31,524 nt of DNA, from positions 1 through 31,524 of the IMG/VR virus record IMGVR_UViG_3300044950_000323; one strand, given 5' to 3'. The notes below the pieces were generated by a model, which was not told where the DNA came from, searched no databases, and worked only from the letters and a program-made list of their open reading frames with translations. Origin of the DNA: a virus. The position numbers and the translations under genes are program-made. This document shows, piece after piece, positions 1 through 31,524 of this stretch. How positions within the stretch are numbered: the stretch's first letter is position 1; the number at the start of each line of letters is the position of its first letter.

Positions 1-1110
1 GCCGAACTAGATGGTCACCCAGTAGTGGAACTCCTAAATGACTATCGTTCCCACCAGAAGATGCTATCTACTTACATAGATGGATGGGATGAATACATGG
101 TGGGGGATAAGCTATTCCTGGGAACCAAGTTACATGGAACGGTCACCGGACGCTACTCTTCACGTATGCATACCGTTCCTCGAGACGGTACCATCCGAAA
201 CCTGATTGAGGCCCCAGAAGGTTGGACCTTTATCCAGGGTGACCTTTCCCAGGCTGAGTTGCGGGTGATTGCCATCGTCTCTCAGGATCCCGAACTAGTC
301 AAATGCTACAATGAGAACATCGACGTCCACTGGCGCACCACTCTGGGCATACTTCGTATGGGTGGATCTGACGCTGACCTGCTAATGGCCAGGAACACCG
401 TGGCTGAGGATCGTGGTGATTGCGATGGTATGAATATGATGGCCATCCTGGATCATCTGGAGGCTATGGGTCCTGATGCTGCTATCGCTATTGACAAACG
501 CTGGAAGGAGAAACGGAAGCAGTCCAAGGGTGTCAACTTCGGATACGTCTACGGTATGGGAGCTACCAAATTCTGTGAGTACGCTAAACTTAAATATGAG
601 TGGGATGTGAGCCATCAGGAGTCATCTGACATTCGTGATGGGTTCTTTGCCACTTACTCCTCACTACCGCTATGGCACGATCGCCAGCGTTCAATGGTTA
701 AGATTGATGGATTCGTCCGTAGCCTCTCGGGCCGTAAGCGTCGCCTTCCTGGTGTCTGGTCTCCCGATCGTATGGTTAAGTCTGAGGCTGAGCGTCAAGC
801 GATCAACAGCCCCGTCCAGGGATTCATCGGTGATCTGAAGGTTATGGGTATGCTGTCCATCTACAATAACCTTCAAGCCCCTGACCTGGGGGCTAAACTC
901 AGGATTAAGGGGGAGGTACATGACTCCATCCTGATGTGGGTTCGGAATGAGCACCTAGATGAAATGTTACCTAAGATTAAACAATGTATGGAGCAACCCG
1001 AATGGCTAGCCCAATTTGGGATAGAATTACCTGTTCCAATCGTAGCAGACATTGAAGTCGGCACATGGGGCGCCGGCAAAACCTGGAAAGGACAGAAATA
1101 CAATGCTTAA
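1..1110 (+). CDS. DNA polymerase, family A (C-terminal part, 5'-truncated)
   Basis: Template-directed DNA synthesis at the phage replication fork. The frame is open to the left edge, so the true start and any 3'-5' exonuclease domain lie outside; about 369 residues are visible. All three palm/fingers motifs are present: motif A DLSQAELR (bases 241-264), motif B of the form R-x3-K-x7-YG (RKQSKGVNFGYVYG, from base 514) and motif C HDS (919-927). The motif B residue equivalent to E. coli Pol I position 762 is Phe. The visible part is collinear with the polymerase domain of Pol I and T7 polymerase. The last 8 bases overlap the ligase gene, so the two are probably co-translated. Family assignment is very secure. 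Confidence 0.95.
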   Translation, partial: AELDGHPVVELLNDYRSHQKMLSTYIDGWDEYMVGDKLFLGTKLHGTVTGRYSSRMHTVPRDGTIRNLIEAPEGWTFIQGDLSQAELRVIAIVSQDPELVKCYNENIDVHWRTTLGILRMGGSDADLLMARNTVAEDRGDCDGMNMMAILDHLEAMGPDAAIAIDKRWKEKRKQSKGVNFGYVYGMGATKFCEYAKLKYEWDVSHQESSDIRDGFFATYSSLPLWHDRQRSMVKIDGFVRSLSGRKRRLPGVWSPDRMVKSEAERQAINSPVQGFIGDLKVMGMLSIYNNLQAPDLGAKLRIKGEVHDSILMWVRNEHLDEMLPKIKQCMEQPEWLAQFGIELPVPIVADIEVGTWGAGKTWKGQKYNA

Positions 1111-2269
1111 CCTATTTAACCAAATCGCCAAGGTGGGGTCTCCTTCCGAGAAGCTTCAGATGCTTAAGGACTACCCTTACCAGTCTGAGCTCAAGGAAGT
1201 CCTTCGTCTGGCCACCGATCCTTTCATCACCTTCGGGATCACCACTCTGGAAGGTGCTCCTCAGGGTAACGCTGACACTTTCGACATCCTTAAGAAGTGC
1301 GCTACTCGTGAGCTTACTGGAGGAGCGGCTCGCAAGGCACTGGGCGAAGCCTGCCTGGATACTGAAGACGCCGCACTGGTCTGCCGTATCCTGATGAAGG
1401 ATCTTCGCTGCGGAGTGGGTGAGAAGCTGGTCCTCCAGCTGTACCCCGGACTCATCCAGCAGTTCAATGTTATGCGAGCTGATAAGTTCAGTGGGATCAG
1501 TCCACGGCTGAAGTATCACATCGAGCCTAAGTACGATGGCCTCCGCTGTCTGGCTATTGTTCAGGGTGGTTCGGTAACGCTACTCTCACGTAATGGAAAG
1601 GAGTTCACCTCCTCTGACCATCTCAAGCCCCAGCTTCTAGCAATCGCTCCTTATGACTGTGTGTTCGATGGTGAGCTCACTTCGGGTAACTTCAATGAGT
1701 CCAGCTCGGCGGTACGCAAGAAGGCAGTCCAGAACGACACCACCACTTACAACATCTTCGACTTCTTGGACATGGATGAGTGGGTCAATCCAGTGTCTCC
1801 TTACTACGTTCGTCGGGGTCGTCTAGAGAATCTCTTCCAGCCACAGCCCAACCTGGTGCTCACTCCCAGTCTGGCTATTCAGGACGAGGATGACGCTATC
1901 AAGCGTTATCAGCAATACCTGGACTTCGGCTATGAGGGGGGTATCGTAAAGAACACCCGAGGCATCTATCGCTTCAAGCGTCATAAGGACTGGATGAAGC
2001 TGAAGGAAGTCAATGACGTAGATCTGCCGGTTAAAGAACTTGTCCAGGGTGAGGGTAAGTACTATGGCATGTTGGGTGCTGTCATCGTTCACTTCAAAAA
2101 TAAGCGAGTAAGCGTGGGTACTGGCTTTAGTGATGAGGAACGGATGGCCTTCTGGGATGATCCTTCACTTATCAAGGGTAAGGTCATTGAGATCCACTTC
2201 CATCAGGAAACGCCCGATGGTTCTCTACGTCATCCGCGTTTCCACTGCATTCGAGAAGACAAGAGTTAA
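1103..2269 (+). CDS. ATP-dependent DNA ligase
   Basis: Seals nicks during phage DNA replication by ligase adenylation. The 388-residue protein has the nucleotidyltransferase motifs in order: the lysine nucleophile in KYDG (residues 143-146), motif III FDGE (188-191), motif IV EGGIVK (278-283) and motif V MKLK (298-301). A C-terminal OB-fold-like part follows, up to residue 388. The ATG at 1103 is chosen because AAAGGA lies 10 bases upstream and the overlap with the polymerase stop is short; an upstream in-frame start at 1052 would overlap the polymerase much more. All 24 arginine codons are CGN, unlike the helicase further right. T7 likewise carries its own ligase among the replication genes. 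Confidence 0.95.
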   Translation: MLNLFNQIAKVGSPSEKLQMLKDYPYQSELKEVLRLATDPFITFGITTLEGAPQGNADTFDILKKCATRELTGGAARKALGEACLDTEDAALVCRILMKDLRCGVGEKLVLQLYPGLIQQFNVMRADKFSGISPRLKYHIEPKYDGLRCLAIVQGGSVTLLSRNGKEFTSSDHLKPQLLAIAPYDCVFDGELTSGNFNESSSAVRKKAVQNDTTTYNIFDFLDMDEWVNPVSPYYVRRGRLENLFQPQPNLVLTPSLAIQDEDDAIKRYQQYLDFGYEGGIVKNTRGIYRFKRHKDWMKLKEVNDVDLPVKELVQGEGKYYGMLGAVIVHFKNKRVSVGTGFSDEERMAFWDDPSLIKGKVIEIHFHQETPDGSLRHPRFHCIREDKS

Positions 2270-2293
2270 TAGTTAATGGTCTTCTGATATAAT
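2266..2293 (+). promoter_or_regulatory. Sigma70-like promoter, extended -10
   Basis: Extended -10 TGATATAAT at 2285-2293, with a weak -35 (TTAATA, 2266-2271) at 16-base spacing. It lies between the ligase stop and the DUF932 gene. The 12-mer TTCTGATATAAT recurs exactly at 7147-7158. Expected start of transcription is about base 2300. Confidence 0.6.
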
Positions 2294-2299
2294 GAATCT

Positions 2300-2318
2300 G
2301 TCGGCACTGACTGCTGAC
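2300..2318 (+). other. 5' leader hairpin
   Basis: GTCGGCA (2300-2306) pairs with TGCTGAC (2312-2318), 7 pairs including one G-U, around a 5-base loop. It falls at the predicted 5' end of the transcript from the 2285 promoter and before the SD AAGGAG (2338-2343). It may protect the mRNA 5' end; function is inferred. Confidence 0.4.
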
Positions 2319-2349
2319 TTCGGTTACAACCACTTTCAAGGAGATTCAA

Positions 2350-3111
2350 ATGTCTGACCTCATTCTTCCTTCCGCAGTTTACTCGGAAACCCACTCCCCC
2401 AAGATGTCTGAGAAGTATGTCCATATCCGTACGGCGGATGTGCTGTCTCGCTTTCAGGACATGGGCTGGCGAGTGGCTTCTGTCAACTCCGCCCGGCTTT
2501 CTAAGTCTCCTCAGTTCGCTCGCCACGCTCTTCGTCTGCGTCATAAGGACTTCTGTGACATCGATGCTGACGGCGTCATCCCTGAGCTGATCGTCCTGAA
2601 CTCACACAATGGTTCCTGGGCTTTGCGTATGGCTCTGGGTATGTTCAGGATGGTCTGCTCTAATGGTATGGTAGCAGGCTCTATCTGGGAAGGCGTCTCA
2701 CTGCGTCATTACAACATCAAGAACCTGGAAGATCAGATCACCTCAGTCACCGGTCGTATGGATGATCTGACCAAGAAGCTATCTGGTACGGTTAAGCAGT
2801 GGATGGAAGTTGAGGTTCCTTTCAGGGAGCAGGTGGACTTCGCTAACAAAGCTATTGGTATTCGCTGGGGTGACAAAACCCCCGTAACGGCCGAGCAGCT
2901 TCTGCTGACCCGCCGGGACGCTGACAAGGGGTCTGATCTCTGGCATGTCTTCAACCGTGTTCAGGAGAACCTGACGCAGGGCGGCTTCACTGGAGTCACC
3001 TCCAATAACCGTACTCTTAGCATCAAGCCAGTAAAGAATGTCAAGCGGGACTTCAAGTTCAACGCTGAACTGTTCGACCTGGCCTCTACCTACGCTGCAC
3101 AAGGAGCTTAA
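2350..3111 (+). CDS. DUF932 family protein
   Basis: 253 residues of the phage/plasmid DUF932 type (TIGR03299-like), a family common in phage early regions whose biochemical role is not settled. The hallmark seen is RMVCSNGMVAG about 105 residues in, followed by a long helical, charged segment (around 125-160) and a less ordered C-terminus. The start is fixed by a strong SD, AAGGAG, 6 bases before ATG. It is the first gene after its own promoter and is followed at once by a small gene whose SD lies at its 3' end. Its place between ligase and a Cas4-like nuclease suggests a role in DNA metabolism, but nothing catalytic was recognised. Confidence 0.8.
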   Translation: MSDLILPSAVYSETHSPKMSEKYVHIRTADVLSRFQDMGWRVASVNSARLSKSPQFARHALRLRHKDFCDIDADGVIPELIVLNSHNGSWALRMALGMFRMVCSNGMVAGSIWEGVSLRHYNIKNLEDQITSVTGRMDDLTKKLSGTVKQWMEVEVPFREQVDFANKAIGIRWGDKTPVTAEQLLLTRRDADKGSDLWHVFNRVQENLTQGGFTGVTSNNRTLSIKPVKNVKRDFKFNAELFDLASTYAAQGA

Positions 3112-3112
3112 C

Positions 3113-3403
3113 ATGAAAACGAAAAACCTCATCTGGCGTAGTGCTGACGGGCGCAGTATGGCCTTCTCAGAAATGGAGACCGACCATCTGCATAACCTGG
3201 TGGCCTATCTTCATCGCATCTCGGTAGAAAACGATGGTCTTCGGGCTCGCGCAGTGGAAGCGGATGTTAAGCTTCCGGCTCGTATCGTCCAGGGTCATCC
3301 ACTGCAGGACTGGATGGAAGTCGGTATGAAAGAGATGGGCATCGGGGCTAAGAAGGACCTTAAGGAAGCTCAGAAAACCCTCAAACGCCTCCAGGAGAGC
3401 TGA
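3113..3403 (+). CDS. Hypothetical protein, 96 aa
   Basis: Not recognised. The ATG at 3113 has AAGGAG at 3101-3106 and follows the DUF932 stop by 1 base; a longer in-frame version starting inside DUF932 is not needed. The protein is mainly alpha-helical by composition, with a heptad-like stretch in the middle (HLHNLVAYLHRISVENDGL) and a Lys/Leu/Glu-rich C-terminus that could form a coiled coil. Its stop and the next ATG are 1 base apart, so it is part of the DUF932-nuclease operon. Confidence 0.75.
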   Translation: MKTKNLIWRSADGRSMAFSEMETDHLHNLVAYLHRISVENDGLRARAVEADVKLPARIVQGHPLQDWMEVGMKEMGIGAKKDLKEAQKTLKRLQES

Positions 3404-3404
3404 G

Positions 3405-4337
3405 ATGAAAGTTGATTACTTCAGTCAGTCTAAGATCAAAACCTGGAGACGCTGCCAGAAGTCCTATGACTATCGCTACAACCAGGGGCTGATCCGTAAA
3501 GCCTCTCCCGTAGCCCTGCTTCGTGGCACTACCCTGCATGCAATGCTGGAAGCCCAGATCAAGGGCACCGATTGGCGGGCTCCGCTGGTCGAGTACAAGA
3601 AGGTCTTTGATACCCTCTGGGGTGAAGAAGCCGAAGGCTATCCCACGCCTGAGGAGCTAGAGTCCACCATCGAACGCTACAACAAGCACTGGAGTTGTGA
3701 TGGTTTGGACTATGGTGGACGGGCCGAGATCACAATTGAGGCTGAGTTCGAGGGGATGAAGTTCAAGGGCATCATTGATGCTCTCCCTGATGATCAACAT
3801 GGACGTCGCTGGTTGGATGACCATAAGACCCATAAGATCCTGCCGGACGAGCACACACGCTTCTCTGACATCCAGACAGTGTTGTATTACTGGGCTATGC
3901 GGGAGAACGGCCAGAAGTGCGATGGTATCCTTTGGGACTACATCCGTACGAAGCCACCTACCCCTCCTGAACTCCTGAGGAACGGAACACTCAGTAAGCG
4001 TAAGAACATTGACTGCGATGCCGATACCTATTTGGCCGCTATCAAAGCCAATGGGTTGAACGAAGCTGACTACGCTGACATGTTATCTCTAACGGCTAAG
4101 AACACCTTCTTCAAACGGGTATATCTGCCCAACCCAGCTGAGGTTCTTATCCAGGAAGTGGTGGGAGATTTCTTCATCACCGCTAAGGAGATAGTGGATC
4201 ATCCAGGTGATCGCTTCTGCCGGAATATGTCCAGGGACTGCAAGTCCTGTACGTATTACCAGGTTTGCTCGGCTGAGGTACGTGGACTGGATAGCAGCTT
4301 TATCAAAAAACAGATATACACTCTACGGAAGGATTAA
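3405..4337 (+). CDS. Cas4/RecB-like PD-(D/E)XK nuclease
   Basis: Probable DNA exonuclease for recombination or end processing. In the 310 residues, the nuclease core shows an acidic residue at D125 (GIIDAL), the D139-x-K141 pair (DDHK) and a Q157-x3-Y161 motif typical of RecB/Cas4-type nucleases. Cys17 near the N-terminus plus the C-terminal cluster C279-x2-C282-x5-C288 (and C272) match the four-cysteine layout that holds a 4Fe-4S cluster in Cas4/AddB-type enzymes. The SD AGGAG sits 7 bases before ATG. It is separated from its likely partners, the P-loop ATPase and ssDNA-binding protein, by an inserted HNH gene. No CRISPR array is present, so a phage recombination role is more likely than adaptation. 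Confidence 0.87.
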   Translation: MKVDYFSQSKIKTWRRCQKSYDYRYNQGLIRKASPVALLRGTTLHAMLEAQIKGTDWRAPLVEYKKVFDTLWGEEAEGYPTPEELESTIERYNKHWSCDGLDYGGRAEITIEAEFEGMKFKGIIDALPDDQHGRRWLDDHKTHKILPDEHTRFSDIQTVLYYWAMRENGQKCDGILWDYIRTKPPTPPELLRNGTLSKRKNIDCDADTYLAAIKANGLNEADYADMLSLTAKNTFFKRVYLPNPAEVLIQEVVGDFFITAKEIVDHPGDRFCRNMSRDCKSCTYYQVCSAEVRGLDSSFIKKQIYTLRKD

Positions 4338-4338
4338 C

Positions 4339-4800
4339 ATGAGTCTAGTTCAGCTATTCTGTTCTAAAGTTCGAATTGCTGGACTTGACGAGTGTTGGGA
4401 GTGGCAAGGTAGCAAAGGCTCAGCTGGACATGGACACTTTGGGACGGGTAGAAATCATGGGGTGTCAGGTTTAGCTCATCGCTTTAGCTATATCTTACTC
4501 AAAGGTAAGCCCTCAGGTTTAGTGTGTCATAGCTGTAATAACCCTAGCTGCGTCAATCCTTCTCATCTATATGACGGAACTCCACAGTCCAATATGGATG
4601 ATAAGGTAAGAGCTGGAAGAGCTTCAAGTTTCCCCGGTAGTTCTCATCCGCAAGCTAAGCTAAGTGAGGGTCAGGTTGAAGAAATACTCCGAAGTTCACT
4701 TTCTTCAGCTCAGCTGGCTCGTGACTATCAAGTAAGTCCTCAGGCTATAAGTCGCATACGTAGAGGAAAAGCCTGGAAGTGCGTTACTAAACTGGTATAA
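4339..4800 (+). CDS. HNH endonuclease 1 (free-standing homing type)
   Basis: 153 residues: an N-terminal GLDECWEW segment, an HNH_3-like core with CHSCNN at 63-68 followed by NPSHL (73-77) and N85, then a C-terminal helix-turn-helix (about 106-145, QLARDYQVSPQAISRIRRG). Such enzymes make site-specific double-strand cuts that drive gene spread between phage genomes. The start is set by GGAAGGA at 4327-4333 and follows the nuclease stop by 1 base. It is related to the genes at 7165 and 8032 but is the most divergent: it lacks the FW-x-KV N-terminal start of the other two. Its stop codon lies inside the -10 box of the next promoter. Confidence 0.88.
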   Translation: MSLVQLFCSKVRIAGLDECWEWQGSKGSAGHGHFGTGRNHGVSGLAHRFSYILLKGKPSGLVCHSCNNPSCVNPSHLYDGTPQSNMDDKVRAGRASSFPGSSHPQAKLSEGQVEEILRSSLSSAQLARDYQVSPQAISRIRRGKAWKCVTKLV

Positions 4801-4801
4801 T
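4793..4801 (+). promoter_or_regulatory. Extended -10 promoter before the ATPase gene
   Basis: TGGTATAAT, a consensus extended -10 overlapping the HNH stop codon (the TAA of GGTATAA). No good -35 is visible, as is common for extended -10 promoters. It would drive the ATPase/ssDNA-binding operon starting at 4868. Confidence 0.55.
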
Positions 4802-4813
4802 GGGTTTTCGGGA

Positions 4814-4856
4814 GGCCAGGCCCGATTGATCCCTGGCCATTCACTCACTAAGTGAG
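4814..4856 (+). other. Leader hairpin and palindrome
   Basis: GGCCAGG (4814-4820) and CCTGGCC (4832-4838) form a perfect 7-bp stem with an 11-base loop about 12 bases after the -10 box. It is followed by the palindrome CTCACT-A-AGTGAG (4844-4856), just upstream of the SD GAGGAG. No U-tract follows the stem, so it is not a classical terminator. It could be a 5' stabilising hairpin, and the palindrome could be a protein-binding site; both roles are inferred. Confidence 0.45.
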
Positions 4857-4867
4857 AGGAGAAGTAG

Positions 4868-5638
4868 ATGTCTGTTTTAGATCGTATCACCTCGGTGAAA
4901 GCTCTGCCAAAGGTGTTGTCCATGTTGGTTTATGGACGCTCCGGCACGGGCAAGACCACCTTCGGTGCTTCCTTCCCCACCCCAGCGCTGTTGATTGATA
5001 TCCGTGAAAAAGGTACCGATAGCATTGCTGATCGAGACGGTGTCGATGTAGTATCTATCAACACCTGGTCAGAGCTGGAGGAGGTCTTCTGGTACCTGAA
5101 GAAGGAGAAGAAGTACAAGTCGGTGATCTTGGATCAGATCAGTTCTATGCAGGATGTCTGTATGGAGCATGCCATGGCCGAGGAAGGCAAAGAGATTATG
5201 TCTCAGCGTCTTTGGGGCGTGGTGTCTGGCCTGATGAAGACCTGGCTGTTGAATTACCGTGACCTGGTGGAAGAGAACATCAACGTGATCTTCCTGGCCC
5301 ATGACCGTGCAAGTAAGGGTGAGTCAGGGGAAGACGACGATACCATTGATCCCCAGATCGGGGCTCGTTTGATGCCTTCAGTAGCGGGTATGCTTAATGG
5401 TGCGGTAAAGGCCATAGGCAATACCTATGTGAAGGAAGTCTTCCTGGAAGATAAGACTCGCAAGGTGGAATACTGTATGCGGATCGGTCCTCATGCATAC
5501 TACACCACGAAGATGCGTAACCCTCTGGGGACTACCATCCCCGAGTTCATTACCGACCCCACCTATGACAAGATCAATGAGTTGATGGCTCAAGGTGAAG
5601 TCAAACCCGTACGTCGTTCTGTTACTAAGGAGAAATAA
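4868..5638 (+). CDS. P-loop ATPase, Sak4-like (AAA_24 / RecA-like)
   Basis: 256 residues. Walker A is GRSGTGKT (23-30), preceded by a beta strand (SMLVYG); Walker B is VILD (86-89) followed by QISSM. The compact layout with an acidic, charge-rich middle (about 150-165) fits the phage Sak4-type single-strand annealing/recombination ATPases, which act with an ssDNA-binding partner. That partner is the next gene, 2 bases downstream with its own SD (AAGGAG). The start is supported by GAGGAG upstream of ATG. A general NTPase of other use cannot be ruled out, but the neighbourhood (exonuclease, ssDNA-binding protein) favours recombination. Confidence 0.83.
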   Translation: MSVLDRITSVKALPKVLSMLVYGRSGTGKTTFGASFPTPALLIDIREKGTDSIADRDGVDVVSINTWSELEEVFWYLKKEKKYKSVILDQISSMQDVCMEHAMAEEGKEIMSQRLWGVVSGLMKTWLLNYRDLVEENINVIFLAHDRASKGESGEDDDTIDPQIGARLMPSVAGMLNGAVKAIGNTYVKEVFLEDKTRKVEYCMRIGPHAYYTTKMRNPLGTTIPEFITDPTYDKINELMAQGEVKPVRRSVTKEK

Positions 5639-5640
5639 TC

Positions 5641-6216
5641 ATGGCAGGTCCCAAAAAGCGTAGTGATGTCACCGTTGACTTCTCAGGGGTTGAATCTGGC
5701 GGTCGCGCGGTACCCGATGGCGAATACCTGATCGAGTGTCTCTCGGTTGAAGAGAAAGAGTCCCAGGAAGGCAATGCCTATCTGGCTTGGAAGTGGAAGG
5801 TTGCTGATGGTGCCTATAAGGGCGCAACGGTGTATGACAATACCTCCCTAAAGCCGACGGCCCTCTGGCGCCTGAAGTCCCTGCTGGAGTGTCTGGGTGA
5901 AGAGGTCGATGGCAAGTTTGGCCTGAACCTGGGTTCTTACAAGGGTCGCACCACCCTGGCGGTGATTGCCAACGAAACCTACCAGGGTAAGCAGAAGCCC
6001 CGCATTACGGACTTCCTGCGGGGTATCCCACAGACGTCCAAATCGGAAGCTGCTAGCGGCCCTAAAAAGGGCTCTAAAGTGACCTTTGAATATGAAGGGG
6101 CACAGATGCCAGGGGTTGTCCAGGGTATCGAAGGCGGTAAGGTGGTAGTGCTGGTTGAGGTCGATGGTTCTCCCGAGGAGTGGGAACTGGAGATCTCTGA
6201 AGTTACTCTGGCCTAA
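5641..6216 (+). CDS. DUF669-type ssDNA-binding protein
   Basis: 191 residues. The N-terminal part (about 10-128) resembles DUF669 proteins, proposed OB-fold ssDNA-binding proteins that pair with Sak/Sak4 ATPases: VDFSGVESGG, PDGEYLIE, KWKVADGAYKG and W76RLKSLL are visible. A linker (129-142) leads to a short beta-rich tail (143-190, GSKVTFEYEGAQMPGVVQG) that looks like an SH3/KOW-type barrel, an addition not usual for the minimal family. It starts 2 bases after the ATPase stop. The likely role is coating ssDNA for replication and recombination. Confidence 0.78.
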   Translation: MAGPKKRSDVTVDFSGVESGGRAVPDGEYLIECLSVEEKESQEGNAYLAWKWKVADGAYKGATVYDNTSLKPTALWRLKSLLECLGEEVDGKFGLNLGSYKGRTTLAVIANETYQGKQKPRITDFLRGIPQTSKSEAASGPKKGSKVTFEYEGAQMPGVVQGIEGGKVVVLVEVDGSPEEWELEISEVTLA

Positions 6217-6224
6217 GTCTAATT

Positions 6225-6250
6225 GGGGCGATGCTAACATAGGTCGCCCC
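6225..6250 (+). other. Intergenic hairpin
   Basis: GGGGCGA (6225-6231) pairs with TCGCCCC (6244-6250), a perfect 7-bp GC-rich stem with a 12-base loop, between the ssDNA-binding gene and the small gene at 6265. The SD AGGGAG follows directly. No U-tract is present, so it is more likely a leader or processing hairpin, or a weak attenuator, than a full terminator. Confidence 0.4.
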
Positions 6251-6264
6251 TCTAGGGAGCCACA

Positions 6265-6456
6265 ATGGCCGTCAACTACTGGAACCCTTATAATGATCAG
6301 AATGATTGGGAGAATAGACAGTATCAGCTGAATGCTCTCAAGCAGGAGGCTCGTCTTCGAGAGGAGAAGGAACGTATGCAGATGAACGCTAATCCACTAC
6401 TAGCTGCTTGCCGACCCGACCCGCCCAAATCCAATAAGGTGCTATTGCTATTATGA
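6265..6456 (+). CDS. Hypothetical protein, 63 aa
   Basis: Not recognised. It starts at ATG 6265 behind AGGGAG (6254-6259). The N-terminus is rich in Asn, Tyr and Trp (NYWNPYNDQNDWENRQY), followed by a charged helix (around 25-45) and a short hydrophobic end, KVLLLL. The stop overlaps the next ATG (ATGA), so the two small genes are translationally coupled. Both proteins end in four or five leucines. Confidence 0.65.
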   Translation: MAVNYWNPYNDQNDWENRQYQLNALKQEARLREEKERMQMNANPLLAACRPDPPKSNKVLLLL

Positions 6457-6776
6457 ACTATCATACTCATAGAGCCTTTCGGTTTACTCGAGATGATGCT
6501 GAGCATCTCAACCGGCTAGGAATTACTGATAGCCAGACTCAGGAAGTACTAAGTCGATCCTTCCCTCATGGTTGGGACCTCATAAGGCTATCAAATGGTG
6601 ACATAGGGGTTATGGTGAATCCCATCGATGCCGCCGCAGAGGATGGGATGGTTAGAACCATACTTTTCAGAGGTTTTAGGGGTGAGCGAGCACAGTTTCG
6701 CATTGTTCCTCCCATGGTTCACAATCATCTGCCCGTACCCCCGGTTAGTCGCAAACCTTTACTACTTTTACTCTAG
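6453..6776 (+). CDS. Hypothetical protein, 107 aa
   Basis: Not recognised. It is coupled to the upstream small gene by ATGA at 6453-6456. It is basic and mixed in predicted structure, with a GFRGERAQFRIVPPMV segment near residue 75 and a C-terminal PLLLLL run. No membrane segment of full length or catalytic motif is evident. Its stop codon TAG forms part of the next gene's SD (CTAGGAG), placing it in the same operon. Confidence 0.65.
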   Translation: MNYHTHRAFRFTRDDAEHLNRLGITDSQTQEVLSRSFPHGWDLIRLSNGDIGVMVNPIDAAAEDGMVRTILFRGFRGERAQFRIVPPMVHNHLPVPPVSRKPLLLLL

Positions 6777-6785
6777 GAGAATCAA

Positions 6786-7073
6786 ATGGCTTTCGCAGTT
6801 AAATCTTTCAAAGAACTCATTTCCATGACCAAGGAAAAGCTGGAGGAGTCGATGATTCCCCTGCGTATCCGTTCAGCTAAGGCTAAGGCTGAGGGACTCA
6901 AGGTCGAACTGGAGACCAAGATGCTGGACTTGGAGACCGAGATCAATACGGCCTGTGCTGACAAGGAGATCAACTTCTCCAAAGTGGCCGACCTAGTGGA
7001 TGAATATGAGCTGGCTGAGCGGCGCCTGAATCAGGTGACCTCTCTGGTGGATAAGCTATTCCCCAAAGAATAA
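6786..7073 (+). CDS. Coiled-coil protein, 95 aa
   Basis: ATG at 6786, with AGGAG overlapping the previous stop codon. The sequence is almost wholly alpha-helical and Glu/Lys/Leu-rich (KEKLEESMIPLRIRSAKAKAEGLKVELETKMLDLE... split by short breaks), as expected of a coiled-coil dimer. Function is unknown. It is the last gene before the terminator at 7084, so it closes the operon that begins at the ATPase gene. Confidence 0.72.
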   Translation: MAFAVKSFKELISMTKEKLEESMIPLRIRSAKAKAEGLKVELETKMLDLETEINTACADKEINFSKVADLVDEYELAERRLNQVTSLVDKLFPKE

Positions 7074-7083
7074 CTTAGCAAAT

Positions 7084-7113
7084 AGGGGCTTCTATATGAG
7101 GCCCCTTCTTATT
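7084..7113 (+). terminator. Intrinsic terminator
   Basis: AGGGGCTTC (7084-7092) and GAGGCCCCT (7098-7106) form a 9-bp stem with one G-U and a 5-base loop, followed by a U-rich tract (TTCTTATT). It lies 10 bases after the coiled-coil gene stop and before the HNH gene's own promoter, so it insulates the two units. Confidence 0.8.
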
Positions 7114-7129
7114 GGGTTATAAGACTAGA

Positions 7130-7158
7130 TACACAACGTCACTCATTTCTGATATAAT
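7130..7158 (+). promoter_or_regulatory. Sigma70-like promoter of HNH gene 2
   Basis: Extended -10 TGATATAAT at 7150-7158, with a partial -35 (TACACA, 7130-7135) at 17 bases. The -10 box ends only 6 bases before the ATG at 7165 and no SD is visible, so the transcript should be leaderless or nearly so. Confidence 0.6.
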
Positions 7159-7164
7159 AACCTT

Positions 7165-7578
7165 ATGGATACTTCATATAAACGATTCTGGGATAAAGTC
7201 AAAGTCGGTGGACTGGACGAGTGTTGGGAATGGAAAGCTAGCCGAAATGTTAAGGGCTATGGAAAAATAGGTAAAGGTAACCCTTTAACCACCTCTTTGG
7301 CTCATCGACTATGTTACTATCTAACCCACGGGAACATACCTCTCCATCACTACATTCTGCACTCCTGTAACAACCCTGGCTGCTGCAATCCGACACATCT
7401 TAGAGCCGACACTCAGAAGGAGAACATGTTGGACAAGATATTATCGGGACATACCCGATCACAGCTTACTGAGGTAGAGCGAAATGTCATCCGGTATAGT
7501 AGAGAGAGTATAAAGCATCTATCTTCCAAGTTTAAACTGAGTAAAAGACAGATATTTAGGATTAGGAGTAGTAAATGA
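7165..7578 (+). CDS. HNH endonuclease 2 (free-standing homing type)
   Basis: 137 residues with FWDKVKVGGLDECWEW at the N-terminus, an HNH core HSCNNPGCCNPTHL (66-79) with N87, and a C-terminal helix-turn-helix (about 100-133). It is closer to HNH 3 than to HNH 1. It has its own promoter but no SD; the ATG sits where transcription should begin. AGA/AGG make up about half of its arginine codons, unlike the ligase, which has none, consistent with recent arrival. The stop overlaps the next ATG (ATGA), so a terminating ribosome could feed the next gene. Confidence 0.88.
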   Translation: MDTSYKRFWDKVKVGGLDECWEWKASRNVKGYGKIGKGNPLTTSLAHRLCYYLTHGNIPLHHYILHSCNNPGCCNPTHLRADTQKENMLDKILSGHTRSQLTEVERNVIRYSRESIKHLSSKFKLSKRQIFRIRSSK

Positions 7579-8042
7579 CCCATTACCTCATCTACACTGA
7601 CCACAACCGACACGTTTACCTTCAGTACCGCGACGCAGGTAAGACCCGTCATTTCGTCACTCTGCGAGATGGGAGTATAGACTGTGTCCAGTTAAACGCC
7701 GCGGACTACATGCGATTCAAGAAGTATGAGAAGCATGATGACAAACACTTCGCCGAGACGCTTCTTAAGAGTCATCTGGATATTTCCCGCCAGGCGCGGA
7801 TCGTTTTACGCGGGGTTTTAGGGTATTCCAGTGAATCGGAGCCTACTCCCGTGGCCGCTAGTTTTAGCGGGGGGTCAGTGGGCCTCCAGCAGATTTGCGA
7901 TGACGGGGGCTGGCATCCGGGGAAAGCTCGAAAATTCCTCCGTAAGCTTGTCGAGAAGCCGGGAGGACGTTGGGAGTGGAGTCCAGAAGAGGCTCAGAAG
8001 ATTTCGATGATGCTTAAAGAGTGCTTTGCAAATGAGTCCTAG
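7575..8042 (+). CDS. Hypothetical protein with C-terminal HTH-like domain, 155 aa
   Basis: Flanked on both sides by HNH genes. The N-terminal part (about 1-55) is short beta-like (HYLIYTDHNRHVYLQY) and the middle is charged. The C-terminal part (about 103-150: LQQICDDGGWHPGKARKFLR ... GRWEW) has the pattern L-x2-IC-x5-P-x2-AR-x2-LR-...-G-RW, which recurs in the 72-residue protein at 9800. A helix-turn-helix fold is likely but DNA binding is not shown. Translation is coupled to the HNH upstream through ATGA, and HNH 3 begins within its last codons. Function unknown. Confidence 0.7.
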   Translation: MTHYLIYTDHNRHVYLQYRDAGKTRHFVTLRDGSIDCVQLNAADYMRFKKYEKHDDKHFAETLLKSHLDISRQARIVLRGVLGYSSESEPTPVAASFSGGSVGLQQICDDGGWHPGKARKFLRKLVEKPGGRWEWSPEEAQKISMMLKECFANES

Positions 8043-8472
8043 TACTAGATTCTGGAGTAAGGTCCAGGTGTTAGGATTAGATGAGTGCTGGGAGTGGAGT
8101 AGAAGCCTTTTCCCCAGAGGTTACGGAAGGGTAACTTTTCAAGGACAAGTAGTTGGGGCTCATCGAGTAGCCTATGAACTTACTCATGGACTCATACCGC
8201 AAGGATTAGACGTACTTCATAGCTGTGACAATAGAAAGTGCTGTAATCCTACACATCTACGTCTAGGAACCGACCAAGATAATGTTGAAGACAAGATGTC
8301 TCGGGGTCGCCAGACGCTTGGATCTGTGAACGGTATGAGTCGACTAACTGAAAATCAGGTTTTATCAATTAGGTTCGATTCCAGGATACAGTCAATCATA
8401 GCTAAGGATTTCGGGATCACTCAGAGCATGGTGAGTAAGATTAAGCTAAAGACTTCTTGGAAGCATCTATGA
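8032..8472 (+). CDS. HNH endonuclease 3 (free-standing homing type)
   Basis: 146 residues: FWSKVQVLGLDECWEW near the start, HNH core LHSCDNRKCCNPTHL (62-76) with N84, and a C-terminal helix-turn-helix (about 104-140, IIAKDFGITQSMVSKIKLK). ATG 8032 is chosen over an in-frame TTG at 8026; AAAGAG lies about 10 bases upstream. It overlaps the 155-residue gene by 11 bases and the helicase gene by ATGA, so it has slipped between them without leaving a gap. It is the paralogue of the genes at 4339 and 7165. Confidence 0.88.
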   Translation: MSPSTRFWSKVQVLGLDECWEWSRSLFPRGYGRVTFQGQVVGAHRVAYELTHGLIPQGLDVLHSCDNRKCCNPTHLRLGTDQDNVEDKMSRGRQTLGSVNGMSRLTENQVLSIRFDSRIQSIIAKDFGITQSMVSKIKLKTSWKHL

Positions 8473-9734
8473 TAATACTTAGAGACTATCAAGAGTTGGC
8501 AGTTCAATCAGCCTTACCACATGATGGGTATGGGCTATTTATGCAGCCTCGTACGGGGAAGACCATCACAGCTCTAGAGCTATCAAAGAGATGGGTTTGC
8601 AAAGACAACCTGATAATCTGTCCTAAGAAAGCTATCCCCGTCTGGGCTCAAGAGATTGAGCGTATGGAACTGAACGCTGAACATTTTGAAATCTTTAGCT
8701 TTGAGTCCTTCCGTATCAAGCACATGAGTTTAATACGTGACCGAGATTTAGTTATTATTGACGAATCTCACCGTATCAAAGAACGAGGAAGTCAACAAAC
8801 TAAAGCATGTTGGAAAGTGGGAAGAAGAGCTAAGCGAAGGCTAATCTTAACTGGAACTCCCCAAGGTAATGGATGTGAGGATTACTACTCACAGCTTAGG
8901 TTCATTAGGCCAGACCTATTCCCCACCTGGGGAAGATTCTCTGATCGTTACCTGATTATGGGTGAGCGGTTCATCAACGGCAGAGAAGATCCCTTCCCCA
9001 CTATCGAAGGTTATCAGAACCAGGGGGAGTTTAAGCAGATCCTGAAGAACATCTCCTATCGAGTTACTCGGGATGAAGTGGCTAAGGTAAAGACCATTAT
9101 CCGGACAAAGAAGTACTATATTACCCCGGGAGAGGCCTTCCAGCGGCCGTATATCGAATTAGAAAAGGATCTGATGACGGAAATACAGGGTAACCTGATT
9201 ACGGCTCCCATGGCCCTTACAAAGGCTCTCAAGTTACATCAAGTCTGTGGTGGATTCATTAAGGATGATGACAAGGTAACCCACGCAGTTCATACCGATA
9301 AGCTGGATTTCCTATGGGGACTGCTAGATGGGGAGCTAAAAGGTCAGTCGGTCTGCGTGGTGGCCAACTATAAGGCTGAGATGGATGCTATCGCTGAGGG
9401 TCTTAAATCTAGGGGAATCACTTATGTTCAGATTCGAGGTAGACATCAGTATGACCCTAAAGATCGCAGTCAGGTGACCCTGCTCAATCCGTCAGCTGGC
9501 GAGGCCATCAACCTGGCTCATCATGACCATATGGTCATATACTCCATGAACTATTCCTACCTCAAGTGGGAGCAGTTCAAGGACCGTATTGTTCTGGTGG
9601 ATACACCCGTAGCTAAGTATTATTACCTACTCATGAAAGGAACTATGGATGAAGTAGTTTATAGTGCGGTAATCGAGAAGAAAAAGCTGTCAGATTCCAT
9701 AATGTCTATTTACAAGACACTGGGATGTAGGTAA
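8469..9734 (+). CDS. SNF2-type helicase-like ATPase (SF2)
   Basis: 421 residues. Motif I PRTGKT (27-32), motif II DESH (98-101) and motif III TGTP (128-131) are clear, and the N-terminal RDYQ (5-8) matches the Q-motif region. The C-terminal lobe ends with a typical TMDEVVYSAVIEKKKLSD segment. Motif VI, usually Q-x2-R-x2-R-x-GQ, reads QFKDRIVLVDTPV, so the second arginine and the GQ are missing. The ATG overlaps the HNH stop (ATGA). 12 of its 29 arginine codons are AGA/AGG, against 0 of 24 in the ligase. Phage proteins of this type are thought to remodel DNA during replication or recombination. Confidence 0.87.
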   Translation: MIILRDYQELAVQSALPHDGYGLFMQPRTGKTITALELSKRWVCKDNLIICPKKAIPVWAQEIERMELNAEHFEIFSFESFRIKHMSLIRDRDLVIIDESHRIKERGSQQTKACWKVGRRAKRRLILTGTPQGNGCEDYYSQLRFIRPDLFPTWGRFSDRYLIMGERFINGREDPFPTIEGYQNQGEFKQILKNISYRVTRDEVAKVKTIIRTKKYYITPGEAFQRPYIELEKDLMTEIQGNLITAPMALTKALKLHQVCGGFIKDDDKVTHAVHTDKLDFLWGLLDGELKGQSVCVVANYKAEMDAIAEGLKSRGITYVQIRGRHQYDPKDRSQVTLLNPSAGEAINLAHHDHMVIYSMNYSYLKWEQFKDRIVLVDTPVAKYYYLLMKGTMDEVVYSAVIEKKKLSDSIMSIYKTLGCR

Positions 9735-9737
9735 AAT
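9709..9737 (+). promoter_or_regulatory. Sigma70-like promoter
   Basis: -35 TTTACA (9709-9714) and -10 TAAAAT (9732-9737) at 17-base spacing, five of six matches each; the -10 overlaps the helicase stop codon. A weak hairpin (AGACCT 9755-9760 with AGGTTT 9766-9771) follows in the leader before the SD AAGGAG of the gene at 9800. Confidence 0.6.
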
Positions 9738-9799
9738 GAAAGTTCTGTTTCGACAGACCTGTAATAGGTTTATCTCAATCGCCATCTAAGGAGCTAATC

Positions 9800-10018
9800 A
9801 TGGCCGACGAACAAGTCAACAAAAACGAAATCACCCTTGCCGAAATCTGTAACGAGATGGGCATCAAACCGCAAAGCGCCCGTGTTAAGCTGCGCAAGAA
9901 GCTCGCCGATGCTAAGGGCGAAGGCTTCCGCTGGGTTTTCCCGATTGAGCAGAAGGACGAGATCGTCGCCCTCCTGACCCCGGCTCCGAAGGTTGAAGCC
10001 GAGGAAGATGCCGAGTAA
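9800..10018 (+). CDS. Small HTH-like protein, 72 aa
   Basis: Begins at ATG 9800 behind AAGGAG. Residues 11-60 read ITLAEICNEMGIKPQSARVK then LRKK ... GFRWVF ... IVALL, the same pattern as the end of the 155-residue protein at 7575: IC-x5-P-x2-AR-x2-LRK-...-RW. A short winged or simple helix-turn-helix is the likely fold. The C-terminal tail is acidic (KVEAEEDAE). It has its own promoter at 9709. It could be a small DNA-binding regulator, but no operator is identified. Confidence 0.72.
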   Translation: MADEQVNKNEITLAEICNEMGIKPQSARVKLRKKLADAKGEGFRWVFPIEQKDEIVALLTPAPKVEAEEDAE

Positions 10019-10040
10019 TCCTCGCTCTTTCAAGTAGTAA

Positions 10041-10079
10041 AATGCTGGGGGTAGGTCATGCTATCCCCAGTATTGCATT
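10041..10079 (+). other. Leader hairpin before the VRR-NUC-like gene
   Basis: CTGGGGGTAG (10045-10054) pairs with CTATCCCCAG (10061-10070), 10 pairs with one G-U and a 6-base loop; AATG (10041-10044) and CATT (10076-10079) can extend it past a 5-base bulge. It is followed at once by the SD AGGAG (10080-10084), not by a U-tract. A TAAAAT at 10038-10043 resembles a -10 box but has no good -35. Confidence 0.5.
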
Positions 10080-10092
10080 AGGAGTAGTCAAG

Positions 10093-10485
10093 ATGTCAGC
10101 AAATCCCGAAACACGCTTTGGGAAGCGACTAAGGTCTAAGCTTCCTCCCGGACACGACATTCGTGTAGAGAATCCCGCCTGTCCAGGGACTCCGGACTTT
10201 AATGACTGTATCAATGGTGTCGAATTTTGGGTGGAATTCAAACAGGTGAAGGAGATGCCTAAACGTGCCGACACGCCAGTCTTTAAAGGCTGCTTAAGAC
10301 CTGAGCAGATAGTCTGGCTGTATAAGCGTTCACGTGTCGGAGGAAGATGCTATATAGCCGGTTATGTTGAAGATCTGGACATTACCTATATCATCCCTGG
10401 AGCACACGCTCGAGACTTCAATGGCATGAGCCGTTTTGAGCTGGATGCTCTAAACCTACCCATGGAGGCCATGTGGACAAGGTAA
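10093..10485 (+). CDS. VRR-NUC-like PD-(D/E)XK nuclease
   Basis: 130 residues. The nuclease signature is GTPDF (32-36) followed by WVEFK (46-50), the spacing and context of VRR-NUC and Holliday-junction-resolvase-like enzymes, with a conserved Q (LRPEQ) before a helix further on. It probably acts on branched or broken phage DNA. The ATG at 10093 is preferred because AGGAG lies 8 bases upstream; an in-frame ATG at 10042 would put the hairpin above inside the gene. It is the last well-supported gene of the plus-strand arm. Confidence 0.82.
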   Translation: MSANPETRFGKRLRSKLPPGHDIRVENPACPGTPDFNDCINGVEFWVEFKQVKEMPKRADTPVFKGCLRPEQIVWLYKRSRVGGRCYIAGYVEDLDITYIIPGAHARDFNGMSRFELDALNLPMEAMWTR

Positions 10486-10724
10486 ATTGGAAAAACTGGT
10501 TCTTAGGAGGCCCCGAGAACCCCCCCAAAAATAACCCCACGATAGTGCCGTGGGGTGATGAGTCATGGAGAGAGACCGGGATCCACCCTTTTACTGTCTA
10601 CGTGTCCCCAGAAAGCGATCCAGGCCACCCTCTAGTTTCTCCTCTGGGTACTGAACCGCACCGTAGGCCAACCGGCCGGAAGGTGTATTATTCAGGACAT
10701 CCCTGGCGAAATAAAGTCTCTTAG
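10473..10724 (+). CDS. Doubtful ORF, 83 aa, overlapping the convergent gene
   Basis: A GTG-started frame that overlaps the nuclease gene by 13 bases and runs 134 bases into the 3' end of the opposite-strand gene. GGAGG lies only 4 bases before the GTG. The product would be Trp- and Pro-rich (NWKNWFLGGPENPPKNNP) with no recognised motif. The minus-strand terminator at 10527-10555 sits inside it, and such a long convergent overlap is unusual, so it may well not be a gene. It is listed because bases 10486-10590 hold no other candidate. Confidence 0.25.
   Translation: MDKVNWKNWFLGGPENPPKNNPTIVPWGDESWRETGIHPFTVYVSPESDPGHPLVSPLGTEPHRRPTGRKVYYSGHPWRNKVS
10527..10555 (-). terminator. Intrinsic terminator of the virion operon
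   Basis: On the minus strand, CCCCACG (10555-10549) pairs with CGTGGGG (10541-10535), a perfect 7-bp stem with a 7-base loop, followed by TTATTTTT (10534-10527). It lies about 36 bases after the stop of the last virion gene. The plus strand has no U-tract after the stem, so it acts mainly on the minus-strand transcript. Confidence 0.85.
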
Positions 10725-12405
10725 CAGCATCGGAGGAGGCGGCCTTCTGAAATCCAGGAGCATGTGATATCGCCCCCTTGACCAGCTGGAGAGGAGAACC
10801 CACCGCCATACCCGCCATCGTGGTCAGTGTTCCCATACCAGGAGCTGGTGGATGCGGAGTATTGGTAATAAGTGAGCGAGCCAGATCTGGCATAGTTCTT
10901 AAGGTGTCAGCCAAGTCCCTACCACTCTGTGGCATATAAGGATAGAGATCTTGCATTGCACGGGGGTTTCCTACCACATCGGAATAAAGCTGAGATGGTT
11001 CGGAGTAACCCCGAGGATTCATACCATAGACGCCCTTGGCAGATTTGTTATACACCTTATTGGTCATAACACCCGGAACTACAGCGTCACGCCAGAAGTT
11101 CTTGGCCTCATCAAACATGTTCTTAGCCTGTGGATTCTTAGTACCCCAAGAGTCCACGTCAGACATAAGTGAGCCGTAGAGATCCTTTAGCTCCCGTTTA
11201 ATCTGTCTATCCTCAATAGAGGCTCCAGGAGCAGCAGCATCTTTCTCCGCCCTACCCAGGGCCTTGCCCACAGCTGAAGACAGCTTGTGCAGATCGGCGA
11301 ATGGCATCTGAGGAACAGCCTTGGGGTTGCTCATCATCTGAAGCATTAACTGAGCCGCATCTGGATCATATTCAGAAATGCGTTGAACTGCCGGGTTCTT
11401 ATCAATCTGCATACCCTTCTTAGTAATAGGGGTATATTTTTGGATGATTGAATTTACTCGAACTTGTGCATTAGCTGCGCCCACGGGAGCAATATTGTTC
11501 TGGACAATATAAGAGTCTAGGTCTTTCCAGAGCGAGCTACCAACACCCTCTAGATTTCTTCCACCCTCTTCCACCGCCTGGCGAAGCTTCTCACCCTCCA
11601 GGGTGCGGCTCTCAAAAGAACGACCCGTCTTGGATGGGATGTCTTTAACTTCCTGGGCGGATTTAGTGAAAGCTTTGGCCTGATCTTCTACCGTGCGAGC
11701 ATATCCAGGAAGGTTGGTTTCAAAAGCGTTGATGGATGATGACTGATCCAAGCTACCCACGTTGCGCTTTACACCTAAGCGGTTAGCCGCATCGTTGAGC
11801 CGTAGAGCTTCTTGTCCTTCGGGAGTGTAACGACGAGTAGCTGCACCTATGGCCTTACCCAACAGCTGTACGGGGTATCCAGTGACACCCGTAGCGGTAG
11901 CTGCGGTAGCACCATTCAACAATCTGGTAGGGACATCCAAACCCTTAATGTCCCCTTCGGTCGGGCTAGCAGCAGCTCCAGCTGCCGCACCTACCACCTG
12001 GGCACCCAGACGAGCAGGCAGGAAGCCGGCGGCCGTTAGCGCGTCAGTTCCGAAGCCGCCCGCCTTACCCTGCCAGGTATTCAGTAGTGGAGCTTCTATC
12101 TCAGCGTTGTGCTTCTTTTCTTTGTTGTAGGCAGCTATCTCTTCGGGAGAACCAAAAGCCCCGATGCCCATCTCACGTAAACCTCGGGGAATACGCATAG
12201 CTCGTTGACCCATACCAGCAGTGAACAGCTCGTATCCTGACATGTCTTTGGTAGGATCTAGGTCAGACTTAGGTGTCTCTATGGCATTCTGACGCTGCTG
12301 AGCCGCCTGTACGGCCGAACCTAATGTAAGGGCGTTTAGGTCCTTATCTGAGAGCCCCGAAAGATATTCATTGAGCTCTTCAGCTGACATCGAAGAAGTA
12401 TCCAT
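10591..12405 (-). CDS. Putative internal virion / ejection protein, 604 aa
   Basis: Not assigned to a named family. It is the last gene of the virion operon, a place where podoviruses keep internal virion (DNA ejection) proteins. The N-terminal 60 residues are helical and polar; about 105-185 is Gly/Ala-rich and hydrophobic (GAQVVGAAAGAAASP), a possible membrane-active segment; about 200-480 is mainly alpha-helical and charged; the C-terminus again has a Gly/Met/Ala-rich patch (TMAGMAVGSPL). No enzyme motif was seen. It overlaps the gene before it by TAATG, with GGAGG as SD at the end of that gene. The ejection role is inferred from position and composition. Confidence 0.75.
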   Translation of the reverse strand: MDTSSMSAEELNEYLSGLSDKDLNALTLGSAVQAAQQRQNAIETPKSDLDPTKDMSGYELFTAGMGQRAMRIPRGLREMGIGAFGSPEEIAAYNKEKKHNAEIEAPLLNTWQGKAGGFGTDALTAAGFLPARLGAQVVGAAAGAAASPTEGDIKGLDVPTRLLNGATAATATGVTGYPVQLLGKAIGAATRRYTPEGQEALRLNDAANRLGVKRNVGSLDQSSSINAFETNLPGYARTVEDQAKAFTKSAQEVKDIPSKTGRSFESRTLEGEKLRQAVEEGGRNLEGVGSSLWKDLDSYIVQNNIAPVGAANAQVRVNSIIQKYTPITKKGMQIDKNPAVQRISEYDPDAAQLMLQMMSNPKAVPQMPFADLHKLSSAVGKALGRAEKDAAAPGASIEDRQIKRELKDLYGSLMSDVDSWGTKNPQAKNMFDEAKNFWRDAVVPGVMTNKVYNKSAKGVYGMNPRGYSEPSQLYSDVVGNPRAMQDLYPYMPQSGRDLADTLRTMPDLARSLITNTPHPPAPGMGTLTTMAGMAVGSPLQLVKGAISHAPGFQKAASSDAAKRLYFARDVLNNTPSGRLAYGAVQYPEEKLEGGLDRFLGTRRQ

Positions 12406-13985
12406 TACTGAGGGCCTCCGGCTTTGATCAGTTTATCAGAGAGGATCTTCAGCTTAGCCATCTCCTCTCTCATCACACGCTCTTTGCGCTGATACCAGTT
12501 AGATGGCAACATATCCTTGTTCTCTCCCGCCATCTTGGTGCCTTCCTGAGCGATACGCATATTAGAGGCTGCCACCTGCTTCATGAATTGGACTAGCATC
12601 ACCCGACCTTCATTCGTGAGTGATAGTGTAGGAGCCATCTTCTGGAGCAACTGATCCTCGTAGTTACTCATAGCACCGGGGAGCAGGTTATGCCCATCGG
12701 CATTCTTCTGTGTTAGGGACAGGCTCGTTCCTAGGGCCTTGGCGAAGTCGGTAACCCCCACCTCTTTAGCACCAGGAACCCCCAGCGTAACAAGGCCGGA
12801 ACGAATCTGTTGTTGAAGGTTAGCCAGTTCGCCCTGTGGGATATTAGGGTCTGAGTATACTCTTTCTAGCGCATCCAACTGACCAATAAGCTTGGTATTA
12901 GCAGCATGAAGATCAGTCAGCGACTGACGTTCCTTGAATAGGCCTTCACCTTCTTTACCTCCATAGCCTTTCTGCTGAGCCTCAACTCGCTCATCCTTAT
13001 ACTTCAGGTTAGGAGCCGGGGCTATGGGAGCGGGGGATTTCACCTCGGGGGCTTTCATGGGATCTACCCCGTAAGAGGTTTTGAGCTCCTGACGAAGCGC
13101 CGCCTGATTGCGAAGGGCCTCTTGGTATTGCGGACTCTCGGGATACTGGCGGTAATTTTCCGCCGCTTTAGCCGCGAGATCCCACTCCTGCATAAGGATG
13201 AGCTTATTATCTTCTTTACTACCAGCGGGCATGTTGTTCGTACCAGCCGTACCACCCGAACCTTTCGGGGGAGCAGGGGTGCCTGGTTCAGGTGTCAAAG
13301 TACCGACCGGGACTTGTTGCTTCTGAACGGTGTCAACGGGGGCGGTACCTTTAGGGGAAGTGCCGACGATACGGTTGGCGTACTCGATGCCGTAATCCTC
13401 AGGATTTTCCATCTTGTTGGTGACAGCATGGTCGTAACCAGCTTTGTTAGCTGCTTCCCACATCTTTGACTTGGATGCCGGGATCATTTCACGCTGACCA
13501 GTGGCGTTATTCATGATGTACTTGTTACCCGCATCATCACTGAACTGGATAAACTTACCAGCCGCACCACCCTTCAGACCAGAAGAAGCCAGTTTCAGTG
13601 CCAGCAGATCTTCTTTACCATCTAGCTTCACATCTTCGTAGCCAACCTTGGCGGCGTCAATTTCACCTTGACGATCCGTCTGTGCGTTTTTACCCAACTG
13701 CATACCGCCAGCAGCGATACCCTTCAACGCGGCATATCCTGTTGGAGTGCCCGGACCAAAACTGTTGATCATGGAATATAAGCTATGCTCCGTCGGTGTG
13801 TAACCTGTTTGAGCAGGTTGACGCAAAGCGGATTGATACTGTTCCAACTGGTCCTGACGACCCTCACGCTGCCAGTATTCCTGATCAGGTGTCGGCATAC
13901 GCGAAAGCAGAAGCTGTTGAAGCGCACCGGCCACGTTGGGACTGGTGCTAGCTTGCTGAAGGTTTTGTACAGGTTGTTCGCCCAT
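12405..13985 (-). CDS. Putative internal virion protein, 526 aa
   Basis: ATG 13985 is chosen because GGAG lies 10 bases upstream and the previous stop ends 1 base away; longer TTG and GTG starts exist at 14003 and 14000. The protein begins with a Gln-rich, low-complexity stretch, has a Pro/Gly/Thr-rich linker about 220-260 (GTLTPEPGTPAPPKGSGG), and a long helical C-terminal half with a conserved-looking block (LGTSLSLTQKNADGHNLLPG). Such architecture fits a flexible protein packed in the head or ejected with DNA. No catalytic motif was seen. Exact function unknown. Confidence 0.75.
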   Translation of the reverse strand: MGEQPVQNLQQASTSPNVAGALQQLLLSRMPTPDQEYWQREGRQDQLEQYQSALRQPAQTGYTPTEHSLYSMINSFGPGTPTGYAALKGIAAGGMQLGKNAQTDRQGEIDAAKVGYEDVKLDGKEDLLALKLASSGLKGGAAGKFIQFSDDAGNKYIMNNATGQREMIPASKSKMWEAANKAGYDHAVTNKMENPEDYGIEYANRIVGTSPKGTAPVDTVQKQQVPVGTLTPEPGTPAPPKGSGGTAGTNNMPAGSKEDNKLILMQEWDLAAKAAENYRQYPESPQYQEALRNQAALRQELKTSYGVDPMKAPEVKSPAPIAPAPNLKYKDERVEAQQKGYGGKEGEGLFKERQSLTDLHAANTKLIGQLDALERVYSDPNIPQGELANLQQQIRSGLVTLGVPGAKEVGVTDFAKALGTSLSLTQKNADGHNLLPGAMSNYEDQLLQKMAPTLSLTNEGRVMLVQFMKQVAASNMRIAQEGTKMAGENKDMLPSNWYQRKERVMREEMAKLKILSDKLIKAGGPQ

Positions 13986-13986
13986 G

Positions 13987-14703
13987 TTAAGCTGCTCCAC
14001 CAAGACCTGACCAATTCAAGAGTTTCTGGATAGTTGTGTCGTTGAGACCCGTGTTCAACACACCGAGCGCACCGGACAACTTCTCCATTGACGTAGGACC
14101 AGCTGACGAAGTAGAGATAGACTGTGGCTGGCTGCTACGCATATTACCATAAATCTGACCGACTTGCGACAGTGCGGACAATGGGTAGTTAGCCTGAGCT
14201 TGCCAGTTAGTGAAGTCCTGTTGCGCCGCTTGCGTACCAATCTGCGTCCAGTCTTTGTACTGAGTGTTCGCTTGGTTCTGGGCATTCATCAATGTAGTGG
14301 CGTTCGTGTTGTTCAGCGTCTGCTGGTTGTCACGCATCGCACGGTTCATGAAATCCATGTTGCGACTAGAACCAAATTGACCAGCACCAGTGAAGGTGCT
14401 ATTGACCCCCGGCATGATATTCTCTTGCAGGTTCTGGTTGGAGATCTGGTTGTTCGCGTTGACCACATTCTGTGTGTACGGGTTCATGAAGTTCTGCATG
14501 TTACCCGCGTTGTACTGAGTATACTGACCTAACGCGCCCTCTTGTGGGGCAGCGTTATACCAGTTGTTCATCGTGTTATTGATGTACCCGTTTTGACCGA
14601 GCAAATCATTAACGCCACCAGACAGGTTCTGTCCTGTCTCGGTGTAGTACGAAGGCATCGTATAGTCTACGGTGCTCCCTGCTTGTGGAGTGACATCAGC
14701 CAT
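13987..14703 (-). CDS. Asn/Gln-rich virion protein, 238 aa
   Basis: Strongly Asn-, Gln- and Thr-rich. The middle resembles a type seen in many short-tailed phages: NPYTQNVVNANNQISNQNL, then GAGQFGSSR, followed by long Gln/Asn-rich helices. These proteins sit among the ejection proteins and are thought to form part of the internal core or channel; that role is inference here. It begins with a TAATG overlap with the gene before it, whose 3' end supplies GGGAG as SD. Confidence 0.75.
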   Translation of the reverse strand: MADVTPQAGSTVDYTMPSYYTETGQNLSGGVNDLLGQNGYINNTMNNWYNAAPQEGALGQYTQYNAGNMQNFMNPYTQNVVNANNQISNQNLQENIMPGVNSTFTGAGQFGSSRNMDFMNRAMRDNQQTLNNTNATTLMNAQNQANTQYKDWTQIGTQAAQQDFTNWQAQANYPLSALSQVGQIYGNMRSSQPQSISTSSAGPTSMEKLSGALGVLNTGLNDTTIQKLLNWSGLGGAA

Positions 14704-16115
14704 TATTTAGCTCCCTTCATGTAAGCCAGCGGAGCCTTGGCTTTTGGTGGAATTTTGTTGTTAGGCGCAGACCGCTTGTGCTTGCGAATCTGTTCCCGCA
14801 TACCGTCTAGTTTAGCAGCACCCGCCTCAGTGTTACCATCACCCAATGCAGATACAATGTCAGCGTCCATTACGTATTCACCGTGAGCAGCGTTGATTGG
14901 CACACCGTCATGTTGACCCGGACGATCACCAGCCAATAGACCCAAAGCACCTTGTGACTGACCGCGACCTTGGATCTTACCGCCGGAAGCCTTGTTCTGT
15001 GGTTTGCCACGAGTCTTCATACGCTCTACCGACCAAGCATTAGAGTTAATATCGCCTTGCGAAGACTTTGGGCCTTTCTTGTCGCCACCACCTAACAGGG
15101 AAGCTAGGACAGCCGCCATGTTAAGTGCGCCCATTGGACCACCTTGACCGTTGCTAGCGCCACCAGCCGCACCACGAGCTTGCTGAGCCGCACTACTGGA
15201 AGAACCTGACCTAGATTCGTTACCTTGTCCGGGGTTCTTACCGGTTAACGCTGCGGTCAGCTTGCTCAACCATGACGTGTTCGGACTGACTAAGCCTTGC
15301 CCTTCAGCAGCTTGACCTTCGACTTGGTTAAAGGTCTTTTCACCGGTGGGGTCATTCTGCCAGTCGTACATGGCGGAGTAAGGACCATGAACAGCTCGGG
15401 CGTTTTCGTAGGTGTTAGTTTCCGGGTTGTAGTCAGCCATAGACTGCCCGTAAGACATGGCGGCAAACTTGTCATTCATGTTGCTATTGATAGCCGACAT
15501 CTGCGGATTCTGGTAAGGACTAACGTCACCAAGCTTCCACGTGGTATCAGGGTTCTTTGACCACACAGGGGGCTTACCAGTGTCGCTGTACTTGGCTCTT
15601 GCCAGCTCTTGCTCCAAACCAATACTGTCTAGCGTCTTACCGTCCAGCATGTAAGTACCGCCACCCGTGTCATTAACTCGACCTTCAGTTAATGCGTCTT
15701 GCACCTTGAAGTCGTTAGACGAGTACGTTGGACGGGCAATCTCACGAACATAGCTCGCCATGTCCGAAGGAACATCGTTCAAGAACGGTGCGCCACTGCT
15801 TAATTCATTCAAGTCAACCGTACCATACTGACGCAAGTCAGGGTTAGCCAAGAAGCCAAGCACTGAATTGTTGTATGAGATAGACGGGTCAATAGCTTGC
15901 TGAATGTAGCTACTGAGGTTGTCGTTACCGTACAGACCACTGCTAGCCTCACCAAAGTCAAAGTTATTGAGCCAGTCAGAACTCCCGGGTTCAAACGTAC
16001 CTATGTCGCCATAAGCAGAAGGTAGATCTGGCATGGCGCTGTAATCACTATACGCCAGTGGGTCACTGTTGGTGTATGAGTTGACGCCATCGTCGTTACC
16101 GTATCCGTAGTCCAT
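14703..16115 (-). CDS. Virion protein with C-terminal GEYVMDAD-type motif, 470 aa
   Basis: The N-terminal two thirds are rich in Asp, Asn, Ser and Tyr and look poorly ordered. A Gly/Ser/Gln-rich linker (about 290-340) precedes a C-terminal block with HGEYVMDADIVSALGDGNTE then AGAAKLDGM and a basic KIPPKAK tail. The same kind of C-terminal block occurs in virion proteins of many podovirus-like phages; its function is not established. It overlaps by TAATG at both ends, so it is co-translated with its neighbours. Probably a minor internal or tail-tip protein. Confidence 0.72.
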   Translation of the reverse strand: MDYGYGNDDGVNSYTNSDPLAYSDYSAMPDLPSAYGDIGTFEPGSSDWLNNFDFGEASSGLYGNDNLSSYIQQAIDPSISYNNSVLGFLANPDLRQYGTVDLNELSSGAPFLNDVPSDMASYVREIARPTYSSNDFKVQDALTEGRVNDTGGGTYMLDGKTLDSIGLEQELARAKYSDTGKPPVWSKNPDTTWKLGDVSPYQNPQMSAINSNMNDKFAAMSYGQSMADYNPETNTYENARAVHGPYSAMYDWQNDPTGEKTFNQVEGQAAEGQGLVSPNTSWLSKLTAALTGKNPGQGNESRSGSSSSAAQQARGAAGGASNGQGGPMGALNMAAVLASLLGGGDKKGPKSSQGDINSNAWSVERMKTRGKPQNKASGGKIQGRGQSQGALGLLAGDRPGQHDGVPINAAHGEYVMDADIVSALGDGNTEAGAAKLDGMREQIRKHKRSAPNNKIPPKAKAPLAYMKGAK

Positions 16116-18163
16116 TATCTTACTCTTTTCTTATTCAGTGAACGTTTTGCAAAGGTTGAACCAAGACTACCTAACGTATTTGACACACCGCGATCCAAAC
16201 CTAAACTGGTCCCAGCGCCACCCAATGCTCCACCAACCAGCGAACCAAGTGCACCAGTTGCAGCACCGTTGAGGAAGTTACCGCCTCGTCTTGAGGCATC
16301 AATACCACCACCAATACCACCCATGATGGCAGAGCTACCTAACCTTGAGACCATTGGTGAGAGACCCATTGACTTACCTACGTTGCCCAAAGCGCCGCCA
16401 ACACCAGCCGCACCTAGACCGCCCATGAGAGCACCGCCCCAGTTACCATTACTGGCTGCATCAACAGCGTTAAGACCCGCTGCAAGCTGACCCCAACTGA
16501 GACCGGTACCTAGCGCATTGGCTGTAGCCGCTGCCCCGGCTGCTGTGCCTGCGGCACCTGCTGTAGCTGCTCCTGTACCTGCTGCGTTACCGGCCCCTGC
16601 CGCTGCGCCTGCGCCGCCATCAGCGCCCATAGCAAAGGCACTAATGATAATTGGTGCAATGGTGGAGAACGCTTGTTGCTGATTCTGGAAGCCCAGATTG
16701 TTGACCACAGTGTTCTGCATCATGTCATGACCCGGATCAATTTTGTCCATGATCGGGTCCATGAAATTAAACACATTGTTGAACAGTCCGCTCTTGGAGT
16801 TCTTAGCTCCCGGCACTGAGGTTTCAGTTCTGGTACTGAGGTGTTTATTCCTATTGTAGAACTCGGGGATCTTATCAATATCGTCAGTACCGAGCAGGTA
16901 CTTACCACCTTCGGTGCGACGTAGCATCTGCGCCAACGCACCAGCGTTCTCACCGTAGTCACGCCATGAAGCGTTACCGCCCTGCGTCACAGTTAGCTTA
17001 CCATCACCAGCTTTCTTCCAAGGCTTGCTGGCTTTGCCCTTCCGGAAATCTTGCGAAAACCCTTGATTCATGTGAGCTTGTGGCGACAGTCCAGCGGGGT
17101 CTATCTCGTAGCCCTTGGTTGACCATTCACCTGTGCGGGGGTCGACCATCATAAAGGCTTTACCGCCTAGCTGATGGATTGCGTTACCGCCTGAGAACGC
17201 GTTGTCGCCACCATAATTACCTTGCCAGTTTTGTGGATCTAGCCCACCTTCACCAGCGGCTTCTAGCTTTTCCATTAGACCGGCGTACTGCCCCGGACGA
17301 CCCATGATCTGTGCTTCACGCGCAGCGTTGGCAGCTTCTTGGTTGTCGTATAACGAGTCACCCCATTTGAACGCTTGCTTTGTGGGGGAGATATCATACA
17401 TGTCATCTGGCAGGGACTCGTGCATCAGGTTGCCGTACACCTTGTACGGCTCTTTGAGCTTACGCTCACCTTGAGTATAGTTTCCTGCGTCTTCACGACC
17501 AGTTAAGAACTTCTCCCACATTACCTGCTCAGGGGTCTTCTGACCAAATTGTTGGAAACCGCCATACTCGTCCGTCCACCCTTGTGGTGCTTGATAAGAC
17601 AAAGCATCTACGCCACCTAGCGTACCGCGATACTGATTACGGAGGACGTCGTCAACGCCGTAATACTGTGGGCCAGTACTCTTGCCATTGGCAGAGTTGA
17701 CCAGCTCATAACGCATAGCATCTAACTGACGCCGATTGTAGCCTTCAGGGGTGTCCGTGGTGGACAGGGCGTTCTCTACATCATCCATGTAGTCGCGCTT
17801 GACAAATCCCGTAGTCGGGTTCTGTGACGAGTAACCGGAGATATAAGGGTTGATCTTCTGTTTGTATTGGTCTAGCCAGCCGGACAAGTCAAGCGTACTG
17901 TATTTCTGAGCGGCTGCGTCGACCGACTCTTGAGAGGCGTAGCGGTCGTTATTGTAACTGTTACGCGCTTGCGCATTAACTTCTGGAATGAGCAAGGATG
18001 CATAACCTTTGTCCATCATCCCGTCCATGTTGACGGTTTGACCGGCCAAACGGTTCTGCGCTTGGTTAGGGTCTATGGCAGAGTTAGCGCCCATAACGGA
18101 GTTGACACCCGTTACAGAATTGACGCCGAGGTTACTATTTACACCTGAGTAGGAATTAGCCAT
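16115..18163 (-). CDS. Large virion protein with N-terminal repeats and Gly/Ala-rich end, 682 aa
   Basis: The N-terminus has four 6-residue repeats of the GVNS type (residues 6-29). The middle (about 60-480) is polar with many Gly, Tyr and Asn and no known motif. From about 510 it turns strongly Gly/Ala-rich and hydrophobic (IAPIIISAFAMGADGGAG, then a long GA-rich run to about 660), ending in a basic tail (KRSLNKKRVR). A glycine-zipper-like, membrane-inserting C-terminus is typical of ejected virion proteins that form a channel in the cell envelope; this is inferred. It overlaps the next gene by TAATG. Confidence 0.75.
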   Translation of the reverse strand: MANSYSGVNSNLGVNSVTGVNSVMGANSAIDPNQAQNRLAGQTVNMDGMMDKGYASLLIPEVNAQARNSYNNDRYASQESVDAAAQKYSTLDLSGWLDQYKQKINPYISGYSSQNPTTGFVKRDYMDDVENALSTTDTPEGYNRRQLDAMRYELVNSANGKSTGPQYYGVDDVLRNQYRGTLGGVDALSYQAPQGWTDEYGGFQQFGQKTPEQVMWEKFLTGREDAGNYTQGERKLKEPYKVYGNLMHESLPDDMYDISPTKQAFKWGDSLYDNQEAANAAREAQIMGRPGQYAGLMEKLEAAGEGGLDPQNWQGNYGGDNAFSGGNAIHQLGGKAFMMVDPRTGEWSTKGYEIDPAGLSPQAHMNQGFSQDFRKGKASKPWKKAGDGKLTVTQGGNASWRDYGENAGALAQMLRRTEGGKYLLGTDDIDKIPEFYNRNKHLSTRTETSVPGAKNSKSGLFNNVFNFMDPIMDKIDPGHDMMQNTVVNNLGFQNQQQAFSTIAPIIISAFAMGADGGAGAAAGAGNAAGTGAATAGAAGTAAGAAATANALGTGLSWGQLAAGLNAVDAASNGNWGGALMGGLGAAGVGGALGNVGKSMGLSPMVSRLGSSAIMGGIGGGIDASRRGGNFLNGAATGALGSLVGGALGGAGTSLGLDRGVSNTLGSLGSTFAKRSLNKKRVR
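18077..18148 (-). repeat. Four 18-bp tandem repeats (GVNS repeat)
   Basis: Four consecutive 6-codon units encode SGVNSN, LGVNSV, TGVNSV and MGANSA at the start of the 682-residue protein. The DNA copies have drifted at third positions while the protein pattern is kept, so the repeat is old and held at protein level. Confidence 0.8.
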
Positions 18164-18164
18164 A

Positions 18165-19907
18165 TTAACTTCTGACGTCGCCGGGTTCGGTGTGCAGGAT
18201 CGTACGACCCATTTCGAAATTCCCGTCTAGCGTGTTGCTTGTGAACCGAAGCCGTATCTGTCTTCTTTGTTCTCTCATGTCTATTTTACCCGTAGTCGAG
18301 CCAAAAGTAAATGGGGCGCTGTAAGTATCTTGCCCTTGAGCAAACTCCCGACCAATAACCTCTACCGTCATGTCACCCGACATGATAAAGTCAGGTTCAA
18401 TTCGGATGAGCCTTGTCCAACGATTCGGTCCTTTGATACCATTCTGTTGAGAACCGCCTGTGGGGTAACCGAAGTCACCTGTTTCAAAGTACGCTTCAAT
18501 AGCGTTCTCGAAGTTGGTCAGTACCGCATTCTTACCTTTTTCGTGGATGTAGTGACTGTTCAAAGGTATGAGCGCTGCGACTACCCCTGTACCTGCTCGG
18601 TTCAGGTTATTGATCGTCTCAGCAAACTGGAACAATGTTTCACGGGTAGCACCTACGCTAAGAGGTTTGACGACAATGGAGGTAGAAGATTCTACACTAA
18701 CAATCACTGCATTGTCATTAGTCGTGTTTCCCGTAATAGTGTCGTTGGCAACGAAACTGCCCGTAGGTGTGTCTAGAGTTATACGAAGCAACAGTTGTGA
18801 ACTGTCACCCACCCAAACAGGGTGATTAAACACCTGTGAGTAATAACCTGCGGTACGCGACAACTCGAAGTCGTACCAAGTCTTTTCACTGATATTGAAC
18901 ACCACAGCACGATTGCATTCAGTTGCTTCACCTTCAGGGTAGAACCAAATGATCTCGCCGTAGCGAGGTACTTTGGTCGCCCACACCTTCTGACGCTGGT
19001 CATAGTTGACGTTATCAAAGAACCAGTTCTTACTCATCTGGTTAGGAATCTCAGCAACCTTACCACCAGTGTAGACTAGGAAGCGGTCAATACCGACCCA
19101 GAAGTAATCACCGTCATACTCAATGACACTATTGGGTGACATGATAGAAGACTGGTTGGTAATGGTAGAGAACCGGAATACCGCATTACCGCCAACGTAA
19201 TCCATACGGATAACAGAATCCAGTGACCACAGTAAGCAAGCTGGACCTGACCCCGAGCGTAGCGGCAAACCCTTGACCACCTTGGCACCAGTTACTCGGT
19301 CTTGACCAGCATCACCGCCAGTTAGCGTTTGTGGCTGGTTGACATCTGTCCAACCTACTAGACCATCTGAACCATAATAAACGAGGTACGGAGCAATACA
19401 ACACACACCACCAGAGACCGTTAGACCTGTGATAGCGGTGAAAACTGTGGTTACATTCGCCACACCGAAGTAGACTTGAGTCGCGGTATCTTCATCAATC
19501 TTAGAGATAGAGTTGGTACGATGAGCGACAATGATCGTGTTCTTGCTACCAACCGCATCATCATACATGGTGTCCAGTGTCCAGGAACCGTCACTGACCA
19601 CCCACCCAGCCGGGGTGCGATCGTAAGAAGTACCCGCTCCACCATTACCGTCCACATTGGCTTGAGTGATACCGAACTGCGAACCACTGATTAGACCATT
19701 AAAGTCGCCTCGTGACCAAAGTAAAGAGGCACGTACCGTTCCTGGAATAGGTGAGACTACTTCGGCATACCCCCCCATCTTCTTGGGCTTACCGCGCATG
19801 AAGCGAGTCCATTGACCATCTACGTAGTTGTCACCGTCCAGTTGGGTACCGTCGCGTTTGATACCCGGCAACGTAGTGATCTGTGATACTTCTTTAATTT
19901 CAGCCAT
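18165..19907 (-). CDS. Beta-rich tail / DNA-stabilisation-like protein, 580 aa
   Basis: The start (TTLPGIKRDGTQ, then QWTRFMRGKPKKMGGY) is characteristic of a podovirus tail protein with a large beta-rich, probably beta-propeller, body. The many short Gly- and Trp-containing strands (VGWTDVNQPQTLTGGDAG, YDGDYFWVGIDRFLVYTGG) fit this. P22 gp10 (tail hub / packaged-DNA stabilisation) is a possible functional analogue, but homology to it is not shown. The gene lies between the fibre-associated gene and the internal proteins, as expected of a tail-hub component. It overlaps the gene before it by TAATG. Confidence 0.75.
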   Translation of the reverse strand: MAEIKEVSQITTLPGIKRDGTQLDGDNYVDGQWTRFMRGKPKKMGGYAEVVSPIPGTVRASLLWSRGDFNGLISGSQFGITQANVDGNGGAGTSYDRTPAGWVVSDGSWTLDTMYDDAVGSKNTIIVAHRTNSISKIDEDTATQVYFGVANVTTVFTAITGLTVSGGVCCIAPYLVYYGSDGLVGWTDVNQPQTLTGGDAGQDRVTGAKVVKGLPLRSGSGPACLLWSLDSVIRMDYVGGNAVFRFSTITNQSSIMSPNSVIEYDGDYFWVGIDRFLVYTGGKVAEIPNQMSKNWFFDNVNYDQRQKVWATKVPRYGEIIWFYPEGEATECNRAVVFNISEKTWYDFELSRTAGYYSQVFNHPVWVGDSSQLLLRITLDTPTGSFVANDTITGNTTNDNAVIVSVESSTSIVVKPLSVGATRETLFQFAETINNLNRAGTGVVAALIPLNSHYIHEKGKNAVLTNFENAIEAYFETGDFGYPTGGSQQNGIKGPNRWTRLIRIEPDFIMSGDMTVEVIGREFAQGQDTYSAPFTFGSTTGKIDMREQRRQIRLRFTSNTLDGNFEMGRTILHTEPGDVRS

Positions 19908-20287
19908 TATAAGTACCCGTTAATGATTACCCAACCACCCGAAATTGCCTTGAATGTCCTAGCCGCCCACTGTGTTGTCAGGTTCAAAGTACTAAGCCCC
20001 ATAACCGTGTCTGGACTAGTTGTGTTGATAGTCACAGTGGAAACACCTGTACGAACCACAGTGTATTCCTGCCCATTCTTAGCTCTTGGTAACGTAACTG
20101 TCGTTGCACCACTAACCATGATTACATCGTCGTCAAGGTTTATCTGGTAGGTAGTAGAGACAGTTTTAGTCTTGCATGTACCTTGAAGACCATGCAGTAA
20201 GTCCTGCGTTGCTTGGCGGTCGGAACTATGCCAGTGTGAGAAGCAGTCACCGCCACCGGTTAGTGAAGGATCATTTTCTGGTCTCAC
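19907..20287 (-). CDS. Fibre-associated tail protein, 126 aa
   Basis: GTG at 20287 is chosen: it overlaps the preceding stop (GTGA) and has GAGG 5 bases upstream; an ATG at 20332 would overlap the previous gene by 49 bases. The N-terminus, RPENDPSLTGGGDCFSHWHS then SDRQATQDLLHGLQ, is a pattern seen in small tail and collar proteins of many phages. The rest is beta-rich (DDDVIMVSGATTVTLPRAKN) and resembles the repeats in the fibre upstream. Probably a tail or receptor-binding accessory protein. Confidence 0.75.
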   Translation of the reverse strand: MRPENDPSLTGGGDCFSHWHSSDRQATQDLLHGLQGTCKTKTVSTTYQINLDDDVIMVSGATTVTLPRAKNGQEYTVVRTGVSTVTINTTSPDTVMGLSTLNLTTQWAARTFKAISGGWVIINGYL

Positions 20288-20793
20288 TTCAACCTCGGTG
20301 AAAACATAAACAGTGCACGCTTCTGAGAGCAATCATCCAGCAGCCAGCCGAAGTTGAGTACCAGGATCTTACCCATAAATGGTTTGACGCACTTGTACTG
20401 CCAGTACTTACCCATCGTGAAGCGTTGAACGCCGAACTGTTTAGTATGGTAGTCAAGCTGAAAAGCTCCAGTTCTAGTGACCTTCTCACCAATCATCGGT
20501 GCTGCCAGAACTGACCACTTGAACCCGTACAGATTGTTACGGTACAGCCAGCCGACCATTGACCAGTAGCTCGTCGCGTCCCGGCTTTTCTTCCAGTTGT
20601 TATCGCCCCACAGAGAGTTGTCCGGGGTCATCAGGTAGTTCAACCATGACGGCAACCGTGGCTCGGAGGCGAACCCATTCGCGTTATCAATCGACCCGTA
20701 CTGCATAGTTGCGAACAACGGCAGCAACGGCGTAATCAGATACGATAGCAACTGCACCGGGATATAGAGAACGAGGTAGAGAATCCAGCGCAT
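20284..20793 (-). CDS. Small membrane protein near the tail fibre, 169 aa (DUF7338-like)
   Basis: The N-terminus is a long hydrophobic helix (about 3-29: WILYLVLYIPVQLLSYLITP) that is probably a membrane anchor or uncleaved signal. The rest is Trp/Tyr-rich and soluble (WKKSRDATSYWSMVGWLYRN). Proteins of this kind occur next to fibre genes in short-tailed phages and are annotated only as DUF7338-like; that label is my recollection, not a search result. It starts in a TAATG overlap with the fibre gene and ends in a GTGA overlap. A role in lysis, entry exclusion or virion assembly cannot be told apart. Confidence 0.72.
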   Translation of the reverse strand: MRWILYLVLYIPVQLLSYLITPLLPLFATMQYGSIDNANGFASEPRLPSWLNYLMTPDNSLWGDNNWKKSRDATSYWSMVGWLYRNNLYGFKWSVLAAPMIGEKVTRTGAFQLDYHTKQFGVQRFTMGKYWQYKCVKPFMGKILVLNFGWLLDDCSQKRALFMFSPRLK

Positions 20794-23039
20794 TAGAGTT
20801 CTGCCGAGGCGGTATATGCGCCTGGGTTATATTCTGCCCCCGCACCAACCGACAACGCGTAAACACCTAACACACTATCGTTCACATAATCAGTTGCCCC
20901 AGTTGCGACAGTTGTAGTCGTTGGCATTGCGCGCTTTGTCACTTTGAAGTAAATAGGGACATTAACTCGTTGCGCCGAAGCACTGTAGTTAGTTCCACGC
21001 CCTGCCGTGCCAGCTTCAAAATACCGCTGACAAAGGGCAAGCTCAGTACCAATCGGGCGATGCTCAAATGGCGTTGCAATTGATCCAATTTCAAACTGTG
21101 CTTTGCTGACGACCCCAACAAATTTAATGGTGACGTTTGATCCTGCCGTTAGCGATGCCGTCTGCCCGCCGTTAGTGATGGACGTACCATTTACCGATGC
21201 CGTGCCAGCGCCAGTCCATGAAAGCGTATAAATACCACCCTCAATGCTTGCCCCTTCAATGACTTGCTCAATGCCCCCAGCGGGTGCCGTGACCGAATTA
21301 CCATTACCCGATGCCGAGAATGTAAGGTTTTGCCCGGAAGTAACAACGCGCCAGCGATCAAGCGTATATTGATTAGCCGCGCCGGTCGCTGCGCCAGACA
21401 CATAGGCGCGCTGGTTGATACCAAAATTGCCATTTATCAGTTTATTGCGAAACGAGGACATCTGCCCTACCGCCGCTGACACATTACAGGTAGCGCCTAG
21501 CGTCTTGTTCGTCAGCGTCTGAGTATCCGTGGTTCCGACGATAGCCCCAGATGGTGCGGTTACTGCAGTAACTCCAGATGTGCCGTTCCCCTTCAGGATG
21601 CCAGTGAGCGTTGTCGCGCCAGTTCCCCCGTTACCAACGGCCACCGTACCTGTAACATTTCCTGCTGTGGTAGCAGTTCCTGCGCTACCTGCAGATCCGG
21701 TAATACTGATTGCCCAGCCGGTTCCAGATGCTCCCCCGCCAGTGCTTGAGGGGACACCGAGGTTGGTACGCGCTGCACTGGCTGTAGTTGCCCCTGTGCC
21801 ACCGCTAGCAATAGGCAGGGGTGTACCCAGGGTAAGCCCACCGCTAACATCTAAAGCACCCGTAACCGTAGCGCCTGTAGGTGCCAAGTGCATTATATCA
21901 ACACCATTGACCGCGAAACCTAGACCGTTGGTACTGTACTTGAACAAGCCGGTGTTAGTCTGACTACTGAAGAACAGAGCAGGAACCGAGACGCTACCAT
22001 CTGTCAATGATACCGAGCTATTCGCCACAGCAGACTGAGCTGACATCACGTTCGTGCCGTCGCAGATAGCAATGATGCGTGCGCCCTGTGGAACAGTAGT
22101 ACCTGAACCCGCCGAGGTCTTAACGGTTATGGAGAAAGCAGTTGATATGTTAGAATAGGTGTAGTAGACTGAAACAACTGATGGAACGATGATAGTTACT
22201 GCCGAAGCAGGATTGCCAACGAAAGTAAGCAGTTTGTTAGAGGCTTCTGCTGCGGTAAGGGTAAAGGTGCCACCGGCAGAAACATCCTTGGTTAGCTGGG
22301 TGAATTGATACAAGGTGGAGCGCCCATAGCCAACTGAGTACCACTGCGTACCTGTACTAATCAACATCAGTGATTCTGACGGCTGAATTTGTAAAGTACT
22401 CTGACCATCGACCGTTTCGCTACTGGCGGGGTCAATCGTCAAGGTGCCTGTACCGTTGTTGCGAATCATGACAAAGTAGTCGTCACCCAATGTAGCCGCA
22501 GACGTTAATGAGAATGTACCCGTACCACCGGTGAATGATACCAGTTTGGCGCGGTAAGTACCGTCAATCGCTGTACTGGAGGCGACGGGGATAACTGGGT
22601 GCGACTGGTTGAGTGAAGCACCGATAGCTTTGATACCGTAACCTACCAGTGAAGCGGCGTCAGCCGTGGAGGTACCTACCCCAAAACCGATAACACCATA
22701 CACCCCGGAATCGGTCGTGTTGTTGACCAAGTAGAAGTAGCTGGCAGCACCGATAGCCACCGTAGCGATCTGCGTACCAGCATTATCCTTGACAATCAGT
22801 GTCTCTGAACCCGTATTGCGAATCAGAAAGTCTTCACCTACAGACACTTCCATAGCCGAGGGTAAGGTCAAAGCGTTACCGGCTAGACAGGAGATCTCGG
22901 TGATCTTAGCAATAGCCGAAGACGTACTGTCAGCATTATACGGCCAGACAACCGTGAGGTCGGTAGTAAGCGTTAAAGACGAAAAACCATACTCCGCTGG
23001 TGGAAGCGTTTGGTTTCCAAAAACCGAAGTATACGTCAT
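20793..23039 (-). CDS. Tail fibre / receptor-binding protein, 748 aa
   Basis: ATG 23039 is chosen, with GGGAG upstream and an ATGA overlap with the GIY-YIG gene. The N-terminal about 400 residues are beta repeats of the virion-attachment and shaft type. Fibre collagen-like motifs follow: PIASGGTGATTASAARTNLG near 410 and NGGTGATTLTGILKGNG near 470, then TLTNKTLG. From about 528 a carbohydrate-binding-like domain begins (FRNKLINGNFGINQR, TLDRWRV), and near 665 the common fibre segment FEHRPIGTELALCQRYFE appears. It should bind the host surface. The C-terminal third uses visibly different codons (more AAA, GAA, ATT, ACG), suggesting domain exchange. Confidence 0.9.
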   Translation of the reverse strand: MTYTSVFGNQTLPPAEYGFSSLTLTTDLTVVWPYNADSTSSAIAKITEISCLAGNALTLPSAMEVSVGEDFLIRNTGSETLIVKDNAGTQIATVAIGAASYFYLVNNTTDSGVYGVIGFGVGTSTADAASLVGYGIKAIGASLNQSHPVIPVASSTAIDGTYRAKLVSFTGGTGTFSLTSAATLGDDYFVMIRNNGTGTLTIDPASSETVDGQSTLQIQPSESLMLISTGTQWYSVGYGRSTLYQFTQLTKDVSAGGTFTLTAAEASNKLLTFVGNPASAVTIIVPSVVSVYYTYSNISTAFSITVKTSAGSGTTVPQGARIIAICDGTNVMSAQSAVANSSVSLTDGSVSVPALFFSSQTNTGLFKYSTNGLGFAVNGVDIMHLAPTGATVTGALDVSGGLTLGTPLPIASGGTGATTASAARTNLGVPSSTGGGASGTGWAISITGSAGSAGTATTAGNVTGTVAVGNGGTGATTLTGILKGNGTSGVTAVTAPSGAIVGTTDTQTLTNKTLGATCNVSAAVGQMSSFRNKLINGNFGINQRAYVSGAATGAANQYTLDRWRVVTSGQNLTFSASGNGNSVTAPAGGIEQVIEGASIEGGIYTLSWTGAGTASVNGTSITNGGQTASLTAGSNVTIKFVGVVSKAQFEIGSIATPFEHRPIGTELALCQRYFEAGTAGRGTNYSASAQRVNVPIYFKVTKRAMPTTTTVATGATDYVNDSVLGVYALSVGAGAEYNPGAYTASAEL

Positions 23040-23854
23040 ACATTTCTCCCAAAAACCCACCCAGCAGATAACAATGTATCTATTTCTTGAGCTAGAACCC
23101 GTTTACGAATACCGTCCTTATTCATCCATTTGCTCCCTTTAACCGCCAAACTAACCTTAGCTTTATGTTCTGGGTTATTGTTCATAGCTATAGTATAATC
23201 TCGAATTTTAGCTTTTGTTTCGTTAGAAAGAGTCTTACCTAGGTTCAAGCTACGTAAATGTTCTCTTGCTTCAGGTGTCATTTGAGCTTTTGTAATAGCT
23301 GACAGCTTTGCTTTTGTTTCAACTGACATGGGTTTCAGTACCCTACCCACCAAGGCTTGTGATATCTTTGCTTTGGTTTCAGGTGAGTGGGTCTTACCCA
23401 ACATATATCCAACTTTGCCTTTATTAGCAGCGCTAATGGCTTTTCGTGTGGTTTCCGTTGGTATATAACCCACAGTGTGCGTATTACCTAACATAGCCCT
23501 AGACACCGCTAACTTGTGGCTATTACTTCTAACAGAACCTAACGCATATTTGTTACCCGTAATCTTGGCAATATGCTCAGCTGTATGTTTGTAACCTCTA
23601 CACCCAAATACCCCACCGTCTGAAATATTGTAATTTTTTACAGAGTTGCGATAAACACCTATGAAGAACTTTTCCAAAAAGTCAGCGGTCGTATCGGACA
23701 AGGTGGAAGTCAGAACAGTCTTTGTAAAAAAGTCTTTACCGTACTTACGTTTTGCAGACGTGATTATCCTACCGTTACCGTAATTATTGCGAGAGGTTTG
23801 ACCAACGTAGCTTACCTCACTACCAAGGTTTTCTAGAGTATATAGCTCTATCAT
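23036..23854 (-). CDS. GIY-YIG homing endonuclease with NUMOD3 repeats
   Basis: 272 residues. The N-terminal nuclease has ELY (3-5) and YVG (16-18) in place of GIY and YIG, the expected catalytic Arg (R29) and Glu (E61), and N76. The rest is DNA-binding repeats of the NUMOD3 type (GKTHSPETKAKISQAL 153-168; VETKAKLSAI 178-187; GKTLSNETKAKIRDY 206-220) and a C-terminal KRVLAQEI ... AGWVFGRN segment. It is inserted between the adaptor-like gene and the fibre gene, is clearly AT-richer than both, and carries the SD for the fibre gene at its own 3' end. A free-standing mobile gene, not virion machinery. Confidence 0.92.
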   Translation of the reverse strand: MIELYTLENLGSEVSYVGQTSRNNYGNGRIITSAKRKYGKDFFTKTVLTSTLSDTTADFLEKFFIGVYRNSVKNYNISDGGVFGCRGYKHTAEHIAKITGNKYALGSVRSNSHKLAVSRAMLGNTHTVGYIPTETTRKAISAANKGKVGYMLGKTHSPETKAKISQALVGRVLKPMSVETKAKLSAITKAQMTPEAREHLRSLNLGKTLSNETKAKIRDYTIAMNNNPEHKAKVSLAVKGSKWMNKDGIRKRVLAQEIDTLLSAGWVFGRNV

Positions 23855-23855
23855 A

Positions 23856-24473
23856 TCAGCTCCGTGTCAAGGCGGCGTCTGCCATGCGCTCACCGTCCTC
23901 TTTAATTATAGCACTAAACGCCGCTGTGTAGAGGGCATCAAATTCCGCGATACGCTCGGAAGTCTTGAGGAAAGGCATACACTCACGTAAGCAAGCATAC
24001 AGCAAAACCTGTGGCGCGTACTGAGTTGTCCAGTTAGTTTGGTTCTTTGTGCTCAAAGGTTCAGGGCGCTCGTAATACTGGATCTCAAACATGTAGCCCA
24101 TGTTCGGTGTCGGGACTACAAAGAAATGCTCGTAGTCATAGTCAGCATAATAGTAGGGTTGATCAGTTTTAGAAGCGTCCGGCCAGTAGCTTCTAAGAAA
24201 CTCATAACCGCGTTCATATAGGTATTTACGCTCAGCACCAACAACCAAGCTAAAGGACTTGGTTTTACGCCACCGAACAGGTTTAGCAAGCACATTCTGG
24301 CTAAGTGTACCCGACACCGTTCTCATAAATCCGAAGGGTTTGGCTTCCGAGGCAATACGGTTCTCTGCCATCATCACAAAGCGAGGAAGCTGGGATATAA
24401 ATGGAGTATCATCTCGTTCGCAATAATCTTGCAAATCTTGCAATAATGAATCATAAGTCATTGCAGCTGGCAT
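23856..24473 (-). CDS. Tail adaptor / connector-like protein, 205 aa
   Basis: ATG 24473 has GGAG 6 bases upstream; a second Met is at residue 5. The sequence (TYDSLLQDLQDYCERDDTPF then LPRFVMMAENRI at the N-terminus, a beta-rich middle with KPVRWRKTKSF and a helical C-terminus with YAPQVLLYACLRECMPFLK) resembles the adaptor proteins that join the portal to the tail in short-tailed phages (T7 gp11 and SU10-adaptor types). Position between head genes and the fibre supports this. The family assignment is from pattern memory and is moderate. Confidence 0.75.
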   Translation of the reverse strand: MPAAMTYDSLLQDLQDYCERDDTPFISQLPRFVMMAENRIASEAKPFGFMRTVSGTLSQNVLAKPVRWRKTKSFSLVVGAERKYLYERGYEFLRSYWPDASKTDQPYYYADYDYEHFFVVPTPNMGYMFEIQYYERPEPLSTKNQTNWTTQYAPQVLLYACLRECMPFLKTSERIAEFDALYTAAFSAIIKEDGERMADAALTRS

Positions 24474-24476
24474 GTA

Positions 24477-24701
24477 TTACTCCAAGTCTTGTTCTGGTCG
24501 TGGGTATCTTAAGTTGATCACTTCTGTCTGCCTAGCAGGTAAGCGCCACGGGTCTTTCACATCACAACAGTCTTCACATACCCGTAACCCCGGTGAATTA
24601 CCATCAGCACGTAAGTCGTCGTAGCTAAAGCGCATCTTGCAGCGATCACATATTGCAATCGCTGCTGAGCCTTTAGTGGAGACTGGATGATAGAGACCCA
24701 T
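24477..24701 (-). CDS. Small zinc-ribbon protein, 74 aa
   Basis: Two CxxC pairs, CDRC (18-21) and CEDC (42-45), are spaced as in a zinc ribbon. The sequence ends with an ordered Pro/Arg-rich part (VKDPWRLPARQTEVINLRYP). Similar small proteins lie among head and tail genes of podovirus-like phages, role unknown. It overlaps the connector gene by TAATG and ends 3 bases before the adaptor-like gene start, with that gene's SD inside its 3' end. Confidence 0.75.
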   Translation of the reverse strand: MGLYHPVSTKGSAAIAICDRCKMRFSYDDLRADGNSPGLRVCEDCCDVKDPWRLPARQTEVINLRYPRPEQDLE

Positions 24702-25678
24702 TATCTAGTGTACACACCTATGTTCGGTTGGAAGTAAATTGGTGCATCGTCATTCTCACCAGTTTCAACTTCTGCGACCATTGTACCAGCCATTTGCACT
24801 ACTTCAGCACGACGAGCGGGGTCAATACCAGGAAGCTCAAACGATAGACGTACAGCCAGTTGCCAAGTGATAGATTCCAACCACCGAGCAGGTAGTTCCA
24901 AGGTGTCGGTCAACGTGCCGATGTCTTGTAGCTGGCGATGACGGAACAGTACCAGTTGGTTCGTGTCTGCAATAGGTACGGGCCAAACAGTGACCTGCGG
25001 ATCAACCAGCTTTTCAAAGTAGTAGTTAGTGACTGTACCTGACTGAGAGTTCTTGTTTGGTTGGTTTGCGTAATCGTCACGGTTGAATGGCGACGTTACA
25101 ATTTCACGGTTGTTAGTTGACAGGAACAGGTCAGTTACCGTGCCCGTAACGGAAGACAACCGGAATATGTTACCCGTAAGGATAGCCGGTGCGTCAAACC
25201 AAGTGTAGTATCCAACAGCGTTTAGCTCAGAAACTGCAACAGACTTGACAGTGTTCCACGTAACCCCAGCATCATTTGAATACTCAAAGACCACCGGTAA
25301 GGTGGGTTGAACACTGAACTTCACACCATACCGTACAACGGAAGCATCAACTGTCGCGGTGTATTCAGTGGTCGTGTCGACCGCAGTGTAGTCCGGGCGA
25401 ACTGAGTTTGAATGCAGTAGATTGAGAATAGACAACGTACCTACCGGCAGGACATAGGTAGCTTGACCTTCCTTGAGCGGAAGCACTTTGCGATCAATAC
25501 ACCAAAGGTTAAGACCCCGGTTTGTCAAGCTCAACAGGAGCATGTACAGGTCTTCTTTGGCGGTTTCTACCGTCTCGGGGGTCAGTGCTTGGGGCGACAA
25601 ACCACAACGACGAATAGCTTTCTCAAGCAACTTCGCCGTGTTTATCGTAGTTGTGCCGATGGTTCCAGAGGTTGTCAT
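24701..25678 (-). CDS. Head-tail connector or tail protein candidate, 325 aa
   Basis: The N-terminal helical part (about 13-60: TAKLLEKAIRRCGLSPQALT, DLYMLLLSLTNRGLNLW) resembles P22 gp4-like and related head-completion proteins. A long beta-rich insertion (about 85-230) follows, then a helical C-terminus (RWLESITWQLAVRLSFELPG). The ATG has AGAGGA upstream. The position between the small head proteins and the adaptor-like gene fits a connector. Virion association is likely; the exact role is uncertain. Confidence 0.7.
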   Translation of the reverse strand: MTTSGTIGTTTINTAKLLEKAIRRCGLSPQALTPETVETAKEDLYMLLLSLTNRGLNLWCIDRKVLPLKEGQATYVLPVGTLSILNLLHSNSVRPDYTAVDTTTEYTATVDASVVRYGVKFSVQPTLPVVFEYSNDAGVTWNTVKSVAVSELNAVGYYTWFDAPAILTGNIFRLSSVTGTVTDLFLSTNNREIVTSPFNRDDYANQPNKNSQSGTVTNYYFEKLVDPQVTVWPVPIADTNQLVLFRHRQLQDIGTLTDTLELPARWLESITWQLAVRLSFELPGIDPARRAEVVQMAGTMVAEVETGENDDAPIYFQPNIGVYTR

Positions 25679-25687
25679 GACTTCCTC

Positions 25688-25954
25688 TTAGGTGTAAAGA
25701 ACGTTGACCGTACCCGTTACAACAATAAACAGACCGTTCTTAGCAGCAAGCCCAAGACCACCGAAGTGAATAACGTCACCTACAGCTAGGGTCTTAGTAA
25801 AAAGAATCGTACCAGTGGCAGATGTGTTGTCGTAGATAGTGACAGCACCACCAGTCACGGTGGAGATAATCCCGAACAGTCCAGCAGGACCAGTTTTGAT
25901 GATAGCGCCAGCAGTTGTCGCTTGGTTAAAATAACCGATTTTCTCAACACTCAT
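25688..25954 (-). CDS. Small structural protein, 88 aa
   Basis: Beta-rich and hydrophobic (GAIIKTGPAGLFGIISTVTG, AVTIYDNTSATGTILF), like small head-decoration or tail-completion proteins, but not assigned to a family. A strong SD, AAGGAG, precedes ATG. It is preceded by the UUCG-capped hairpin at 25970-25991. Confidence 0.72.
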   Translation of the reverse strand: MSVEKIGYFNQATTAGAIIKTGPAGLFGIISTVTGGAVTIYDNTSATGTILFTKTLAVGDVIHFGGLGLAAKNGLFIVVTGTVNVLYT

Positions 25955-25969
25955 AACAACTCCTTGAAT

Positions 25970-25991
25970 TAGGGGAACCGAAGTTCCCCTA
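25970..25991 (-). other. C(UUCG)G-capped intergenic hairpin
   Basis: On the minus strand TAGGGGAAC (25991-25983) pairs with GTTCCCCTA (25978-25970), a perfect 9-bp stem capped by TTCG closed by C-G, the most stable RNA tetraloop class. It lies between the stop at 26002 and the SD AAGGAG of the 88-residue gene. No U-tract follows, so it may block 3'-5' decay or set an mRNA end rather than terminate. Confidence 0.7.
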
Positions 25992-26001
25992 TTCTAACTT
26001 A

Positions 26002-26442
26002 TTACTGCGTTTTCAGCGAATAAACGAAGATCACATTGGTAAGACCCACTGCGGTCGGAGTACCAAGTGCCATACGGATATAGATCGCTGCGTCGGTTTG
26101 ACCCGAGTTGCGCACCAAGTTGTTGATGGCAGTAAGCTGAGCAGCCGTGAACGTCGGACGAATACGAACACCAGTCGTCACCGTAGTAGCCGAAGCAATT
26201 TCAGTACCGGTAGCTGAAGAGGTACCAATAGAGATTGCGGCGGAAGCTGAGGTGTGAGCGGTAAGCGTGTCCATGATGATGTCAACGATCTGCGCACCTT
26301 CCGGCAGGTAAGTCGTAACATCGACGTTAGCCAGTACAGCGGCTTGCATCGGTACGGTCTTGCTGACCAGACTGTAACCAGCATCACGAGCCGGAGTTGG
26401 GGTGCTACCTTGAGAGATAGCGCCTTGCATGTATGTACCCAT
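26002..26442 (-). CDS. Putative head or decoration protein, 146 aa
   Basis: It follows the major capsid gene. It is rich in Ala, Thr and Ser with regular beta-strand patterns (PMQAAVLANVDVTTYLPEGA, IVDIIMDTLTAHTS), as in capsid decoration proteins, but no family is recognised. ATG 26442 has the strong SD AAGGAG, which is buried in an 11-bp inverted repeat shared with the sequence just after the capsid stop codon, so its translation is probably coupled to that of the capsid protein. Confidence 0.75.
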   Translation of the reverse strand: MGTYMQGAISQGSTPTPARDAGYSLVSKTVPMQAAVLANVDVTTYLPEGAQIVDIIMDTLTAHTSASAAISIGTSSATGTEIASATTVTTGVRIRPTFTAAQLTAINNLVRNSGQTDAAIYIRMALGTPTAVGLTNVIFVYSLKTQ

Positions 26443-26489
26443 TTGAATCTCCTTAAAAGTCCGGGAGCCTAGACCCCCGGAGATTCAAA
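26442..26489 (-). promoter_or_regulatory. SD-hiding inverted repeat after the capsid gene
   Basis: TTTGAATCTCC (26489-26479 on the minus strand) is fully complementary to GGAGATTCAAA (26452-26442), which includes the SD core and the A of the next ATG. Between them TCCGGGGG (26481-26474) can pair with CTCCCGGA (26467-26460) and is followed by CTTTT, a weak terminator-like hairpin. The 5' arm begins 1 base after the capsid stop codon, so terminating ribosomes would cover it and free the SD. Confidence 0.7.
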
Positions 26490-26490
26490 A

Positions 26491-27402
26491 TTATACGCCA
26501 GCGTTGCCGAACATGTTGCGCCAGTCGGTCCAACCAGAGCCGAAGCGCATGGTAGACTTGTAGCGAACGCTGTCGGTCTCGAAGTCACCTTCCATAGCCT
26601 TTTCAAGCTTACGACGCCAGAGAACTTTCAAACCATCACGAGCATCGGTCTGAACGAACCAAGCATTCGGCGAGGTCAAACGGCTCAGAACCACAGCCTT
26701 GTCAACCAGTGAGCTGGAAGACTTGATCGGGTTCAGGTCGTTGTTGTTGGTACCGGCACGAAGGACGGACTTCAACAGGACTTCGGCTTGCAGCATGTTG
26801 GACGGATGCACAACCAGCTTCTTCGGCGTCAAACGGATACGCTTACCACGGCTGTCTTGAGCTTGACGAATTTGGATCAGAGACTGTTCCAAAGAGGTCT
26901 GCGACAGAGCGGCAGAGGTAAGGACGTTAGACTGAACGCCAGTGATAACCGGGTGTGAAGCAGAAATCAGAGCAACACCGTCGCCGCCAGCATACGAGGC
27001 AGTAAAGGCACGGTTCAAGTGGTTAGCGGTAACCGTTTCCAGGGTCTCGTCCATAGCCTGAGCAAGGTGCTTAGACATGGTGGAACCGACACGGATGTGG
27101 TCGCCGTCTTCAACAAGAACTTTGGTCAGAGCGAAAGCCAGACCATAGACGTCGTAGGTGTAACGCTTGACGTACAACTGACCGCCTTCGTCATAGGTAA
27201 TAGCCTGACCGTCCGGGAGGATCGGTGCAGCGCCCATACCGTACAGGACAACTTCTTCGTGGTAAGCGCGTGGCGTACCGTTTTCTTCGGTGAAGATTTG
27301 CTTGTATTCGTCGGTACGCTGGTCATACACGCCGTCGAAAGATTGGTTCAGGATCGGCTCAACGATGGAGCGAAACTGAGTACTACGCATAATTGCACCC
27401 AT
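26491..27402 (-). CDS. Major capsid protein (HK97-fold)
   Basis: 303 residues forming the head shell. It resembles the Mu gpT-like family of major head proteins: an N-terminal RSTQFRSIVEP, ALTKVLVEDGD, then ISASHPVITGVQSN, AALSQTSLEQSLIQIRQAQD, RIRLTPKKLVVHPSN, AWFVQTDARDGLK and a C-terminal MRFGSGWTDWRN. ATG 27402 has AAGGAG 7 bases upstream; a second Met is at residue 5. The gene follows scaffold and co-chaperonin genes, the expected head-assembly order. The mRNA structure directly after its stop probably limits or couples expression of the next gene. Confidence 0.9.
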   Translation of the reverse strand: MGAIMRSTQFRSIVEPILNQSFDGVYDQRTDEYKQIFTEENGTPRAYHEEVVLYGMGAAPILPDGQAITYDEGGQLYVKRYTYDVYGLAFALTKVLVEDGDHIRVGSTMSKHLAQAMDETLETVTANHLNRAFTASYAGGDGVALISASHPVITGVQSNVLTSAALSQTSLEQSLIQIRQAQDSRGKRIRLTPKKLVVHPSNMLQAEVLLKSVLRAGTNNNDLNPIKSSSSLVDKAVVLSRLTSPNAWFVQTDARDGLKVLWRRKLEKAMEGDFETDSVRYKSTMRFGSGWTDWRNMFGNAGV

Positions 27403-27413
27403 TTCAATACTCC

Positions 27414-27989
27414 TTAGATGGCGGCTTTATTGACCACGTACACATGCTGAGCAATTTGTACGAGAACAGTTGGGATGGTGTTGTTGGTTGCATCGTAGAT
27501 GCCTTCCGGACCAAAACCGATAATACGGAATTGACCTTGAGCAGCAGCAGCTTTCAACGTGAGGTTCAGTGACATCGTGGACTGACCAGTGGCGGCGTTA
27601 ACCGTACCAGCAACCAAGTCAGCCTGAGCACCAATGGCGGTCTGTACGTAGGTGGAAGCAGCACCAGAAACCTGAACTTCGTAGACTTCATCCGGATCAT
27701 CGTACACATAAGCGACGATGTTGGTAGCGCCAGTGACAGCACCCGGCCAGTTCTTGGAGATGGTCGGCTTACCGGTGGCATCATTGTACTGGACGCCAGC
27801 AAAGATACCAATGAGGTCGGTGGTACCAGCGGGACCAAGGTTGAGGGTACCGTCAGTGTTCAGGGTGACTGCGTCACCATAACCGATGGCGGTGTTGTAA
27901 GAGTTGGTAATGGTGTATGCGTTAGCACGGGAAATGCCCGTAGGGTGCTTACGCAGTGCAAAACCAAAAGGAGCGGCGACGTTTGCCAT
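27414..27989 (-). CDS. Head protein (decoration type), 191 aa
   Basis: The pattern MANVAAPFGFALRKHPTG, then YGDAVTL, LIGIFAGVQYND, KNWPGAVTG and AYVYDDPDEVYEVQ is that of a small beta-rich head protein found upstream of the major capsid gene in several short-tailed phages. It is probably a minor capsid or decoration protein; the role is inferred. The ATG is preceded by AAAGGAAG, and its stop codon overlaps the SD of the capsid gene (CTAAGGAG). Confidence 0.78.
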   Translation of the reverse strand: MANVAAPFGFALRKHPTGISRANAYTITNSYNTAIGYGDAVTLNTDGTLNLGPAGTTDLIGIFAGVQYNDATGKPTISKNWPGAVTGATNIVAYVYDDPDEVYEVQVSGAASTYVQTAIGAQADLVAGTVNAATGQSTMSLNLTLKAAAAQGQFRIIGFGPEGIYDATNNTIPTVLVQIAQHVYVVNKAAI

Positions 27990-28001
27990 AATTTACTTCC
28001 T

Positions 28002-28559
28002 TTAAGCGAAATGGGCGGGACGGACTCGTCTGGCAAGGGAGTCGAAACCTTCCACTTGACCCAGATTCTTTCCGTTACTGTCTTGTTGAGAGATGTTTTC
28101 AGCCGCATTCGCACGTAGGATCTCTTCTTCTTCCATCGGGCGCTCGTAGTGGAAAACATTCATGATTTCCTGGTAGAGCTCTTCCTCGATCTTAAACAGA
28201 AGCATCTCGTTACATGCAACGCAACCTTCAAATTCACCCTCATTTACCGTGTACTGGGAGAAGCCGGGAATCTCGTTGACTTTCACAGGCACGTAACCCT
28301 TCTGCATCCGCTTGTAGATTGGATCAGTAGAGTTGCTCGTGGAAAGCCAGCAATAATGCCAACCTTCAACCTTCGGCGGGTTAGGTAACACGTCCTGAGC
28401 CCACTCAGAACGAATCATGCGGCGTCGTTCTTCTAGGGTCGTTGCGGTACCATCAGTTTGGGTGCGTGAGGCGTCAGCCTCTACGCGATCTCCGCGAACG
28501 GGTGTAGCAGTAGACTTTTTCAGTCTGTCGTCGCCACCAGTAAATTTGTTATCGCTCAT
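28002..28559 (-). CDS. Conserved head-region protein, 185 aa
   Basis: No named family. Polar, disordered N-terminus (about 1-40), then a compact part with WHYCWLSTSNSTDPIYKRMQ and EGCVACNEMLLFKIEEELYQ, and a charged helical C-terminus ending RRVRPAHFA. Strong SD AAAGGAG. Its place between the scaffold-like gene and the head genes indicates a part in head assembly; it may be a minor head protein. Confidence 0.72.
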   Translation of the reverse strand: MSDNKFTGGDDRLKKSTATPVRGDRVEADASRTQTDGTATTLEERRRMIRSEWAQDVLPNPPKVEGWHYCWLSTSNSTDPIYKRMQKGYVPVKVNEIPGFSQYTVNEGEFEGCVACNEMLLFKIEEELYQEIMNVFHYERPMEEEEILRANAAENISQQDSNGKNLGQVEGFDSLARRVRPAHFA

Positions 28560-28571
28560 CAGATCGCTCCT

Positions 28572-29516
28572 TTAACCTTGATTCTGTTTATCGTAATCTC
28601 TGAAACGCTTCACGGCTTCAGCACGTTGTTTAGGGTCATCCCAAATACCCGCATCTTTCAGAGCCGAAACTCTGTCAGCTGAGAGCTTGTAAGAGCCTGA
28701 ATTACCGCTGTTACCGCTTTCACGTCCCGACCCAGTAACCACAGACCGAGGCTTGTTACTGGTAATTTTATCACGAGTTACACGGTGTGGCAGGTATTTT
28801 TTAACTCGGGAGTCAAGTTCCTCCCAATACTGAGAGGTAGTAGGATCCCAGCCCTCCTGTGCCAAACGCTGGTCAAGTTTCATGACAATTTCAGAGTCTT
28901 GATCAGAAGCTGAGGCGTCATACCAGGAGTTTCGCTCCATCCACTTCTGAGCATTGGAGATCAGTCGGGGATCTAGAGCTTGTGGGGTGGACTGGCGCTG
29001 TTTGAGATTTCTTTCAATACCCACCAGTTCGTCGAACTTGCGTTGTGACTGGATAAGCTTCTCAGTAGCATCGGCCACAGCGGCTCCGTTACCTGCTTCA
29101 GTGGCAATACGGATCTGATCTTTGAAGAAGGCGTAGGACTGTGCCGTTTGCTTCTTGGCATTTTCCAGTTGAGCCATTTCAGAACCAGTGTTGCGGCGCT
29201 CAATACCATCAACCTTACCACGAAGTTCGTTGATGATAGCATCTCGTGAAGCCAACTCACGACGAAGTGTGTCTTCACGGTTACGCTGGGATTCTTTGCG
29301 GTGCTTGCGTTCCTCGCGGCGACGGGCGCGGATTGCTTCACGCTCTTCATCATCATCAGCGTCGTTGAGCTCCTTGTCACCGGACTCACTAGCCAGTGGG
29401 GGCTCACTATCGTCGGAGGAAGTCTCAGAGTCGTCCAGCTCTTCTTTATCATTTACTGCTTCGGAGATCTTCTCCTCACCAGATTCGATGTCAATTTCAA
29501 TGTCTTGTTCAGCCAT
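28572..29516 (-). CDS. Scaffold-like protein, 314 aa
   Basis: Very acidic N-terminus (about 1-57, Asp/Glu/Ser-rich), then a long charged coiled coil (about 58-110, EEREAIRARRREERKHRKES) and further helices to 170. The C-terminal half has WMERNSWYDAS and AQEGWDPTTSQYWEELDSR, a pattern found in podovirus scaffold or capsid-assembly proteins. The position just upstream of the head genes agrees. Such proteins guide procapsid assembly and leave before maturation. SD AAGGGGA. The assignment rests on composition and place more than on a known motif. Confidence 0.75.
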   Translation of the reverse strand: MAEQDIEIDIESGEEKISEAVNDKEELDDSETSSDDSEPPLASESGDKELNDADDDEEREAIRARRREERKHRKESQRNREDTLRRELASRDAIINELRGKVDGIERRNTGSEMAQLENAKKQTAQSYAFFKDQIRIATEAGNGAAVADATEKLIQSQRKFDELVGIERNLKQRQSTPQALDPRLISNAQKWMERNSWYDASASDQDSEIVMKLDQRLAQEGWDPTTSQYWEELDSRVKKYLPHRVTRDKITSNKPRSVVTGSGRESGNSGNSGSYKLSADRVSALKDAGIWDDPKQRAEAVKRFRDYDKQNQG

Positions 29517-29527
29517 TCTAGTTCCCC

Positions 29528-29935
29528 TTAAAGTATGTCGTCAAGTTCTTCAAACGCATCAGGATCGACGCGTGCAATGATTTCGTGGTCTTGGAAAAGG
29601 CAGAAGAGCGCTGTGTCTTCGGTACCTGGAATCTTGCGTTCGAAACGGTCACCACCGTACTTGGGTAAGCGGATATAGTGACCGGGACGCGCCCACACTC
29701 CCTCAGGCCAAAGATTACCGTTCTCACGGTTGCGGAAAGCGATGGGACCAATTTCAACGACCTTACCCAACTGGGTAGTGACCTTGTTGAACTGTTTGGT
29801 GTCCTCTACCAATACGATACCAGAGGTGGTCTTAGACCGCACGGTACGCAACTGGATAAGCACACGGGTACCTAACGGATGTACGCCGGGGTCGACTACG
29901 GGAAATGCGTCTTCTAGCTTTGATGCTGGAATCAT
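29528..29935 (-). CDS. GroES-like co-chaperonin, 135 aa
   Basis: Resembles GroES through HPLGTRVLIQL (19-29), the mobile-loop motif TSGIVL (37-42) that contacts GroEL, and a C-terminal strand (ALFCLF ... IIARVD) matching the GroES end. At 135 residues it is longer than GroES (about 97), with extra residues at the N-terminus and an insertion (NRENGNLWPEGVWARPGHYI) in the middle. Phage co-chaperonins such as T4 gp31 replace GroES for folding the capsid protein; the place directly before scaffold and capsid genes fits this. ATG 29935 has AGGAG 6 bases upstream; the leader folds into the structure at 29949-30018. Confidence 0.85.
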   Translation of the reverse strand: MIPASKLEDAFPVVDPGVHPLGTRVLIQLRTVRSKTTSGIVLVEDTKQFNKVTTQLGKVVEIGPIAFRNRENGNLWPEGVWARPGHYIRLPKYGGDRFERKIPGTEDTALFCLFQDHEIIARVDPDAFEELDDIL

Positions 29936-29948
29936 ACGATTCTCCTAA

Positions 29949-30018
29949 TGCTCCACTTTAAGGGGCTGTCTCGTGAAGCGTGGAGCACACTTCCTTCTCC
30001 GTCGAGAAGTGAGACAGC
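29949..30018 (-). ncRNA. Three-way-junction leader RNA with alternative helix
   Basis: On the minus strand GCTGTCTC (30018-30011) closes on GAGACAGC (29972-29965). Inside are two adjacent hairpins: CTTCTC/GAGAAG (30009-30004 / 29999-29994, loop GACG) and GAAGTGTG/CACGCTTC (29993-29986 / 29982-29975, loop CTC), the latter with one pair that is G-U only on this strand. Only 3 junction bases stay unpaired. TGCTCCAC (29987-29980), across the tip of the second hairpin, can instead pair with GTGGAGCA (29956-29949), 2 bases before the SD of the co-chaperonin gene. No U-tract. Function inferred. Confidence 0.6.
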
Positions 30019-30023
30019 TTGAC

Positions 30024-30209
30024 TTACTTGTCCATCTCTTCCAGTTTGTTAGTGAGTACATCTAGCGCAAAGCGAATACCTTCGGCCTTACCTTGTAGTT
30101 TACCTGCGTGATACAATGAGTCTAGGTTGGCTACAAGTAAGTCGTCCGACAGGTTCTTTAGCGCCAGTTGTAGCTCACCAATGTAAGTCAGGAAGAAGCG
30201 ATCAGACAT
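30024..30209 (-). CDS. Hypothetical protein, 61 aa
   Basis: Small helical protein (FFLTYIGELQLALKNLSDDL, then LQGKAEGIRFALDVLTNKLE), likely a helical hairpin or coiled coil. Function unknown. It begins in a TAATG overlap with the previous small gene and ends 6 bases before the structured leader of the co-chaperonin gene. Confidence 0.68.
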   Translation of the reverse strand: MSDRFFLTYIGELQLALKNLSDDLLVANLDSLYHAGKLQGKAEGIRFALDVLTNKLEEMDK

Positions 30210-30385
30210 TATTTCTTGGGGGTTTTCTTAGGAGCCGGGGATTCTTCACCCACCAAAGTAACTTTGACTTTCGAGGTGTCGCAGCTACCAAAGCGAATAT
30301 TGATGAACTGTTCAACAGTTTCTGCGCTAGACTCGTTCTCTATGCGCTCTTCACCGTTGGAGTAAGTAACATTGAACTGTGCCAT
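30209..30385 (-). CDS. Hypothetical protein, 58 aa
   Basis: A short gene with ATG at 30385 and TAATG overlaps at both ends. The product starts MAQFNVTYSNGEERIENESS, a beta-strand and turn pattern, continues VEQFINIRFGS, and ends with a Lys/Pro tail (PAPKKTPKK). Not recognised. The exact stop-start overlaps with both neighbours are the main support that it is translated. Confidence 0.65.
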   Translation of the reverse strand: MAQFNVTYSNGEERIENESSAETVEQFINIRFGSCDTSKVKVTLVGEESPAPKKTPKK

Positions 30386-30540
30386 TATTTCTTAACCTTT
30401 CCACCACACTTGAGACCTTTTTCTTTAAGGGCTTTCTTGATGAGCGTCTTGTCTTGCTTGACGTCGTCGTGAACCATCCCGCCTTTCTTGAAACACTTAA
30501 CTTGGCTTTGACCGCCAAGTTGCTTTGCCAGTGAACCCAT
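30385..30540 (-). CDS. Hypothetical basic protein, 51 aa
   Basis: A short gene with ATG at 30540 and AGGAG 5 bases before it. The product is Lys/Gly-rich with two cysteines (QVKCFKKGGMVHDD and KGLKCGGKVKK). Its stop overlaps the next start (TAATG). Function unknown; the basic nature could allow nucleic-acid contact in the virion. Confidence 0.65.
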   Translation of the reverse strand: MGSLAKQLGGQSQVKCFKKGGMVHDDVKQDKTLIKKALKEKGLKCGGKVKK

Positions 30541-30548
30541 GTTAGCTC

Positions 30549-31160
30549 CTATGCGACGAGAAGTAATAGTTCAATGTCGTCCTCGTCATTGACGGCATCA
30601 AGTTGATGTGAAGCTACTTGCATTATACCCCATCTAGCACGTATAACACGTAACTCCTGGGTTATTTGCCAGATTCTAGGCAGTTCGTAAGTTAGTACGG
30701 GAGCGCTAGTTTTAGCGGTTCTAAGTGGCACCAAGGGGATTTTCGGCTCGGTACGTCTGGGGACTGAAGGACGAGTGTTTACTTGGGGGTTTGCAAGCTT
30801 TTCAACCTCTTTACGTTTAGCTTTCTTGACCTCAACAACCTTCGCTTCAGTCTTCTTGTCCTTAGCCGCCAGCTCTTCCAGATAAGCTTCTTGAAGCTGA
30901 TAGTAGAACAGGCGGTTGTAGCCCGACTTTGCGCTAGACTCTTCAGGTTTGGCTCGGGTGTTGAACTGCACCCAAGAAACTTTGGTGTCACACGGTACTG
31001 CGTGGGTATCGAACTGAACCCACGATACTTTGACGTCGCAAGGGGTTGCCTGAGTGTCAAACTGGAGCCAACTAACCCTCAGTTCAGTGACAACAGTGGA
31101 ACGTGTTCCCCATGAGTCACCAAAAGAATTACCCCAACTATCACCCCAGACAGATGCCAT
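30549..31160 (-). CDS. Virion-region protein with tandem 16-residue repeats, 203 aa
   Basis: The N-terminus is a Trp/Gly repeat (WGDSWGNSFGDSWG, residues 5-18). It is followed by three 16-residue repeats (residues 29-44, 45-60, 61-76) of the form VSWxQFxTxAxPxx, then a Lys/Glu-rich helix (about 95-125), a basic Pro-rich part and a final beta-like segment. No family recognised. It follows the partial upstream gene directly (stop then ATG) and belongs to the same operon. The repeats suggest a binding or assembly surface; the function is open. Confidence 0.72.
   Translation of the reverse strand: MASVWGDSWGNSFGDSWGTRSTVVTELRVSWLQFDTQATPCDVKVSWVQFDTHAVPCDTKVSWVQFNTRAKPEESSAKSGYNRLFYYQLQEAYLEELAAKDKKTEAKVVEVKKAKRKEVEKLANPQVNTRPSVPRRTEPKIPLVPLRTAKTSAPVLTYELPRIWQITQELRVIRARWGIMQVASHQLDAVNDEDDIELLLLVA
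30933..31076 (-). repeat. Three 48-bp tandem repeats (VSWxQF repeat)
   Basis: Three in-frame units encode VSWLQFDTQATPCDVK, VSWVQFDTHAVPCDTK and VSWVQFNTRAKPEESS. The DNA differs at many third positions while the VSWxQFxTxAxP core is kept, indicating old duplication under protein-level selection. Confidence 0.85.
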
Positions 31161-31524
31161 TTACACCGGCCCCCAAGTATCTCCAGCTGCGCCTGTACCA
31201 ATAACAGTTATGTCGTTCACCTCTTTGATATTGGCGTGTATCGGCGTGACTTCTGCTGCATCTAGTATTGCCTGAGCCAGCGCGACGAGATCAACGCCAC
31301 CACTTGAAGCGGTAGAGAGTGCTTTACCTGCCGAGCCTGTGATTTGATATTCAGATAGGAGAGAGTTCCATACTGCACTTGCCAGACCTTGAGGACTTAG
31401 TTCAGTAAATGGTGTCCATTCCCCGGCCATGCTTAAGATGCCACGAAGGTCTGAGGTTCCTGTTAGTGACGCCACTGAACCCGTACCTTCAACGGGAACG
31501 GTCATGGACAAGCCAGAGGTTCCG
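31161..31524 (-). CDS. Structural protein fragment (N-terminus outside window)
   Basis: The frame is open to the right edge and no start can be assigned; possible internal starts near 31505-31511 lack an SD. The visible 120 residues are Gly/Ser/Thr-rich and end with ELSPQGLASAVWNSLLSEYQ, a segment of a kind seen in tail or virion proteins, then LVALAQAILDAAEV and a GTGAAGDTWGPV end. It ends directly before the repeat protein. Identity unknown; virion function is inferred from the operon. Confidence 0.65.
   Translation of the reverse strand, partial: GTSGLSMTVPVEGTGSVASLTGTSDLRGILSMAGEWTPFTELSPQGLASAVWNSLLSEYQITGSAGKALSTASSGGVDLVALAQAILDAAEVTPIHANIKEVNDITVIGTGAAGDTWGPV

Follow-up and report, generated by a model that had tools for sequence, protein, structure and literature searches.

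What does the long gap in front of a phage groES-like gene contain, and could it take part in setting the output of that gene? Phage co-chaperonins redirect the host chaperonin to phage capsid proteins, the known case being gp31 of T4, and to our knowledge the dosing of co-chaperonins by phages has been little studied. The window, i.e. the whole stretch of DNA that was analysed, is a 31.5-kb phage record (IMG/VR virus record IMGVR_UViG_3300044950_000323, positions 1-31,524). The assignment of the downstream gene as a phage co-chaperonin was corroborated by its Pfam Cpn10 match, and head genes come after it. Among isolates, the capsid protein of the window is nearest to Caulobacter phages RW and GB2A (65% identity), and the host of the phage is probably alphaproteobacterial. 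The original prediction had described a compact three-way-junction RNA filling the intergenic space, and the leader RNA indeed occupies the 88-nt gap on the minus strand, with the small ORF on one side and the groES-like gene on the other. This gap is the longest in the minus-strand gene cluster, in which most other gaps measure 12 nt or less.

On the minus (coding) strand, positions 30018-29949 form a three-way junction with helices P1 (8 bp), P2 (6 bp) and P3 (6 bp), which is also the predicted minimum-energy fold of the coding-strand RNA (Table 1). The folding energy of the 141-nt stretch is -46 kcal/mol (z -3.6; 1/200 shuffles), and the 84-nt element alone has a z of -3.2. The predicted closing stem of 8 bp, the GACG hairpin of 6 bp and the three unpaired junction bases (A; AC) were thus recovered. 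The second hairpin is present as well, and the two apical pairs that bring it to 8 bp in the window fall outside the shared P3 of 6 bp; in the relatives its six conserved pairs enclose a loop of 6-9 nt. Three unpaired junction bases probably leave little room for a small-molecule pocket.

Table 1. Features of the groES leader region, in coordinates of the window.
Feature	Position	Strand	Remarks
groES-like co-chaperonin gene	29528..29935	(-)	135 aa; Pfam Cpn10, E 4.8e-9; PHROG 3188 co-chaperonin GroES
groES Shine-Dalgarno (SD) core GGAG	29942..29945	(-)	GGAGAATCG invariant among members
PK', pre-SD pseudoknot strand TGGAGCA	29949..29955	(-)	5-7 bp with L3 in every member
Linker	29956..29964	(-)	6-9 nt among members; without conserved SD pairing
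P1 3' strand GAGACAGC	29965..29972	(-)	Partner 30011-30018
J31, junction AC	29973..29974	(-)	Members: AC 6, AU 2, GG 1
P3 hairpin GAAGTG-TGCTCCA-CGCTTC	29975..29993	(-)	6 bp in all members; both-side changes in 4 columns
L3, pseudoknot loop strand TGCTCCA	29981..29987	(-)	Co-changes with 29949-29955
P2 hairpin CTTCTC-GACG-GAGAAG	29994..30009	(-)	Paired changes in 3 columns
J12, junction A	30010..30010	(-)	Invariant, 9/9 members
P1 5' strand GCTGTCTC	30011..30018	(-)	Partner 29965-29972; both-side changes in 5/8 columns
Small upstream ORF, 61 aa	30024..30209	(-)	From the ORF list; stop 5 nt before P1

Relatives were gathered by protein and DNA-pattern scans of viral contigs, which led to nine distinct leaders, all from metagenomic viral contigs (the window, L002, L005, L006, L007, L041, L048, L053 and L073). 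With the helices placed by hand, 179 of 179 pairs in P1, P2 and P3 are standard across the nine leaders; P1 of L005 contains a bulged T. A MAFFT alignment of the nine leaders (A3) was also made without fitting to the structure. There, 95.6% of the cells are paired compared to 75.5% in shuffles, and all 20 nested pairs are kept, 12 of them with changes on both sides, although counts of independent changes are overstated because the nine sequences are related. On none of five measures did any of 500 shuffles of A3 match the observed values. If the partners were slid by 1-3 columns as a control, pairing fell to 40-50%, and RNAalifold returned the identical 20 pairs unprompted. The paired changes in related phages, which the original prediction had named as its own check, were hence found.

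The strand could be assigned as well, in agreement with the initial proposal. Eight of the 179 hand-placed pairs are G-U on the coding strand and A-C on the opposite strand, and as they are valid only on the coding strand they support an RNA of that strand. P1 and P3 are constant in length among the nine members, while the element as a whole measures 80-85 nt and does not vary in steps of 3, which excludes a coding explanation. Invariant bases concentrate at the junction, and the apex of P2 reads C-GACG-G in seven members and carries a CGGCC-type loop in the other two. Judged by this comparison, the three-way-junction leader is a real RNA element in which every helix is kept through paired changes, and these changes would be strong enough for a new RNA family.

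The position of the third hairpin loop relative to the ribosome-binding site points to a further interaction. As had been noted for the window, TGCTCCAC at the tip of the second hairpin and GTGGAGCA in the pre-SD segment are exactly complementary, the match ending 3 nt before the SD GGAG (2 nt before AGGAG). The complementary 8-mer is mostly loop and not stem, because the two extra apical pairs of P3 are absent from the shared fold. Complementarity of 5-7 bp between the P3 loop and the pre-SD segment is present throughout the members, and despite differing sequence PK' ends 2-7 nt before the SD GGAG and 12-17 nt before the start codon (9/9). The L3/PK' versions are TGCTCCA/TGGAGCA, AGTCTCC/GGAGACT (and AGTCTTC/GGAGACT), CCCAGA/TCTGGG, TGCCCC/GGGGCA, GCCTC/GAGGC and CTCCAG/CTGGAG. 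Permuting the partners among the nine members, the observed L3-PK' score was reached in 15 of 200,000 cases; of the 720 possible assignments among the six distinct versions, the true one alone reaches it. The suggestion that two folds compete had to be given up. Pairing of the loop with the pre-SD segment leaves the 6 bp of P3 intact in all nine members, which makes the arrangement a pseudoknot rather than an alternative fold, and in the window this pairing would open just two apical base pairs. The L3-PK' pseudoknot is, on comparison of the members, a conserved part of the leader. The SD lies outside every conserved helix.

With a covariance model of the element (R1), each phage gave a single copy at 61-101 bits, located before groES in all cases, in records of up to 63 kb. 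Searching the viral contigs with R1 gave nothing away from groES, all other matches reaching 16 bits or less, and three looser DNA patterns applied to the viral contigs together with the covariance model gave groES leaders only, with other matches weak. No relatives of the element were found in genome_contigs. On the GroES tree the element is located in one clade with a few exceptions (L243-L245 with an SD hairpin, L003 with a long hairpin), and a single origin is weakly supported because several forks of this tree are open. In L008, of the same clade, the groES gene is kept with no leader structure evident, and even more remote groES genes (such as L027, L028 and L037) do not show a clear one either. 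We further observed that in L003 (4870-4967, + strand) an 11-bp hairpin replaces the junction. For a simplified form of the interaction in L003 (loop GGTCC/GGGCC with pre-SD sequence) no claim is made, given one distinct sequence and a chance of about 0.13.

Another arrangement occurs in 11 sister or more distant phages including Caulobacter phage RW (L011, L012, L015, L016, L017, L020, L021, L025, L243, L245 and L194), where a 5-6-bp hairpin encloses the groES SD. It has 6 bp in 10 of these 11, compared to a hairpin of at least 6 bp around the SD in 18 of 125 other genes, a contrast which is a lead more than a test because these phages were chosen once the pattern had been noticed. The stems differ among the phages (such as ACTTCT-GAAGG-AGAAGT). 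The SD hairpin may represent a second, simpler leader type at the groES gene of related phages, and the presence of this different structure over the SD suggests lasting selection for control of groES at the RNA level.

In a similar gene setting, the other members possess a comparable upstream ORF whose stop lies about 0-6 nt before P1. The exception is L002, in which a tRNA-Thr (TGT) gene (4835-4910, + strand) is found between the upstream ORF and the element, with 6 nt separating its end from P1. This intervening gene weakens the case for a strict coupling of translation to the upstream ORF, which we considered as well.

We compared the leader to known RNAs. Rfam 15 at the gathering score gave 0 matches over the whole window, with riboswitch, thermometer and leader classes included, which agrees with the earlier impression that no known riboswitch class fits. 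With cmscan and E up to 10, positions 29900-30060 gave a chance nuoG match only, and neither an xrRNA family nor Pseudomon-groES (RF01721). The latter is likewise a structured RNA before groES, but it is bacterial, and its covariance model gives no match here even when the threshold is relaxed. The open-access literature that was searched contained no description of a phage groES leader RNA. With the flaviviral xrRNA of mosquito-borne viruses the leader shares the order P1-P2-P3, the short junction linkers and the pairing of the P3 loop 3' of P1, that is, a three-way junction with L3-S4 pseudoknot topology, and the lengths of the junction linkers seem to fit the C family. In the xrRNA, however, two bases of the 5' end pair with the junction and close a ring, which by inspection is possible in about half of the members here. 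Because this ring-closing contact is not conserved, the groES leader was not filed as an xrRNA; it further differs in being a 5' leader beside an SD in a phage DNA genome and in having no Rfam match.

Closer parallels in position are found among leader pseudoknots, as the element is conserved and located upstream of the ribosome-binding site of one gene. In the E. coli rpsO (S15) leader, too, the ribosome-binding site of the gene under control carries a pseudoknot, and this leader can serve as a model for the encounter of a folded leader with the 30S subunit, but its knot includes coding sequence, lacks a three-way junction and has a target other than phage groES. The leader of T4 gene 32 is likewise part of a phage mRNA, with a pseudoknot upstream of the start and one such gene per genome. 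That knot is simple and coaxial, lies 67 nt upstream of the start and nucleates gp32 binding, whereas the groES leader has a junction-based knot ending 12-17 nt before the start. The groES leader is apparently an undescribed RNA element of the leader-pseudoknot kind. In a 2010 review the T4-type gene 32 was described as possibly the only viral pseudoknot in translational autoregulation (PMC3014915), and the groES leader would be a further leader pseudoknot from a phage, with a three-way junction as its scaffold.

We propose, with a probability of about 0.58, that the element is a cis-acting leader RNA which controls groES translation via the pseudoknot beside the ribosome-binding site. Pseudoknots at ribosome sites have precedents as control points in E. 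coli rpsO (PMC3858243) and T4 gene 32 (PMC3014915); that of rpsO docks on the platform of the 30S subunit, and S1 assists in melting it (PMC3858243). In the groES leader the P1-closed junction would fold P3 back alongside P1, so that L3 could capture the segment directly upstream of the SD, and the resulting pseudoknot would lie at the border of the 30S footprint. Once folded, it might set the ease of 30S loading at the groES start, docking at the mRNA exit side and partly blocking it until the ribosome or another factor opens the structure. Alternatively, a phage or host protein bound to the conserved junction might lock the pseudoknot. The helices, the pseudoknot, the strand, the fixed pre-SD position and the restriction to groES are supported by comparison of the leaders; that the output is translation, we infer. 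We prefer a damping of groES translation to its raising because the sister lineages enclose the SD, and any blocking would be indirect because the SD is part of no conserved helix. The predicted SD accessibility, calculated with and without the pseudoknot imposed, changes in no consistent direction.

The covariation would be explained just as well by a role in RNA stability or processing. The junction and the pseudoknot could together form a mechanically stable knot that shields the mRNA 5' end, either stopping a 5'-to-3' exonuclease (RNase J) or preventing decay that depends on the 5' end, and the transcript of groES and the downstream head genes would thereby be stabilised. The topology of the leader, a three-way junction with a pseudoknot from L3 to downstream sequence, is shared with the flaviviral xrRNA, and for one such RNA a block of bacterial RNase J1 has been seen in vitro (PMC5760640). 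The order of the head genes after groES is in accordance with such a role, as are the Caulobacter phages as closest isolates by capsid protein and the tRNA-Thr gene of L002, since an RNA end at the element would result from maturation of the tRNA. We nevertheless consider it unlikely, although it is the main rival: the 5'-end-to-junction pairs by which an xrRNA closes its ring lack conservation here (pairing of bases upstream of P1 with J31 is possible in only about half of the members), the element keeps a fixed place with respect to the SD, for which a shield has no need, sister lineages carry SD hairpins instead, and no copy was found before other operons. That the leader should be an independently evolved DNA-phage counterpart of the flaviviral exonuclease-resistant RNAs, stopping host RNase J and at the same time presenting the ribosome-binding site of groES, would be a long shot; if true, decay intermediates would stay translatable.

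Control by a bound protein is a more specific version of the translational-leader explanation. Here a phage or host protein would lock the pseudoknot at the junction or the GACG loop, comparable to S15 on rpsO; GroES itself, a different protein of the phage or a ribosomal protein might play this part. The invariant junction bases and the near-invariant C-GACG-G apex go beyond what pairing alone requires, and rpsO and T4 gene 32 provide precedents; the other loop type in two of the nine members speaks against it, and we regard a protein operator as rather improbable. The original prediction of tuning by temperature or a ligand through two mutually exclusive folds fared worse. The loop is able to pair 4-5 bp with the SD in six of nine members, but in the remaining three (L006, L007 and L053) it manages just 3 bp. 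There the loop-PK' pairing is kept, the SD being invariant and the loop having followed the changes of the pre-SD segment; direct loop-SD pairing was consequently rejected. Minimum-energy folds make a fourth hairpin attractive, one formed by linker and SD that would kiss L3, yet the linker and the SD do not co-change (permutation p = 0.43, shuffled-linker p = 0.17). A thermometer would hold the SD in a weak helix kept among the members. As both pairings are unsupported and the conserved fold leaves the SD outside all helices, neither a thermometer nor a two-state switch has comparative support; nothing points to a ligand either, and a switch of these kinds appears very improbable. The members are related phages, so shared ancestry alone or inverted repeats at the DNA level might be invoked in place of any RNA function. 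This is hardly credible in view of the 12 pairs that change on both sides, the collapse of the slid controls, the G-U pairs that would be A-C on the other strand, and a loop-PK' match specific to each phage.

Additional repeats and helices were observed near other start sites and at the groES start itself. An inverted repeat GAATC-GTAT-GATTC (29929-29942, - strand) spans the groES start codon, and it is identical, without variation, in the junction-type members and L003. Both of its halves fit GANTC, the CcrM methylation motif of Alphaproteobacteria. In the 48-nt gap after the major capsid gene (26443-26490, - strand), TTTGAATCTCC ... GGAGATTCAAATG form an exact 11-bp helix that includes the SD of the next gene and the first base of its start codon and encircles a terminator-like hairpin; the same helix is not seen in the two relatives with an alignable next gene (L008, L053). 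A 47-nt gap (25955-26001, - strand) before the next gene contains an 8-bp UUCG-capped hairpin with outer pairing around the SD, and since this gap is also structured, structure is found at or near the SD in all three long gaps of the cluster.
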